64,000 bases of DNA from Kushneria pakistanensis. GTDB lineage: Bacteria > Pseudomonadota > Gammaproteobacteria > Pseudomonadales > Halomonadaceae. The stretch lies in NCBI RefSeq assembly GCF_014652795.1, contig NZ_BMZM01000002.1, positions 496,001 to 560,000 of the forward strand, in the 5' to 3' direction. This document shows positions 1 to 64,000 of this stretch, in pieces. The translations under genes were made by a program, and so were the position numbers. The stretch's first letter is position 1, and each line of letters starts with the position of its first letter. Under the pieces are notes generated by a model that was not told where the DNA came from, did no database searches, and saw nothing but the letters and a program-made list of their open reading frames with translations.

Positions 1-321
1 CAGGTGGCGAAAACGCGCGGCGAGGGGCGTTTCTACATCGCCGCCGTCGAGATCCTGCCCAACATGATCCAGTCGGTACTCACCGACATGGGCATGCGCT
101 TTGTCTTCATCGTACTGCTGCTCAGCGGCATGAGCTTTCTGGGGCTGGGGGTGCAGCCGCCGGCGGCCGATCTGGGCTCGCTGGTGCGGGAAAACATCGG
201 TGGACTCAGCGATGGGGCGCTGGCCGTCATTGCGCCGGCACTGGCCATCGGCACGCTCACCATCGGCGCCAATCTGCTGATCGACAGCCTGTCCAACAGC
301 CGCGACACGCAAAAGGAGTGA
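1..321 (+). CDS. Peptide ABC transporter permease, DppC/OppC type (3' part only)
   Basis: C-terminal 106 residues of an inner-membrane permease of the dipeptide/oligopeptide ABC family; the 5' end lies outside the window and the reading frame is open from base 1. The ILPN sequence that ends the family's cytoplasmic EAA loop is visible near residue 20, followed by a membrane segment (FVFIVLLLSGMSFLGLG), the usual PPAADLGSLV periplasmic stretch and a last membrane helix. The ATP-binding subunit starts 4 bases after the stop, so the two are certainly one operon. The substrate cannot be read from this fragment; a peptide or related nickel/opine substrate is possible. Confidence 0.85.
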   Translation, partial: QVAKTRGEGRFYIAAVEILPNMIQSVLTDMGMRFVFIVLLLSGMSFLGLGVQPPAADLGSLVRENIGGLSDGALAVIAPALAIGTLTIGANLLIDSLSNSRDTQKE

Positions 322-325
322 CCAT

Positions 326-1978
326 ATGCTGGGTGAATCACTCACCGTGCGCGATCTCAGGATCTGCGCCACCCCGCCGGGCGGCGAGGAACGCATTATC
401 GTTAACGACATCGGCTTTGCCCTGGCGCCGGGAGAAGTGCTGGCACTGATCGGCGAGTCGGGTTCGGGCAAGACCACCATTGCGCTTGCCATGCTGGGCT
501 ATGCCCGCAGCGGCTGTCGCATCGCCGGGGGCAGCGTGCAGCTCGGCGATACCGATGTCCTGTCGCTCAACCCCAAAGAGACCCGCGCGCTGCGCGGCCA
601 CCGGGTGGCCTATATTGCCCAGAGTGCGGCGGCGGCGTTCAACCCCTCACGGACCCTGATGGATCAGGTCATCGAAGGCGCGCTGATTCATGGCGTCATG
701 AGCCGTCAGGAGGCGCGACAAAAGGCCGTGTCACTGTTTCACGATCTGGCCCTGCCGGAACCCGATCACATCGGGGAGCGCTATCCGCATCAGGTCTCCG
801 GCGGACAGCTCCAGCGGGTCATGGCGGCGATGGCGCTGATCACCGACCCGGCGCTGGTCATCCTTGACGAGCCCACCACGGCACTCGATGTCACCACCCA
901 GATCGAGGTGCTGCGCGCCTTCAAGCAGGTGATGCGCGAGCGGGGCACCACGGCCATCTACGTCTCACATGATCTGGCCGTGGTGGCGCAGATGGCCGAT
1001 CAGGTACTGGTGCTGCAAAACGGCGAAACCCAGGAGCACAACACCACCGCCCGTATTCTGGCGCAGCCGGCGCATGCCTATACCCGCAGCCTGCTGGCCG
1101 CGGCCCGACCGCACGAGCATCTGTCCCCGGTCCGGGGCAGGCCCGGCGCGGAGCTTCTGGATATTGACGACCTGCAGGTCGGCTATGGCGCACGCAACGC
1201 CCAGGGACGACCCGCAAACGTGGTGCTTGAGCATATCAATCTGCACCTGACCAGCGGCCAGGCGCTGGGCGTGATCGGGGAGTCGGGTTCGGGGAAATCG
1301 ACGCTGGCCCGCGCCGTGGCGGGACTGGTCGCACCGTCGCATGGGGCGATCCAGTTTGACCGGCGTGAGCTGTCCACCACGCTGCGCGGGCGCACGCCGG
1401 AGCAGTTTCGCCGCATTCAGATGGTCTTCCAGAGCGCCGACAACGCGCTCAATCCGGCCCACAGCGTCCAGCGCCTGCTCAATCGACCACTGGAGACCTA
1501 CTTCAATCTGGACCGGCGCGCGCGCCGTGCCCGTGTCGAGGAGCTGATGGATCTGGTCAAGCTGCCGCGCCACCTGCTCGAGCGCAAGCCCGGCGAGCTC
1601 TCCGGTGGCCAGAAACAGCGCATCAACCTGGCGCGCGCTCTGGCGGCCAGACCGGATCTGATCCTGTGTGACGAGGTGACCTCGGCGCTCGATACGGTGG
1701 TGGGTGCCGCGATTCTGGAGCTTCTGGTCGAGCTGCGTCGCGAGCTGGGCGTGGCCTATCTCTTCATCAGCCACGACATCTCCACCGTGCGCTCGCTGTG
1801 TGATGACGTGATGGTGCTTTATCAGGGCCAGTGCGTGGAGAGCGGACCGTGTCGGCAGGTGCTGGACACGCCGCAGCATGACTATACCCGGCGGCTGATC
1901 GGCTCGGTGCCGGAGCTGCGGCAGGGCTGGCTGGAAAGCCGTCCGCCGCGCAGCGAAACGGCAGCCACGATGGCATGA
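326..1978 (+). CDS. Tandem ATP-binding protein of a peptide ABC transporter (DppD-DppF fusion)
   Basis: 550-residue cytoplasmic ATPase with two complete nucleotide-binding domains in one chain, as in GsiA or YejF, energising the permease encoded just upstream. Domain 1 has Walker A GESGSGKT at about 43-50, signature VSGGQ near 157 and Walker B LVILDEP near 177. Domain 2 has GESGSGKS near 318, LSGGQ near 425 and LILCDE near 445. Both retain the catalytic Glu, so both sites should hydrolyse ATP. The ATG lies 4 bases after the permease stop, behind an AAGGAG ribosome site inside the permease 3' end. The stop overlaps an ATG of the next ORF, so translation may be coupled. Confidence 0.92.
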
Positions 1979-2007
1979 CCCCTTTTGAACAGTCAGGAGC
2001 AAACCGC

Positions 2008-3468
2008 ATGAGCAGACCGGCGCTGAATGACCCCGCGCTCTGGCAGGAGGCCGGATTTATCAACGGGCAGTGGTGCCATGCCGATGATGGCGCCTCCATC
2101 GAGGTCATTGATCCCGCCAGCGGTGAGACGCTGGCGGCGGTGCCCGCGATGGGCACTCAGGAAACCCGCCGGGCGATTGCCGCCGCCGAGGCTGCCTGGC
2201 CCGAATGGCGGGCGCGACCGGCGCCCGAGCGCGCCGAGCTTTTGATGCGCTGGCACGATCTGATGATCGAGAACCTCGAGGATCTGGCGCTGATCATGAC
2301 CCGCGAGCAGGGCAAGCCGCTTGACGAGTCACGCGGCGAGATTCGCTACGGCGCAAGTTTCGTGAAGTGGTTCGCCGAGGAAGCGCGGCGCGCCTACGGC
2401 GAGACCATTCCGGCCCCCACGAAGGATCGCCGCATTCTGGTGCTCAAGCAGCCGGTGGGCGTGTGCGGGGCGATCACGCCGTGGAACTTTCCCAATGCCA
2501 TGATCACGCGCAAGTGCGCCCCGGCGCTCGCCGCGGGCTGCCCGATCGTGATCAAGCCCTCGGAGTTCACACCGCTGTCGGCGCTGGCGCTGGCGGTACT
2601 GGCCGAGCGTGCCGGTTTCCCGCCCGGTGTGCTCAACATCGTCACCGGCATGCCCGAAGAAATCGGTGGCGAGCTGACCGCCAATCCGGTGGTGCGAAAG
2701 CTCTCCTTTACCGGCTCGACCCGGGTCGGGCGGCTTTTGATGCGCCAGTGCAGCGACGAGATCAAGCGTCTGAGCCTGGAGCTGGGCGGCAACGCACCGC
2801 TGATCGTCTTTGACGATGCCGATATCGAACTGGCGGTGGCCGGCACCATGGCGAGCAAGTTCCGCAATGCCGGTCAGACCTGCGTATGCGCCAACCGCAT
2901 TCTGGTGCAGTCAGGCATCCACGACCGCTTCGTGGCCCGCCTTGAAGAGGCGATGGCCGCGCTCAGGTGCGGCAACGGCATGGACGAGGGCGTCACCATC
3001 GGGCCGTTGATCAACCATCAGGCCATCGAGAAGGTCGCCGCGCATATCGATGACGCACTGAGCCACGGCGCCACTCTGGTGTGCGGCGGTGTGCCCGATG
3101 GTCGTGATCGCCACGCGGTACCGACGCTTCTGACCGGCGTGACCGAGGGCATGCGGATTACGTATGAAGAGACCTTCGGGCCGGTGGCCCCGATCATGCG
3201 CTTTGACAGCGAAGAGGAGGCGGTGCGCATCGCCAACGACACACCGTTTGGTCTTGCCGCCTACTTTTTTACCGAAAGCATGCGTCGCGCCTGGCGCGTC
3301 GGCGAGGCGCTGGAATTCGGCATGGTCGGGCTCAACACCGGCGCGATCTCGATGGAGGTGGCGCCCTTCGGCGGCGTCAAGCAGTCGGGGCTGGGGCGCG
3401 AGGGCGCTCGCCAGGGGCTTGAGGAATACCTGGAGGAGAAGGCCTTCCACATGGGTGGGCTGATCTAG
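2008..3468 (+). CDS. gabD: NAD(P)-dependent succinate-semialdehyde dehydrogenase-type aldehyde dehydrogenase
   Basis: 486-residue aldehyde dehydrogenase close to GabD, which oxidises succinate semialdehyde to succinate in GABA catabolism; related glutarate-semialdehyde enzymes cannot be excluded. Visible motifs are the cofactor region TPWNFPNAMITRKC, the FTGSTRVG glycine loop, the general-base Glu in LELGGN and the catalytic Cys in NAGQTCVCANR. The CVC pair matches the redox-sensitive cysteines of the SSADH branch. An ATG at 1975 overlaps the upstream stop, but the ATG at 2008 has AGGAG eight bases ahead and aligns with GabD N-termini (LNDPALW...), so it is preferred. Co-transcription with the peptide transporter suggests use of imported nitrogen compounds. 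Confidence 0.88.
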   Translation: MSRPALNDPALWQEAGFINGQWCHADDGASIEVIDPASGETLAAVPAMGTQETRRAIAAAEAAWPEWRARPAPERAELLMRWHDLMIENLEDLALIMTREQGKPLDESRGEIRYGASFVKWFAEEARRAYGETIPAPTKDRRILVLKQPVGVCGAITPWNFPNAMITRKCAPALAAGCPIVIKPSEFTPLSALALAVLAERAGFPPGVLNIVTGMPEEIGGELTANPVVRKLSFTGSTRVGRLLMRQCSDEIKRLSLELGGNAPLIVFDDADIELAVAGTMASKFRNAGQTCVCANRILVQSGIHDRFVARLEEAMAALRCGNGMDEGVTIGPLINHQAIEKVAAHIDDALSHGATLVCGGVPDGRDRHAVPTLLTGVTEGMRITYEETFGPVAPIMRFDSEEEAVRIANDTPFGLAAYFFTESMRRAWRVGEALEFGMVGLNTGAISMEVAPFGGVKQSGLGREGARQGLEEYLEEKAFHMGGLI

Positions 3469-3504
3469 CCACCATTGAGGGCCCGGCAGGCGCCGGGCCC
3501 CGTA

Positions 3505-3541
3505 ACGACCTGCCAATGTTTACTTACGACCTGCCACTGTT
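3505..3541. repeat. Two 16-bp direct repeats, 21 bp apart
   Basis: ACGACCTGCCAATGTT (3505-3520) and ACGACCTGCCACTGTT (3526-3541) differ at one base, and their starts are 21 bp apart, two helical turns. This is the geometry of paired protein-binding half-sites on one DNA face. No such pair was noticed upstream of the paralogue at 7905. Confidence 0.7.
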
Positions 3542-3733
3542 TCCCTTCCCGGCGCTAGAGTTGCGCCCTGTGATCTGCCGGTGTGTTCTGCGCGACAGCG
3601 CCTTATTGAGGCCTGTCATCGTCCTGCTGGCGCCGTGAAATAAATCTGGCCGCTGCCTCTGGTTTGTCTATTGTGACAATGTGACATGTTGGTGAAAGGG
3701 ACTTCTCACCCACGTGATCCATCCCAGGGAAAG

Positions 3734-3763
3734 ACGTCCTGATAGCCATGGGCATCAGGACGT
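3734..3763 (+). promoter_or_regulatory. Leader hairpin upstream of membrane-protein paralogue 1
   Basis: A perfect 10-bp inverted repeat (ACGTCCTGAT, then ATCAGGACGT) encloses a loop that can itself pair GCC with GGC. It sits about 40 bases before the start codon at 3805. The leader of the paralogue at 7905 shares surrounding sequence and has a weaker hairpin in the same place. An RNA role is inferred. Confidence 0.5.
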
Positions 3764-3804
3764 TACGGGCGCTTTAAAGGGTGCTTCATACAAGGAATCG
3801 GATT

Positions 3805-4851
3805 ATGGCAGATACCACCGTTGGAACCGTACGCGAGTCGATCGATCGCGTCTCATGGGGCAGCATCATTGCAGGCGTGGTGACCGTACTCGCCATCTCC
3901 GCCATTCTCTCACTGCTGGGAACAGCGATCGGCTCCAGCGTGATTGATCCGATGTCGAATAACCCCTTTGACGGTCTGGGGACGGCCTTTGGCATCTCCT
4001 CTGCCGTATTTCTGATCATCAGCTTTGCCGCCGGCGGCTTTGTGGCAGGCCGACTGGCCAACATTCGTGGCTTTATTCACGGCTTCTTGAGCTGGGCGAC
4101 TGCAACGCTGATTTCGATGGCGCTGATCGGTTTCGCCGCCGGCAATATCGTCTCCGGCGGTGCCAGCGCCGTGGGATCGATCGTTTCGGGCGCCGGCCAG
4201 GTGACCGGCAGCGTGGCGAAGGGACTTGGCAACGCGACGTCGTCACTGGGGGATCAGCTCAGCGAGCACTTTGATTTTGATCCCGGTAGCGAGTCGATGC
4301 TGGACGATCAAAACCTTCAGCGTCAGGTCCGTCAGGTGCTGCGCGACACTGATACCGGATCGCTGCAGCCCGAGTATCTGAGCAATCAGGCCCAGGCGGC
4401 GGGCGACGATATCCAGGCAGCTGTCCGGCAGCTGGCCAGCAATCCTTCCAACTACGAGGCCATCCTCAACGAGCTGGTCGAAAAGCAAAAGGCGCGCCTT
4501 GATAACATCCAGCAGGATATCGACCGCGACGCGCTGGTCAATTCACTGGCCAGCAATACGGACATGAGCGAGTCAGAGGCCGAAGAGTTCGTTGACAATG
4601 CGATGGCCCGCCTTGATGACGGCGTCAATCAGATGCAGCAGCAGGTCGACCGGCTGGACGGCTATGTTGATCAGGCGCAGCAGGAGCTGGCCGAGGCCGA
4701 GCAGTCACTGCGTGAAAGCGCCGATGAGGCTGCCGATAGCCTTCGCAACTCTGCGCTGATGGCCTTTATTGCCATGGTCATCGCCGCCTTGATCAGCAGC
4801 TTTGCCGGTCTTTTGGGCAGCAAAATGAGTGCTCGTCACCGCAGGACCTGA
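3805..4851 (+). CDS. Four-helix membrane protein with long periplasmic or cytoplasmic coiled coil (paralogue 1)
   Basis: 348-residue inner-membrane protein of unknown function. Three hydrophobic segments lie in the first 115 residues (about 17-40, 57-80, 85-110), rich in Gly/Ala/Ser. A polar, strongly helical region of about 190 residues follows, rich in Gln, Asp and Glu, with coiled-coil-like stretches (MQQQVDRLDGYVDQAQQELAEAEQ). A final helix near 322-340 and a basic tail end it. The ATG at 3805 has AAGGA eight bases upstream; an ATG at 3781 has no ribosome site. The gene at 7905 encodes a protein of exactly the same length and mostly the same sequence. Neighbouring YsnF-type genes suggest an envelope or osmotic stress role (inference). 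Confidence 0.85.
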   Translation: MADTTVGTVRESIDRVSWGSIIAGVVTVLAISAILSLLGTAIGSSVIDPMSNNPFDGLGTAFGISSAVFLIISFAAGGFVAGRLANIRGFIHGFLSWATATLISMALIGFAAGNIVSGGASAVGSIVSGAGQVTGSVAKGLGNATSSLGDQLSEHFDFDPGSESMLDDQNLQRQVRQVLRDTDTGSLQPEYLSNQAQAAGDDIQAAVRQLASNPSNYEAILNELVEKQKARLDNIQQDIDRDALVNSLASNTDMSESEAEEFVDNAMARLDDGVNQMQQQVDRLDGYVDQAQQELAEAEQSLRESADEAADSLRNSALMAFIAMVIAALISSFAGLLGSKMSARHRRT

Positions 4852-4900
4852 GTCAGCGCGCGGCGTTTTATCGCTCGCCGCTCAACAAGATGTCCACCTC

Positions 4901-4929
4901 AAAACGCCCGGCTCATGCCGGGCGTTTTC
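4901..4929. terminator. Bidirectional terminator between paralogue 1 and ghrA
   Basis: AAAACGCCCGGC, short loop, GCCGGGCGTTTT: a perfect stem flanked by A and T runs, usable from both sides by the convergent genes. Almost the same hairpin follows paralogue 2 at 9061-9086. Confidence 0.9.
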
Positions 4930-4965
4930 GGTGGTGGCGTACAACGCCAAAAGCCGGTTCGGGAC

Positions 4966-5892
4966 TCAGTAGCCGCGCTGTCGATCCACCCGCCCGAGCA
5001 TTGGTTCGCCGCGCTGATGGCGGCGCAGGTTCTCCAGCAGTACCGGAAAGGCGGTGTCGGGCTGGGTCATGGCGCCGACGTGTGGGGTCATGAGGATGCG
5101 CGGGTCCTGCCAGAAGGGATGATCCACTGCGGGCGGTTCCTCGCGCAGCACATCCAGCACTGCGCCGGAGAGCCGGCCTGTCGCCAGCGCTCTGGTCAGA
5201 TCGGCTTCCACCAGATGCTCGCCGCGACCCATGTTGATCAGCGCCGCGCCCGACGGCAGACGATTGAAAAGCGTCTCGTTGAGCACGCCGCGGGTAGCGT
5301 CGGTCAGGGGCAGCACACAGATCAGGATGTCGCTGGTGGCAAGAAAATCCTCCAGCGCCGCTTCTCCGGCATGGGTGGTAATGCCGTCCATCTCGCGCGG
5401 GGTACGCGACCAGCCGCTGACCACAAAGCCATAACCTTTCAAGTGTCGGGCAATGGCGCCGCCGAGCTGTCCGAGCCCCAGAATACCGATGCGACGCTTG
5501 CCGGGCGGCACCAGCATGTGGGCCTGCCAGTGATGCTCGCGCTGCTGGCGCACGTAGTCGGCCATGTGGCGATGCAGCCAGAGCGTGGCGAAGGTGGCGT
5601 ATTCGATCATGCCCTGCTCGATGGACGGGTCAAGCATGCGCACCACCGGCAGTGCGTCGGGCAGTATCGAAGGGTCGAACTGATCGATGCCGGCGGAGGT
5701 CGCAAAAAGCACCTCGAGATGGGGCAGCAGGGTTTCGATCGCCTCCGGTGGCTGCCAGGCCAGCAGATAGCGAATGTCGGCCGGGTTGCCGATATCGGGC
5801 CACTGGCGAAACTCGATGTCCGGGGCGTGCTCGGCAAACAGCGCCTGCCAGCGTCGGCCGCGGTCGGGGTCGGACTTGTACAGTAGCGCCAT
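4966..5892 (-). CDS. ghrA: Glyoxylate/hydroxypyruvate reductase A family dehydrogenase
   Basis: 308-residue cytoplasmic D-2-hydroxyacid dehydrogenase that should reduce glyoxylate and hydroxypyruvate with NAD(P)H. The Rossmann motif GILGLGQLGGAIA is followed by SRTPREMDG; an Arg where NAD-specific enzymes have Asp fits NADPH use. The catalytic Arg is in NMGRGEHL, the Glu in REEPP and the His in TPHVGAMT. Length and the early FATSAGIDQF motif match the GhrA branch rather than SerA or GhrB. It is transcribed towards paralogue 1 and lies between the two duplicated membrane-protein genes. Confidence 0.9.
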   Translation of the reverse strand: MALLYKSDPDRGRRWQALFAEHAPDIEFRQWPDIGNPADIRYLLAWQPPEAIETLLPHLEVLFATSAGIDQFDPSILPDALPVVRMLDPSIEQGMIEYATFATLWLHRHMADYVRQQREHHWQAHMLVPPGKRRIGILGLGQLGGAIARHLKGYGFVVSGWSRTPREMDGITTHAGEAALEDFLATSDILICVLPLTDATRGVLNETLFNRLPSGAALINMGRGEHLVEADLTRALATGRLSGAVLDVLREEPPAVDHPFWQDPRILMTPHVGAMTQPDTAFPVLLENLRRHQRGEPMLGRVDRQRGY

Positions 5893-6199
5893 GAAGGATG
5901 CCTCGCAGTCGTGATCAACGGGTCTCTATCGTGCCCGGGATCAAGGCGCACGCGATACCGTTATGGCATGTCCTGCCGCGTGATCGAGCCGAATTCTGGC
6001 GTCCGGACGCAGATTGCGCTGTCGTGGCATCTCTGCAGCGGATCATGCCGTGCAGCCCCCCGGATTCAGCGCGATCAACGGTGACGGGATCAATTACGCG
6101 CGGCACCTGAGGCGGCGAGCAGCGTAGGCTGAAACGCATGGCCGAAATGCCCGTTGTGGCCGGGCAGGGATCGATCCCGATCAAGAGGAGCGACAGACA
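5893..6199. other. Divergent intergenic region, ghrA / HAD-like gene
   Basis: About 300 bases separate the divergent starts, so promoters for both directions must lie here. A 12-base palindrome GGGATCGATCCC at 6167-6178 sits just before the GAGGAG ribosome site of the HAD-like gene. No other clear element is seen. Confidence 0.4.
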
Positions 6200-6856
6200 A
6201 TGCAGCTGACGGATTATTCGAGACTGTGTATTGCTGCACACGGGGTGCTGATGGACCGTGACAGCACAATTATCGAAGGGCTTGCGCCGCTGATGACACA
6301 GCTTGCGGCGCCGCCCTCGCGACATGAGGCGCTGGCCGAGTATTTCAGGGCGCTGCATACGCTGACCGATGCCAGCATGAACACGGTCTCGGCGCACTGT
6401 GTGGTCTACTGCGCGCTGGCTGAACAGTGGGGGCTCAAAACGCACTGGCAGGACGGGATTGTCTTCGCGGCCACGGTCGACGCCGGTACGCTGTATGAGG
6501 ATGCGCCGGGCGCGATCCACTATCTGCGCAAGTTCTATCGGCTCACGGTGGTGAGCTCCCTCGATGAGCGCGAGTTTGCCGCCCTGGACGTGCGTATCGG
6601 GCTTGAGGCCCATGAGCGGCTGGCCACCGGCAGCTTTGTGGCGGCGCGCGCTGCCATTCATGATCTGGCCTGCGATCCCGATATGCTGCTGTTGAGCGCA
6701 GGCCCCACACCGGCGTCGTGTCGCGCGGGCTTTTGTCGCATTGTGCGTTCAACATCGAATGCCTCCGCCGTGGCGGTGCATGACGGCTGGCACTTTACGT
6801 CACTGAGCGACTTTATCGGGGCCCATCAGCTTGCCCTGCGTCGCGAAATCCTTTAG
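6200..6856 (+). CDS. Haloacid-dehalogenase-like protein lacking the catalytic Asp
   Basis: 218 residues with the layout of a haloacid dehalogenase type II/HAD protein: an N-terminal CIAAHGVLMD segment, a helical cap region and the motif II strand LTVVSSLDERE. In active relatives motif I reads FDxYGTLxD. Here the first Asp, the nucleophile, is Ala, and the usual Lys of motif III (SYKP) is absent, with only SFVAARAAI at that point. It is therefore probably not a hydrolase and may bind a ligand or partner. GAGGAG lies upstream of the ATG. The Lrp-type regulator follows 68 bases downstream on the same strand. Confidence 0.7.
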   Translation: MQLTDYSRLCIAAHGVLMDRDSTIIEGLAPLMTQLAAPPSRHEALAEYFRALHTLTDASMNTVSAHCVVYCALAEQWGLKTHWQDGIVFAATVDAGTLYEDAPGAIHYLRKFYRLTVVSSLDEREFAALDVRIGLEAHERLATGSFVAARAAIHDLACDPDMLLLSAGPTPASCRAGFCRIVRSTSNASAVAVHDGWHFTSLSDFIGAHQLALRREIL

Positions 6857-6924
6857 ACAGGAGAGGCGACACCCCCGCACTTTGGTAGCAGGCGGGCCCG
6901 AGGACACAACAACAAGGGCGCTCT

Positions 6925-7413
6925 ATGGTGGGTTCCGTTCGACTCGATCGTATCGATATCAACATTCTGGTACAGCTGCAAAACGATGGTCGCATGACCA
7001 ACGTGCATCTGGCCGACGCCGTCGGCCTCTCTCCCAGCCCCTGCCTGCAGCGCGTCAAGCGACTGGAAGCCGCCGGCTACATCACTGCGTTTCAGGCCCG
7101 CCTTGACCTGGCCAAAATGATGGAAAGTGTGACCGTGTTCACCGAGGTGACGCTATCGGATCACCGCCGTGAGGACTTTCTGCGTTTTGAGCAGAGCATT
7201 CGCGAAATCGATGAGCTGATGGAATGTCATCTGATCAGCGGTGGCTATGACTATCTGCTGCGCTTTATCGCTCGCAGCATTACCCACTATCAAAGCGTGA
7301 TGGAGCAGTTGATCGAACGTGAGATCGGCATCGAGAAGTATTTCAGCTACATCGTGATCAAGTCGCCCATCGTCAAGGAGCAGCTGCCGCTGCGCACGCT
7401 GCTGTCGGGGTGA
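6925..7413 (+). CDS. Lrp/AsnC-family transcriptional regulator
   Basis: 162-residue DNA-binding protein: a winged helix-turn-helix in the first 60 residues (LDRIDINILVQLQNDGR ... LSPSPCLQRVKRLEAAGYI) and a RAM ligand-binding domain (VTVFTEVTL ... CHLISGGYDYLLRFIA). Such proteins sense amino acids or related small molecules. The SPSPCLQRVKRLE recognition helix is of the common Lrp/BkdR kind. Likely targets are local, for example the HAD-like gene, ghrA or gabD, but no operator could be assigned. A hairpin terminator follows immediately. Confidence 0.93.
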   Translation: MVGSVRLDRIDINILVQLQNDGRMTNVHLADAVGLSPSPCLQRVKRLEAAGYITAFQARLDLAKMMESVTVFTEVTLSDHRREDFLRFEQSIREIDELMECHLISGGYDYLLRFIARSITHYQSVMEQLIEREIGIEKYFSYIVIKSPIVKEQLPLRTLLSG

Positions 7414-7443
7414 CCGGGTCGCGTTCAGGCATCTGACCGACAC

Positions 7444-7474
7444 AAAAAAACCCGGTGGTTTGCCACCGGGTTTT
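7444..7474. terminator. Terminator after the Lrp-type regulator
   Basis: Stem CCCGGTGG/CCACCGGG with a 4-base loop, A7 before and T4 after, so it can serve both strands. It closely resembles the hairpin at 9449-9479, which ends the YsnF-type operon, in keeping with the gene remnant that abuts it here. Confidence 0.85.
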
Positions 7475-7493
7475 CAATTGTGCCAAAAGAGCA

Positions 7494-7640
7494 TTAGTGC
7501 TTTTTAGGTCCGCTTGTCACGTTGCGCGTGTCATGAGTCTTGTAGATATCGAATTCCTGATGGCGGGTATTGCTGCTGTTCCCGAAATGATGGATGGCCC
7601 TGTGGTCTGCCGACACCGGACCATACGGCGCTAGGGGCAT
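7494..7640 (-). pseudogene. Remnant of a YsnF-type (DUF2382) gene, or a 48-residue small protein
   Basis: On the minus strand a 48-codon frame starts at an ATG (7640) preceded in frame by a stop. Its last 23 residues, RHQEFDIYKTHDT then the tail GPKKH, resemble the C-terminus of the gene at 9519-10349 (RHHEVDIDETDGT then DPKKR). The same convergent terminator type follows both. The simplest reading is the 3' scrap of a lost paralogue. A short expressed protein is possible but the ribosome site is weak. Confidence 0.5.
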
Positions 7641-7904
7641 TCTTCTTCAAGCACGGCAGGGCCATGTTTTCAAGGATCGCCCGCTCGTTGAGCAGTACCT
7701 CTCCCGGTCATCCTTAAATGGGTTAAGACAATATTGGATGCCACCTTTCCAGATTACTTTTTTTGCTACCCTGACAACGTGTTATGTCACTGCAGGTGAC
7801 TGACCACCAATACGATCTGACTCAAGGGAAGACAGCCTGGTGCCCATCGGTCCCGGGTTGCTGAAAAGCGTCATGAACAGGCGCGTGTTAAAAGGAATTA
7901 GACA
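7641..7904. other. Leader of membrane-protein paralogue 2
   Basis: No gene is seen. Sequence just before the start codon (AAGGGAAGAC followed by CCTG and GCCCATCGG) resembles the leader of paralogue 1 (CAGGGAAAGAC, CCTGATAGCCATGGG), so the duplication included upstream DNA. A partial hairpin can form between CAGC near 7830 and GCTG near 7860. An extended -10-like TGCTACCCT lies near 7763. Confidence 0.45.
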
Positions 7905-8951
7905 ATGCCAGACACCACGATTGGATCAATACGTGAGTCCATTGACCGCGTTTCATGGGGAAGCATCATTGCCGGGCTCGTGACCGTCCTGGCCATTTCT
8001 GCCCTGCTGTCACTGCTGGGTACGGCCATCGGGTCGAGCGTGATCGACCCGATGTCGGACAGCCCCCTTGATGGATTGGGCACGACCTTTGGCATTACCT
8101 CGGCCGTGTTTCTGGTCATCAGTTTTGCTGCCGGCGGTTTTGTAGCGGGCCGGCTGGCCAATAGCCGCGGTTTCATACATGGCTTTTTAAGCTGGGCGAC
8201 CGCTACCATCGTGTCGGTCATGCTGATCGGCCTGGCTGCCGGCAAGGTAGCCTCGGGCGGTGCCAGCGCCGTAGGCTCGATTGTCTCGGGCGCAGGCCAG
8301 ATCACCGGCAGCGTTGCCAGTGGCATGGGTAATGCAGCGGGCTCGCTGGGCGATCAGCTGAGCGATCACTTCAATTTTGACCCGGATGTTGAATCCTCTC
8401 TGGAGGATCCACAGCTGCGCAATCAGGTCAATCAGGTACTGCGTGATACGCAGACCGAAGCACTGCAGCCGGAGTACCTGAGCAATCAGGCCCAGGCAGC
8501 CGGCGATGACATCCAGGCCGCCGTCAGGCACCTGACCAGTAACCCTTCCGACTATGAAGCCGTTCTCAATGAGCTGGTCGAAAAGCAGAAGGGGCGCCTT
8601 GAAAACATTCAGCAGGATGTGGATCGCGATGCCCTGGTCAATTCTCTGGCCAGCAATACAGACATGAGCGAGTCTGAAGCAGAGGAATACGTCGATAACG
8701 CCATGGCCCGTCTTGATGAAGGTGCCACGCAAATGGAGCAACAGGTGGATCGTCTGCAAGGTTATGTCGGGCAGGCACAGCAGGAACTGGCCGAGACCGA
8801 GCAGTCACTGCGTGAAAGCGCCGAAGAAGCGACCCAGAAGCTTCGCAACGCTGCCATGATGGCCTTTATTGCCATGGTCATTGCAGCCCTGATCAGCAGC
8901 TTCGCGGGGCTGGCCGGCAGCAGGATGCAGACGCGTCGCCGTCGTGCCTGA
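7905..8951 (+). CDS. Four-helix membrane protein with coiled coil (paralogue 2)
   Basis: 348 residues, the same length as the protein encoded at 3805 with no visible gap. By eye roughly four residues in five are the same. Membrane segments, the NNxxDGLGT/SPLDGLGT loop and the coiled-coil region (NSLASNTDMSESEAEE) are all conserved. Differences cluster in the DFDPGSES/NFDPDVES linker and at the C-terminal tail. The start is fixed by conservation and by AAGGAAT upstream. A terminator copy follows at 9061. Two intact copies argue for retained function, possibly with different expression. Confidence 0.85.
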   Translation: MPDTTIGSIRESIDRVSWGSIIAGLVTVLAISALLSLLGTAIGSSVIDPMSDSPLDGLGTTFGITSAVFLVISFAAGGFVAGRLANSRGFIHGFLSWATATIVSVMLIGLAAGKVASGGASAVGSIVSGAGQITGSVASGMGNAAGSLGDQLSDHFNFDPDVESSLEDPQLRNQVNQVLRDTQTEALQPEYLSNQAQAAGDDIQAAVRHLTSNPSDYEAVLNELVEKQKGRLENIQQDVDRDALVNSLASNTDMSESEAEEYVDNAMARLDEGATQMEQQVDRLQGYVGQAQQELAETEQSLRESAEEATQKLRNAAMMAFIAMVIAALISSFAGLAGSRMQTRRRRA

Positions 8952-9060
8952 GCCTTTTGCCAGCACCCCCGGTGCATGGCTTAAGCGAATGAAGCAGTAC
9001 GCTGCTTTACAGGATCACTGCTGAAAACGCCTGTTGCCAACGATCTGACAGGCCTCTCAA

Positions 9061-9086
9061 ACGCCCGGCTTATAGCCGGGCGTTTT
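9061..9086. terminator. Terminator after membrane-protein paralogue 2
   Basis: Stem ACGCCCGGCT/AGCCGGGCGT with a TAT loop, followed by T4. It is nearly identical to the hairpin after paralogue 1 (4901-4929). Confidence 0.85.
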
Positions 9087-9353
9087 ATTGGCTCAAGGGT
9101 TTATGGGCAGTGACGTTTTGAACCGGTGTGCAGCGCCATGACGATGTATAGTTTTTTGGGAAGCAAAGGCCCACCCGGCAAAAGGCATTGCACAGTACAT
9201 CGCGTATGGACCGGTACATGCCTGTAGACCTGCCAGTATCGTTTGCCTGCCTTGTATATGGATCGCTTGCGCCACGTCCGGGCCCTTTTAAATGGCACGG
9301 GGCCAGGGCCGTTGTTTGTCATTGACCCATGGTAAATATCCTGACGATATCTG

Positions 9354-9391
9354 TAGCGGGTAGCGGGTAGCGGGTAGCGGGTAGCGGGTAG
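9354..9391 (+). repeat. Five tandem TAGCGGG heptamers (G-quadruplex motif)
   Basis: Five perfect TAGCGGG units from 9354 to 9388 plus a partial TAG. On the plus strand this gives five GGG runs separated by four-base TAGC loops, which meets the canonical G-quadruplex pattern. It lies between two convergent terminators. Confidence 0.9.
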
Positions 9392-9448
9392 TCAGGAAAA
9401 GGCCGTTGCTGGACGCCGAGAATGCTTGCCAACGCCTGCGGCATGCAC

Positions 9449-9479
9449 AAAAAAACCCGGTGCTGGGCACCGGGTTTTT
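9449..9479. terminator. Terminator of the YsnF-type operon
   Basis: Stem CCCGGTGC/GCACCGGG with loop TGG, flanked by A7 and T5. For the minus-strand operon the A run supplies the U-tract. Confidence 0.85.
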
Positions 9480-9518
9480 GGATGACGCCGAGACGTCGCG
9501 AATAACGCAAAAACAGTC

Positions 9519-10349
9519 TTAGCGCTTTTTCGGGTCCAGCTTGTCATCACGATGCGTACCATCGGTTTCATCGATGTCGACTTCGTGATGGCGGACATTT
9601 TCGCTGACATGCTCGGTGTGCTCACCGACGTCCTTGCGAATGGCCACTTCTTCGCGCACATGCGCTTCCTTGCTGACCACGGCTTCTTCATCGGTCTCGG
9701 TCATTTCGACCGTCTTGTCAGTGAAGTCGGCATCGCTGACATGGCGATCACCGGTGACCGGACGACGCTCGACGGAGACCGATTCATCGCGCAGGGGAAC
9801 ATCTTCCTCGACCCGCTCGTTGACCACGTGGCGACGTACGCGAGTAGTGCCGCGGTTGACGTCACGCTTGCCGATCTTGAGCTCTTCCTCGGACAGGGCC
9901 AGACGCTCTTCCTGATCGGTATGGGCAGCGCCGGTATCTACGGCACCGGTGGCGACGCCCGGTGTTGCGCCGGTAGCGGTAGCCGCACCCATGGCGCCAG
10001 GCGTATTACCTGTACGCTGGGCATTTTGTTCGTCGATATCGACCGGATCATGCTTTTCCAGAATCGCTTCGATGCGATCAAGGTCAGCGGCCGGGGCACG
10101 AACGGCAATCACGGTTGCACCCTGTTCTACATTGCGGTCGTAATCGCTGGTGTCTTCATCATGCTTGCCAAACAGACGCTGCCAGAAGCTGGGCTTGTCA
10201 TGTTCCTCATGCTTTTCATGAGTGACGGTGCCCTGCTGGGCATGGCGGTTGATGGCGCTGTCGGCAATGCCGGCGTCACGCAGATCGTGCATGGCAGCAT
10301 CGGCACGTGCTTCGGTGTCGTATACGGCAACAACGAGTTGTTCATCCAT
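9519..10349 (-). CDS. YsnF/AvaK (DUF2382) stress protein with N-terminal YflT-like domain
   Basis: 276-residue, highly charged protein. Residues 1-100 resemble the general-stress 17M/YflT module (VVAVYDTEARADAAMHDLRDAGI ... VIAVRAPAADLDRIEAIL). An Ala/Gly/Thr-rich linker (about 110-145) leads to a DUF2382 domain (ERLALSEEELKIGKRDVNRG ... VVSKEAHVREEVAIRKDV). The C-terminus is rich in His, Asp and Lys. AGGAG precedes the ATG. It is the second gene of a two-gene operon with another DUF2382 protein. Members are linked to general or osmotic stress; molecular function is not established. Confidence 0.85.
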   Translation of the reverse strand: MDEQLVVAVYDTEARADAAMHDLRDAGIADSAINRHAQQGTVTHEKHEEHDKPSFWQRLFGKHDEDTSDYDRNVEQGATVIAVRAPAADLDRIEAILEKHDPVDIDEQNAQRTGNTPGAMGAATATGATPGVATGAVDTGAAHTDQEERLALSEEELKIGKRDVNRGTTRVRRHVVNERVEEDVPLRDESVSVERRPVTGDRHVSDADFTDKTVEMTETDEEAVVSKEAHVREEVAIRKDVGEHTEHVSENVRHHEVDIDETDGTHRDDKLDPKKR

Positions 10350-10397
10350 GAATATTCTCCTTTAATCGTACCTGGATCGACCTTCGGCCGGTGTAAC

Positions 10398-10799
10398 CTA
10401 CTCGGTGACATCGTCATCCTGACGTGTAACCACGGCGCGCTGCTCTCGCAGCGTCACCTCTTCGCGCCAGGGCGTCTGACCATGAACGCGACGCACATAC
10501 ACCTCTTCCTTCAGGCGCAGCCGCCGTTCCACCACCAGAACTTCCTCAACGACGGGGATAATGGTGGTATCACCTTCCTGGCGCGTCTCGGGCATCTCAT
10601 CGACATACTCATTGATCTCGATGCGATCGACCTCGACACGTTCCTGCGCAAGCATTTCCTCGACCATTTCCGTGCGTTCATGAGTCTCGGTGCTGACGCT
10701 GACCCTGCCGGTCGTGACCTCACGACGAGATACATCGAGCGTTTCCTCAAGCAGAGGCAGAATCTGCTCTTTATCGGAAGGCGCTGAATCTTTCGTCAT
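10398..10799 (-). CDS. Short YsnF/AvaK (DUF2382) domain protein
   Basis: 133-residue protein made almost entirely of a DUF2382 domain: ILPLLEETLDVSRREVTTGRV at the start and VEEVLVVERRLRLKEEVYVRRV in the second half, with a strongly acidic/basic alternating composition. It has no signal peptide or membrane segment. AAGGGAG precedes the ATG. It is the first gene of the operon, and its 9519-10349 partner starts 48 bases downstream. Two different DUF2382 lengths in one operon suggest that they interact (inference). Confidence 0.85.
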   Translation of the reverse strand: MTKDSAPSDKEQILPLLEETLDVSRREVTTGRVSVSTETHERTEMVEEMLAQERVEVDRIEINEYVDEMPETRQEGDTTIIPVVEEVLVVERRLRLKEEVYVRRVHGQTPWREEVTLREQRAVVTRQDDDVTE

Positions 10800-11219
10800 G
10801 GGAAGCTCCCTTGGGGTTCATGTAGTGTCAGCCGCTTATGAAGCCGGAATGATGCAGGACTTCGCAGGGGACACCCTTCAACCTGGCAGTTCTGACACAG
10901 GAAGCGAATCCTTTATTGTTATCTTTGGTATCAACAGGATACATCACAGCATTTACGTGCTTTTTCCGGCTATTTAACGTCGCCTTCAAGCATGATGCAG
11001 GTTAAGTATAAGATTCGTAGAATGTATGATTGGTTGTGGCAGGACAGCTTAAACGCATTGCCTTGCGGCAATTAATTACCAGCGGCGCTGGCGGACGCAG
11101 GCCCGACCAACATGGCCGTATGATCGGGCCCGCATGACCGGAGCTGCATGACCGAAATTTCATGAACAGGGGCGCCGCAGCGCCCCTGTCAAACCCTGAC
11201 CATTTGCACGTCGGTCCGG
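10800..11219. other. Intergenic region between YsnF operon promoter and the 5-oxoproline operon end
   Basis: 420 bases without a convincing gene. The promoter of the minus-strand YsnF operon should lie in 10810-10960. A hairpin at 11166-11189 (ACAGGGGCG/CGCCCCTGT) follows the biotin carboxylase gene and may end that transcript, though without a T-tract. Confidence 0.5.
11166..11189 (-). terminator. Hairpin after the biotin carboxylase gene
   Basis: Nine-base perfect stem (ACAGGGGCG/CGCCCCTGT) with a six-base loop, 31 bases past the stop codon. It lacks a U-tract, so it may be an mRNA 3'-end stabiliser instead of a classical terminator. Confidence 0.45.
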
Positions 11220-12977
11220 TCAGTCGGTTGCGATCTCGGCCATTACCTGGCCGGCCTCGAGCGTGGCGCCGGCCTCGGCGCAGTGGGTCAGACGGCCATC
11301 GGCCTCGGCAGTGATCTGCGTTTCCATCTTCATCGCCTCCATGATGGCGATCACATCACCCTTGGCGACCCGTTCGCCATCGTCGACCTGCCAGGCCAGC
11401 AGCGTGCCGCTGATCGGCGCGGTAACGCTGCCGTCATGTGCATCGGATACCTGTTCGGGCGCTGCGGCTGCCGCGCCGGGTGCCAGCTGCGCCAGCAGCG
11501 CAGTGGGCAGACCGATGCGGTGACGCTTGCCGTCAATATCGATCATGGCGTGCAGCATGCCGGGCTCGGTGGCCGGACGTTGGCGCTCGGCCCATTCAAG
11601 CGTGTCGGTGTCGAACACGGTCTCGATCCAGCGGGTATGCACGTTGAAGCTCTCTGCACCGGTGAAATCGTCATGGGCCATCACCGCGCGATGAAAGGGC
11701 AACACCGAGGCCACGCCTTCAATCTCGAAGTGCTCAAGGGCCCGTCGGGCCCGGGCGATGGCCTGCTCGCGTGTTGCCCCGGTGATGATCAGCTTGGCCA
11801 TCAGGGAATCGAAATGACCCGAGACGCGCCCGCCGCTTTCAATCCCGCTGTCCAGACGCACGCCGGCGCCGGAGGGGGCATTGAAGGTGTCAACATGGCC
11901 GGGTGTGGGCAGAAAGCCCTTGGCGGCGTCCTCGGCGTTGATGCGAAACTCGAAGCTGTGGCCGCGCGGCGTCGGTGTCTCGGTAAAGGAGAGCGGATGG
12001 CCCTCACTGATGCGCAGCTGCTCGATCACCACGTCCACGCCGCTCGTCTCCTCGGTGACCGGATGCTCGACCTGCAGGCGTGTGTTGACCTCCAGAAACG
12101 ACAGGGTGTTGTCCCGCGATAGCAGAAACTCGACCGTGCCGGCGCTGACATAACCGGCCCGGGCGCAGATGTCGTGGGCGGCCTGATGAATCCTTTGGCG
12201 CTGTTCATCGCTCAAAAAGGGCGCCGGGGCTTCCTCGACCAGCTTCTGATTGCGGCGCTGCAGCGAGCAGTCCCGCGTGCCGACCACTACCACGTTGCCG
12301 TGCCGGTCGCCGAGTACCTGGGCCTCGATATGACGCGGGCAATCGAGATACTGCTCGACGAAACACTCACCGCGCCCGAAGGCGGCCTCGGCCTCGCGCA
12401 CCGCCGAGTGGTAGCACTCGGTGACTTCATCCATGCGCCAGGCGACCTTGAGGCCACGCCCGCCGCCGCCGAAGGCGGCCTTGATGGCGATCGGCAGACC
12501 CACCTCGTCGGCAAAGGCCACCACCTCTTCGGCGCCTGCCACCGGGTCCTGTGTGCCGCGGGCCAGCGGCGCACCTACCTCGAGCGCCAACCGGCGCGCC
12601 TGGACCTTGTCACCCAGCACGTCGATGGTGGAAGGCTCGGGGCCGATCCAGATCAGGCCTGCGTTCTGCACGGCGCGGGCGAAGTCGGCCCGTTCGGAGA
12701 GAAAGCCATAGCCCGGATGAATGGCATCGGCGCCGGCGCGGCGGGCGACGTCCAACAGTTTGTCGATCGATAGATAGCTGTCCCCCGGGCGCTCACCGCC
12801 CAGTGCAAAAGCTTCGTCGGCCAGGCGCACATGCAGGGCGTCGAGATCGCCATCGGCGTAGACCGCGACCGAGGCCACACCGTAGTCGCGACAGGCGTGG
12901 ATGATACGCACGGCGATCTCACCGCGATTGGCAATCAGCACCTTCTTCAGAGGGCGCGGGGCATTGGGAGCATTCAT
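11220..12977 (-). CDS. Biotin carboxylase with C-terminal biotinyl domain
   Basis: 585-residue biotin-dependent carboxylase subunit. It has an ATP-grasp biotin carboxylase region from residue 8 ([37 protein letters not shown] loop; [14 protein letters not shown] active site), a C-terminal extension domain and a biotinyl domain with MEAMKMET, biotin on Lys about 550. It carboxylates its own biotin with bicarbonate and ATP; a separate carboxyltransferase is required. None of the AccA/AccD or PCC type is nearby. Its start overlaps by 4 bases the stop of the fused PxpB-PxpC gene, whose fold is homologous to the urea carboxylase carboxyltransferase, so that fusion is the probable partner (inference). 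Confidence 0.9.
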
Positions 12978-14572
12978 GACGTGACCTCAGGCGGTGCGTT
13001 GTCACCGGCAAGCGGTGCGAAACGGGTAATCGGATTGAAGCGAACGGTGGCGCCGGGCGGGATCTGACCGGCAAGATCCAGATGATGCTCGGCCACGCAG
13101 GCGATGACCGGGTAACCGCCGGTCAGCGGATGATCGGCCAGAAACAGTACCGGCTGGCCGCTGGCCGGCACCTGAAGGGCGCCGGTCACGGTGCCTTCGC
13201 TGGGCAGCTCGCCGTGATGCGCTCGTGTCAGTGAGTGCTCACCATCAAGACGGATGCCGACCCGGTCGGAGCGCGGCGTCACCTGCCATGGCTGATCACA
13301 CAACAGCGCCAGCGCCTGCTCGCTGAACCAGTCGCTGCGCGGGCCCATGATGATATCGAGCGTGACGCACTCACCGGCGCGGGGCAGTTCGAACGGTGGC
13401 ATCTCGCCAGGCGACACTGCCGTGACCGCCAGCCCTGCCGTGGACACAACATCGCCGCGCCTGAGCGGTTCGGGGCCGAGTTTTGCCAGCGTATCGGTCG
13501 AGGTGCTGCCCAGCACTGGTGTGACCTCAAACCCGCCACGCAGGGCCAGATAGCAGCGAAGTCCGGAGGTGGTGGCGCCCAGGGTGAGGGTATCGCCTTC
13601 TGCCAGCTCGATGGGTTGCCAGGTCGCGGCGTCATGGCGCGTGCCATCAAGGGCAGTGATCGAGACCGGAACCTCGGCGCCGGTGACGGCCACGATGACG
13701 GGCCGGTGGCAGACCAGCGACAGCCCGCCCTGGGCGCACTCGATGGCCGTGGCATTGGAGGGATTGCCAACGATGCGGTTGGCACTGCGCAGGGCACCCT
13801 TGTCCATCGCCCCGGCGCCGGACACGCCCTGGCCGGTCTGACCCTCGCGACCAAGATCCTGAAACAGGCTCTGAAGCCCGGGCTGGCGGACTTCAAGACA
13901 GGGCATGGCATCAGTGTCACGGTTCTCGACGGTGCCGGCGGGAACGCTGACCCGCGTCGGAGGCGCATCGGTCACGGTAAAGCGCACCCGCATGCCGGGC
14001 TGCAGCAGCGCCGCCGGCTCGCGCTGGATATCCCACATCGCAAGTGGAGTGGTACCGATCAGCTGCCAGCCGCCGGGGCTCTCGGTGGGGTAGATGCCGC
14101 TGAAGGTACCGGCCAGCGCCACGGCACCGGCCGGAATGCGGGTGCGCGGCGTGGTGCGCCGGGGCACGTCAAAACCCGCACCGCCGGCCAGATAGGCAAA
14201 GCCTGGCGCAAAGCCGCAGAAGGCGACCTGATACTCATGCTCGCCGTGGCGGCGGATGACCTCATCGGTGCCCATGTCGAGCAGCCTGGCCACCTCATCC
14301 AGATCCTCACCGTTATAAAACACGGGGATCTCGATCAGCTCGCCTTGTCGGTGACTGGCATCGCTGACGGGGCACGCCATGAGCATTCGGGTGAGCTGCG
14401 CGGCACTGATGCGCGCCGGGGTGAAGTAAATCAGCAGGGTGCGCGCCGCCGGGATGATGGTGGTGACGCCGTCGATCGGGTGGCGATGAAGGTGATCAAA
14501 AAGCCCCAGCGCCTGCGACAGGTCATCGAGTTCGATCAGCAGGGCGCTCAGGTTGACGGGAAGTATGTTCAC
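12974..14572 (-). CDS. pxpBC: Fused 5-oxoprolinase subunits B and C (KipI-KipA, AHS1-AHS2)
   Basis: 532-residue fusion. Residues 1 to about 220 are the AHS1/KipI domain ([11 protein letters not shown] ... [14 protein letters not shown]). The rest is AHS2/KipA ([31 protein letters not shown] ... LALRGG). In PxpABC these subunits, with PxpA, hydrolyse 5-oxoproline to glutamate with ATP. The frame is open to an ATG at 14620 inside pxpA, but a GTG at 14572 has AGGAG five bases upstream and fits family N-termini, so it is chosen. The same two domains form the carboxyltransferase part of urea carboxylase, which makes the biotin carboxylase next door notable. Confidence 0.88.
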
Positions 14573-14600
14573 AGAGGCTCCTGAAAGCGTGCCGTGCCGT

Positions 14601-15371
14601 TCATGAATGCGGGCCTGCAAAGGCGCGCAGCGCGACGCCTGCAGCGGTCAGCCTCTGGCGCACGGCGCCGGCCAGTGCCATGGCGCCGGGGCTGTCGCCG
14701 TGAACGCAGATGGAGTCGGCATGAAGGGCAATGTCGTGACCGTCGATGCACTCAATCACGCCCTCACATACCAGACGCTGCATGCGCGCAGCGACAAGGT
14801 CGGCGTCATGCAGCACCGCACCTGCCTCGCGACGCGATACCAGCGTGCCATCAGCATTGTAGGCGCGATCAGCAAAGGCCTCGGCGGCCGTGTTGAGGCC
14901 GGCGTCGCGGGCCCATGTCACCAACGGGGCACCTGCCAGGGTCATCAGCACCAGCGAGGCATCCACGTCCTGGATCGCCTCGATCACGGCCTCGGCCTGG
15001 CGCCGGTCGTGGGCGATGGTGTTGTAGAGCGCCCCGTGCGGCTTGACGTAGCGCACCCGGGTGCCGGCGACGCGGGCCAGCCCCTGCAGCGCGCCGATCT
15101 GATAGATGACGTCGGCGTAGAGCTCATCACTGGCGATATCCATGTTACGCCGGCCAAAGCCCACCAGGTCCGGGTAGCTGACATGAGCACCCACGGTGAC
15201 GCCGTGTTCGGCGGCGGCCCTGAGCGTGCGCAAAATGCCGCTCGGGTCGCCGGCATGAAAGCCGCAGGCGACGTTGGCGCTGGTGACGATGCCGAGCATG
15301 GTGTCGTCATCGCCCATGCGCCACTGGCCAAAGCTTTCACCCAGATCGCTGTTCAAATCGATGGAGGACAT
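14601..15371 (-). CDS. pxpA: 5-oxoprolinase subunit A (LamB/YcsF family)
   Basis: 256-residue cytoplasmic protein of the LamB/YcsF family: start [17 protein letters not shown], then [29 protein letters not shown] and VKPHGALYN, all hallmark motifs with conserved Asp and His residues. With PxpB and PxpC it converts the damage product 5-oxoproline to glutamate. It lies between the NRAMP-like transporter gene (14-base gap) and pxpBC, as in the Bacillus ycsG-pxpA-pxpB-pxpC order. Confidence 0.93.
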
Positions 15372-15385
15372 GCAGGGCTCCTTGT

Positions 15386-16624
15386 TCAGGCAGTCGGTGT
15401 CAGAAAGTCAAAGATCGGACCGATGGCGTTAACGCCCATATACCAGGTCAGGGCGCAGACCACGGCACCGGCGATCAACAGCCCGCGCGGATAGCGATGA
15501 CCGTGCATGAGATCTGCTCTGCGCCAGGCCACATAGACAAACAGCGTCAGCCCCACCGGCAGGATCAGTCCGTTAAAGCCGCCCACAAACACCAGCAGTG
15601 CCGCCGGCGGTGTGCCGATCGACACAAAGGCCACCAGCGAGATGAGGATGAATACCAGCGTGGCCCGGTTGCGTACGCCTTCGCTGATGCCGGGGCGAAA
15701 CGCGCTTAAAAAGGTCATGGAGGTATAGGCCGCCCCGATGATGCTGGTAATGCCGGCCGCCCACAGGATCAGACCAAAGGCGCGCAGACCCAGCTCGCCG
15801 GCGGCGGCCTGGAAGGCCTGGGCGGCGGGGTTGGCGCTCTGACTGGAGACGTCGATGACCACGCCGCTGGCGACCACGCCCAGAATGGCCAGAAACAGGA
15901 TGTAGCGCATCAGCCCGGTGACCAGGATGCCGCGCAGGGCGGCCCTTGAGACCGTCTCGACGTTGTCGACGCCGCCCAGGCCGCGGTCCAGCAGGCGGTG
16001 GGCGCCGGCATAGGTGATATAGCCACCGACCGTGCCGCCGACGATGGTGGTGATGGTGGCAAAGTTGATGGTATCGGGCATCACCGTCTGGCGCAGCGCC
16101 TCGCCCACGGGCGGGCTGGAGGCAAATGCCACGAACACGGTCATGGCCAGCATCAACACGCCCAGCACGACAATGATGCGGTCGATGGCAATACCGGCGC
16201 GTTTTGACAAAAAGATGCCGGCGGCAATGACGGCGCTGAGCAGCCCGCCCCATGTGGTATCCAGCCCCATCAGGGCATTAAGCCCCAGACCGGCGCCGGC
16301 AATGTTGCCCACGTTGAAGGTCAGCCCGCCGGTGATGATCAGAATCGCCAGCAGATAGCCGCTGCCGGGCAGGGCGGCGTTGGCAATTTCGGGGGCGCGC
16401 ATGCCGGTGACGGTCACTACCCGCCAGATATTGAGCTGCACCACCAGGTCAATCAGGATCGAGGCCAGAATGGCGAAGGCGAAGGCCGCCCCCATCGTGG
16501 CGGTAAAGGTGGCCGTCTGGGTAATGAAGCCGGGGCCCACGGCCGAGGTCGCCATCAGGAAGACGGCGCCGATCAGCGAGGCGCGTCGGGATCTGACCAA
16601 CCCGGGGTCGGTTGCATGTGCCAT
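15386..16624 (-). CDS. NRAMP-family transporter of the YcsG type
   Basis: 412-residue integral membrane protein with about eleven hydrophobic helices, starting [23 protein letters not shown]. The family's first-helix metal motif DPGN is replaced by SAVGPGF, so classical Mn/Fe transport is doubtful. Homologues called YcsG sit next to pxp genes, suggesting uptake of 5-oxoproline or a related organic substrate (inference). A TTG at 16642 could also start, but the ATG at 16624 is preceded by GTGGAG. It is the first gene of the operon, transcribed away from the GntR regulator. Confidence 0.85.
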
Positions 16625-16723
16625 GTCAGGGAAGCTCCACAATCGGATTTGTTGTCATGTCTGATAGCAACTTGCATGCCACAAGTGAGGAAAGTCGCCA
16701 GGGTTGTAGCGCTGATCGTCACT

Positions 16724-16738
16724 TATTGTTCAACAATA
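16724..16738. promoter_or_regulatory. Probable GntR-type operator
   Basis: TATTGTTCAACAATA is a perfect dyad (7-base arms around one C) in the 270-base divergent region between the transporter gene and the GntR regulator. FadR-type GntR proteins typically bind TnGTnnnACnA-like dyads, and this site contains TTGTTCAACAA. It overlaps a candidate -35 for the minus-strand operon. Confidence 0.65.
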
Positions 16739-16894
16739 CAAGCGCAGGCAGAGGACAGATATTCGACTTGTGTCCCATCACGGGGCAGAAAGCGCCGTGC
16801 TCGCACCAGATCGGTGCGCGCCGCGCGCTTGCCGTAGGCGACGTTAATCGCGAACATGCATGGACAACGCACAGGGCATGATCGGGAAGCATGA

Positions 16895-17563
16895 ATGAAA
16901 AGGCAGGCGGGAGAGGGCAGGGGCAGTACGCTCAATGAGACGCTTTGCGACGAGATTCGGCGCCTGCTGGTGGATGGCGCGCTGACGCCGGGGCAGCGAC
17001 TGTCCGAGAGTGCGCTGAGTGAGCAGCTGGGTGTCTCGCGCAATACGCTGCGCGAGGCCTTTCGCACGCTGGCACATGAGGGGCTGGTCACCCACGCGCC
17101 CAACCGGGGGGTGTTTGTGACCACACCCGACATGGCCTCGATTGTCGATATTTACCGGCTGCGCCGCTTCATCGAGTGTCGCGCCCTGAGCGCGGCCTGG
17201 CCCAGCCATCCAGCGGTAAGGGAAATGCGCGCGGCCGTAGAGGAGGCCCGGACATGTCGCGAGCAAAGGAACTGGCAGGCGGTGGGGTCAGCCAACATGG
17301 CCTTTCATGGCGCCATTGTGGCACTGGCGGATAGTGCACGGCTGGACGTCTTTTTTCGCCAGATCTCGGCCGAGCTGCGCCTGGCCTTTGGCCTGATGTC
17401 TGACAAGGAGTGGCTGCACGGGCCCTATGTCGAGATGAACCAGCAGGTGCTGGAAACCTTTGAGGCCGGTGACACGACAGCCGCCGTCGCCCTGCTGGAG
17501 CAGTATCTGGCCCAGTCCGAGCGCACCGTACTGGCGGCCTGGGCCCGTCAGGCTGCGCCCTGA
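16895..17563 (+). CDS. GntR-family regulator (FCD/FadR subfamily) of the pxp operon
   Basis: 222-residue transcription factor. The winged helix-turn-helix occupies about residues 10-75 (LCDEIRRLLVDGALTPGQRLSESALSEQLGVSRNTLREAFRTLAHEGLV, the standard GntR core). The rest is an all-helical FCD effector domain with likely metal ligands in NMAFHGAIV and EMNQQVLE. Divergent placement and the dyad at 16724 suggest repression of the 5-oxoproline operon, relieved by a pathway acid. A terminator follows. Confidence 0.92.
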   Translation: MKRQAGEGRGSTLNETLCDEIRRLLVDGALTPGQRLSESALSEQLGVSRNTLREAFRTLAHEGLVTHAPNRGVFVTTPDMASIVDIYRLRRFIECRALSAAWPSHPAVREMRAAVEEARTCREQRNWQAVGSANMAFHGAIVALADSARLDVFFRQISAELRLAFGLMSDKEWLHGPYVEMNQQVLETFEAGDTTAAVALLEQYLAQSERTVLAAWARQAAP

Positions 17564-17580
17564 GGGTAGCCACGATACCA

Positions 17581-17612
17581 AAAGGCCCCGCCATGACTGG
17601 CGGGGCCTTTTT
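17581..17612. terminator. Terminator between gntR and the small heat-shock gene
   Basis: Thirteen-base perfect stem AAAGGCCCCGCCA/TGGCGGGGCCTTT with loop TGAC and trailing T's. It is placed between convergent genes and is usable in both directions. Confidence 0.92.
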
Positions 17613-17652
17613 CATGCAGCCTTTCTGGTGTTACTGCCGCGTAGGCGACACC

Positions 17653-18144
17653 TCAGGCGTTGGCGTGCTCGGGCATCTCACGTGCCGTATCGTCTCTCTG
17701 CTCGGTCAGGGCGCGCTGGCCGGCATTGATCGGGATCTGGCGTGCGCGCTGTCGTTCGGGAACCACGCGCAGCAGATCAACGATCAACAGCCCGTTTTCA
17801 AGCCGTGCGCCCTGGATCTCGATGTTTTCGTCAAGGCGGAAGGAGAGCCGAAACGAGCGTTTGGCGATGCCGCGATGCAGATACGTGACACTTGAATCGT
17901 CGCCGTCACTGTCGTCGCGACCACCGGTAATGGTCAGTACGCGGTTTTCAACGTTGACGTCGAGCTCCTGCTCGGAGAATCCTGCCGTGGCCACCGCAAT
18001 GCGATAGTCATTGTCGCCGTGCTTTTCGACGTTGTAGGGCGGATAGCTGGGCGCGTCGTTGTGCATGGCCTGTTCGAACAGATCATTCAATCGATCAAAG
18101 CCGATGCTGCGACGAAAGAGCGGAGAAAGGGTCATGGTGTTCAT
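17653..18144 (-). CDS. ibpA: Small heat-shock protein, Hsp20/IbpA type
   Basis: 163-residue ATP-independent chaperone of the alpha-crystallin family that holds unfolding proteins. The N-terminus (LSPLFRRSIGFDRLNDLFEQA) is the IbpA signature. The alpha-crystallin domain covers about residues 35-130 (YPPYNVEKHGDNDYRIAVATAGF ... RRGIAKRSFRLSFRL ... LENGLLIVDL). The C-terminal tail contains RQIPI, an I-x-I-like anchor. Regulation is unusually readable: a sigma32-like promoter at 18266-18294 and a thermometer-type hairpin over the AGGAGG ribosome site at 18147-18170. Confidence 0.93.
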   Translation of the reverse strand: MNTMTLSPLFRRSIGFDRLNDLFEQAMHNDAPSYPPYNVEKHGDNDYRIAVATAGFSEQELDVNVENRVLTITGGRDDSDGDDSSVTYLHRGIAKRSFRLSFRLDENIEIQGARLENGLLIVDLLRVVPERQRARQIPINAGQRALTEQRDDTAREMPEHANA

Positions 18145-18146
18145 AA

Positions 18147-18170
18147 AACCTCCTGATGGACAGCAAAGTT
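18147..18170 (-). promoter_or_regulatory. ROSE-like RNA thermometer hairpin on the ibpA ribosome site
   Basis: In the mRNA, AACUUUGCU (18170-18162) pairs with AGGAGGUU (18154-18147) around a seven-base loop, leaving one bulged G. The UUGCU segment facing AGGA with a bulged G is the defining feature of ROSE elements, which melt on heating to free the ribosome site. The paired AGGAGG lies four bases before the ATG. Confidence 0.75.
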
Positions 18171-18265
18171 CGTCACTACCGTGATTGAGGACTCGCAGAC
18201 CCGCATGGGCGGCATCTGCGCTCGCGTCAGCAGCTCTGATGGAGCCTGTTGTCGCGACATTATGT

Positions 18266-18294
18266 TAAATAGTGGCGCCTGGCGGCATTTCAAG
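18266..18294 (-). promoter_or_regulatory. Sigma32-like heat-shock promoter of ibpA
   Basis: On the minus strand CTTGAAA (18294-18288), twelve bases, then CCACTATTTA (18275-18266). This matches CTTGAAA and CCCCATnT with normal spacing. It predicts a leader of roughly 115 bases. Confidence 0.75.
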
Positions 18295-18493
18295 TCCTTC
18301 CTGGAAAAAATCCTGTCTCTTTTTTGCCAAACGTCACTGGTCGGGAAAATAGGGCCGGCATGAAGCTTTTCAAGAGGACATTTCAAAAAATATCGGGGCC
18401 GTGCGGGCGGGCATTGATATTGTCCTGCCGAGGACTTCTCTTTTGGCGCGCAGCGTCGATAATCATGAAATCACGACCACCGGAAACCACGAC

Positions 18494-18685
18494 ATGAATC
18501 AGCCCCACGTTCACGGCCCGAACTGCCAGCACGATCACGATCATCATGAGCATGGGCACGTCCATGGGCCGAATTGCAGCCATGGCGCCCGCAAGCCCGT
18601 TCGCAATGCGTTGAAGGATCTCGGGCGTAACGATCCGTGCCCCTGCGGCAGTGGCAGGAAATACAAGAAGTGTCACGGCGGCTGA
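18494..18685 (+). CDS. His-rich SEC-C metal-binding miniprotein
   Basis: 63 residues. The N-terminal half contains two copies of HVHGPNC followed by a polar residue and His, with a His/Asp/Glu-rich run between them. The C-terminal half ends in the SEC-C zinc motif [18 protein letters not shown], as at the SecA C-terminus. Both halves should bind metal, so it may be a small zinc or nickel chaperone or buffer (inference). An in-frame upstream extension to 18401 exists, but the ATG at 18494 begins the conserved part. The bidirectional terminator at 18715 follows. Confidence 0.75.
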
Positions 18686-18714
18686 ATCCGTCGGCAGATG
18701 CGACAGGGATCTAC

Positions 18715-18749
18715 AAAAAAACCGGCGCCCAGAGGCGCCGGTTTCTTTT
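18715..18749. terminator. Bidirectional terminator, SEC-C gene / catalase
   Basis: Stem AAACCGGCGCC/GGCGCCGGTTT with a four-base loop, A6 before and TTTCTTTT after. It serves the convergent genes on both sides. Confidence 0.9.
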
Positions 18750-18793
18750 ATGGCCAGGAATCAGTCAGGGATCGCCCCGAATGATTCAACCGA

Positions 18794-20446
<1,653 letters not shown>

Positions 20447-20517
20447 GCCTTTCTCCTCTTTTGACATCCTGTCCGGGTCGTATCCGGCACCGGTCACGAG
20501 CGGCCCGGAATGCGAAA

Positions 20518-20531
20518 GGTACCACGGTACC
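20518..20531. promoter_or_regulatory. Dyad at the catalase promoter
   Basis: GGTACC-AC-GGTACC, an inverted repeat of two KpnI-like hexamers about 70 bases before the catalase start. It lies just downstream of a TTGATC/TAATAC-like promoter (18-base spacer) on the minus strand, so it sits about at the transcription start, as an operator might. Confidence 0.4.
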
Positions 20532-20622
20532 CTCATGTATTAGTTCTATCGGGCAGTAAAGATCAAGACTATGACAGGCCCTTTGCCGCTCAGGGGAACG
20601 GGCCTGTCGTCCGGGCAGACGA

Positions 20623-20638
20623 TGTTTCACGTGAAACA
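20623..20638. other. parS: parS centromere site 1
   Basis: TGTTTCACGTGAAACA, a perfect 16-base palindrome identical to the conserved bacterial chromosomal parS consensus bound by ParB. It is intergenic between catalase and the DUF445 gene. Confidence 0.92.
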
Positions 20639-20687
20639 TGAATGGCATCGACTCTTCGCCGCTGCCTCATTTCGAAGGTTTGACGCC

Positions 20688-21956
20688 TTAAAGCGCCATC
20701 ACAAGCTGGGTCAGCACATGGATGACCAGTCCGATCAGCCCCCCCACCAGCGTGCCGTTGATGCGAATGAACTGCAGGTCGTTGCCCACGTTCTTCTCGA
20801 TCTGGGCGACGATCTCGTCACTGTCGAGACTGTCCAGATAGCGCTGAATGTAGGCATCGATGCGCGGTCCATTGCGCTCGACCAGGGCAGGCAGCAGCGT
20901 CACGGCCTGTTCGTTGAGCCACGCGCGCGCCGGAGCATCCTGTTCGAGGGTGCGCGCGTAATACTCGATGAAATGTTCAAGCCAGGCCCGTGACTGTGAA
21001 TCGCTGGCTTCCAGATCCTGGGCCAGCCAGTCCATCAGTTCCTCCCAGACGCCGGTGACATAGTCGCTGAGCCGATCATTATCGAGAATGTCATCGCGCA
21101 GCCGGTCAAGGCGCCGGGCGAAGGCCGGGTCCTGGCGAACACGCTTGATGAAGGCAGCAAACTGTCGATCCAGATGATGGCGCAGTGGGTGGTCGGGGTC
21201 CTCGCTCACCTCGCTGATCAAGCGCGCGCTCTGCTCGACCACGCGCTCGTTGATCATCCAGCCCGCCAGTCGATGCATGCTGATCTCACGGCCCATTACC
21301 CGCGGATTAAAAAGCTTGAAGACGGTGCCGGTGATGAAGGTCTTGACCCGCTCCTGGTTGTCTTCGACCTCCAGCCAGCGCGAGAGTCGCGCCAGCGAAT
21401 CATCCAGCAGGACCTGATGGCGCCCCTCGGCGGCCAGCACGTTCAGCGCACTGCCCATCAAGCGGGACGTGTTGATGCGGCCCAGATGATGGCGCAGGGT
21501 ACGGGTGAGAAAGTCCCGCGCGGCACTCTGGCGCACCGCTGCCAGCGAGGTGCTCATGGCCTGGGTCAGGCGCTCGGCGACCATGGCGCGCCGCTCGGGG
21601 CGCGACAGCCAGCTCACCAGGGCACCGGCCACATCAAAGCGCCGGACGCTGTCACGCACGTAGGCTTCAGAAAGAAAGTTCTCACGGATAAAGCCTGACA
21701 GGCTGCGCCCAAGCCGCGCGCGATTGCGCGGGATGATCGCCGTATGAGGAATTTTCAGCCCCAGCGGATGGCGAAAGAGCGCCGTGACGGCGAACCAGTC
21801 GGCAATACCCCCGATCATCGCCGCCTCGGCGAAGGCCGAGACATATTCAAGCGCCGGGAAACGCGCCTGATACCAGGTGCTGACAATATAAAGCAGCAGT
21901 GCGCCAACGAGACACAGCGTGGCGATGCGGCGTCGGTCGTGATATGGCTGGGTCAA
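20688..21956 (-). CDS. DUF445 family membrane-anchored protein
   Basis: 422 residues. An N-terminal membrane helix (about 11-30) precedes the family's characteristic GGIADWFAVTALFRHPLG motif, and another hydrophobic segment closes the C-terminus (GTLVGGLIGLVIHVLTQLV). The long middle is helical and charged. DUF445 proteins (YjiN in E. coli) are of unknown function. The gene is a single unit with convergent/divergent neighbours and parS site 1 directly downstream. Confidence 0.85.
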   Translation of the reverse strand: MTQPYHDRRRIATLCLVGALLLYIVSTWYQARFPALEYVSAFAEAAMIGGIADWFAVTALFRHPLGLKIPHTAIIPRNRARLGRSLSGFIRENFLSEAYVRDSVRRFDVAGALVSWLSRPERRAMVAERLTQAMSTSLAAVRQSAARDFLTRTLRHHLGRINTSRLMGSALNVLAAEGRHQVLLDDSLARLSRWLEVEDNQERVKTFITGTVFKLFNPRVMGREISMHRLAGWMINERVVEQSARLISEVSEDPDHPLRHHLDRQFAAFIKRVRQDPAFARRLDRLRDDILDNDRLSDYVTGVWEELMDWLAQDLEASDSQSRAWLEHFIEYYARTLEQDAPARAWLNEQAVTLLPALVERNGPRIDAYIQRYLDSLDSDEIVAQIEKNVGNDLQFIRINGTLVGGLIGLVIHVLTQLVMAL

Positions 21957-22177
21957 TCAGACTCTCCCTGTACAAAATGGCCTGTCGAAAGCTTAGCTCA
22001 GTGCAGGACACCCTTATACGTTGGCCGCCCATTGGCGCGCAGCGGTTGTTGTGCCTGCCCGAGCCGGTCAAACTCGGTGCAACAATGCATCAACGCCTGC
22101 CGGGGAGAGGACTCTTTCCGATCCCGTGACAGGTATCCTGCCCCCACACGTTTTCAGATGACGATGGAAGAGACGGC

Positions 22178-23650
22178 ATGACCGATACATCGGATAACCG
22201 CACAACGACAACCTGCCCGGAAGCGCCGAGCCTGAACTTTCGACTTGGCGCACTGGGCGCTGCCATACCGCTGATATTTTTTGTCGGCTGGGCCGTTATC
22301 ACCAGTGTGCTGGGGCTTTCCTCCGAGATTGGCCTGGTCATGGGCGCCCTGTTTGGCCTGACGCTGGGGCTCTTGTTTTGCAAAAGCCGCTGGGAGGCGT
22401 ATGCCAGCGGCCTTTTCAGCGGCATGGCCCAGCCCATCGGTGTTGTGGCCGTGGTGGCCTGGTTTTACGCCGGCATGCTCGCGCAGGTACTGCAGACCGG
22501 GGGGCTGGTAGAGGGCCTGGTCTGGCTGGGTGGCATATCGGGTGCCTCCGGCGGCGCCTTTGTGGGGCTGACCTTTGTACTGGCGGCAGTGTTTTCTACC
22601 GCTGTGGGCACCGGCTACGGCACGACGGTGGCGTTTAGTACGCTGATGTACCCGGCCGGTGTGGCGCTGGGCTGTGATCCGGTGGTGCTGTTTGGCGCCA
22701 TTCTGGCCGGGGCCATCTTTGGCGATAACCTTGCCCCGGTCTCGGACACCACCATCGTCTCGGCGACCACTCAGAATGCCGATGTCCCAGGCGTAGTGAA
22801 AAGCCGCTTCAAGTATTCGATCATGGCGGCCGTCCCGTCACTGGTGCTCTTTGTGTTGCTGGGCAATGCCAGCAGCGACCTTGAGGGCGGCAGCGCCGCG
22901 CTTGAGGCGATGATGGCCCGGACCGACCCGATCGGGCTTTTGATGCTGATTCCCTTTGCGCTGGTGCTGGTGCTGGCCCTGCGCGGTCATCATCTGATCA
23001 CCTCACTGACCTGGGGAATCGTTTCGGCCTCGGTGTTGATCGTGGTGGCAGGACTGGCTGCACCAGGCGACATCATGGCCTTTGATTCCGATAGTGATGC
23101 GGTGGTCACGGGGGCGCTGGTGGATGGTGTCAGTGGCTACGTCAACATGGCGATTTTGATTCTACTGATTGTGGCCACGGCACATCTGCTCAAGCTTGGC
23201 GGCACCATGAGCGCCATCACGAAAGGCCTGACGCGCTGGATCGGCGATTCCGTGCGTCGTGCCGAGCTTGCCATCTGGGGCATCGTGGCGCTTTTGAACT
23301 CGGCGATCACCATCAATACCGCCGCCGAGATTGCCGCTGCCCCCTTCGTGCGCGAGCTGGGCGAGAAGTACCGTATTCATCGTTATCGCCGCGCCAACAT
23401 GCTTGACGCCGTGACCTCGGCACTGGGCTATATCTTTCCCTGGGGGGCGCCGGTGCTGCTGGGGTGGGCCACGATTACGGCGATGCAGCACCAGTATGAC
23501 TGGCTGCCGATCGTGGCCCCCACCGAGGTGTTCCCGTTTGTCTTCCACGGCTGGTTTCTGCTTTTGATCATGTTGTTTGCTGCCGCCACCGGCTGGGGAC
23601 TGCGTTTCGAGACGCCCGAGGAGCTGGCGCAGGCCAGTCCGACACGTTGA
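22178..23650 (+). CDS. NhaC-family Na+/H+ antiporter-like transporter
   Basis: 490-residue inner-membrane protein with about eleven or twelve helices. The NhaC/ArsB-like core motif GDNLAPVSDTTIVSATT is intact near residues 190-205, with a second helix-break region FSTAVGTGYGTT. Members exchange Na+ for H+, or malate/lactate in some branches; the exact substrate is not readable. A sodium antiporter fits a halophilic host. DNA at the start codon shows a GGAAGAG ribosome site. Confidence 0.87.
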   Translation: MTDTSDNRTTTTCPEAPSLNFRLGALGAAIPLIFFVGWAVITSVLGLSSEIGLVMGALFGLTLGLLFCKSRWEAYASGLFSGMAQPIGVVAVVAWFYAGMLAQVLQTGGLVEGLVWLGGISGASGGAFVGLTFVLAAVFSTAVGTGYGTTVAFSTLMYPAGVALGCDPVVLFGAILAGAIFGDNLAPVSDTTIVSATTQNADVPGVVKSRFKYSIMAAVPSLVLFVLLGNASSDLEGGSAALEAMMARTDPIGLLMLIPFALVLVLALRGHHLITSLTWGIVSASVLIVVAGLAAPGDIMAFDSDSDAVVTGALVDGVSGYVNMAILILLIVATAHLLKLGGTMSAITKGLTRWIGDSVRRAELAIWGIVALLNSAITINTAAEIAAAPFVRELGEKYRIHRYRRANMLDAVTSALGYIFPWGAPVLLGWATITAMQHQYDWLPIVAPTEVFPFVFHGWFLLLIMLFAAATGWGLRFETPEELAQASPTR

Positions 23651-23833
23651 CGACATGGGGAATCACGATAACGCTGGCAATCAGTGCGTAATTCCCCTAT
23701 GTTGGCACTCCTCTTCGCACGGGCAGGCCGTTGGCCTGCCTCCGTCATTCGAAATTCCCCCTGCGCTGTCACGGCGCTGTCGCTCTCGCGAAGAAGACGC
23801 CAGCATCCGATAGCGCCATGAGACAACCTGTCG

Positions 23834-25225
23834 ATGTCATTTTCCCAACTTGGGCTGTCGCCCGAGCTTTTGCGTGCTCTTGAAGATGCTGGTTACCAGA
23901 CACCTTCCCCCATTCAATCCAAGGCCATTCCGGCCTGTCTTGAAGGTCGCGACGTGCTGGCAGCGGCCCAGACCGGTACCGGCAAGACCGCAGGCTTCAC
24001 CCTGCCGATTCTGGAGCGACTCTCACGCGAGCCTCAGGGTCACAAGCGTCCGGTGCGTGCCCTGATTCTGACCCCGACCCGCGAGCTTGCCGCTCAGATC
24101 GGGGAGTCGGTCGAAAAATATGGCGTGCACCTCAAGCCACGTCTGAAAAGCGATGTGGTTTACGGTGGCGTCAAGGTCAACCCGCAGATCGCGCGACTGC
24201 GCGATGGCGTGGATATCCTGGTCGCCTGCCCGGGTCGCCTGCTGGATCTGGTCAATCAAAAGGCCGTACGTCTGGATCAGGTCGAAACCCTGGTGCTTGA
24301 TGAAGCCGACCGCATGCTGGACATGGGCTTTATCCACGACATCAAAAAGATCCTGCGTCTGGTGCCGAAACAGCGTCAGAACCTGCTGTTCTCCGCGACC
24401 TTTTCAAAAGAGATCCGCGAGCTGGCCAATACGCTGCTGGACAACCCGGTCAGCATCGAGGTGGCGCCGCGCAATACCGCGGCCGAAAGTGTGGATCAGT
24501 CGATCTACATGGTCGAAAAGCCCCAGCGCATGGCGCTTCTGACCCATCTGATTACCCATCATCAGTGGTCACAGGCGCTGGTCTTTACGGCCACCAAGCA
24601 CATGGCCAACCGGGTCACCCAGCATCTGCAAAAGGCCGGCATCACGGCAGCGGCCATTCACGGCAACAAGAGCCAGAATGCCCGTACCGCGGCGCTGTCC
24701 GGCTTCAAGAGCGGTGAAGTGCAGGTGATGGTGGCCACCGACGTGGCCGCGCGCGGGATCGATATCTCCGAGCTGCCCAACGTGGTCAACTTCGAACTGC
24801 CCAAGACACCGGCCGACTATGTCCACCGCATCGGTCGTACCGGCCGTGCCGGCGCCAGCGGGCAGGCCGTGTCACTGGTCATGCCCGATGAGCGCGGTCA
24901 GCTCAAACAGATCGAGAAGCTGATCGGTCGTGCCATTCCGGTGGCTACCGCTGAAGGCTTTGATTTCACGCGCGCCGTGCCGGAAACCCCCGATGAGCGT
25001 GAGCAGCGCCCGGGTGGCGGTCAGCGTCGTCAGGGCAGCGGTCAGGCGCGCAATAACAACGGTGGCGGCGCTCGCAATGGCGGCGGTGCCGGCCGCGGCG
25101 GCGCAGGCAATCGCACCCGCAGTGGCGGTGGCAGCACCAGCGGTGATGAGCAGGCGCGCCCGGCGCGTCGTCGGCGTCGCAGCAGCCCGCGCTCGTCAGG
25201 CAATAGCGGTAGCGGTAACCGCTGA
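23834..25225 (+). CDS. rhlE: DEAD-box RNA helicase RhlE
   Basis: 463-residue ATP-dependent RNA helicase: Q motif at the N-terminus ([19 protein letters not shown]), AQTGTGKT at about 45-52, [12 protein letters not shown] at 156-159, SAT and [10 protein letters not shown]. The C-terminal 70 residues are Gly/Arg/Asn-rich ([17 protein letters not shown]), a disordered RNA-binding tail typical of RhlE. It remodels RNA in ribosome assembly and mRNA decay. A terminator with a UUCG loop follows. Confidence 0.95.
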
Positions 25226-25253
25226 CCGCGCGTTGTCCCTGTGTGGTGATATC

Positions 25254-25282
25254 AACCGTCTGCTTCGGCAGGCGGTTTTTTT
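25254..25282 (+). terminator. Terminator after rhlE
   Basis: Stem AACCGTCTGC/GCAGGCGGTT closed by a C-UUCG-G tetraloop, followed by a run of seven T's. Confidence 0.92.
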
Positions 25283-25393
25283 ATGCACGCCTGACAGTGG
25301 ACGGCCGGCACGGGCGGTGGCATGGTCGCTGACCCTATTTCCTGTAAACCTGCCCCTGGCAAGTTGTCCATATCAAACAAGAGGCGTGTGAGC

Positions 25394-26698
25394 ATGCGTG
25401 CAGAAAGCAGTCCGGGTGTACTGACCCATGAGCAGCAGGCGCGCCGCGCGGCGTTGGGCAGTTTTGTCGGGGCGGTGGTCGACTGGTATGACTTTCTGCT
25501 CTACGGCATCGTGGCGGCGCTGGTCTTCAATACCCAGTTCTTTCCCAATGTGAGCCCGGCGGCCGGTACGCTGGCGGCGCTGGCCACCTTCGGGGTGGGC
25601 TTTCTGTTTCGACCGCTGGGCGGCATCGTGTTCGGACACTTCGGCGACCGGCTGGGCCGCAAGCGCATGCTGGTGCTGACCGTAATGCTGATGGGGGTGG
25701 CAACGTCCCTGATCGGGCTGCTGCCGACCTACGCCGCCATTGGCGTCTGGGCGCCGATACTGCTGGTGGTGCTGCGTGCCCTGCAGGGCTTTGCCGTGGG
25801 TGGCGAGTGGGGTGGTGCTGCGTTGATGGCGGTCGAGAGCGCACCACGTCATCGGCGAGCGTTTTACAGCAGCGGCGTGCAGGTGGGCTATGGGGTGGGG
25901 CTGATTCTGGCCACCGGCAGCGTCTCGTTTTTAAGTCACTATCTGGATGATGCCGCCTTTCAGAGCTGGGGCTGGCGGTTGCCGTTCGTGTTCTCCATCG
26001 TGCTGGTGGCCATCGCCTTCTGGGTACGCGCAGGACTTGAGGAATCGCCCGAGTTCAGGGAGGCCGTCGAACAAAAGGCGCAGGCGCCCGCCCGGCTGCC
26101 GGTGCTTGAGGCATTGAGCCGTCACCCGAAGGCGTTTTTACAGATCATTGCCCTGCGTCTGGCCGAGCTTTTCACGATGTATATCGTGACCACCTTCGCG
26201 CTGAGCTATTCGACCAGCCATCTGGGGCTTTCCCGCGAGCTCTTTCTCAATATCGGGCTGCTGGTAGGTGCCATCAGCTGCGTGACCATTCCACTATTTG
26301 CGATGCTGGCCGACCGCTTTGGCCGGCGACGCGTTTACATGATGGGGGCACTCATTGGCGTGCTCTGTGCCTTTCCCTTTTTCATGGCGCTGGAAGCACG
26401 TTCGATCGTCTGGATCGTGTTCTTTGCCGTGATGCTGGCCAACATGGCCCATGACATGGTGGTGAGCGTGCAGCAGCCCATGTTTGCCGAGCTTTTCGGC
26501 ACGGCCTATCGCTACAGCGGTGCCGGGGTGGGCTATCAGGTGGCCAGTGTGGTGGGTGGAGGATTTACGCCGTTCATTGCCGCGGCGCTGGTGAGCATGG
26601 CCGGTGGCAGCTGGCTGCCGGTGGCCCTTTACCTAGCCGTGGGCTGCGCCCTGTCGGCGCTTGGAGTCATGAGTATCCAGCGCCACCGCGCTGACTGA
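25394..26698 (+). CDS. MFS transporter, metabolite:H+ symporter (MHS) type
   Basis: 434-residue transporter with twelve predicted helices. The N-terminal VGAVVDWYDFLLYG and the loop 2-3 motif RPLGGIVFGHFGDRLGRKRML are hallmarks of the MHS group (ProP, KgtP, ShiA). Substrates in this group include compatible solutes and carboxylates; no residue here settles which. The ATG at 25394 has GAGG upstream and aligns with the family. An in-frame GTG-type start at 25322 has no support. Confidence 0.88.
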   Translation: MRAESSPGVLTHEQQARRAALGSFVGAVVDWYDFLLYGIVAALVFNTQFFPNVSPAAGTLAALATFGVGFLFRPLGGIVFGHFGDRLGRKRMLVLTVMLMGVATSLIGLLPTYAAIGVWAPILLVVLRALQGFAVGGEWGGAALMAVESAPRHRRAFYSSGVQVGYGVGLILATGSVSFLSHYLDDAAFQSWGWRLPFVFSIVLVAIAFWVRAGLEESPEFREAVEQKAQAPARLPVLEALSRHPKAFLQIIALRLAELFTMYIVTTFALSYSTSHLGLSRELFLNIGLLVGAISCVTIPLFAMLADRFGRRRVYMMGALIGVLCAFPFFMALEARSIVWIVFFAVMLANMAHDMVVSVQQPMFAELFGTAYRYSGAGVGYQVASVVGGGFTPFIAAALVSMAGGSWLPVALYLAVGCALSALGVMSIQRHRAD

Positions 26699-26784
26699 GG
26701 GCATCATCATCCATGGCCAGCGTGCTTTCAGAGGTATCCTTTCATGGCGGGTAGCAGGGTGCTGGCGGGCGACAGCGGAGGACG

Positions 26785-28011
26785 GTGCGACTACTCTTAA
26801 GCATCATGCAACAAATGGCCTTTTTCATTGGGCCATTTCGGGAACCGATGACTTTTACCGGGTTACGCTTAATGCCACGTCGCTCCGTCGAAGCCCTGAT
26901 CAAGGGGCTCAAGAAACTGCTTCACGTTGTAGCGCGTCCGGCCAAGTCAGAAAGAGTCCACGGCGGCAGGCTGATTCATACCTACCGGGGCTATGGAACG
27001 CATCGGGAAGTCTTTCTGATGGGCCGGGTCTTTCGTCAGCCCGGCTTTAATCTGAACCTGGCCGAGGGGTCGTGGTTAAGCGATCTGGCCGGTATCGTAC
27101 GGCGTACCGTACGCTGGGGCGTCAAGCACATTGATATCCAGATCCAGCTGGGCGATCAGACGGTGACGGTGACTACCGACCGGGACGGCTATTTCAACGC
27201 CCATCTCCAGCTTGAGACACCCCTGCCGGGAGATCGCATCTGGCATGAGGCACATCTGCGTATCCTCTCGCCAAGTCGTGATCGAAAGAGCTCACGTGCC
27301 AATGATAGCGCCGGTGGTGAGGCCGTGGCCGATATCTACGTGCCGCCTGCCGATATCGACTTTGCCGTCATCAGCGATATTGACGATACGGTGATGTATA
27401 CCGGCGTGGCCAACAAGCTGAAGATGATGTATCACCTCTTTATTGCCCGCGCCGAGCAGCGCATGGCCTTTCCCGGCGTGGCGGCACTGTATCGCGGCTT
27501 TCATGTCGGCGATGGTGATCAGCACTGCCAGCGCCCGCTGCTGTATGTCTCGCGCGCGCCCTGGAGCATCTATGAAATGCTGGAGGCGTTTTTCCGGCTC
27601 AATCGCATTCCGGTCGGGCCGATCCTGTTCCTGCGTGAATGGGGACTGACGCTGCAGCATCCGCTACCGCGCAAGGCAGAAGATCACAAGCGCGAGCTGA
27701 TCGAGACCATGCTCGAGCTTTATGATCCCCTGCCCTTCGTATTGATCGGCGACAGTGGCCAGCATGACCCCGAAATCTACACTGCTATCGTGCGGGATTA
27801 TCCCGGGCGCATTCGCACGGTCTATATTCGCGATGTCAGCAATGATGCCGGCCGACAGGAGGCCATCGAAGCCCTGTCTGCCCAGATTGATCAGCAGGAC
27901 AACGACTGCTCGCTGGTGCTGGCCTCTGACAGTCTGACCATGGCCGAACATGCCCATGAACGCGGTTATATCTCGGATGATGCGCTTGAGCGGGTGCGCG
28001 AATCTCAATAG
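26785..28011 (+). CDS. App1-like phosphatidate phosphatase domain protein (DUF2183)
   Basis: About 408 residues. The C-terminal half has the App1/DUF2183 fold: VISDIDDTVMYTG (HAD-type DxDxT motif near 197), YVSRAPWSIYEML, REWG and LIGDSGQHDPEIY. In yeast App1 is a phosphatidate phosphatase; bacterial members are uncharacterised. The N-terminal half is a beta-rich domain (RVFRQPGFNLNLAEGSWLSD). The start is uncertain: a GTG at 26785 has GGAGG only three bases away, and an ATG at 26806 or 26872 is possible. The 3' end overlaps the convergent methyltransferase gene by 7 bases. Confidence 0.78.
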   Translation: MRLLLSIMQQMAFFIGPFREPMTFTGLRLMPRRSVEALIKGLKKLLHVVARPAKSERVHGGRLIHTYRGYGTHREVFLMGRVFRQPGFNLNLAEGSWLSDLAGIVRRTVRWGVKHIDIQIQLGDQTVTVTTDRDGYFNAHLQLETPLPGDRIWHEAHLRILSPSRDRKSSRANDSAGGEAVADIYVPPADIDFAVISDIDDTVMYTGVANKLKMMYHLFIARAEQRMAFPGVAALYRGFHVGDGDQHCQRPLLYVSRAPWSIYEMLEAFFRLNRIPVGPILFLREWGLTLQHPLPRKAEDHKRELIETMLELYDPLPFVLIGDSGQHDPEIYTAIVRDYPGRIRTVYIRDVSNDAGRQEAIEALSAQIDQQDNDCSLVLASDSLTMAEHAHERGYISDDALERVRESQ

Positions 28012-28679
28012 CGCCCGACGTGCTGGCCGCCGGTACGTGATAGCCGAACACAGAGATTATTGGCCGGCATGTCGATGATCTCGGCCAGTGTCAGCCCAGC
28101 CTCACCTGCTGCCGGCAATACCTCCTGTTCCAGATCTCGTATTCCCCAGCGGCTGTCGCGCCCCATAAGACTTTGATGGAAGGCTTTGTTACTGTCACTC
28201 ATCTGTCCGCCATGGCGGCTGAAAGGACCATACAGCAGCAGCCATCCCTGCGGTGTCAGGTGGGGCGCGGCCCCATTGAACAGGTCAAGCGTGGCCTGCC
28301 ATGGTGAGATATGAATCATGTTGAAACAGAGCATGACATCGACGCTTGAAGTTTCCAGCGGCCAGGGCTTTTGACTGACATCCAGTGCGAGCGGTGAATG
28401 TAGCCGGGCATAAGGCGCCTCTTGAAGGAGCGCGTCGCGCCAAGCGGCGATCGAGGCCAGTGCCTGAGGATGGGCATCGCTGGGGGTAAATTCGTTTTCC
28501 GGCATGGCGCGGGCAAAATGCACGAGGTGCTCACCGCTGCCGCTGGCAATTTCCAGCACACGTGCGCCCGGCGTGAGATGCGCCTTCAGCACTTCCAGCA
28601 GTGGCTCTCGGTTGCGCTGCGCCGCCGGACTGTACTGGCGGTCATCGGGGGCTGCGCTCAAGTCATCCATGGTATTCAT
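28005..28679 (-). CDS. SAM-dependent methyltransferase-like protein (DUF938)
   Basis: 224 residues with the class I methyltransferase glycine motif VLEIASGSGEHLVHFA near 42-57, and PSDAHPQALASIAAW where the SAM ribose-binding acid lies. MLCFNMIHISPW and LLYGPFSRHGGQMS are DUF938 signatures. The substrate is unknown; eukaryotic relatives (METTL26) are equally obscure. The start overlaps no gene, and a possible promoter lies in 28680-28800, shared divergently with dksA. Confidence 0.85.
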   Translation of the reverse strand: MNTMDDLSAAPDDRQYSPAAQRNREPLLEVLKAHLTPGARVLEIASGSGEHLVHFARAMPENEFTPSDAHPQALASIAAWRDALLQEAPYARLHSPLALDVSQKPWPLETSSVDVMLCFNMIHISPWQATLDLFNGAAPHLTPQGWLLLYGPFSRHGGQMSDSNKAFHQSLMGRDSRWGIRDLEQEVLPAAGEAGLTLAEIIDMPANNLCVRLSRTGGQHVGRY

Positions 28680-28828
28680 GCTTTTCCTGTTGGCGTGCCT
28701 TTATGGGGCGGGTATTCCACGATGGAAGACTGCCCCGAGTTTGAACGACAGGGCATACTTGCCCCGTCACGTCGGTTTTCTGCTATGTTAGAACGCTTTT
28801 TTGAATGGACTCAGTGAGGCGAAGCATC

Positions 28829-29254
28829 ATGACAGTCAATATCCCTGCCAACGAACAAGAGCTTCTTGCCATGCCGGCTGAGGACTACATGAACGAGGCG
28901 CAGCTGGAATATTTTCGCCAGCTGCTGCTCAACGAGCGCAAGGAAGTCGAAGAGACCCTTGAAGAAATGCGCGGCAGTATCGGCATGGCAGAAAGCAGCG
29001 GTGATGACAGCGACCGCGCGGCCAGTGAGGAAGAACTGCGCTATACCCTGCGTCAGGCCGATCGTGAAACGCGCCTGTGGCGCAAGATCAATGCCACGCT
29101 TGATCGCATCGATGAAGGCGATTATGGCTTTTGTGAAGAGACCGGCGAGCCCATCGGACTCAAGCGTCTGCTGTTGCGCCCGACCGCCACACTGACGATC
29201 GAGGCCAAGCAGCGCCAGGAACAGAAGGAAAACCACTACGCCCGCCGTCGCTGA
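28829..29254 (+). CDS. dksA: DksA-type RNA polymerase-binding regulator with a degenerate zinc site
   Basis: 141-residue transcription factor that works with ppGpp in the RNA polymerase secondary channel. The coiled-coil tip DDSDRA keeps both Asp residues of the DxxDRA motif needed for activity. The globular end reads FCEETGEPIGLKRLLLRPTA then TLTIEAKQ; canonical DksA has CxxC and CxxC here. Only the first Cys remains; the others are Thr, Thr and Ala. Single-Cys active DksA proteins are known from alphaproteobacteria, and Pseudomonas DksA2 is a zinc-independent paralogue. The ATG at 28829 fits DksA N-termini better than the one at 28805. Confidence 0.9.
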   Translation: MTVNIPANEQELLAMPAEDYMNEAQLEYFRQLLLNERKEVEETLEEMRGSIGMAESSGDDSDRAASEEELRYTLRQADRETRLWRKINATLDRIDEGDYGFCEETGEPIGLKRLLLRPTATLTIEAKQRQEQKENHYARRR

Positions 29255-29294
29255 CACGGCGTCGGCCGTCACGGGCTGCGCCTTCTCACTGTCT

Positions 29295-29325
29295 AAAAAT
29301 CGCTCCTGTCGGGGCGATTTTTTTA
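29295..29325 (+). terminator. Terminator after dksA
   Basis: Stem AAATCGCTCC/GGGGCGATTT with one G-T pair, loop TGTC and a seven-T run. Confidence 0.88.
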
Positions 29326-29580
29326 TGTTTGTGCTTTGGCTTCTCTGCCATGTGCTGATTTTTCGCCGATTCCCCACAAGATATCGGTCAGCTTAATCAA
29401 TGGCAAAATCTGAAACATTGATACTGGAAGGCTCAGTAAGTTAATTGTAATTCGGATTTCAGGGGTTAGGCGAAAAGTAGGGGAATTATCATCCGATCTG
29501 CACATATATCCTGCTAATGTAAGCGTTATCATCCTGTAAAGAACAATGAAAAGACATCAACGCGGGATGACCGTTTGGGG

Positions 29581-29610
29581 CTTCAGCCTGTTTCAGGCGA
29601 CAGGCTGAAG
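29581..29610. repeat. Perfect 11-base inverted repeat upstream of the operon
   Basis: CTTCAGCCTGT (29581-29591) and ACAGGCTGAAG (29600-29610) around eight bases. There is no T-tract, so an operator or leader hairpin is more likely than a terminator. It lies 185 bases before the first gene. Confidence 0.6.
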
Positions 29611-29795
29611 GGCCAACAGGCTTGGTTGATGACGATATGCACGGATGAATGGCTGCTTCTTGAGCGTTTGATACTTCTGGCTTAAAGGCATGATGGGCGT
29701 CTCATATCAGACCACCACTGACGAGACGCGCCGACTCATGCTGCCAGAGGTAGCTGGAAGTGGCTTTTTTCTGGCAGAAGCAGGGAGCCTGAAGA

Positions 29796-30230
29796 ATGCC
29801 GAAAGGCATGATAATACTTGTATCAGTAGTCATGTTGCTGCTTTGGTGCAGTCAGGCGACGTATGCCCATGAATCGGTGGTGCTCATCGCCAATCCTTCG
29901 ACGCAACCCGGCAACATGACCCGGGAAACCGTGCGCGCCATTTTTGCCATGCGCCAGCGCACACTCCCCGACGGCGAGGCGGCGCATGTCTTTGTCCTGC
30001 CGGACAAGCACCCGCTGCATGAGCGCTTTACCAAGGAGATTCTTGGCGTTTATCCCCATCAACTGCGTCTTTCCTGGGATCGGCTGGTATTTTCCGGCAC
30101 AGGACAGGCACCCAATCAAGTCAAGTCGATAGAAGAGATGCGACAACGTGTGGCCAATACACCCGGCGGGCTGGGCTATCTGGAAAAAGGAGCCGTGGAT
30201 GATAGCGTCAGCGTTTTTGCAGTGGAGTAA
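29796..30230 (+). CDS. Small periplasmic phosphate-binding-protein-like protein
   Basis: 144 residues with a signal peptide (IILVSVVMLLLWCSQATYAHE). The mature part is one lobe of a PstS-like type 2 periplasmic binding fold: VVLIANPSTQPGNMTRETVRAIFAMRQRTLPDGEAAHVFVLPD, KEILGVYPHQLRLSWDRLVFSGTG, and the closing TPGGLGYLE, which resembles the phosphate-loop end of PstS. It is half the size of a full binding protein, as in stand-alone PBP-like sensors beside c-di-GMP genes. It is the first gene of a four-gene operon. The next gene starts inside its 3' end. Confidence 0.8.
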   Translation: MPKGMIILVSVVMLLLWCSQATYAHESVVLIANPSTQPGNMTRETVRAIFAMRQRTLPDGEAAHVFVLPDKHPLHERFTKEILGVYPHQLRLSWDRLVFSGTGQAPNQVKSIEEMRQRVANTPGGLGYLEKGAVDDSVSVFAVE

Positions 30231-31398
30231 TCAGCGCTGCCGTTATCTGTATGTCACAGCACTGGTGATGGCCACGATGGCCAGCAGCATATCTGCTGCT
30301 CGCGCCGACGTGTTCGATACCGTGCAGGCCCATGGGTTTCTAAGCCAGGCGCTGATCATCAGCCGACACAATGATTTCTTCGGCCCCAGCAGCAAGGACG
30401 CCGGCAGTCTTCAATACACGGAAGTTGGCGCCAATGTATCCATGCGTCCAAGCAATAATCTGCTGGTCTCGGCACAGGTATTAAGCCGTCGGGCGGGTGA
30501 TGACAACAGCAGCTATGAGCCGCGTCTCGATTATGGTCTGCTGGATTACCAGTTCATTACGGGTAACAACCGTGTCGCAGGTGTGCAGATCGGAAAGCTG
30601 AAACAGCCTTTTGGTATCTATAACCAGACGCGTGATGTTGCTTTTACAAGGCCCAGCATACTTTTGCCACAGTCGATATATTTCGATCGAACCCGGGCAC
30701 CGGCTCTGTCGTCAGAAGGTGTCTCTGTTTATGAAGAAGAGCACCTGCCTTTTGGCATACTTTATTTTCAGGCTGGGGTGGGCAAGGCCAACACTGATAG
30801 CAACGTAAAACATACTATTTGGAATTCAAATGTGCCGGCCTCCATCGACGGTGCATTGTCTTCGATTGGACAAGTTGTTTATGAGCATGGCCCGGGCAAT
30901 ATTATCGCTGCTCTAACTATCGCTGATGCCAACATAGATATTGATGGCCCACACGGTGCACCTGATCGATATTCCTTCAAACCAATCATAATGTCTCTTC
31001 AATATAATCACGGATACTGGAGCCTGACAGGTGAGTATGCGCTCAGGCACCAATCCTTTACTGGCGGGAGTTTCGATCAGAGTGTCGTGGGAGAAAGCTG
31101 GTATCTTCAGTACACGCAACGTTTTCTGGAAGACTGGCAGTGGCTCTTGAGGTATGACTCACTTGTCAATAACCGGGATGATCCGAAAGGGAAGAAGTTT
31201 GAGGCTGACGGAAGAGGTGCTGACCATTCTCAGTTTGCCAGAGACTGGACACTGGGTCTGCAGTGGAATGCTACCCCTGACCTATTGCTTTCAACGGAAT
31301 ACCATCATGTGAATGGTACTGGCTGGCTGCCCAGAGATCAGGATGTATCAGACCAGTATTGGGGAATGTTTCTTCTTCAGGCTTCATGGCGTTTTTAA
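30199..31398 (+). CDS. Outer-membrane beta-barrel protein, porin-like
   Basis: 399 residues. A signal peptide (LYVTALVMATMASSISAARA) precedes a mature chain of alternating polar/hydrophobic strands with many aromatic residues, ending in ASWRF, a C-terminal Phe typical of BAM-assembled barrels. VGANVSMRPSNNLLVSAQVLSRR, GVQIGKLKQPFGIYNQTRDVAFTRPS and YYLQYTQRFLEDWQWLLRYD-like strands recall OprP/OprO-type or DUF-type porins. The ATG at 30199 has AAGGAG upstream and overlaps the previous gene by 32 bases, so expression is coupled. Confidence 0.8.
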   Translation: MIASAFLQWSNQRCRYLYVTALVMATMASSISAARADVFDTVQAHGFLSQALIISRHNDFFGPSSKDAGSLQYTEVGANVSMRPSNNLLVSAQVLSRRAGDDNSSYEPRLDYGLLDYQFITGNNRVAGVQIGKLKQPFGIYNQTRDVAFTRPSILLPQSIYFDRTRAPALSSEGVSVYEEEHLPFGILYFQAGVGKANTDSNVKHTIWNSNVPASIDGALSSIGQVVYEHGPGNIIAALTIADANIDIDGPHGAPDRYSFKPIIMSLQYNHGYWSLTGEYALRHQSFTGGSFDQSVVGESWYLQYTQRFLEDWQWLLRYDSLVNNRDDPKGKKFEADGRGADHSQFARDWTLGLQWNATPDLLLSTEYHHVNGTGWLPRDQDVSDQYWGMFLLQASWRF

Positions 31399-31453
31399 AA
31401 AGCGCCACGTGTTCGGCCGCATATATCTGCCATAAGCATTCTGGGAGAATGGC

Positions 31454-34255
31454 ATGAATTTCAGCCTGAAATGGCGCGCTATCATATTAACCAGTCTGGT
31501 AATGGTAGGTCTGGCAAGTACTTTGACAATAGTCAGCTATCGAAATCTCTCTGAACAGTTCAAGACTTCTCAGGAAGCCAGTTATAGAAGTCGTATTGAA
31601 GACATTAATATGTCGCTGGAGCGATCCTTTGATGGTCTGCGTCAAGTCGCCGGTATTGTTGCTTCATCCAATAGCCTCGGTGAAGCGCTTGAAAATAATA
31701 ACTATTCCTTTATCGACCAGATGCTGCGTTCTCAGTGGCCAACGCTTCAGATTGAGGTGGGAATAGAAAGTCTTTCCATCCTGAACATGGATGGCAGAAT
31801 TGTTTCCACACTCGGTACTCCTCAGTCAAATATACCCAAAAATCTGATGAGTGCATGGGAGCAGAATGTCATTCTCGATGAAATGCCCGCAAAAACCTTA
31901 ATATGTACGAATGTCTGCCGTCAGTATGTTGCCGTACCGGTTCTGGCAGATGGTGAAAGTGTAGGGGTTGTGGTGATCACAAGCTCGTTGAGCAATGTTA
32001 TTTTATATACCAATAAAAGCTCGGGAGGCGATGTTGCTCTTTTGATACAAGGAGAAGTTTCTGCGAGCCATACACACTATTTACCCTCCTGGCAGGCCTC
32101 CATTATTGCGCTGACCAATGAGAAAGAAGAGCTGCCTGTTATCAGAGAGATTGCTCGGTCGAACTTGCTGACATCAATAACTCAACAGTCCGTTCGTTTA
32201 AAACATGGTGATAGTCACTATGAAGTCTTTGCCATGCCGCTGGAAAACTTTCAGGGTAGTGGTGATATCAGTCATCTCCTTTTGATGTCCGACATTACCG
32301 CTCAAGTGAACGGGATTGTGGAAAATACCAGAAACACCTTCATTATTGCAGTATTGGGTTGGCTGGTCGCTGAAATATTTCTTTTCATGATCCTTTGGAA
32401 ACCCATGGCCAGGCTTCGCCACTTGTCCAGTGTACTGCCTTCCCTGGCACATGGCGGTTTTGATCGTGTTAGACGTAGAACGCAAATAAAAAGCAAGAAA
32501 TGGAGGGATGAAATAGATGTTCTTGACAGGGCTGCTTTTGATCTTGCTGATCAACTTGAGCGACTTGAAAACAAGGTCTCCATGCGCGATCTGGAGCTAT
32601 CGGCGCGTTTAAAGGAGCTGGCAAAAGAAAGAGATTTTATTGGCGGGTTACTTGATAACGCACATGTCCTGATCCTGACGCATGACAAGGAAGGCAATAT
32701 AACGCTGATTAACCGGCATGCTCAGGAAACCATGGGGCATGACCAAAGCCTGATTGGTCGCTCTTTTGAAGCAATCTTTAACCTTGATATGCATCTTGCC
32801 ATACAACTGTCAGAAAATACCAGACAGCAGGAAAGCACGGTAAAGAAAGTAGATGGTGAAGATATTATTGTGACGTGGGTTCATGCGCCACTGGATCCTG
32901 TTTCTAAAGGCGAAGATTATATTTCTGTAGGACTTGATATTACTGCCCGAAAACAGGCCGAAAAGAGGCTGGCATGGCTTGCCAATCGTGATCCTTTGAC
33001 AGAACTTTATAATCGACGATTTTTTGAACATAAGTTAAAGGACGTCATGCATGACCACAATAATAGGGGAGCAGTGCTGTATCTAGATCTGGACCAGTTC
33101 AAGAATGTCAATGAGCTGGGTGGTCACCATTCTGGAGATCAGCTTTTAAAGCTCGTGGCGCAGGCGTTGATTGAGGAACTGGGAGAAAATGCGATCGTGG
33201 CCCGCCAGGGTGGCGATGAGTTCTCTATTCTGCTTGAAAGTGCAACCGCAAACGATGCTCGTCATATGGCATCCAGAATATCCCGTAAGCTCGAAGATAT
33301 TGTGTTTTGTGAAAATGGCCGTCGACACCGTGCCATGGCGAGTATTGGTATCGCTCTCTATCCGGATCACGGTGTAGATCATATAAAGTTGATGGCCAAT
33401 GCTGATTTTGCCATGTATAAGGCAAAGGATCTGAACAGTAATAAATGGTATTTGATTCCTGATGAATATGATACGAGTCATGAGCTTCAGGAGCGTGTTT
33501 ACTGGATGGATGAAATACGCCGAGCGCTAAGCGAAAGACGTTTTGAACTGGCGGTGCAACCCATCGCATGTGTTGAGTATGGCACCATTCAACACTACGA
33601 AGTCCTTCTGCGCATGCGGGATGAAAACGGCAATCTTGCCATGCCGGGACTGTTTATACCTGCTGCAGAAAGAAGCGGGCTTATTGTTGAAGTTGATCGC
33701 TGGGTATTATGTGAAAGCCTGGATATTCTTTCCAGACTGCGAAAACGGCCCATTACGCTTGCTGTCAATATATCCGGGACGACACTACAGGATGAAGGTT
33801 TCAGGGGTTTTGTAGAACAGGCATTAAAGGTGCGGGGACTTGATCCGGCGAGATTGATTCTCGAAGTTACTGAAACAGCTGCGGTTACGGATTTTTCGAA
33901 GGCCAATAATCTTTTAAAAGGTGTTCAGGCACTTGGATGCAAGATCGCACTTGACGATTTTGGTGTCGGGTTCAGCAGTTTTCACTATCTGGGTCAAATG
34001 CCAAGCGATTACATAAAGATAGATGGTTCTTTTGTCAGCGAAATGCTCAAGTCATATGAAAACAGGCTGGTGGTCAAGGCTATTGCAGATGTCGCCAAGG
34101 GATTTGGCAAGAAGGTAATTGCAGAATTTGTCAGCGATGCACAGATACTGGAGGCATTGAAGGGATTAAATGTCGATTATGCGCAGGGATATTATGTGGG
34201 GTTCCCCATCAGACCCGAAGAGGCATTTAATTTTTCAAGCGATGGCAAAAAATGA
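31454..34255 (+). CDS. Membrane sensor with PAS, GGDEF and EAL domains
   Basis: 933-residue c-di-GMP enzyme. A helix at about 8-28 and another at about 294-315 enclose a periplasmic sensor of some 260 residues containing Cys pair LICTNVC. Then come a HAMP-like linker, PAS (about 390-500), GGDEF (ARQGGDEF near 585, intact) and EAL (YEVLLR near 715). The product-inhibition RxxD before GGDEF is absent. EAL catalytic positions are mostly kept (VNIS, EVTE, LDDFG, YIKID, AEFV, AQGY), but AEFVS has Ser where AEGVE has its second Glu. Both activities are therefore possible. GGGAG precedes the ATG. It overlaps the acyltransferase gene by 4 bases. Confidence 0.92.
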   Translation: MNFSLKWRAIILTSLVMVGLASTLTIVSYRNLSEQFKTSQEASYRSRIEDINMSLERSFDGLRQVAGIVASSNSLGEALENNNYSFIDQMLRSQWPTLQIEVGIESLSILNMDGRIVSTLGTPQSNIPKNLMSAWEQNVILDEMPAKTLICTNVCRQYVAVPVLADGESVGVVVITSSLSNVILYTNKSSGGDVALLIQGEVSASHTHYLPSWQASIIALTNEKEELPVIREIARSNLLTSITQQSVRLKHGDSHYEVFAMPLENFQGSGDISHLLLMSDITAQVNGIVENTRNTFIIAVLGWLVAEIFLFMILWKPMARLRHLSSVLPSLAHGGFDRVRRRTQIKSKKWRDEIDVLDRAAFDLADQLERLENKVSMRDLELSARLKELAKERDFIGGLLDNAHVLILTHDKEGNITLINRHAQETMGHDQSLIGRSFEAIFNLDMHLAIQLSENTRQQESTVKKVDGEDIIVTWVHAPLDPVSKGEDYISVGLDITARKQAEKRLAWLANRDPLTELYNRRFFEHKLKDVMHDHNNRGAVLYLDLDQFKNVNELGGHHSGDQLLKLVAQALIEELGENAIVARQGGDEFSILLESATANDARHMASRISRKLEDIVFCENGRRHRAMASIGIALYPDHGVDHIKLMANADFAMYKAKDLNSNKWYLIPDEYDTSHELQERVYWMDEIRRALSERRFELAVQPIACVEYGTIQHYEVLLRMRDENGNLAMPGLFIPAAERSGLIVEVDRWVLCESLDILSRLRKRPITLAVNISGTTLQDEGFRGFVEQALKVRGLDPARLILEVTETAAVTDFSKANNLLKGVQALGCKIALDDFGVGFSSFHYLGQMPSDYIKIDGSFVSEMLKSYENRLVVKAIADVAKGFGKKVIAEFVSDAQILEALKGLNVDYAQGYYVGFPIRPEEAFNFSSDGKK

Positions 34256-35004
34256 GCAAAGAGCTGTTTGACAGGGATTATAATATAATCTTTGCAGTAA
34301 CTGAGAAAGAAAAGAAAAGAGTATACTCACTAAGACATGATGTCTACTGTGAGGAGCTTGGGTTTGAGCCTGTCAATAGTAGTGAGGCTATTGAAAAGGA
34401 TCCCTTCGATGAACGCGCGCTGCACTGTCTCATAGAAAAACGAGAAAGTGGTCAGGCTGTCGGATGTGCAAGACTTGTATTACCTTCCGAAACCTTGGGG
34501 TCTCCATTTTATAGAATGCCGCTCGAGCTGAAATTTTCCTCTCTTTTTGAAAGTCACGAGCATCATCCTGATCTTTTTCAAAGAAAGGATATTTGTGAAA
34601 TATCCAGAGTGGCGATACTGGGGGATATCAGAAAAGGCAAAAAAGCCAAAACACTGGCTCAAAACCCTCCTCAGTCTGTCAGGACGGCGTCATTTCTCAA
34701 GGCAGGTCTTTTTCTGTCAGTGCTTGCACTTGGAAAGATATCCAATCGTCAATATGGCTTTGCGATGATGGAACCTTCTTTGGCAAGACTCCTGTCATAT
34801 TCAGGGTTTCGCTTTTCACGAGTTAGCCAGTATCTTGAATTTAATGGTAAAAGAGCCATCTATTACAGTGACTGGAAAGAAGCTGTCGGCCAGCTGTGCC
34901 CGGAAATGCATGAGCTTTACGAATACATCGCCGAGCGTTTTAGCGGCGATCTTGTCGAGCATGACATGTCCAGGAAAGGGATAGCCGGATATCAGAAGAT
35001 TTGA
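34252..35004 (+). CDS. Acyltransferase of the PEP-CTERM-associated / autoinducer-synthase-like GNAT family
   Basis: 250 residues. The N-terminal VYSLRHDVYCEELGFEP matches the LRxxVxxxExGw-type motif shared by N-acyl amino acid synthases, acyl-homoserine lactone synthases and the PEP-CTERM/exosortase-associated acyltransferases. CARLVLP and EISRVAILGD are further core motifs of that group, and MMEPSLARLLSYSGF ends the fold. These enzymes join a fatty acyl chain from ACP to an amine. No exosortase or PEP-CTERM protein is in the window. ATGA overlap with the GGDEF-EAL gene ties its production to c-di-GMP signalling. Base composition is AT-rich, unlike the neighbours. Confidence 0.82.
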   Translation: MSKELFDRDYNIIFAVTEKEKKRVYSLRHDVYCEELGFEPVNSSEAIEKDPFDERALHCLIEKRESGQAVGCARLVLPSETLGSPFYRMPLELKFSSLFESHEHHPDLFQRKDICEISRVAILGDIRKGKKAKTLAQNPPQSVRTASFLKAGLFLSVLALGKISNRQYGFAMMEPSLARLLSYSGFRFSRVSQYLEFNGKRAIYYSDWKEAVGQLCPEMHELYEYIAERFSGDLVEHDMSRKGIAGYQKI

Positions 35005-35031
35005 AGCCACTGTCCGGCTATCCTTGAGACG

Positions 35032-36138
35032 TTACTGATTCAAAAACAGATCCTTGTATTGATGCGGCTGTGAGCGCAGATACTGATTCGGCGCCTTCAC
35101 CTGCGCCCCCAGCGCCGCAGCGGCGTGCCACGGCCAGCGCGGGTTGTAGAGCATGGTTCTGGCCAGTGCGACCGCATCGGCATCTCCGGTGGCCACGATG
35201 GCTTCTGCCTGTTCCGGTTCGGTAATCAATCCCACGGCAATGGTCGGCATCTCGACGACTTCACCGATGGCGCGCGCCAGCGGCACCTGATAGCTCGGGC
35301 CGACCGGGATCTGCTGGGCCGGGCTCAGTCCACCACTGGATACGTGAATAAAGCTGCAGCCCCGGGCATCCAGTTCTTTTGCCAGTGCCTGACTTTCCTC
35401 GACGCTCCAGCCGCCCTCCACCCAGTCCGTGGCAGAGATACGTATTCCGACCGGTCGTTCCTGTGGAAAGACTTCTCTTATGGCATCAAAGATCTCGAGC
35501 GTCAGGCGCATGCGGTTTTCCAGGCTGCCGCCGTACTGATCACTGCGCTGATTGGACAGCGGCGAGAGGAACTGATGCAGTAGATAGCCATGGGCGGCGT
35601 GAATCTCGATCGCCTCGATGCCCAGCCGTGCCGAGCGCTCGGCAGCACGCCTGAACTGCTCGCGAACCTCCTTGATCTCGTCAATGGAGAGGGCATGCGG
35701 GGCGTGTTCTTCTTCACTGTAGGCAAGCGCTGAAGGGGCAACAGTCTGCCAGCCACGCGGCGCGTCAGGTGCTATCTGCGCGCCGCCTTCCCAGGGCACA
35801 TGCGTGGAGGCCTTGCGTCCGGCGTGCCCCAGCTGAATGCCCAGCGGCATGTCCGAGTTTGCGCGCACGGCATCCAGGGTGTTTTTCAGCGCCTGTTCGT
35901 TGTCGTCGTTCCAGAGTCCGAGATCATCAGGGCTGATACGGCCTTCCGGCGAGACAGCCGTGGCTTCCAGAATCAACAGACCGGCACCTGACAGCGCCAG
36001 TTGCCCCAGGTGAATGGTGTGCCAGTCGGTGGCATTGCCATCGCGGGCGGAGTACTGGCACATCGGCGCGATCAGAATGCGATTGGGCAGTTCAAGCCTG
36101 CCAAGCTTCAGGGGATCAAAAAGACGAGGGGAGGGCAT
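35032..36138 (-). CDS. Old yellow enzyme, YqjM/NamA-type NADH:flavin oxidoreductase
   Basis: 368-residue FMN enzyme that reduces activated C=C bonds with NAD(P)H. The YqjM-class marks are present: Cys and Tyr in APMCQYSA, the HAAHGYLLHQFLSPLSNQRSDQYGGSLENR block with substrate-binding His pair and Tyr, and GLI/ALARTMLYNPRWPWHAA at the end. The ATG at 36138 begins the conserved MPSPRLFDPLKLGRL; an upstream in-frame ATG is not supported. It faces the acyltransferase operon convergently with no clear terminator between. Confidence 0.92.
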   Translation of the reverse strand: MPSPRLFDPLKLGRLELPNRILIAPMCQYSARDGNATDWHTIHLGQLALSGAGLLILEATAVSPEGRISPDDLGLWNDDNEQALKNTLDAVRANSDMPLGIQLGHAGRKASTHVPWEGGAQIAPDAPRGWQTVAPSALAYSEEEHAPHALSIDEIKEVREQFRRAAERSARLGIEAIEIHAAHGYLLHQFLSPLSNQRSDQYGGSLENRMRLTLEIFDAIREVFPQERPVGIRISATDWVEGGWSVEESQALAKELDARGCSFIHVSSGGLSPAQQIPVGPSYQVPLARAIGEVVEMPTIAVGLITEPEQAEAIVATGDADAVALARTMLYNPRWPWHAAAALGAQVKAPNQYLRSQPHQYKDLFLNQ

Positions 36139-36453
36139 TGAGGTTCTCCGTAAAAATTCAAATCCAGCAGATAACCCTGAGTCTGGCACAGGCCAAAGCC
36201 ATTAGCACGCTATCAAAGTCGATGAGGGCCATCGAAAATTTTTTGTCCGTGTCAGGAACTCCTTGCCACAGGGCGACTCAAAGTCAGTGTTCCCTTGAAT
36301 GATCCCTTGCAAGAATATTTCTTGTCGCCTGCCATCCCCTGGCAGGCTTTTTTTTGCCTGTGACGCTGGCCATGTCAACGTCCTCTCCGGGCAGCGTCAG
36401 GTCATGCCGGAAGGACCTACAATAGAAGCATTCGCGTCACTGGAGCCTTGCGC
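36139..36453. other. Intergenic region with an orphan plus-strand terminator
   Basis: 315 bases between divergent genes. There is a strong terminator at 36327-36355 with no plus-strand gene before it, and an AT-rich dyad CAAGAA-TAT-TTCTTG at 36310-36324. A small RNA transcribed from about 36200 would explain both, though no promoter is firmly identified. Confidence 0.5.
36327..36355 (+). terminator. Orphan intrinsic terminator
   Basis: Perfect stem GCCTGCCA/TGGCAGGC, five-base loop and eight T's on the plus strand. There is no A-run on the other side, so it works only in the plus direction, where no gene precedes it for over 1.3 kb. Confidence 0.85.
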
Positions 36454-37182
36454 ATGATTCAATCCCCATTACTGACGGCCGTCTCATCCGTTGCGCACGG
36501 GTTTGGGCATCGGCAGATGTTGATGCCCGAGGTCCTGGTCGGGTTTGAAGCGGCACGGCCGCAAAAACAGCAGGTGCATGGCACGCGCGTTGTCACGGTC
36601 GACGCTCCCGGCCAGGCATGTGGCGAGGCCGACGGGTTTCTGACCGACCAGCCCGGTATTCCTGTTTCAATCGTCACCGCAGATTGTCTGCCCATTCTGC
36701 TGGCCCATCGCAGCGGGCACTATATTGGCGCCCTGCACGCCGGCTGGCGCGGGCTTCTTGATGGCATTATCGAGTCGATGCTGGGGCAGATTACGGCCTG
36801 GCGATGGGGTGAGCTGTCTGAATGGATCGCGGTGGTCGGCCCGGCCGCCGGGGCGCAGGCCTATGAGGTCAGTGAAGCGCTGGTCGATACGTTCCGGGAA
36901 AGGCTCGATCTGCCTGAGGCGCTCATGTCACCTCGTCCGCGTCATCTGGCGCTTGGTGCCATCGCCTGTTACAAGCTCCAGGCGGCAGGCGTGGGAGAAA
37001 TCGGCCATATCGATCAATGCACGATCACCACACGGGTTGATGGGTCTACGGGCGCCATTGACGGTACTGATGCTGATGCCTATCGGTTCCAGAGCCATCG
37101 GCGGCATACGTTGACCCATCCCGATCCTGAAGCGCGTCCGAAACTGCCCAATCAGCACGCCGGTCTCGTGATCCTGCCCTGA
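36454..37182 (+). CDS. pgeF: Peptidoglycan editing factor, YfiH/laccase-domain protein
   Basis: 242-residue multicopper-like fold protein. PgeF removes wrongly incorporated serine from the peptidoglycan stem; relatives oxidise purine nucleosides. The metal-site residues are present: His in QQVHGTRVV, Cys in VTADCLPILL and His in LHAGWRGLL. GGAG lies eight bases before the ATG at 36454; a TTG two codons earlier is less likely. parS site 2 lies 23 bases after the stop. Confidence 0.9.
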   Translation: MIQSPLLTAVSSVAHGFGHRQMLMPEVLVGFEAARPQKQQVHGTRVVTVDAPGQACGEADGFLTDQPGIPVSIVTADCLPILLAHRSGHYIGALHAGWRGLLDGIIESMLGQITAWRWGELSEWIAVVGPAAGAQAYEVSEALVDTFRERLDLPEALMSPRPRHLALGAIACYKLQAAGVGEIGHIDQCTITTRVDGSTGAIDGTDADAYRFQSHRRHTLTHPDPEARPKLPNQHAGLVILP

Positions 37183-37204
37183 GGCGCGCCGCCCTGAGCC
37201 AGGA

Positions 37205-37220
37205 TGTTTCACGTGAAACA
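37205..37220. other. parS: parS centromere site 2
   Basis: TGTTTCACGTGAAACA, a perfect copy of the ParB-binding palindrome, in the short convergent gap between pgeF and the DUF924 gene. Confidence 0.92.
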
Positions 37221-37231
37221 TCCCGAACGGT

Positions 37232-37801
37232 CTAAAACGACGAGCCGGGCGTGGTCAGGAAATCCAGCTCTTCGGGCGTACTGTCGCGCCCGAGAGCCTC
37301 GTTGCGATGGGGGTAGCGGCCAAAGCGCCCAAGAATGGCCAGATGGCGCTGTTCCACCTCGAGATGCCGCTCCAGTCCGGGCTGATCAAAAAGCCGCAGC
37401 GCCTCCTGATGAACGTGCAGTGATTCACTGTGCATCCACGGCATGTAGAGGAAGGGGCGCTCCCTGAGCGGCAGGCGCCGATCACAGCCCAGGCGCACAG
37501 CCTCCTGCGCCAGCACCAGCGCCTGCGGGTCATGGGAGAAGGCGCGCGGATCACCGCGATATACGTTGCGTGAAAACTGATCAATGATAATGATCTCGGC
37601 CAGACGGCCGCGGTCACTTTCGTTGTCGCGATGACCGTCACGCCAGTGGGACAGCTCGCCCCGGCGTGCCGCCTCCAGCAGCGCGCCAAAGCGTGTGGCA
37701 ATGGTGTTATCCAGGGCGTTATCGCGCCGAAACCACTGCCCGGGTGACAGGGTCTCGAACCAGAACGTCAGGACATCATCGACGTCACTCGCGGGTGTCA
37801 T
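37232..37801 (-). CDS. DUF924 family protein
   Basis: 189 residues of the DUF924 family: VLTFWFETLSPGQWFRRD at the start, then LAEIIIIDQFSRNVYRGDPRAFSHD and LPLRERPFLYMPWMHSE, all family signatures. The predicted fold is all-helical, of the TPR-like superfamily. Function is unknown. Its start overlaps the 3' end of ubiH by 17 bases, so the two genes form an operon. Confidence 0.85.
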   Translation of the reverse strand: MTPASDVDDVLTFWFETLSPGQWFRRDNALDNTIATRFGALLEAARRGELSHWRDGHRDNESDRGRLAEIIIIDQFSRNVYRGDPRAFSHDPQALVLAQEAVRLGCDRRLPLRERPFLYMPWMHSESLHVHQEALRLFDQPGLERHLEVEQRHLAILGRFGRYPHRNEALGRDSTPEELDFLTTPGSSF

Positions 37802-39008
37802 GACGGCTGTGATCCTTGCCTGTCGTCAATGGCTGACCGGTGGCCATCGACATCATGAAGCGCTTGACCGGTGACATGCGCTCGGCACCCTTCAGCCCCC
37901 TTTCTGCCAGCGAGCGCAGCGGTGCAAAGGGCAGGGTGAAGAGATGATGAAGCTGCTCGACGCCGGTCAGCATGGCAGCGTTGCGCGGCCACTGGCGACG
38001 CTGATAGCGGCTCAGCGCATGACCGTTACCCGGGTCACTTTCCTGCTCAAGGGCATCGGCCAGTGCGACCACGTCCGCCAGCCCCAGGTTGATGCCCTGG
38101 CCGGCCATGGGATGAATCACATGCGCGGCATCGCCGATCAGTGCCACGCGCTTGCCCGCATAGCGCTGGGCGTGCAAGCGGCGAATCGGGAAACGACCGC
38201 GCTCGATAATGGCTTCAATCCGCCCAAGCCGTGCCGGGAAGGCCTCGATAATGGCGAGGCGCAGGGCATCATCATCCATGCTCATGCGCTTTTGAACCTG
38301 CCCGGGGCTGTCATACCAGATCAGCGAGGCCTGTCGGTCATGCAGCGGTAACAGGGCGACCGGCCCGCTGGGGGTAAAGATCTGCCAGGTGGTATGGCCG
38401 GCTGATTCGGCCAGACGCACATTGATGATCATGGCTTCCTGGGCGTAGTCGCGCTGATGACTGCTGATGCCGGCCAGATGGCGTACCTGGGAGCGGGCGC
38501 CGTCGGCACCGATGATCAGACGGCTTTCCAGCGCGCGCCCGTCGTCGAGCAGGCCGTCAACGTGGTCGTCATGACGCTGCAGGGAGGAAAGGCGCGATTC
38601 GCTGATCAGCGTGACCTGCGGCATGGCGGTCAGCGTCTGCCATAGGGCATGGCGCAGGCGCTCGTTTTCGACAAAGACGCCAAAACGGTCCAGATCGATA
38701 TCGTCGGCGCTGAAGCTCAATGCACTCGGGGCGTCGCGGCTGCCGGCTTCGAGTCGATTGAAGTCGGTCAGAAAGTGCGACGACAGATGAATCATGACGC
38801 CGGCGTCCTGCAGCAGCTTCACGGCAGCGCTGTTGAGCGAGGTGGTGCGAAGCTGCAGGGTATCATCGGGCATCTCGGGGGCGCGGTCGCTATCCAGCAC
38901 CGTGATGGTGAAGGTGGTGCGACTTGCCAGGCGGGCGGCCATGGCGAGGCCTGCGATGCCACCGCCGACAATGACGATGTCTGATCTGATCGTGCTGGTG
39001 TCTGTCAT
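37785..39008 (-). CDS. ubiH: UbiH/COQ6-family FAD monooxygenase of ubiquinone synthesis
   Basis: 407-residue flavoprotein hydroxylase. It has the dinucleotide motif IVIVGGGIAGLAMAARL at about 12, the GADGARSQVR motif near 170, and ALIGDAAHVIHPMAGQGINLGLADV near 285, the UbiH/COQ6 ribityl-binding signature. It most likely hydroxylates the ring of 2-octaprenyl-6-methoxyphenol; UbiF or UbiI paralogues cannot be fully excluded because none is in the window for comparison. It is upstream partner of the DUF924 gene. Confidence 0.88.
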   Translation of the reverse strand: MTDTSTIRSDIVIVGGGIAGLAMAARLASRTTFTITVLDSDRAPEMPDDTLQLRTTSLNSAAVKLLQDAGVMIHLSSHFLTDFNRLEAGSRDAPSALSFSADDIDLDRFGVFVENERLRHALWQTLTAMPQVTLISESRLSSLQRHDDHVDGLLDDGRALESRLIIGADGARSQVRHLAGISSHQRDYAQEAMIINVRLAESAGHTTWQIFTPSGPVALLPLHDRQASLIWYDSPGQVQKRMSMDDDALRLAIIEAFPARLGRIEAIIERGRFPIRRLHAQRYAGKRVALIGDAAHVIHPMAGQGINLGLADVVALADALEQESDPGNGHALSRYQRRQWPRNAAMLTGVEQLHHLFTLPFAPLRSLAERGLKGAERMSPVKRFMMSMATGQPLTTGKDHSRHDTRE

Positions 39009-39118
39009 GATTGCGCCACCCGTGTAAACGATACCGTATGAAGTAAAGGCTCAAGTATAAACGACGCTACCGCGCTCGCGTGGACCGCGCACCGCCATGT
39101 GCGCTGGTGTCGCAGGAG

Positions 39119-39700
39119 CTAGCGCCGGGGGGCCTTCATGGCCGGGTCGTCCGAGAGCAGGCGATTGGCAAAATCCAGCAGTGAATCGGTAATCACGACC
39201 TCATCGGGGCGTTCGAGATGGGCCAGGTCGCCCCGGGTGATCTCGCCCTTGCCGGTCAGTACCAGTGCCGTGCGGCAACCGGCACTCTGGCCGGCCTGCA
39301 GATCGCGCAGGCTGTCACCGACCATCCAGGCTTCATCAAGATGTTCAAGCTGGCACAGGTCACGAATCTGGTACAAAAGCCCCGGCTTGGGCTTGCGGGT
39401 GTCGCTTTCATCATCGGGGCCGTGAGGGGAGTACACGACGTGACTGATCATGCCGCCGGCCGCCTCGACTTCCCGGTGCATCCTGTCGTGCATTGCCTCA
39501 AGTGTTGCCTCATCGAAGTAGCCGCGGGCAATGCCGGACTGGTTGGTCGCCACGGCGATGATCCAGCCGCACTGATGCAGGCGGGCGATGGCTTCCAGCG
39601 CCTGAGGAAAGGCCAGCCACTGCTCGGGGCTTCGGATGAACTCGATGGAGTCCTCGTTAATCACGCCATCCCGGTCGAGGATAATCAGTCCTGCGCTCAT
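39119..39700 (-). CDS. gmhB: D-glycero-D-manno-heptose-1,7-bisphosphate 7-phosphatase without zinc loop
   Basis: 193-residue HAD phosphatase of ADP-heptose synthesis, acting between the two HldE steps. Motif I LIILDRDGVINED, TNQSGIARGYF and VGDSLRDLQAG are intact. The usual zinc-binding loop (YCPH ... CDCRKP in E. coli) reads YSPHGPDDESDTRKP: all three Cys are replaced and the loop is short. The ATG at 39700 begins the conserved part. hldD, hldE, waaF and waaC are in the window, supporting the assignment. Confidence 0.88.
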   Translation of the reverse strand: MSAGLIILDRDGVINEDSIEFIRSPEQWLAFPQALEAIARLHQCGWIIAVATNQSGIARGYFDEATLEAMHDRMHREVEAAGGMISHVVYSPHGPDDESDTRKPKPGLLYQIRDLCQLEHLDEAWMVGDSLRDLQAGQSAGCRTALVLTGKGEITRGDLAHLERPDEVVITDSLLDFANRLLSDDPAMKAPRR

Positions 39701-39867
39701 GTAGGCACTCTCTGCAATGGTCCCTGAAACAGGGGAGGATAGAAGAACTTCAGGGAGTCGTTTGGCAAGGTGACATTGCCACCTTTGAAGAGCTGCTGAA
39801 AATCGCTTCCTGGACGCCCTGCAATGACTACAGTACATTGAATCAAATTCTTTTTTCGGAGTTCACC

Positions 39868-40335
39868 ATGAAAAAGCCCGTTTCGATGCTTGGCGCGGCC
39901 CTGATCACGGCCAGCATGCTGGCTGCACCGATGGCCATGGCCGGCAGCCAGGGCGCCCCGCAGGGCCAGCAGCAGGCACCGGCTCAGATGCAGCAGCCCC
40001 AGCCCGTTGAGTCTGGCACCCTGTCAAAGCAGTACAACGATGACGAGCTGCGCTCGTTTCTGGACGTCAATCGCGACATGATCCCGGTCATCCAGAGCCT
40101 GTCCAGCCAGAACGTGGAAGATCAGCAGCAGGCGCAGTCACTGATGCAGGATTTCCAGAGCAAGACGGAAGAGTCCCTTCAGGAGCACAATCTGTCCGTG
40201 GAGCAGTATCAGAAAATCGGTACTGACGCCTCGCGTGACAAGGCACTGGAAAAGCGCTTGATCGATATGGACCCCGAACTCTACCAGCAGCTGCAGTCCA
40301 TGCAGTCTCAGGCGCAGCAGCAGCCGGCGCAGTAA
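39868..40335 (+). CDS. Secreted Gln-rich DUF4168 protein
   Basis: 155 residues. A signal peptide (MLGAALITASMLAAPMAMAGS) leads to a Gln/Pro-rich stretch (about 35-55) and a helical DUF4168 domain (LSKQYNDDELRSFLDV, LSVEQYQKIGTDASRDKAL), then a Gln-rich tail. DUF4168 proteins are small periplasmic or outer-membrane-associated proteins of unknown role, common in halomonads. GGAG precedes the ATG at 39868. A strong terminator follows. Confidence 0.82.
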   Translation: MKKPVSMLGAALITASMLAAPMAMAGSQGAPQGQQQAPAQMQQPQPVESGTLSKQYNDDELRSFLDVNRDMIPVIQSLSSQNVEDQQQAQSLMQDFQSKTEESLQEHNLSVEQYQKIGTDASRDKALEKRLIDMDPELYQQLQSMQSQAQQQPAQ

Positions 40336-40380
40336 CAAGCGTCCCTCATGCGGCGTTGCGCGCTGCATGGAGGAAGCCAT

Positions 40381-40421
40381 AAAAAAGCCGGTCCGCCATT
40401 TGGCGGGCCGGCTTTTTCTTT
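40381..40421. terminator. Bidirectional terminator, DUF4168 gene / MFS gene
   Basis: Thirteen-base stem AGCCGGTCCGCCA/TGGCGGGCCGGCT (one G-T pair) with a TT loop, A6 and T5 on the flanks. It serves both convergent genes. Confidence 0.9.
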
Positions 40422-40451
40422 ATCCCGGTCATGCTTCATGCAGGGCTTCGA

Positions 40452-41648
40452 TTACGTCGGCAGATGCGACTCATGGCGATGCCCGCACCACCAGAGCACA
40501 AGGCCTGCAAGGCTGATGACGATGCCGAACAGGGTGACGCCCGTCCAGCCGGTGTGACCGTACAGCCAGGCCGAGGCCAGCGAACCGATGGCGCCGCCCA
40601 GGAAGTAGCTCACCATATAGGCAGCATTGAGGCGGTTACGGGCATCGGGGTCGATGCGATAGACCATGTTGAGGTTGGTGATGTGGACCAGCTGTACGGC
40701 GATATCCAGCAGCAGTACGCCAATCACGATCGCGACCAGGGAACGCTCGGCCCACAGCAGCGGCAGCCAGCCCAGCAGCAGCAGGACCAGCCCTGCCGTG
40801 GTGGTCAGCCGTGCCCGACCGCGGTCGACCTGACGCCCGGCCCAGGGGGCGACCAGCGCGCCTGCCGCGCCCAGAAGCCCCAGAAGGCCGATGGTAGCGT
40901 CATTGAACTGCCAGGGTGGTGCTGACAGCAGAAAGGCCACCGGGGTCCAGAAGGCGGCAAAGAGTGCAAAGGTCAGTGCCCCCAGCGCCGCGCGCAGGCG
41001 CAGTGCCGGGTGCGCCACCATCAGGCGACCTACCGAGCGAATCAGTGCCGCGTAGCCAAGCCCTGCATGGGTGGTGAGCCTGGGCAGGGCGCGCCACAGC
41101 AGCAATGTGGTGATCAGAATCAAAACGGCCGCCACCATATAGACCAGCCGCCAGTTGCCCAGCGTTGAAAGCGCCCCTGCAAAGGTGCGCGCCAGCAAAA
41201 TGCCGATCAAAAGACCACTCATGACGATGCCCACGGCGCGGCCACGTTGTTCCGGGGCGGCAAGCGTTGCGGCAAAGGGCACCAGTACCTGGGCGACGAC
41301 CGAGAAAACGCCGGTCATGGCGGTGCCCAAAAGCAGTACGGCGAGGTTGGAAGACAGCGCGCTGATCACCAGACCGATGGTGGCCAGCAGCATCATGGTG
41401 ACCACCAGCCGGCGACGCTCGATCATGTCGCCCAGCGGCACCAGCAGCAAAAGGCCGGCAGCGTAACCGAGCTGCGCCGTGGTGACGATGATACCGGCGC
41501 TTGAGTAGTTCAGCCCCAGCTGGCCGGCAATGGTGTGTAGAAGCGGCTGGGCATAGTAGTTGCTGGCCACCGAAATGCCGGTGGCAATGGCCATCAATAG
41601 CAACAGGGGAGTCGGCAGGGCCTTTGTTGTCGTATCCCGAGATGTCAC
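40452..41648 (-). CDS. MFS transporter
   Basis: 398 residues with twelve predicted helices. The A-like motif between helices 2 and 3 reads GDMIERRRLVV, and NYYAQPLLHTIAGQLGLNYSSAGIIVTTAQLGYAAGLL at the start is typical of the YgaY/drug-efflux-like MFS group. The substrate is unknown. It stands alone, ended by the terminator at 40381. Confidence 0.87.
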   Translation of the reverse strand: MTSRDTTTKALPTPLLLLMAIATGISVASNYYAQPLLHTIAGQLGLNYSSAGIIVTTAQLGYAAGLLLLVPLGDMIERRRLVVTMMLLATIGLVISALSSNLAVLLLGTAMTGVFSVVAQVLVPFAATLAAPEQRGRAVGIVMSGLLIGILLARTFAGALSTLGNWRLVYMVAAVLILITTLLLWRALPRLTTHAGLGYAALIRSVGRLMVAHPALRLRAALGALTFALFAAFWTPVAFLLSAPPWQFNDATIGLLGLLGAAGALVAPWAGRQVDRGRARLTTTAGLVLLLLGWLPLLWAERSLVAIVIGVLLLDIAVQLVHITNLNMVYRIDPDARNRLNAAYMVSYFLGGAIGSLASAWLYGHTGWTGVTLFGIVISLAGLVLWWCGHRHESHLPT

Positions 41649-41723
41649 GGCGAGCGCCTCTCTGGTTTGAAGCTTAACAGGAGAGGCGCAGTGTGAGGCG
41701 GTTTGCGCCCAGGCGCAAAGCTG

Positions 41724-42653
41724 TCAGGACTGACGCATGTGCTCCGGCAGCGGATAGCGACGGCTTGCGCGCCCGGCCCTGACCACCTGCCCCGGCACCT
41801 CGTGCCCCACAAGATCGGAAAGCGTGGCCGAGACGGCCAGCAGAGCGTCGAGATCCACGCCGGTATCAATGCCCATCTCCTCGAACATGTGGACCATATC
41901 CTCGGTGCAGACATTGCCGCTGGCGCCGGGCGCGAACGGACAGCCGCCCAGCCCGCCCAGCGCCGCATCAAAGCGTGTCACACCGGCCTGCCAGGCGGCG
42001 AGTACGTTGGCCAGTCCCATGCCACGGGTGTTGTGCACATGCAGCGTAAGGGCCACGTCGGGCCAGCGGCGGATTACCTCGTTACACAGCGCCCTGACCT
42101 GGGCCGGGTTGGCCATGCCGGTGGTATCACACAGCGACACGCCGCGAATGCCCAACGCCGCGAGGCGCTCAACAATGTCGATCACGCGGGAGGCGGGCAC
42201 CTCACCATCAAACGGGCAGCCAAAGGCGGTCGAAATCGAGGCATTGATGAACACGTCATGACCGCGCGTCTGCTCGATCATCGCGGGAAAGTGCGCCAGC
42301 GACTGCCAGGGTGTCATGCGCAGGTTGGCAAGACCATGGCTGTCGCTTGCCGACATCACCAGATTGAGCTCATCGGCACTCGCGGCCAGCGCCCGCTCGA
42401 CGCCACGCGCGTTGGGCACCAGCGCCACGTAATCAACGGTCTCGTGGCGGGTGATGCCGGCCATGACGTCTCCGGCATCGACCAGATTGGGAATGGCCTT
42501 CGGTGAGGTGAACGAGGTGGCCTCGATTTTCGCCACGCCAGTGCGGGAGAGCGCATCGATCAGGGCGATCTTCTCCGCCGTGGGCACGAAGCGCTTTTCG
42601 ATCTGCAGGCCATCCCGCGGGGCCACTTCCTGAATGAAGATGCGTTGTGTCAT
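41724..42653 (-). CDS. Hydroxymethylglutaryl-CoA lyase
   Basis: 309-residue TIM-barrel aldolase of the HMGL family, cleaving HMG-CoA to acetyl-CoA and acetoacetate. VAPRDGLQIEKRFVPT carries the catalytic Arg-Asp, SISTAFGCPFDG and LHVHNTRGMGLAN carry metal-binding His residues, and GGLGGCPFAPGASGNVCTED contains the catalytic Cys. The ATG at 42653 is adjacent to the stop of the CoA-transferase gene, so they are co-transcribed. A related 3-hydroxy-acyl-CoA substrate is possible. Confidence 0.9.
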   Translation of the reverse strand: MTQRIFIQEVAPRDGLQIEKRFVPTAEKIALIDALSRTGVAKIEATSFTSPKAIPNLVDAGDVMAGITRHETVDYVALVPNARGVERALAASADELNLVMSASDSHGLANLRMTPWQSLAHFPAMIEQTRGHDVFINASISTAFGCPFDGEVPASRVIDIVERLAALGIRGVSLCDTTGMANPAQVRALCNEVIRRWPDVALTLHVHNTRGMGLANVLAAWQAGVTRFDAALGGLGGCPFAPGASGNVCTEDMVHMFEEMGIDTGVDLDALLAVSATLSDLVGHEVPGQVVRAGRASRRYPLPEHMRQS

Positions 42654-42654
42654 G

Positions 42655-43917
42655 TCAGTGGGCCTTCTCCGATCCATGATGGTCATCCGGTTCAAACAGT
42701 ACGCCACGCGCAAACAGCGCCTGCTGGGTGTCAGCATCGATACCCAGTTCATCCAGCACTGCCCGGGTGTGCTGGCCCAGCCGCGGGCCGCCGCCTTCGA
42801 TGCGCCCCGGGGTGCGACTCAGTCTGGGCATGACACCGGGCACTTTCAGCTGCCGGCCGGTCTCGGTGGTGATGGTTTCGATCATGCGACGGGCCTGGTA
42901 GTGAGGGTCTTCAACAATGTCGCGTGCGGTGTAGGGAAAACCCACCGGTACGCCGACGGCCTCCAGTACGCTCAGCACATGCTCGCGACTGTGGCGGGAG
43001 GTCCAGTCAGCGATCGCCCCGTCAATGCGCTCGGCATGGCGCGAGCGACCATCGTTGTGGGCCAGTTCGGGCGCCTCGGCCAGTTCCGGACGCTCGATCG
43101 CCTGCATCAGACGCTTGTAGATGCTGTCGCCGTTGCCGGCGATCAGCACATGCTCATCGTTCAGGCAGGGATATGAATTCGATGGCGTGATGCCGGGCAG
43201 GGCGCTGCCGCTGGGCTCACGGATCACATCGGCGCCGTCGTATTCGGGCACCAGACTCTCCATCATCGCAAAGACCGACTCATAAAGGGCCACGTCAATG
43301 TACTGACCCTGACCGCTGCGATGACGCTCCTGCAGTGCCAGCAGCGCACCGATCACCCCGTAGAGGGCCGAGAGTGAATCGCCAAGGCTTACGCCAACGC
43401 GTACCGAGCGCTCGCCCGGATGGCCGGAGAGATAGCGCAGGCCGCCCATGGCTTCTCCAATCACGCCAAAGCCTGGCCGGTCGCGGTAGGGGCCGGTCTG
43501 GCCGTAGCCGGAGATGCGCACCATGATCAGGCCCGGGTTGCGCGCGCTCAAGGCCTCCCAGCCCAGCCCCCATTTTTCCAGCGTGCCGGGACGGAAATTC
43601 TCCACCACGATATCGGCCTCATCGACGAGACGACGCACGATCTGCTGGCCTTCCTCGCTTCTCAGATCCAGCGAGAGCGAACGCTTGTTGCGGGTCTGGA
43701 CATGCCACCACAGTGATGTGCCTTCCTCGACAATGCGCCAGCGCCGCAGTGGGTCGCCGGTGCCGGGCGGCTCGATCTTGATCACGTCGGCGCCGAACTC
43801 GCCGAGCAATTTGGTAGCAAACGGGCCGGCAATCAGCTGCCCCAGTTCCAGTACCTTCAGGCCGGACAGTGCCTGCGTGGGTTGATCGGTGGCAGAGGTG
43901 CCGTCATGGGTGGTCAT
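42655..43917 (-). CDS. CaiB/BaiF family (type III) CoA-transferase
   Basis: 420 residues: LSGLKVLELGQLIAGPFATKLLGEFGADVIKIEPPGTGDPLRRW is the family N-terminus, with NKRSLSLDLRSEEGQ, ENFRPGTLEKWGLG containing the catalytic Asp region, and GFGVIGEAMGGL. Enzymes of this family move CoA between carboxylic acids. Placement before HMG-CoA lyase suggests activation of a 3-hydroxy-dicarboxylate such as hydroxymethylglutarate with succinyl- or acetyl-CoA as donor (inference). The ATG at 43917 has GGGAG upstream. Confidence 0.88.
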   Translation of the reverse strand: MTTHDGTSATDQPTQALSGLKVLELGQLIAGPFATKLLGEFGADVIKIEPPGTGDPLRRWRIVEEGTSLWWHVQTRNKRSLSLDLRSEEGQQIVRRLVDEADIVVENFRPGTLEKWGLGWEALSARNPGLIMVRISGYGQTGPYRDRPGFGVIGEAMGGLRYLSGHPGERSVRVGVSLGDSLSALYGVIGALLALQERHRSGQGQYIDVALYESVFAMMESLVPEYDGADVIREPSGSALPGITPSNSYPCLNDEHVLIAGNGDSIYKRLMQAIERPELAEAPELAHNDGRSRHAERIDGAIADWTSRHSREHVLSVLEAVGVPVGFPYTARDIVEDPHYQARRMIETITTETGRQLKVPGVMPRLSRTPGRIEGGGPRLGQHTRAVLDELGIDADTQQALFARGVLFEPDDHHGSEKAH

Positions 43918-43965
43918 GGGTGATCCGCTCCCGGGTATGGATAGGGGAGCGAGCATGGCCGAGCG

Positions 43966-43979
43966 GTTGCAGGTGCAAC
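43966..43979. promoter_or_regulatory. Dyad in the CoA-transferase / LysR intergenic region
   Basis: GTTGCA-GG-TGCAAC, a perfect 6-base inverted repeat in the 141-base divergent gap. It sits where a LysR protein would bind to control both directions. Confidence 0.5.
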
Positions 43980-44058
43980 AATTGGGGTTTGACCAAGGCA
44001 GCGTTCGCAACCGGCGAAGACACTGCTAGGCTGGGCGGTCCTTTGGCTGGAGGGCGCC

Positions 44059-44970
44059 ATGAAGCGTCTGGATTTTGTCACCCTGCGCCTTTTTGTGGCG
44101 ATCGCCGATGAGCATAGTCTGACCCGCGCGGCCAGCCGCGAGCATCTGGCGCTGGCGGCAGTGAGCAAGCGCATCAGCGACCTGGAACGGCAGCTGGGCA
44201 TATCACTGCTCTATCGTCGACCGCGCGGTATCGAACTGACGGCCGCCGGGCACGCCTTTTTGCACCATGCCCGATTGATGCTTGAAAACCTCTCGCGTCT
44301 GGATGCCGACATGAGCGAGTACCGCATTGGCATCAAGGGACACGTTCGCCTGCATGCCAATACCTCCTCGGTCATCGAGTTCCTGCCGGATGATCTGGGC
44401 GAATTCATGGACCGTTTCCCTCAGATACGCATCGACATGAAGGAGCGGTTGAGCCATGAAATCGTCACCGCCGTGCGCGACGGGCTGGCGGACGTTGGCC
44501 TTTATGCCGGCCACGTACCGGCGGAGGGGCTGGATGCCCGCCTGTGGCGACGTGATCGGCTGGTGCTGGTCGTGCCGCAGGGGCATCCGCTGGCGGGTGC
44601 ACCCTCGGCGGCCCTGGAGCAGGCGCTGGATAACGACTTTATCGGTCTTGAGCAGGATGCCTCGCTGCAGGCGCTGCTGCAGGATGGCGCGCGCCGGTTT
44701 GACCGACCGCTGCGCATGCGCATTCAGGTGCGCAGCTTTGAAGGCATCTGTCGCATGATTGATCGCGGCATGGGGATCGGCGTGTTGCCCTGGCGGGCGG
44801 TCAGCGCCCGGCATCATGGCCTGTCACTGGTTGCCATTCCGCTCACCGATGAATGGGCGCTGCGCGAGCTGCATCTGGTCATGCGCGATTACCAGGGCCT
44901 GCCGGTCATTGCCCGTCAGCTGGTGGATCATCTGCTGCGCTGCGGCGAGAGGGACAGCCCCACAGCGTGA
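44059..44970 (+). CDS. LysR-family transcriptional regulator
   Basis: 303 residues: an N-terminal helix-turn-helix (LRLFVAIADEHSLTRAASREHLALAAVSKRISDLERQLG core) and a two-lobed periplasmic-binding-like effector domain from about 90. Divergent orientation to the CoA-transferase/lyase pair makes it their likely regulator. A weak TTCGCA/TAGGCT promoter with a 17-base spacer lies just upstream. Confidence 0.92.
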   Translation: MKRLDFVTLRLFVAIADEHSLTRAASREHLALAAVSKRISDLERQLGISLLYRRPRGIELTAAGHAFLHHARLMLENLSRLDADMSEYRIGIKGHVRLHANTSSVIEFLPDDLGEFMDRFPQIRIDMKERLSHEIVTAVRDGLADVGLYAGHVPAEGLDARLWRRDRLVLVVPQGHPLAGAPSAALEQALDNDFIGLEQDASLQALLQDGARRFDRPLRMRIQVRSFEGICRMIDRGMGIGVLPWRAVSARHHGLSLVAIPLTDEWALRELHLVMRDYQGLPVIARQLVDHLLRCGERDSPTA

Positions 44971-45157
44971 GGGTTGATAGTCGATGCCATGAAACGTACC
45001 CCGGAAAACCTGCGACCTTGGTCCTGGCGCTTCGCGAGTGACGAAACCTTCCTTGTTTATTGACTGATATTCAGCGCTCGGCCCGGCTGGCTAGAGTCCG
45101 AAGGTTATTCCCTCTTGCCGTCCTGATGGCGGCGGTTTCTGGCCAGGAGAAAGCCTC

Positions 45158-45466
45158 ATGACACCCCGGATATCGGAGCCGGTTCGCAAAAAGCGGGTCT
45201 GGATCGGTTTTATCGTGCTCTTTGCACTGATCAATCCCTGGTACTTCGCCGCTGACGCCGGCTCGACGCTGATCATGGGCATCCCATTGTGGGCGCTGAT
45301 CATTCTGGCGGCCTCGCTTGGACTTTCGATCTTTATTACCTGGACGATTCAAACGCAGTGGCGCACCGACAGCGATGAGCGCTATGACTCTGGAAAAGAG
45401 GGCGGCGCTGGCAAAGAGAACGGCGATGAGCACGGCCGCGGCGCACGCCGTGACGGGGAGGCCTAA
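45158..45466 (+). CDS. DUF3311 small membrane protein, partner of the SSS symporter
   Basis: 102 residues with two hydrophobic helices (VWIGFIVLFALINPWYF and LWALIILAASLGLSIFITWTI) and a charged, Gly-rich tail. DUF3311 proteins are almost always encoded just before a sodium:solute symporter, as here with a 2-base gap. They are thought to be accessory subunits. The tail rich in Lys, Glu and Gly is probably disordered. Confidence 0.85.
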   Translation: MTPRISEPVRKKRVWIGFIVLFALINPWYFAADAGSTLIMGIPLWALIILAASLGLSIFITWTIQTQWRTDSDERYDSGKEGGAGKENGDEHGRGARRDGEA

Positions 45467-45468
45467 GC

Positions 45469-46971
45469 ATGGAAGTCGAACTGGCGTTCAGTGGGTGGTC
45501 GGGAATCTTCGTGCTCGTTCTGTATGGCGTATTGATGCTGGGCGTGGGGCTTTTTGCCTTCCTGCGCAATCGTGGCATGCGCGAAAGCCTTGATGAGTAC
45601 TATCTGGGTGGCCGTGGTCTGGGCGTCATGGTGCTCTTTTTCACCTTCTTTGCCACCCAGTACAGCGGCAATACGGTCATCGGCTACCCGCCCACGGCCT
45701 ACCGCATGGGCTATGAGTATCTGGTGTCGGTGCCGTTTTTTATCATGATCATCATGGTGTATCTCTTCTTTGCGCCGCGCCTTTATGCGCTGGGTCGGCG
45801 CTTTTCACTGTTGACCCCGGTGGACTGGATCGAGCTGCGCTTTCGCTCCAAAAGCGTCAGTATTCTTGCCGCCATCCTGATGCTCTATGGGCTGGCCAAC
45901 TATCTGCTCGAGCAGTTCGTGGCGATCGGGCAGGGCGTGTCGGGGCTGACCGGTGGCACCATCCCGTATCAGGTCGGGGTGATCTTTTTCATTATCATCA
46001 TGGTGGCCTACAGCTGGCTGGGCGGCATGCGCTCGGTGGCCTATACCGACACCATTCAGGGGTTGGCACTGCTCTTTGGCGTGTTTACCCTTCTGATCGG
46101 CTCGCTGTATTACTTTGGCGGTCTGCCCTCGGCGGCGGCTCACATGCAGGCCACTGCCCCCGAAAAGCTCAACCCGCCCGACGGTGCCGGGCTGACCCGC
46201 TGGTTCAGTCTGCTGGTGCTGGTGGGCATTGGCGCAGCGATCTATCCCCATGCGGTACAGCGCATCTTCTCGGCAAAAAGTGAGGCCACGCTCAAGCGCT
46301 CCTTTATTCGCATGGCCTATATGCCGTTTCTGACCGCAGGCGTTGTCTTCATGGTCGGCATTATCGGTATCTCGGCCTTTCCGGATCTTTCCACTGCGCA
46401 GTCCGAACAGCTGGTGGGCATGATGGCCAATGCACTCGCCAATCAGAACGCGTTTTTCTACTGGGCGATGGTGCTGCTCTTTGGCGGGGTAATTGCGGCG
46501 ATCGTCTCGACCGCGGATTCGGTACTTTTGACCTTTTCCTCGATCATCTCCAACGACCTGTACGGGCGCTATATCAGGCCCGAAGCCAGCGAGTATCAAA
46601 AGGTGCTGGCCGGCAAGCTGGTGGGGCTGGTGGCAGTGGCGATTCTGATCGTGATTGCCTGGTATCCGCCGGCCACGCTCTATCAGATCTTCGTGCTCAA
46701 GTTCGAGGTGCTCATTCAGGTCGGTCCGGCCATGATCCTGGGGCTTTACTGGACGCGGCTCAACAGCCGGGCGGTGTTTGCCGGCATGCTGGCCGGTGCC
46801 GCGCTGGCGGGCGTCTTCACCTTCATGGGCTATCGCCCGCTGGGCGTTTACAGCGGGCTGTGGGGGCTGGTACTCAATCTGGGTATCTGTGTAATCGGCA
46901 CGCTGCTGTCCGGTGCCGGCACGGCGGCGCGTGAGCATGCCCGTGAGGTGATCGGCTTTCGTTACAGCTGA
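45469..46971 (+). CDS. Sodium:solute symporter (SSS family)
   Basis: 500-residue symporter with about thirteen helices. DEYYLGGRGLGVMVLFFTFFATQYSGNT matches helix 1 of the SSS family, and AAIVSTADSVLLTFSSIISNDLYGRY near 345-370 is the conserved helix 8 Na+-site region. Family members import pantothenate, proline, acetate or other solutes with Na+; the substrate is not readable. It forms an operon with the DUF3311 gene. A long palindromic terminator follows. Confidence 0.9.
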   Translation: MEVELAFSGWSGIFVLVLYGVLMLGVGLFAFLRNRGMRESLDEYYLGGRGLGVMVLFFTFFATQYSGNTVIGYPPTAYRMGYEYLVSVPFFIMIIMVYLFFAPRLYALGRRFSLLTPVDWIELRFRSKSVSILAAILMLYGLANYLLEQFVAIGQGVSGLTGGTIPYQVGVIFFIIIMVAYSWLGGMRSVAYTDTIQGLALLFGVFTLLIGSLYYFGGLPSAAAHMQATAPEKLNPPDGAGLTRWFSLLVLVGIGAAIYPHAVQRIFSAKSEATLKRSFIRMAYMPFLTAGVVFMVGIIGISAFPDLSTAQSEQLVGMMANALANQNAFFYWAMVLLFGGVIAAIVSTADSVLLTFSSIISNDLYGRYIRPEASEYQKVLAGKLVGLVAVAILIVIAWYPPATLYQIFVLKFEVLIQVGPAMILGLYWTRLNSRAVFAGMLAGAALAGVFTFMGYRPLGVYSGLWGLVLNLGICVIGTLLSGAGTAAREHAREVIGFRYS

Positions 46972-46993
46972 AAGGGCAGGACACCCCTGAAAA

Positions 46994-47028
46994 AACGGGC
47001 AGACCGGTGTCACCGGTCTGCCCGTTTG
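46994..47028. terminator. Long palindromic terminator, symporter / GNAT genes
   Basis: AACGGGCAGACCGGTG and CACCGGTCTGCCCGTT form a 16-base perfect stem with a single-base centre, preceded by A5. It lies in the convergent gap, five bases before parS site 3. Confidence 0.8.
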
Positions 47029-47032
47029 CCCC

Positions 47033-47048
47033 TGTTTCACATGAAACA
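47033..47048. other. parS: parS-like site 3 (one base off the palindrome)
   Basis: TGTTTCACATGAAACA differs from the perfect site at one central base (G to A). It is intergenic like the other three. ParB often tolerates single changes, but changes at the centre can weaken binding. Confidence 0.75.
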
Positions 47049-47079
47049 GGGGCGTATCATGCATCCTTGCGATCCTGTG

Positions 47080-47619
47080 TCAGGCGAGGGCCTTCTCCAG
47101 CACCGCGAAGCGCAGGTCGTCACGCCTTGGCGTGCCAAAGCGCGTATCGCCGTAGGGGAAGGGCTGGTATTCACCGGTGCGCTGATAACCGCGGCGCTCA
47201 TACCAGGCGATCAACTCCAGGCGCACATCGATGACCGTCATGCGCAGCCGTTCCAGACCCAGCTCCTCGCTCACCACGCGCTCGGCTTCCGCCAGTACTG
47301 CCTGACCGATGCCGTGGCCCTGTAGCCAGGGACGCACGGCAAACATGCCGAAATAGCCGGCACCGTTGTCCTCGGCCACGTGGGCACAGGCCACCAGTTC
47401 GTGGGTGCTGTCTCCCGGTCGCTCGGCAATGATGACGTAACTGCCGGGGCGCTTGATGTCGGCAAGCAGTACTTCGGGAGCAAGGCGCTCGCCGTCAAGC
47501 AGGTCCGCTTCGGTGGTCCAGCCGGTACGGCTGGACTCGCCGCGATAGGCCGAGGTCACAAGGCTTACCAGCGCCTGGACGTCGTCAGGCGTGGCGATGC
47601 GAAAACGAATCTGGCTCAT
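47080..47619 (-). CDS. GNAT-family N-acetyltransferase
   Basis: 179 residues with the GNAT fold. The acetyl-CoA loop is FAVRPWLQGHGIGQAVLAEAERV, and IAWYERRGYQRTGEYQPFPY forms the C-terminal substrate side. The acceptor is unknown. Its start overlaps the 3' end of glyS by four bases, so it may be carried on the glyQ-glyS transcript. Confidence 0.87.
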   Translation of the reverse strand: MSQIRFRIATPDDVQALVSLVTSAYRGESSRTGWTTEADLLDGERLAPEVLLADIKRPGSYVIIAERPGDSTHELVACAHVAEDNGAGYFGMFAVRPWLQGHGIGQAVLAEAERVVSEELGLERLRMTVIDVRLELIAWYERRGYQRTGEYQPFPYGDTRFGTPRRDDLRFAVLEKALA

Positions 47620-49730
47620 GACGATTGTCCCAGCAATGCAATATCGGCGACTTCAAGGAAGAGCCCCTGAAGCCCGGCCAGCAGCGCCAGACGGTTACGC
47701 CGCAGCGCTTCGTCATCACTCATGACCATGACCTGATCAAAGAAGTCATCGACCGGTGCCTTGAGCTCGGCCAGGGCGTCCAGCGCCCGGGCGTAGTCGC
47801 GCTCGTCGATCAGTGGCGCGGTTTCCTCGCGCTTGGCCATGACGGCCTCATGCAGGGCCTTTTCGGCCGGCTCGGCAAGATGGGCGGCATCGACCGCGGC
47901 CGGGACATCACCCTGCTGCTTGGCGAGAATATTGGCCACACGCTTGTTGGCGGCGGCCAGTGCCTGGGCCTCATCACGATGGGTGAAGGCGTGTACCGCA
48001 CGCAGACGACGCTCGAAGTCAAAGGGATGGGTGATGGGTCGGGCCCGTACGGCCAGATAGGTCTCGGCGCTCATGCCGGCTTCCAGCGCCCAGGCACGGA
48101 AGCGGTCAAGCATGTAGTCCTGCACCTCATCGACCAGCGTCGGCACGTCGTTGACGCTGCCGTGCTGACCGGCGGCCGTGGTCAGCAGTTCGCGCAGGTC
48201 GAGATCCAGCCCGGCCCTGACCATGATGCTGAGCACGCCAATGGCGGCGCGACGCAGGGCAAAGGGGTCACGGGTACCGGTGGGTCGCTGACCGATACCG
48301 AAGATACCGGTCAGTGTATCGAGGCGGTCGGCAATGGCGAGTGCCTGGCCGGTCACGGTGTCGGGGATGTCATCGCCGGCAAAGCGCGGCAGATACTGCT
48401 GATAGATCGCGCTGGCCACGGCCTCGTCTTCACCGTCAAAGCGGGCGTAGTAGGCGCCCATGATGCCCTGAAGCTCGGGGAACTCGAGCACCATCTCGGT
48501 GACCAGGTCACACTTGGCAAGCGTTGCCGCACGTGCGGCCTGATCACCGCTGCCACCCAGCTGCTCGGCAATGGCCCGGGCCAGCACGCCGACACGTTCG
48601 CTCTTGTCGGCAATCGTGCCCAGCTGCTGCTGGAAGACCACGCCGGACAGCTGCTCGACACGCGCGACCAGTGGCCGTTTGCGGTCGGTCTCAAAAAAGA
48701 ACGCGGCATCGGCCAGACGCGGGCGAATGACACGCTCGTTGCCTTCGATCACCTGACGCGGATCACGGCTTTCGATATTGCTGATGGTGATGAACGCCGG
48801 GATCAGCTTCTCCTGCTCATCAAGCAGGTGGAAGTACTTCTGGTTGGCCTTCATCGACGAGATCAGACACTCCGCCGGCACTTCCAGAAAGCGCTCGTCA
48901 AAGCGCCCGGTCAGCGCCACCGGCCATTCCACCAGACCCGTGACCTCATCCAGCAGCGCGTCCTCGATCACGGCCGTGGCATTGAGCGCACGGGCCTGTT
49001 CGCGGATCTGCTCGACGATCAGGCTGCGCCGCTTGACCATGTCGGCAATGACGTAACCCGGGCTTTCGAGCTTTGCCAGATACTCATCGGCATGGGAGAG
49101 CTCGATTGACTGGTTGTAATGGAAGCGGTGGCCGCGGGTGGTGCGCCCGGATTCAAGCCCCAGCAGTTCACAGGGGACAACCTCGCTGCCATAGAGCATC
49201 ACCAGCCAGTGCACCGGTCGGGAGAATTCCACGCGCGAGGCGCCCCAGCGCATGCGCTTGGGTACCGGCAGGCCGTCCACGGCGCGACGCACGATCCCGG
49301 GCAGAAGCGCGGTGGTGGCCTCTCCCGGCTGCGTGTAGCGATGGCCCAGACGCTCGCCCTTGTCGGTCTCGATGCGCGAAAGCGCACTCACCTCAAGGCC
49401 CAGCGAGCCGGCAAAGCCCTGGGCGGCCTTCGTGGGGTTGCCTTCCTTGTCAAAGGCCGCCGCCACGGCCGGCCCAAGACGCTCGATCTCTTGGTCGGGC
49501 TGGTACTCGGCAAGGCGAGTAATGCTCACGGCCAGGCGACGCGGGGTAGCCAGCGGCAGCACTTCACCGTACTGGACGCCGGCATCAAGCAGACCGTTCT
49601 TGACGCTCAGGGCAAGCGCGTCGACCAGCTCGGCCAGCGCGCTCGGGGGCAGCTCTTCACAGCCCAGCTCGATCAGAAGCGTTCGGGTGGAAGCCATGTC
49701 GTCAAGGGCCGATGTGTTGTCAAAAGCCAT
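47616..49730 (-). CDS. glyS: Glycyl-tRNA synthetase beta subunit
   Basis: 704 residues, the usual length for the beta chain of the bacterial alpha2beta2 enzyme: start LLIELGCEELPPSALAELVDAL, GMRWG/KRMRWGASRVEFSRPVHWLVML and ANQKYFHLLDEQEKLIPAFITISNIES are family marks. The ATG at 49730 has AGGAAG upstream and overlaps the glyQ stop (TGATG), giving coupled translation and equal subunit amounts. Confidence 0.97.
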   Translation of the reverse strand: MAFDNTSALDDMASTRTLLIELGCEELPPSALAELVDALALSVKNGLLDAGVQYGEVLPLATPRRLAVSITRLAEYQPDQEIERLGPAVAAAFDKEGNPTKAAQGFAGSLGLEVSALSRIETDKGERLGHRYTQPGEATTALLPGIVRRAVDGLPVPKRMRWGASRVEFSRPVHWLVMLYGSEVVPCELLGLESGRTTRGHRFHYNQSIELSHADEYLAKLESPGYVIADMVKRRSLIVEQIREQARALNATAVIEDALLDEVTGLVEWPVALTGRFDERFLEVPAECLISSMKANQKYFHLLDEQEKLIPAFITISNIESRDPRQVIEGNERVIRPRLADAAFFFETDRKRPLVARVEQLSGVVFQQQLGTIADKSERVGVLARAIAEQLGGSGDQAARAATLAKCDLVTEMVLEFPELQGIMGAYYARFDGEDEAVASAIYQQYLPRFAGDDIPDTVTGQALAIADRLDTLTGIFGIGQRPTGTRDPFALRRAAIGVLSIMVRAGLDLDLRELLTTAAGQHGSVNDVPTLVDEVQDYMLDRFRAWALEAGMSAETYLAVRARPITHPFDFERRLRAVHAFTHRDEAQALAAANKRVANILAKQQGDVPAAVDAAHLAEPAEKALHEAVMAKREETAPLIDERDYARALDALAELKAPVDDFFDQVMVMSDDEALRRNRLALLAGLQGLFLEVADIALLGQSS

Positions 49731-50692
49731 CAGTTCGCTTCCTTTTGACCAATGATTTCAGCGCGCAGTTCATGCGAGGCCAGCGGGAAACCGGCTGCTT
49801 CGCGCGAGGCGTAATAGGCGTGGGCCACGTCGCGGGCCAGCGTACGTACGCGCAGGATATAGCGCTGACGTTCGGTCACCGAGATGGCGTGACGGGCATC
49901 GAGCAGGTTGAAGGTGTGCGAGGCCTTGAGGGTCTTTTCATATGCCGGCAGCGGCAGGTTGGCCTCCAGCAGCGCCCGGCAATCACGTTCAAAATGATCG
50001 AAATCGGCAAAGAGCGTGGGCACGTCGGCGTGCTCAAAGTTGTAGGTCGACTGCTCGCGCTCGTTTTGCAGATAGACATCACCATAGGTGACTACCGAGC
50101 CATCCGGCGCACGCGTCCAGACCAGGTCATAGACGCTGTCGACGTCCTGCAGATACATGGCGATGCGCTCAAGCCCGTAGGTCAGCTCGCCCATGACCGG
50201 GTAGCACTCGATGCCGCCGGCCTGCTGGAAATAGGTGAACTGGGTGACTTCCATGCCGTTGAGCCAGATTTCCCAGCCCAGTCCCCAGGCACCCAGCGTG
50301 GGCGATTCCCAGTTGTCCTCGACAAAGCGGATGTCATGAATGAGCGGATCAAGCCCCAGATGCGCCAGCGAGCCCAGATAGAGTTCCTGGAAGTTCTCCG
50401 GTGAGGGCTTCATCACGACCTGGAACTGATAGTAGTGCTGCAGGCGATTGGGGTTTTCGCCATAGCGCCCGTCGGTCGGACGACGCGAGGGCTGTACGTA
50501 GGCCGAGTTCCAGGACTCCGGGCCGATGGCACGCAGGAAGGTCGCCGGATGAAAGGTACCGGCACCGACCTCCATGTCCAGCGGCTGCATGATGACGCAG
50601 CCCTGCTGCGCCCAATACTGTTGCAGGGCCAGAATCAGGCCCTGAAAGGTTTTCACGTCTGGCGTTGACGCACTCGTGGATGAAACCGTCAT
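49730..50692 (-). CDS. glyQ: Glycyl-tRNA synthetase alpha subunit
   Basis: 320 residues with the class II catalytic core: [65 protein letters not shown] and [21 protein letters not shown]. It is the catalytic chain that joins glycine to its tRNA with GlyS. The ATG at 50692 matches the family start region; an in-frame ATG at 50740 overlaps the promoter zone of the divergent hldD. Confidence 0.97.
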
Positions 50693-50856
50693 CGGGGAAC
50701 CACCGTTGGCCCATGAATTCAATAGCCCACAAGTATACAATCAGCGCCATGCGGGTTATAGGGCTGCGTCAGGTTGTCTACCCTGTGACACCAGCGGCCG
50801 TTCGGGACAGCGCTCCGGAATCGTCGCCTCACGAACTCATTGCAGGAGTACGTTTC

Positions 50857-51816
50857 ATGATCGTCGTTACCGGCGGGGCCGGCTTTATTGGCGCCAATCT
50901 GGTCAAGGCACTCAATGCACGCGGCCGCGAGGATATTGTTGTCGTTGACGACATGACCGATGGCACGAAGTTTCGCAATCTGGCCGACTGCCAGATCCAG
51001 GACTATCTCGACAAGGATGATTTCCTTGAGCGGGTGCGGCGCGACGCTCGCCTGCCGCGCATCGAGGCCATCTTCCACGAGGGCGCCTGTTCGGCCACCA
51101 CCGAGTGGAACGGCAGGTACATGCTGGAGAACAATTTCGAGTACTCGAAGGTGCTGCTGGAGTACTGCCAGATTCACCAGATCCCCTTTCTCTATGCCTC
51201 CTCGGCGGCGACCTACGGCGGCAGTGAAGTCTTCGTGGAAGCACGCGAGCATGAAAAACCGCTTAACGTGTATGGCTATTCCAAGCTGTTGTTCGATCAG
51301 TACGTGCGGGCGCGCTGGGAACAGCTGACCACCCAGGTGGTGGGCTTTCGCTACTTCAACGTCTATGGCCCGCGCGAGCAGCACAAGGGCTCGATGGCAA
51401 GCGTTGCTTTCCACCACTACACCCAGGTCATGAGCGGCGAAAATCCAAAGCTGTTTGGCGCATACGACGGCTATGAGGCCGGCATGCAGAGCCGGGACTT
51501 CATCCATGTCGATGACGTGGTGGATGTAAACCTGTGGTTTCTCGATAACCCGGATAAATCCGGCATCTTTAATCTGGGCACCGGGCGCGCCGAGCCCTTC
51601 AGGACGATTGCCGAGACCGTGATCGAGATGACCGGACGCGGCGAGATCGATTACATCGATTTCCCCGAGCATCTCAAGGGGCGCTATCAGAGCTATACCT
51701 GCGCCGATATCACGCGACTGCGTGAGGCGGGCTATGACCGCGAGTTCCGTGGCCTGGCCCGGGGCGTTCGTGACTACATGCACGCACTTGGCGTGACCGG
51801 GAACCACGGTTCGTGA
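50857..51816 (+). CDS. hldD: ADP-L-glycero-D-manno-heptose 6-epimerase
   Basis: 319-residue SDR enzyme that makes ADP-L-glycero-D-manno-heptose, the donor for the LPS inner core. It has [19 protein letters not shown] with the NADP-binding motif, [14 protein letters not shown], the catalytic YGYSKLLFD (Tyr-x3-Lys) and [20 protein letters not shown], a diagnostic HldD block. CAGGAG sits eight bases before the ATG. The stop overlaps the waaF start, so the two are coupled. Confidence 0.96.
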
Positions 51817-52832
51817 GTGATTCGTCACAAGGCAGTGCCCAGGGCGAGCGCATTCTGGTCGTCGGCCCCTCATGGGTCGGTGACATGGTCATGGCGCAAA
51901 GTCTTTTCATAACGCTGAAAACACATGATCCCGACTGTGTGATCGATGTCATGGGACCGAAGTGGTCGGCGCCGATGCTGGATCGCATGCCGCAGGTGCG
52001 CCGCGCCATCGTGCTGGAGACCGGCCACGGTGAGACCGGACTGCGTACGCGCTGGCGACTGGGGCGTTCGCTGAAGGGGGAATATGATCGGGCGATCGTG
52101 CTGCCGCGTTCGCTCAAGTCGGCGCTGGTGCCGTTTTTTGCCGGCATTCCCCGGCGAGTCGGCTTTACCGGCGAGCAGCGCTACGTGGTACTGACCGAGC
52201 GGCGAGCGCTCGACAAGGCGGTGCTGGATCAGACCGTCAAGCGCTTTGTCGCGCTGGGATTGCCGGTCGAGGGCACGTCAGACGCCATTCCCGAGCCGCA
52301 TCTGCAGGTGGACACTGCCCGTCAGCAGGTCCTCAGGCAGGAACACGGGCTGGATCGACCGCTGATTGCCATGATGCCGGGTGCCGAATACGGCCCGGCC
52401 AAGCAGTGGCCGCTGGCGTATTTTCGCCAGGTCGCCGAGGCGGTCATCAAGCGCGGCTATCAGGTCATCGTACTGGGCGGACCAAAGGATCGTGACGCCG
52501 GGGAAGCGATCAGTCAGGGGCTCGAGGGAGCGATCAATCTGTGTGGTCAGACCACGCTGACGGACGCCGTCGATCTGCTGGGCGCCTGTGAGCAGGCAGT
52601 CAGCAACGACTCGGGGCTGATGCACGTGGCCGCCGCCGTCGGCACCCATGTGCAGGCGATCTACGGTTCCTCCACGCCCAATTACACCCCACCCCTGACG
52701 GCGGCGCGGGATATCCACTGGCTCAATCTGTCCTGTTCGCCGTGCTTTGAGCGCACCTGTCCGCTGGGGCATACGCGCTGTCTCAACGATCTTGCGCCCT
52801 CGCAGGTCATCGAGACGCTGGCCCTTGACTGA
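51813..52832 (+). CDS. waaF: ADP-heptose:LPS heptosyltransferase II
   Basis: 339-residue GT9 glycosyltransferase adding the second heptose to the LPS inner core at the inner membrane. Motifs: [33 protein letters not shown] and [31 protein letters not shown], plus the C-terminal [18 protein letters not shown] typical of WaaF. The GTG start overlaps the hldD stop by four bases. The stop codon lies inside an eight-unit TGAC repeat. Confidence 0.95.
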
Positions 52833-52857
52833 CTGACTGACTGACTGACTGACTGAC
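52826..52857. repeat. (TGAC)8 tetranucleotide repeat
   Basis: Eight perfect TGAC units starting in the last two codons of waaF and filling the convergent gap to lysE. The waaF stop is the second unit, so changes in copy number downstream do not alter the protein. Confidence 0.95.
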
Positions 52858-52863
52858 CCGCCG

Positions 52864-53493
52864 TCAGCGGCTGATGGCCAGCAGCCGGGCGCCCAGGGCG
52901 ATGAAGACGGTGCCCATGAGACGATCCATCCACTGCGCCAGGCGCTGTCGCCGGCGCAGCCAGCTCGACAATCGCGCGCTCCCCAGGATAATGGCGATCT
53001 CGATCGGGATCGCCACGGCCACCGTCAATGTGCCCAGAAGCAGCAGCTGCGTTGCAACCGGACCTGCATCAGGTCTCACGAACTGCGGCAGAAAGGCCAT
53101 GAAAAAAAGCGCCGTCTTGGGGTTTAACAGATCCACCAGCACGCCCTGGCGAAAGGCGCCCCACGCACCGGTCGAACGCACGCCGGCGGTGGGCGGCTGA
53201 AACTGGCTGCCGGCGCTGCGTATCGCCTGCACGCCGAGATGGAAGAGATAAAGCGCCCCCACCACCTTGATGATGGTGAAGGCCGAGGCAGACGCCATGA
53301 CAATGGCCGACAACCCGAGTGCCGCCGCCAGCACGTGCACCATGGCACCGCACCAGAGGCCTGCGCCGGCCGCCAGCCCTTCACGGCGCCCCCCGCTGGC
53401 GCTTTTGGCCATGAGATAAAGCATGTCCGGTCCCGGCGTCAGATTGATCATCAGCGCCGCGCCCAGAAAAAGCCCCCAGTAGGTGATATCCAG
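52864..53493 (-). CDS. LysE/RhtB-family amino acid exporter with a CTG start
   Basis: 209-residue inner-membrane exporter with six helices. MINLTPGPDMLYLMAKSASGGRREGL is the family's first conserved block, but in relatives it is preceded by about a dozen residues of helix 1. Reading upstream in frame gives DITYWGLFLGAAL, as expected, and no ATG, GTG or TTG exists before an in-frame stop. A CTG at 53493 lies five bases after AGGAGG (53499-53504), so it is the probable start. LNPKTALFFMAFLPQFV is a further family motif. Substrate unknown, likely an amino acid or homoserine lactone-like compound. Confidence 0.85.
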   Translation of the reverse strand: MDITYWGLFLGAALMINLTPGPDMLYLMAKSASGGRREGLAAGAGLWCGAMVHVLAAALGLSAIVMASASAFTIIKVVGALYLFHLGVQAIRSAGSQFQPPTAGVRSTGAWGAFRQGVLVDLLNPKTALFFMAFLPQFVRPDAGPVATQLLLLGTLTVAVAIPIEIAIILGSARLSSWLRRRQRLAQWMDRLMGTVFIALGARLLAISR

Positions 53494-53546
53494 GGCCGCC
53501 TCCTTTGATGGCCCCTGGGCGGGGCCGAGCTGCGTTGATCTGCGCG

Positions 53547-54650
53547 TCAGTCGTGGCGGTCACTGTCCAGGGCCTGATCACCGGCATGGCGCTCAAGGGC
53601 CAGCTCGATCAGGCGCGTGACCAGCGCCGGGTAACTCAAGCCGCTGGCCTGCCAGAGCTTTGGATACATGCTGATGCGGGTAAAGCCGGGCAGGGTGTTG
53701 ACCTCATTGATGATCACCCGGTTGTCCGACGTGAGGAACACGTCCACGCGTGCCAGGCCCGCGCATTCAAGGGTTCTGAAGGCGCTAAGGGCAATACGGC
53801 GAATCTCGTCGCTGACGGTGGCGTCGATATCGGCCGGTACGGCCACGGCGGCACCAGCGTCGTTGATGTACTTGGTGTCGTAGGAGTAGAAACCGTCATC
53901 GTTGATCACGACCTCGCCGCATACACTCGCCCTGGGATCATCATTGCCGAGAATCGCGCATTCGATCTCGCGCCCCTTGATGGCGGATTCGACCAGCACC
54001 TTGTGGTCAAATGAGAGCGCCAGATCCAGCGCCTTGCGAAGCTCCTGGGCGCTGGTCACCCGACTGACGCCCACCGAGGAGCCCTGGTTGGCCGGTTTGA
54101 CAAACAGCGGCGTGCCCAGCTCTTCGTGCAGGGTGTCAAAGTCGGCGCTGGCCGCGCTCCTGCGGGTGAAGGTGACAAAGGGGGCCACGGCAAGGCCTGC
54201 ATCGCGCAGCAGACGCTTGGTGACATCCTTGTCCATGCTCACCGCTGAGCCCAGCACACCGCTGCCGACAAAGGGCAGGTTGGCCATGCGCAAAAGCCCC
54301 TGCAGCGAGCCGTCTTCTCCAAGCGTGCCGTGCACGATGGGGAAGACCACATCCAGCTGCTCAAGGGCCCCTTGCTGATCGGGCTCGATCAGCTGGGCGC
54401 GCTCGCGCCCGGGCATGACGGCCAGATCACGCTGTGAGTGATGCAGGGCAATACGTGCAGGGTCATCGGCATTGTCCAGGTAGCGATCGGCGTCATTGAC
54501 GTGCCACTGCCCCTTTTTGTCGATGCCGATCAGCGTGACATCAAAGCGTTCGCGATCCAGGGCGTCAACGATATTGCGGGCAGACTGCAGCGATACCTCA
54601 TGCTCGGCCGACTTGCCGCCAAAGATGACCCCAACCCTGATTTTTTCCAT
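53547..54650 (-). CDS. ddl: D-alanine--D-alanine ligase (DdlA type)
   Basis: 367-residue ATP-grasp enzyme joining two D-alanines for peptidoglycan. [22 protein letters not shown] at the start, [28 protein letters not shown] and [19 protein letters not shown] are intact. The extra length and the SLQSARNIV block fit the longer DdlA-type rather than the short DdlB. The ATG at 54650 has GGGAG six bases ahead. It does not sit with mur genes, in contrast to ddlB. Confidence 0.94.
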
Positions 54651-54736
54651 GACCACTCCCGATAGGCCTGCGTCTTCAATAATGCGCGCATGATGCCACG
54701 TTCATGCACTGCTGTGCGTGTTCCGCCTGCGCGAAG

Positions 54737-55789
54737 TTATCTGTCCGTGTTACCCAAAAGCTGCGCATACAGAATGCGGTAGTGACTTGCCATGCTTTCG
54801 GGGGTAAAGGCTTCAAGGCGCTGGCACGCTCCGCGGGTCAGGCGCGCGCCGCGGGCGGGGTCGTCCTTGAGCGCCAGCACGGCGTCATGCAGGGCATTGG
54901 CATCATTGGGCGCAATCAGCACGCCGCTGTCATCATCGATGACGATATCGGGAATGCCGTCCACGTTGCTGGCAATGATCGGCACCTCGGCATCCATGAC
55001 ATCCAGCAGCGTCGAGCCCAGGCCCTCGTTGCGCGAAGGGAAGACGAACAGGTCCATCGCGGCAAGGTAGTCGCCCACGTTGGACTGAAAGCCTTCCCAG
55101 ACCACGTTGTCGAGTCCCTCGCTTTCACGCTTGAAGCGCGCTTCGTCCTCGCCGCTGCCCAGCATCAGGAACACGATGTCGGGATGGGTGTCGGCCAGTC
55201 GGCGCGCGGTCTCGATGATCAGGCTCTGCCCCTTGTGACGATCCACCAGTGCACCCACATGACCGATCACATAGCGTCCTTCAAAGCGATGGCGCAGCGT
55301 CTCGACCACGGTCATGTTGCGGGTAAAGTGCGACAGGGCACTGGGGATGCGCGTGACCGGACACCAGTGGCGCGCCTTGAGGTGCGCCTCGATGGGCGAG
55401 GAAATCGCCACCGCCGTGGCCGCGCCCCCGTAGGTCCGACGATTGAACCACTTGTTCTTGACCGGCTGCGGCACGCGACGGGTCAGAATGTAGGGCGTGT
55501 CATGAAGTTTTGCATGCAGCCAGGCCCAGTGAACGGCGCGGGCCTCATGGGCATGGACCAGATCCACCGGCGGCATGCGCCGGTGGCCGGCCCACATCTG
55601 ATCGGCAGTCACAATGCCCAGATCTTCGACATCGGACAGTGCCTGGCGCAGGGGGGAGTCCTGGCGACACACCAGCGTCTGAGTGATGTCGTGGGCGGCC
55701 AGCTGCTCGATCAGCAGCTGGGTCTGGCGTTCGCCGCCGCGAAAGTTTCGCGCCAGATTGACGTGACAGATATGCAAGGAATCACTCAC
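54737..55789 (-). CDS. GT4-type glycosyltransferase, probable LPS core enzyme
   Basis: 350 residues with the two-Rossmann GT-B fold: HVNLARNFRGGERQTQLLIEQL at the N-terminus, GHVGALVDRHKGQSLIIETA in the middle and FVFPSRNEGLGSTLLDVMDAEVPIIAS, the EX7E-type nucleotide-sugar motif. Its neighbours are all LPS core genes, so it probably adds a hexose to the core. The GTG start at 55789 is followed by ICHVNL; the ribosome site is weak. Confidence 0.85.
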   Translation of the reverse strand: MSDSLHICHVNLARNFRGGERQTQLLIEQLAAHDITQTLVCRQDSPLRQALSDVEDLGIVTADQMWAGHRRMPPVDLVHAHEARAVHWAWLHAKLHDTPYILTRRVPQPVKNKWFNRRTYGGAATAVAISSPIEAHLKARHWCPVTRIPSALSHFTRNMTVVETLRHRFEGRYVIGHVGALVDRHKGQSLIIETARRLADTHPDIVFLMLGSGEDEARFKRESEGLDNVVWEGFQSNVGDYLAAMDLFVFPSRNEGLGSTLLDVMDAEVPIIASNVDGIPDIVIDDDSGVLIAPNDANALHDAVLALKDDPARGARLTRGACQRLEAFTPESMASHYRILYAQLLGNTDR

Positions 55790-55903
55790 CTGTAAAGGAA
55801 TCGATGGGCCAAGGGTGGCGCATGAAGGGGCAGCAGGGCCAGTGATGATGCAACAGGGCGGCGCCGACAGGGGTATTCCGGCCCTCGACGCCGGGAAGGA
55901 AAA

Positions 55904-56713
55904 CTACCAGACCTGGTTGAAGTCCTCGCGCTCACGCACCTGCGGGTCGCGCTGAAATTCCAGAAGCTTTGCATATTTCAGGTAGGCGTTGACGCCTGCC
56001 GACAGCGAGACTGACAGGCCATCCAGCCCCGCCATAAAACCCCGCTGAAACAGATATTTGCGAACGAAGGCGTTGGCACCGTGAATCAACGGTGAGCAGG
56101 CGTTCACTTTCTTGCCCTTCAGATACATGATCTTGGCGGCGCGGCTAGAGAAGCGCCCGCCGGCCTTGGTGAACAGCTCGGCCAGATTGGCAAAGGAATA
56201 GTGCTCAATATCGGCTTCCAGGCGCGCGGGATGCTGTGCCTGAACGCTCGAATGCTGACGCGACTCGGAAAAGGCCGTGCGCTCGCGGTCAAAAAGCCGG
56301 AGGCAATAATCGGGATACCAGCCGCAGCGCTTCACCCAGCGTGAGCCAATGAAATTGCGCCGGCGCAGGGCAAAGGCGTCATGGTCGGTGGTGTCCAGTG
56401 GCAGCGCCTGCAGGGCCGCCACGGCCTCGTCGGTCAGGCGCTCATCGGCGTCCAGCGACAGTACCCAGCGATGGGTGGCGGCCTTCGGCCCCACGTTTTT
56501 CTGCGGACCATCGCCGAGATAGGGCTGCTCGATCACCCGGGCACCCACGGCCCGGGCACGGGCGCAGGTGTCATCACTGGAGCCCGAGTCCACCACGATC
56601 AGCTCATCACACACCCGTCCCAGCGAGGCCAGGCAGGCCTCGATGTTCGCCGCTTCGTTGAGCGTGATCACCACACCGGTGATCGGCGTGCGTGCGCTCG
56701 CTGCCATGCTCAT
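55904..56713 (-). CDS. GT2 glycosyltransferase, WaaE/KdtX type
   Basis: 269 residues: ITGVVITLNEAANIEACLASL and LIVVDSGSSDDTCARARAVGARVI are the GT-A donor site, and LSLDADERLTDE the DxD metal motif. RWVKRCGWYPDYCLRLFDRERTAFSE and the C-terminal LIHGANAFVRKYLFQRGFMAG closely match WaaE/KdtX, which adds glucose to heptose I. It overlaps the upstream membrane-protein gene by four bases and belongs to its transcript. Confidence 0.9.
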   Translation of the reverse strand: MSMAASARTPITGVVITLNEAANIEACLASLGRVCDELIVVDSGSSDDTCARARAVGARVIEQPYLGDGPQKNVGPKAATHRWVLSLDADERLTDEAVAALQALPLDTTDHDAFALRRRNFIGSRWVKRCGWYPDYCLRLFDRERTAFSESRQHSSVQAQHPARLEADIEHYSFANLAELFTKAGGRFSSRAAKIMYLKGKKVNACSPLIHGANAFVRKYLFQRGFMAGLDGLSVSLSAGVNAYLKYAKLLEFQRDPQVREREDFNQVW

Positions 56714-57444
56714 GGCTGCCCCTCGGCGCTATCCGGGGTGCTGGTATCACGGGTTGTCGGGTCAACGCTGTCATCAATGGCCGGGCCATCGTTCTGGTCA
56801 CGCAGGGTGGCGGCCTCACGGGCCTCGGGGACCGGCGTTGCCGGCTCGCCCATGAGTGCCTGGCTGTCGGCGGCTGAAGAATGCAGCGCGGCAGTCTGAT
56901 CGGCATCGGTGGCAATATCGATGCCGACGCTGGCAATCAGCAGTACCGGCATCAGAAGCACCAGACTCCAGACCGGGAACGTGATGCGCCGTGCGCGCGC
57001 CAGGATGCGCCAGGAGAGCCATAGCTCGATCAGTGCGATCAGGATGACAACGCCACCGGTGATGGCCCACTGCATGGTGGACAGCGCGGGCTTGTCATCG
57101 CCGGACAGATCCACCAGATGTTCACCGGTGGCACTGAAGATCTGGGTATCCATCCAGATCGCGCTCAGCCCCAGTGTGCCCAGCACAGCGCACGGCCAGA
57201 TCAGCATGCGCCGCTTCAAAAAGAGCGACAGCAGTGCCGGCAGTAGCCATAGCACCACGGCCAGCGTGCCAAAGCCGCCCAGCCAGGCGCAGACCAGCCA
57301 GACGATGCCCAGCGGCTCCTGAGGCATCTGGACCATCGGCAGATAGCGCAGCGAGAGCAGCCAGACGAATGCCAGGTTGAAGAGGGCAAAAAAGGCGGTA
57401 GCGCGCAGTCGAAAGCGCAGGGAATCTTCACTTGAACGAGGCAT
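56710..57444 (-). CDS. Membrane protein resembling the YejM/PbgA (DUF3413) transmembrane domain
   Basis: 244 residues with about five helices in the first 175, then a disordered Asp/Thr/Pro-rich tail. The helical part recalls the N-terminal DUF3413 domain of YejM: ATAFFALFNLAFVWLLSLRYL (YejM has WFALFNIL and SRYL), IWMDTQIF (LIDSEVF) and GEHLVDL (FHLHLN). The periplasmic sulfatase-like domain that follows in YejM is absent. It lies in a core-LPS operon, four bases overlapping the WaaE-type gene. Assignment is by remembered motif similarity and is moderate. Confidence 0.6.
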   Translation of the reverse strand: MPRSSEDSLRFRLRATAFFALFNLAFVWLLSLRYLPMVQMPQEPLGIVWLVCAWLGGFGTLAVVLWLLPALLSLFLKRRMLIWPCAVLGTLGLSAIWMDTQIFSATGEHLVDLSGDDKPALSTMQWAITGGVVILIALIELWLSWRILARARRITFPVWSLVLLMPVLLIASVGIDIATDADQTAALHSSAADSQALMGEPATPVPEAREAATLRDQNDGPAIDDSVDPTTRDTSTPDSAEGQP

Positions 57445-57447
57445 GAT

Positions 57448-58179
57448 CTAACTCGATTGGTATCCGTGGTTGATGAGGGCCATGAGCGCCCTGGCCTGCC
57501 CGGGGGCGAACTTTTCCAGAGAACGCTCAAGGCGTGCAAGATTACCTGCCTGCCAGCGCCCGGGGGGGCGCAGTTGACAGCGGTCCAGATCGATCAGCCA
57601 GGGGGCATCCTGATCATCGATCAAAATGTTACGGGCATTGAGGTCAACGTGGTCGAGCCCGACGTCATGGAAGCGACGGATCATGCGACCGCAGGCGGTC
57701 AGCAGGGCGTCATGGTGCTTCGAGGCCTGCGGCGTCTGCACCAGTGAGGCCAGCGGACGAGCGCCATCAATGCGTCGGGTGATGAGCGCCGCCTGATAGA
57801 ATAGTCCCGGTGGACCGGTGCGCCAGGCACAGGCGCCAATCGGTTCGGGCACCGGCAGTCCACGATCAAAAAGGTCTGCCAGCAGGCGGCATTCGCGAAA
57901 GGCGCGGTTGTGCTCGAGCCCTGTCCAGACATAATGCTCGGCGCTCAAGCGCGCCACAAGGCCGCCGCGACGATAATGACGCAGCACCCACGCCTGATCA
58001 CCTGCCTGCACGAAGAGGCTTTCACCGCGGCCCGGCGCCTGACCGGTGATGGCATCACGCGCTTCCCACCATGTTTTGGTGAAGTGTTCAGGCGTCAGTG
58101 CCGGCTGGCCGGTTTGTGGGGCCGTTTGAGCATCATATAGAATGTGCGCATTCGCTTTTCGGGACGTAATCATCCGCAT
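57448..58179 (-). CDS. kdkA: 3-deoxy-D-manno-octulosonic acid (Kdo) kinase
   Basis: 243-residue protein-kinase-like enzyme that phosphorylates Kdo of the LPS core. WVLRHYRRGGLVARL, FRECRLLADLFDRGLPVPEPIG, the catalytic loop HDVGLDHVDLNARNILID (HxDLNxxN) and WLIDLDRCQLR (metal-binding Asp) are all KdkA marks. AAGGA lies six bases before the ATG at 58179. The start codon overlaps, on the opposite strand, the start of the next heptosyltransferase gene. Confidence 0.92.
   Translation of the reverse strand: MRMITSRKANAHILYDAQTAPQTGQPALTPEHFTKTWWEARDAITGQAPGRGESLFVQAGDQAWVLRHYRRGGLVARLSAEHYVWTGLEHNRAFRECRLLADLFDRGLPVPEPIGACAWRTGPPGLFYQAALITRRIDGARPLASLVQTPQASKHHDALLTACGRMIRRFHDVGLDHVDLNARNILIDDQDAPWLIDLDRCQLRPPGRWQAGNLARLERSLEKFAPGQARALMALINHGYQSS
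58138..58143 (+). promoter_or_regulatory. Probable -10 for the waaC-like gene, inside kdkA
   Basis: TAGAAT (one base from TATAAT) with TTGTGG 18 bases upstream at 58114-58119. It would start transcription near 58150, downstream of the alternative ATG at 58142, which supports the ATG at 58178. Confidence 0.5.
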
Positions 58180-59281
58180 GAAGCATCCTTTGCCCGCGCA
58201 ACCCGCGCATATCTGTGTATTGCGGCTATCCGCCCTTGGCGATGTCTGCAACCTCGTGCCGACCGTTCGCGCGTTGCAGCGCCATTGGCCCGACGCCCGA
58301 ATCACCTGGATCATCGGCCGGGCGGAGCACAGTCTACTGGCCGGCCTCTCCGGGGTCGAGTTCATGGTGTATGACAAGTCCACCGGGCTTGCCGGCATGC
58401 GCAGGCTGTGGCGCGAGCTGCGTGACACACCCTTTGACGTGCTGCTGCACATGCAGCAGTCCATTCGCGCCAGCATGCTTTCGCTGGGGCTCAAGGCGCG
58501 CGTGCGCATGGGTTATGATCGCGCCCGCGCCAAGGACTGGCAGACCTGGTTTACCAACCGCCAGCTAACGCCCCATCCGCACGCCCATGTGCTTGAGTCG
58601 TTCATGGATTTTGCCCGCGAAATGGGCGTGTCCGATGACCGGCTCGAGTGGGATATTCCGCTGCCGGATGCTGCCCGCGAGGAAGCCCGGCAGTTGCTGG
58701 AAGGGCGGCCGGCGCTGGTGATCAGCCCATGTGCCAGCCCGCGGCTTCGCAACTTTCGCAACTGGTCGGCCGAAGGGTATGCGGCCGTGATCGAACACGC
58801 CTGGCGTCACCACGGTCTGACCACCTTTCTGACCGGCGGCACCAGTGCCCAGGAGCGTGAGATGTGTGAGCGCATTGCCGCCGGTGTCAGCGAGGCATCA
58901 TTGGTCAATCTGCTGGGGCGCACCTCGCTCAAGGGGCTTTTGGCCATCATTGACCAGGCGCGCATGGTGATTGCGCCCGATTCCGGGCCGGTCCACATGG
59001 CCAATGCCATGAATACGCCGGTTTTGGGGCTTTTTGCCACCACCAACCCCGAGCGCGCCGCTCCCTGGTGCTGGCGCGAGCACGTCGTCAATCGCTATCC
59101 CGATGCCGTGGCCACCTATCTGCACAAGTCACCGGACGAGATTGTCTGGGGCACCCGCGTACGCCATGAGGATGCGATGTCACTGATTACCTTTGATGAT
59201 GTCATCAATCGGCTTGATGAACTGCTGGCACTGACTGCCGACCATACAAGGGCTACCGGGAGTGAGCGTCATGATGTTTGA
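58178..59281 (+). CDS. waaC: LPS heptosyltransferase, WaaC-like (GT9)
   Basis: 367-residue GT9 enzyme, probably adding the first heptose to Kdo2-lipid [24 protein letters not shown] is the acceptor-side Rossmann motif. [21 protein letters not shown] and [32 protein letters not shown] form the ADP-heptose site. It is less like WaaF than expected for a recent copy, in keeping with heptosyltransferase I or a RfaQ-type enzyme. The start at 58178 is chosen from the promoter position. It overlaps hldE by 11 bases. Confidence 0.87.
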
Positions 59282-60725
59282 TCCTGCCATGCTGGGCAGT
59301 GCCCGGGTCACGGTAGTCGGCGATGTCATGCTTGATCGCTACTGGCATGGCCCCACCTCGCGCATCTCTCCGGAGGCCCCGGTGCCGGTGGTGCGCGTCG
59401 ATGACAGCGAGGATCGTCCGGGCGGGGCAGCCAACGTGGCGCTCAATATCGCTGCACTGGGCGCGCAGGTCACGCTCTCCGGGCTGATCGGCTGCGACGA
59501 CAACGCCACCATTCTTGACGATCTGCTGGCCCGGGCCGGCATCGCCTCGCGCTTTCAGCGCAGCGACGAGATTCCCACCATCACCAAGCTGCGCGTGATG
59601 AGCCGTAACCAGCAGTTGATCCGGCTGGATTTCGAATCCTCGCTCGAGGGTGTCAATACCGATGCCATGATGGATCAGGTCAGCGAAGCGCTCGGTGATA
59701 CCGATCTGATGATCCTTTCCGACTATGGCAAGGGAACGCTGTCACAGGTGCAGGCCTTGATTGCGGCCGGCCGCCGGGCCGGCAAGCGGGTCCTGATCGA
59801 TCCCAAGGGCATCGATTTTCACCGCTATCGCGGGGCCAGCATCATCACCCCCAACCTGAGCGAGTTCGAGACCGTGGTGGGGCGCTGTCACAGCGATGAG
59901 GAGCTTAACGCGCGCGGGGAGGCCCTGCGTGCGGAGCTCGATCTCGAGGCGCTTTTGATTACCCGCAGCGAGCGTGGCATGACGCTGATTCGAGCAGGTC
60001 ATGCGCCGCTGCATCTGCCGACCCGCGCGCAGGAGGTCTTTGATGTGACCGGCGCCGGCGACACGGTGATCGGTGTGCTGGGCGTTGCGCTGGCGGCCGG
60101 CCACAGCCTGCCGGATGCCATGGCGCTGGCCAATCTGGCAGCCGGGCTGGTGGTGGCCAAGCCCGGCACTGCCACGGTCTCGATCGATGAAATCGAGGCA
60201 GCCCTGAGCGCGGATCATGGCGCTGCGGCCGGCCATGGCGTGATCGAGGCCGACACGCTGATGACGGCCGTACGTGCGGCACAGGCGCGCGGTGAGCGGA
60301 TTGTCATGACCAACGGCTGCTTTGATCTGCTTCATGCCGGTCACGTCAGCTATCTTGAACAGGCCCGCGCACAGGGCGATCGACTGATCGTGGCCGTTAA
60401 CGATGATGCCTCGGTCACCCGCCTCAAGGGTGAGGGGCGTCCGATCACGCCGCTTGCGCATCGTATGGCGGTGCTGGCCGGGCTGCGCGCCGTGGACTGG
60501 GTGGTGGCCTTTGGCGAGGACACGCCGGCCGCACTGATCGCAAACGTGCTGCCGGATGTGCTGGTCAAGGGTGGCGATTACCGCATCGAGGAGATTGCCG
60601 GCGGTGAGGCGGTCATGGCCAACGGTGGCGAGGTGCGGGTGCTGGGCTTTGAGGAAGGCCTGTCCACTACCGGTACCATCAGTGCGATTGTCTCGCGCAC
60701 TGCGCGCCGCAACGAACAGGAGTAG
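59271..60725 (+). CDS. hldE: Bifunctional heptose-7-phosphate kinase / heptose-1-phosphate adenylyltransferase
   Basis: 484-residue two-domain enzyme. Domain 1 (1 to about 320) is a PfkB-type kinase: [29 protein letters not shown] and [17 protein letters not shown] with the catalytic Asp. Domain 2 (about 345-484) is a nucleotidyltransferase: [21 protein letters not shown] with the HxGH motif and [11 protein letters not shown]. Both activities flank GmhB in ADP-heptose synthesis. GGGAG lies eight bases before the ATG at 59271. Confidence 0.97.
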
Positions 60726-60733
60726 ATCGCCCC

Positions 60734-62044
60734 GTGGGACGACGTCTCTATTCTGCGCTTTTGTATGCGCTCTCGCCGCTGATCTGGCGTCGCCTGCGCC
60801 GTGAGCATCTACCCGATCGACCGCGCGGCGAGCGACTGGGGCGCATTTCGAGCTATCAGGATGAGCGGGTGCTGTGGGTCCATGCCGCATCAGTAGGGGA
60901 GGTGATCACCGCCCGACCGCTGATTCGCTCGCTGATTGATGACTATCCCGAACATCGGGTCATCGTCACTACCATGACGGCCACCGGCGCCCGCCAGGTG
61001 CAGACGCTGTTCGGGGATCTGGTGACGCATCATTTCGTGGCGCTGGACTTTCCCGGTGCCACCCGGCGCTTCGTGCAGCGACTGAATCCTGAAATTGCCA
61101 TCATCGTTGAAACCGAAATCTGGCCCAATCTGATCCACGCCTGCGCCATGGCCGGCGTGCCGGTCGCCGTGGTCAATGCGCGTATTACCGAGCGCGGCTT
61201 TGCCCGCTATCAGCGCTTTCCGAAGCTGATGGGACAGGCGATCCGACGGCTGGCCTGGGTAGGCGCCAAGTCCGCCGAAGATGGCAAGCGCTTTCGTGCG
61301 CTGGGCGTGTCGGCCCGGCGTCTTAACGTGACCGGGGCGCTCAAGTATGACCTGCATCTGGATGAGGCCGTGTTCGAGGCCGCCGATGCGTTGCGCGAGA
61401 CCATCGGCCCTCGGCCGGTCTGGGTGGCGGGCTCCACCCATGAAGGCGAGGAAGTGCAGCTTCTGGAAGCGCATGCGCGCGTGCTGGCACGCTTTCCCGA
61501 TGCCCTGTTGATTCTGGTACCGCGTCATCCCCAGCGCTTTGATGAGGTGGCCGAACTCTGCTCCGATCAGGGCATGAGCGTTGCTCGACGAAGCGATGAC
61601 GCCGTCGTCGAGCCTGGCACGCAGGTGTATCTGGGCGACACCATGGGAGAGCTGATGATGCTTTACGCCATTGGTGATATCGCCTTTGTGGGCGGCTCGC
61701 TGGTGGATATCGGCGGGCATAATCTGCTGGAGCCGGCGGCGCTCGGGATGGCAGTGGTCAGCGGGCCGTCACTGTCGAGCCTCGGTGATGTGGCAGCAAC
61801 CCTGGAAGAGGCGAATGCCCGGATAGAGGTGAGCAGTGGCGCCATGCTGGGCGAAACGCTGGTCACCCTGCTGCTTGATGACGTGCGCCGTGACACGCTG
61901 GGTCGCAATGCCTGGGCGGTTGTGGAGGCCAATCGGGGGGCGCTGAAGCATACGCGTGATTATCTGGGACGCTTGATCCGGGCGCGTGAGCTGCATGAGC
62001 CCTGGCCGCTGATGGATGATCAGCCGCCAGGTAGCCAGCGCTAG
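60734..62044 (+). CDS. waaA: Kdo transferase (lipid IVA 3-deoxy-D-manno-octulosonic acid transferase)
   Basis: 436-residue inner-membrane-associated GT30 enzyme adding Kdo to lipid IVA. WVHAASVGEVITARPLIRSLIDDYP contains the essential Glu; ETEIWPNLIHACAMAGVPVAVVNARITERGF, WVAGSTHEGEE and FVGGSLVDIGGHNLLEPAALGMAVV are family blocks. The N-terminal LYSALLYALSPLIWRRL is the membrane-binding helix. GTG start with AGGAG eleven bases upstream, just behind hldE. Confidence 0.96.
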   Translation: MGRRLYSALLYALSPLIWRRLRREHLPDRPRGERLGRISSYQDERVLWVHAASVGEVITARPLIRSLIDDYPEHRVIVTTMTATGARQVQTLFGDLVTHHFVALDFPGATRRFVQRLNPEIAIIVETEIWPNLIHACAMAGVPVAVVNARITERGFARYQRFPKLMGQAIRRLAWVGAKSAEDGKRFRALGVSARRLNVTGALKYDLHLDEAVFEAADALRETIGPRPVWVAGSTHEGEEVQLLEAHARVLARFPDALLILVPRHPQRFDEVAELCSDQGMSVARRSDDAVVEPGTQVYLGDTMGELMMLYAIGDIAFVGGSLVDIGGHNLLEPAALGMAVVSGPSLSSLGDVAATLEEANARIEVSSGAMLGETLVTLLLDDVRRDTLGRNAWAVVEANRGALKHTRDYLGRLIRARELHEPWPLMDDQPPGSQR

Positions 62045-62382
62045 TGCTTCAGGCCTGACGCCTGGCGCCAGCCATGCTGTCGGGCGTGGCGATCGAGGTA
62101 CTCGCTCAGACGTGCCCGGGTTTCGCTCATCGGGCGACCGGGTTCCAGGATGGTCGTGCGGCACATGAGCGTGTACTGGTGCCGCTCTACATTGAACCAG
62201 ACACTCAGCAACGGCCTGACCGTTTCGCTCTGGGCCAGTTCAAAATACAGGGAGTGGTCTACGCCTCTGACACGCACACCTTCAATGTCGAGCGAGTCAT
62301 GAAAGTCGACCAGAGCCCGGCGCAACTGGTGCAAGGGGGCTGGTGTTCGCGTTGGCGTTGAAGAACCACTTTTCTGCATCAT
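62041..62382 (-). CDS. Hypothetical protein
   Basis: 113 residues, no recognised family. After a Ser/Thr/Pro-rich start come a helix (LHQLRRALVDFHDSL), beta-like strands (VRVRGVDHSLYFELA, VRPLLSVWFNVERHQYTLMCRTTI) and a closing helix (ARLSEYLDRHARQHGW). It looks like a compact soluble alpha/beta protein. GAGGG lies six bases before the ATG at 62382. The 3' end overlaps waaA by four bases, convergently. Confidence 0.6.
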   Translation of the reverse strand: MMQKSGSSTPTRTPAPLHQLRRALVDFHDSLDIEGVRVRGVDHSLYFELAQSETVRPLLSVWFNVERHQYTLMCRTTILEPGRPMSETRARLSEYLDRHARQHGWRQASGLKH

Positions 62383-62495
62383 GCTGAACCCTCTTTTTTT
62401 ATCATGACAAGTGCGAAATGAAGACGCCTGAAAGCCTTTGATGCTCAGCAATGTCATGACACTTCCATAACATGTCCGATCAGCAGGAGTAACCA

Positions 62496-62522
62496 GATAG
62501 CCCTGATAGCCCTGATAGCCCT
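62496..62522. repeat. Three tandem GATAGCCCT nonamers
   Basis: Perfect triple repeat of a 9-base unit in the gap upstream of the hypothetical gene. It has no evident role. Confidence 0.9.
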
Positions 62523-62621
62523 TTATTGATGCAGCGTAGCCGTGGCGCGCAGATAATAGTGAGAAAGCAGAGTAATATTCTGCAGCTAAAGTGTGATCGA
62601 ATGTTGTTCGATGGAAATGAA

Positions 62622-62645
62622 CCGTGAGTTACAGGTAACTCACGG
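62622..62645. terminator. Hairpin after rpiA
   Basis: CCGTGAGTTAC and GTAACTCACGG, a perfect 11-base dyad with a two-base centre, 14 bases past the rpiA stop. A T-tract is weak (TTCATTTCC on the minus strand), so termination is plausible but not certain. Confidence 0.5.
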
Positions 62646-62658
62646 CCAAAGAGCGCAT

Positions 62659-63345
62659 TTAGCGTGAGGGAGACAGACGTTGAACGCCGTCGGGCGTGCC
62701 CAGCAGCAGCAGATCGGCGCCGCGATGAGCGAACAGACCGTTGGTGACGACCCCGGCAATCTGGTTGATGCGCGTTTCCAGATCACGGGCGTTATCGATC
62801 AGCTGGTCATAGAGGTCGATGATCTGATTGCCGTTGTCGGTCACGACCCCCTGGCGGTAGACGGGGCTGAATCCCAGGTTGACCATCTGGCGTGCCACGT
62901 AGGAACGTGCCATGGGAATGACTTCGATGGGCAGTGGAAAGCCGCCCAGCTGGCTGACCCATTTGGAGCGGTCGGCAATGCAGATGAACCGTGATGAACA
63001 GGCCGCCACGATCTTCTCACGCGTCAGGGCCGCACCGCCGCCCTTGATCATGGCGAAATCGGGATTGATCTCATCAGCGCCATCGACATAGACGCTCAGC
63101 GCGCCGGTCTGATTGAGATCAAGTACCTCGATACCCACGGCCTGCAGTCGGCGTTCGGTTTCCGTGGAGCTTGCCACGGCGCCGGCAAACTCGTCACGCA
63201 GCGGTGCCAGTGCTTCGATAAAAAGATTGACGGTCGAGCCCGACCCCACGCCCAGCACGGTATCACGGCGCAACGTCGAACGTATTTCCTGCACTGCTGC
63301 CTGCGCCACTGCCTGCTTGAGCGCTGACTGGTCCTGGGATGTCAT
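62659..63345 (-). CDS. rpiA: Ribose-5-phosphate isomerase A
   Basis: 228-residue isomerase interconverting ribose 5-phosphate and ribulose 5-phosphate in the pentose phosphate pathway. [46 protein letters not shown] (catalytic Asp, Glu, Lys) and LPIEVIPMA are the standard blocks. GGTGTLFAHR-like ending reads [19 protein letters not shown]. It is divergent from ilvA across parS site 4, an arrangement found in many gammaproteobacteria. Confidence 0.97.
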
Positions 63346-63454
63346 GGTGTCTCCGAATCTGATGATGTTCTACAGCGGCCCATCAAGCGTATCATGGATA
63401 CCTCAGTGGACACTGTCGACCGTTACATGGGCTTTTCCCGCCTCGCAGCCGGCA

Positions 63455-63470
63455 TGTTTCACGTGAAACA
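63455..63470. other. parS: parS centromere site 4
   Basis: TGTTTCACGTGAAACA, a perfect ParB-binding palindrome in the divergent rpiA/ilvA gap. Confidence 0.92.
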
Positions 63471-63539
63471 TCAGGTGGGCATGTTGTGTAACCCAGTGTC
63501 CTGCAGCGCCGCCCTCAAGTCACTGCCCAGGATATGAGA

Positions 63540-64000
63540 ATGCTGGAAGCCTACGCCAAAAGAATCCTCCAGGCCCGCGTGTATGAAGCGGCTGTTGAAA
63601 CGCCCATCTCAGCCATGCCGCAGCTTTCCAAACGCTTTGACAATAATATTCTGCTCAAGCGCGAGGATCTGCAGCCGGTTTATTCCTTCAAGATTCGCGG
63701 CGCCTATAACTGCATGGCGCAGCTTGATGAGGCCCAGCGTGCCAAAGGGGTGATCACTGCCTCGGCGGGTAATCATGCCCAGGGCGTGTCAATGGCCGCC
63801 AAACGCATGGGCATTCACGCCACCATTGTCATGCCGCGCATTACGCCCGAGATCAAGGTGGCTGCTGCGCGTGCCCGCGGCGCGAAGGTGGTGCTCAAGG
63901 GCGATGCCTTCAATGACGCGCTGTTACATGCCCAGACACTGATGCAGGAGCATGGCTATACCTGGATTCCGCCCTTTGATCATCCGGATGTGATCGCAGG
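63540..64000 (+). CDS. ilvA: Threonine ammonia-lyase, biosynthetic (5' part only)
   Basis: The first 153 codons of a PLP enzyme making 2-oxobutanoate from threonine for isoleucine synthesis; it runs off the window. LEAYAKRILQARVYEAAVETPI, the PLP-lysine motif YSFKIRGAYNCMAQL, and ITASAGNHAQGVSMAAKRMG are visible. AGGA lies seven bases before the ATG at 63540; an ATG at 63534 is too close to it. Whether the regulatory C-terminal ACT-like domains exist cannot be seen. Confidence 0.94.
   Translation, partial: MLEAYAKRILQARVYEAAVETPISAMPQLSKRFDNNILLKREDLQPVYSFKIRGAYNCMAQLDEAQRAKGVITASAGNHAQGVSMAAKRMGIHATIVMPRITPEIKVAAARARGAKVVLKGDAFNDALLHAQTLMQEHGYTWIPPFDHPDVIA

Follow-up and report, generated by a model that had tools for sequence, protein, structure and literature searches.

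Why would a bacterium keep an acyltransferase related to autoinducer and N-acyl amino acid synthases in one operon with half of a binding protein, an outer-membrane barrel, and a c-di-GMP enzyme? The question is raised by four same-strand genes, here called A, B, C, and D, of Kushneria pakistanensis, which lie in the stretch of 64,000 nucleotides analyzed as a whole (the window). An initial annotation made from the letters of the window read them as one operon that could sense an extracellular ligand, change c-di-GMP, and make or export an acylated signal or lipid. The four open reading frames and their overlaps were confirmed as described there.

The four genes and their predicted products

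Gene A (29796 to 30230, + strand) encodes an exported protein of 144 residues, the signal peptide of which was judged by eye. Its match to PBP_like_2 lies below the cut-off (21.1 bits against 27). In a Foldseek search, the AlphaFold model of A (59 sequences; pLDDT 88.8) is matched best by PstS proteins, one lobe of which is covered (TM-score of 0.64 by query and 0.36 by target), in agreement with the earlier label of a PstS-like half protein. In the predicted structure, the A chain supplies only one lobe of the two-lobe phosphate site of PstS, and phosphate as a ligand of A is a lead only.

Gene B (30199 to 31398, + strand) encodes a porin-like outer-membrane barrel ending in phenylalanine, as do all 17 aligned B proteins. 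The most likely start is the ATG at 30199, 32 bases before the end of A, with the GTG at 30148 as an alternative; with starts taken from the longest open reading frames, 32 bases is also the A/B overlap seen most often in the named loci (in 21 of them). The match of B to Porin_O_P is sub-threshold (17.0 bits against a cut-off of 20.9), and this profile does not place it among the OprO/OprP porins. A variable segment of B, referred to here as B-middle, occupies 30721 to 31080 on the + strand (residues 175-294 counted from the ATG, equivalent to 181-300 of aligned B) and covaries with D, with a weaker covarying tail that extends to about residue 334.

Gene C (31454 to 34255, + strand) encodes a membrane sensor of 933 residues with four domains, all matched over their cut-offs on the same strand: a periplasmic dCache_3 sensor domain (31568 to 32302; 87.3 bits, cut-off 25.7), a PAS domain (32651 to 32956; PAS_4, 30.4 bits, cut-off 23.1), a GGDEF domain (32981 to 33442), and an EAL domain (33509 to 34201). 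The PAS-GGDEF-EAL sensor of the initial annotation is borne out by these matches, which also identify the sensor domain that it had left unnamed. Of 69 aligned C proteins, 68 have an intact GGDEF motif; the sole exception is GGGEF in Kushneria avicenniae (L104). Residues E716, N772, E804, D834, D835, K855, E891, and Q911, which we take to be the EAL catalytic residues, are intact in all 69.

Gene D (34252 to 35004, + strand), which overlaps the end of C at an ATGA, encodes a protein of 250 residues that passes the cut-off of TIGR03694, the family of PEP-CTERM/exosortase-associated acyltransferases (160.1 bits against 111.95). It also passes PF00765 (Autoind_synth; 28.1 bits, cut-off 24), lies below the cut-off of PF21926 (19.8 bits against 27), and falls far under the cut-offs of the NCBIfam AHL-synthase models, the TIGR03694 score being far higher. 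A fold search with the model of D (65 sequences; pLDDT 89.7) returned LuxI-type synthases and FeeM as top matches, and chains A and B of FeeM 2g0b are among the best (TM-score by target of 0.69 and 0.67). D is thus predicted to have the LuxI/FeeM fold, the two structures with which the initial annotation had proposed to compare it. Residues R28, E48, D50, D53, R74, E116, S118, R119, G199, and R201 are invariant in the 65 sequences.

The link of this acyltransferase family to exosortases reportedly comes from Craig et al. 2011. Unlike exosortase-associated TIGR03694 acyltransferases, D is joined to a c-di-GMP operon, and none of 201 Halomonadaceae genomes contains an exosortase over the family cut-off (one weak match occurs, in G024); PF09721 and TIGR03109 have no match in the K. 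pakistanensis genome itself. An exosortase system was rejected on these grounds as the explanation of D. The remark that no exosortase gene is present, made from the window, therefore extends to the genome, and an exosortase elsewhere in it, which the initial annotation had named as damaging to its reading, did not turn up. Background on N-acyl amino acid synthase (NAS) enzymes and on the exosortase link is found in PMC7293339 and PMC11631085.

A terminator-like hairpin lies at 29295 to 29322 (+ strand), between an upstream dksA-like gene and A; since six such sites occur in the region against 5.0 in shuffled sequences, it is weak evidence. A promoter scan gave five matches against 7.8 in shuffles, with none on the + strand, and positions 28700 to 36500 contain no Rfam match at the gathering score that would indicate an upstream riboswitch.

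Inheritance of the block and the possible origin of gene D

The four-gene block is a unit of inheritance in Halomonadaceae, as follows from its near-total co-occurrence and from neighboring genes that are little shared. The D profile matches 116 of 201 genomes of the family and the B profile 117, B being present in all 116 genomes with D; the single extra genome, G091, carries an 85-residue remnant of B. B and D lie on the same contig and strand in 115 of the 116 genomes, with 2846-3228 bases between them, and on different contigs in G123. Matches to A, B, C, and D occur in order in all of the 20 family loci fetched first, among which L035 has a split C and L051 a short D. Among the 80 named loci, 73 have the four genes in order on one strand; six of the remaining seven are truncated by contig ends, and the other, L168, has a C of 701 residues and no D in the following 1.9 kb. 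With crude open reading frame calls and four genes taken per side, the largest gene family in the flanks is present in 29 of the 80 loci. A chance neighborhood is ruled out by the 73 ordered loci and the 115 linked B-D pairs. The outcome that the initial annotation had named as contradicting it, a lack of co-occurrence elsewhere, was thus not observed, and its idea of one conserved sensory, c-di-GMP, and acyltransferase unit stood; it missed A-B-C as a wider module and the covariation of B-middle with D. Its remark that it knew of no described system with this exact set agrees with the titles and abstracts listed in searches of the open-license literature, among which no earlier description was found.

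Signs of decay were also seen. Four of the 73 ordered loci (L151, L160, L170, and L174) contain broken B, C, or D frames, which may reflect decay or assembly errors, and only fragments of B persist in G023 and G091, joined in G023 by fragments of D, a pattern that would fit decay of the whole operon together.

Outside the family, A-B-C and D are found apart. The A profile matches 103 of 293 genomes order-wide, nine of which are family members. In a sample of 20 outside loci from 18 non-family genomes, chosen among the stronger matches, 14 contain A, B, and a GGDEF-EAL C, two contain A, B, and a dCache_3-PAS protein without an output domain, three contain A and C with B undetected, and one is cut; D was found in none of the 20. 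In the class, 110 of 369 genomes match the D profile, many of them weakly, and three of the 110 are family members. No A, B, or dCache match was found near D in 20 outside loci from 19 of the stronger genomes; one of these loci has a GGDEF gene. An exosortase passes the cut-off in 25 of 32 genomes with D relatives, likewise chosen among the stronger class matches. A quick tree was built from 70 D proteins, taking 37 class rows and 33 of the 65 Halomonadaceae rows, and 32 of these 33 form one group (SH-aLRT 99); the D of L111 has a very long branch outside this group, and its placement is unsure. Since A-B-C exists without D outside the family, and D relatives exist without A-B-C, D seems to belong to an exosortase-linked family and to have been added to an older A-B-C module, a direction of history that we infer.

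Half-PstS proteins occur in other settings as well. In the two outside loci whose dCache_3-PAS protein lacks an output domain (L088:4320-6796 and L090:4713-7249), this protein follows A-B and is itself followed by a gene weakly like GDSL lipases. A further half-PstS gene of K. pakistanensis lies next to a Porin_4 gene (L202, G000:C3:401222-401611, - strand), with no transducer seen in the 3.4 kb examined. Distant half-PstS relatives are found near methyl-accepting chemotaxis proteins, assigned by Pfam in L182 and L200 and by motif in L184, L186, and L189, and in L182, L184, and L186 a weakly B-like barrel lies between the two. Half-PstS proteins might thus serve as adaptors to more than one kind of output.

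Matched alleles of B-middle and D

The comparison of operons used 192 loci, which gave 178 complete operons and 128 distinct ones; this set, with B split into segments, superseded a first run on 70 operons with B undivided. Close pairs (n = 259) were defined by an EAL difference below 0.12 and an A difference below 0.25. In these pairs, B-middle is as divergent as it is between unrelated operons if D is replaced, but not if D is kept; for the dCache domain and the conserved ends of B, the two groups show little difference. By pair counts, which are non-independent and in which a kept C follows in part from the selection on EAL and A, B-middle was kept in 107 and replaced in one of the 108 pairs with D kept, replaced in 116 and kept in six of the 122 pairs with D replaced, and kept in nine and replaced in 20 of the 29 pairs with an intermediate D. 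A dCache difference of at least 0.35 was found in three, five, and four of these pairs, respectively. When D classes were permuted within eight clusters, the observed agreement was reached in 0 of 2000 permutations; four of the clusters are single-class and uninformative, and the other four have agreement indices of 0.48, 1.00, 0.00, and 1.00.

Disjoint pairs and partial correlations are the fairer tests. In 46 disjoint nearest pairs, with each operon used once, B-middle was kept in 34 of 34 pairs with D kept and replaced in nine of ten with D replaced, two pairs being intermediate (Fisher p = 1.4e-8). This result is the same without L051, which is among the 128 operons with a D of 186 residues. 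Restricting the disjoint pairs to shared distances of at least 0.05 gave 25 of 25 and eight of nine, with four intermediate (p = 5e-7). Computed over all pairs and conditioned on the other segments, B-middle has a partial correlation with D of 0.63, whereas the values of A, the rest of B, dCache, GGDEF, and EAL lie between -0.09 and 0.15; after thinning to 117 operons, that of B-middle is 0.62. When distant pairs alone are taken, B-middle has a value of 0.46 and EAL one of 0.24. The match can also be seen through nearest neighbors: 107 operons have a match by D that lies beyond their own close group, and this match ranks in the first three by B-middle in 84 of them, by EAL in 61, by the rest of B in 61, by dCache in 48, and by A in 34.

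Segment 181-300 was picked after the differences between D-replaced and D-kept pairs had been inspected, so that the tables on this segment depend in part on that choice. A 20-residue scan of all four proteins recovers it independently of that choice, with correlations with D of 0.34-0.50 at B 181-300, about 0.2 at B 301-340, 0.28 in the last 20-residue interval of C, and at most 0.20 elsewhere in A, B, and C. The dCache domain, which is physically nearer, shows a correlation of -0.04 with B-middle. By their sequences, B-middle and D thus behave as matched alleles, which is a stronger finding than the initial annotation had claimed.

DNA profiles of individual pairs show how such replacements look. 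Between K. pakistanensis and K. indalinina, identity is 91% at the end of the upstream gene, 64-82% in the intergenic stretch before A, and 78-91% in A and the first part of B; it falls to 35-62% in the rest of B, C, and D, and is 83-91% just after D. Three pairs with Salinicola members show the same pattern, and Kushneria and Salinicola exchange C too. The operons of Billgrantia desiderata and B. ethanolica are mostly 80-100% identical in A, C, the two ends of B, and the flanks on either side, whereas identity drops to about 40-60% in the middle of B and in D. In two of the 12 pairs profiled on DNA (L152/L175 and L152/L123), D is replaced but B kept; four of the 12 pairs (these two, L129/L167, and L134/L148) lack a common downstream flank.

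A putative signalling unit and its alternatives

Two segments 3 kb apart that stay matched, although the intervening DNA (the 3' end of B and nearly all of C) mostly does not covary, are most simply explained as parts that have to fit each other. As D should be a soluble acyltransferase of the cytoplasm, and B a barrel in the outer membrane, the link would most likely run through the product of D. The explanation that we tentatively adopt, holding it at slightly under an even chance, is that A-B-C-D is one signalling unit, in which an allele-specific D product is recognized by B and relayed by A and C. D would make an N-acyl amino acid or a similar amide, the structure of which differs by allele, and the variable part of B would bind, pass, or export this product, each B allele fitting the product of its own D. 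The periplasmic PstS lobe of A and the dCache domain of C would then detect either the barrel in its loaded state or the ligand once delivered, and the GGDEF-EAL portion of C would convert this into a change in c-di-GMP and, through it, in attachment or motility. Such a circuit would be a form of self-recognition with its specificity located in the outer-membrane barrel. The covariation of B-middle with D makes the barrel, and not A, the likely specificity element, and since neither A nor C covaries with D, these would read a generic consequence; we infer the product, its direction of transport, and the route of the signal. A role of dCache as the specific receptor of the D product was not retained because dCache shows no covariation with D, and the lack of covariation in both A and dCache speaks against the simplest autoinducer model, in which the sensor domain is the receptor. 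Also counted against the proposed unit are the sub-threshold porin match of B, the discordant and intermediate close pairs, the uneven agreement indices of the clusters, the profiled pairs in which D is replaced but B kept or the downstream flank differs, and the exchange of C in Kushneria and Salinicola.

Several known systems resemble parts of this proposal. In agr, comQXPA, and pyoverdine/FpvA, genes for synthesis and recognition diversify as matched alleles within conserved surroundings. The D and B-middle alleles match in a similar way, with B as the putative recognizer; unlike in those systems, D is matched with a porin-like barrel of the outer membrane, and a GGDEF-EAL protein acts as the output enzyme. 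In NspS-MbaA of Vibrio cholerae and Sinorhizobium meliloti, a loaded binding protein changes c-di-GMP (PMC9993111). Judged here by gene order, the two arrangements share a periplasmic binding protein and a membrane GGDEF-EAL enzyme in overlapping genes. However, NspS is a PotD homologue whereas A is a half-PstS, and A-B-C-D adds a barrel and a synthase and has dCache_3 as the sensor domain of C. Besides NspS-MbaA, PMC9762135 was counted in favor of one signalling unit, and binding proteins are known to activate several receptor classes (PMC9602780). An N-acyl amino acid synthase has also been tied to c-di-GMP through the NAS-PilZ fusions Nas343 and Nas354 (PMC4897644). These are fused to a putative c-di-GMP receptor domain, whereas D shares its operon with a barrel and a c-di-GMP enzyme.

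A bolder version of the signalling unit, which we consider rather doubtful, makes the barrel an allele-specific receptor of a self-made N-acyl signal. It would read the surface or secreted lipid chemistry of kin and act through the half-PstS as an adaptor on the c-di-GMP enzyme, forming a self/non-self system of an undescribed kind, the allele pairs or whole cassettes of which are exchanged between lineages.

The rival that survives best, though we find it unlikely, is that A-B-C senses an unrelated, phosphate-like solute of the environment and that D makes a surfactant or aminolipid as an output, which the barrel exports, hence the match of B-middle and D. The resemblance of A to PstS and the weak Porin_O_P match of B fit this explanation, as do the occurrence of A-B-C elsewhere without D and the surface activity of N-acyl amino acids (PMC4897644). 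Yet A is one lobe only, so that the two-lobe site of PstS is absent from the single chain, and it is not evident why a general exporter would need an allele-specific wall.

An improbable alternative is neutral linkage, in which one long fragment with B-middle, C, and D was transferred, C was later homogenized by patch conversion, and the match has no function. Bacterial recombination does replace patches, and the whole-block replacements in Kushneria and Salinicola are what such transfer would leave. However, separate replacement of B-middle and D is possible through their conserved neighbors, yet only seven of 230 close pairs disagree (with the intermediate class excluded), the match persists between distant operons (partial r of 0.46), and dCache, which is nearer to B-middle, shows no match.

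Phage or bacteriocin selection could instead diversify the surface of B, with the D product shielding or modifying that surface, so that both diversify jointly without self-sensing. B-middle and D indeed rank with the most variable segments, and their replacement occurs in DNA that otherwise stays similar, but such selection gives no account of why D lies beside a sensor and a c-di-GMP enzyme, and we hold it to be about as improbable as neutral linkage. That D is an acyl-homoserine-lactone synthase for ordinary LuxR quorum sensing, hitchhiking in the operon, is very improbable indeed, since its PF00765 match and the LuxI-type structures that head its fold search are set against the 160-bit TIGR03694 score, the lack of a LuxR-type gene among the four operon genes, and a match with the barrel that would be left unexplained.

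If A-B-C-D is one signalling unit, it would tie N-acyl amide synthases to a defined sensory and c-di-GMP pathway. The physiological role of these synthases is called unclear in PMC4897644. The naturally occurring matched alleles offer a genetic handle on this role, and Billgrantia desiderata and B. ethanolica, with near-identical A, C, and ends of B and with different B-middle and D, make the model directly testable. Should the barrel recognize the product of D, specificity in bacterial signalling could reside in the outer membrane.
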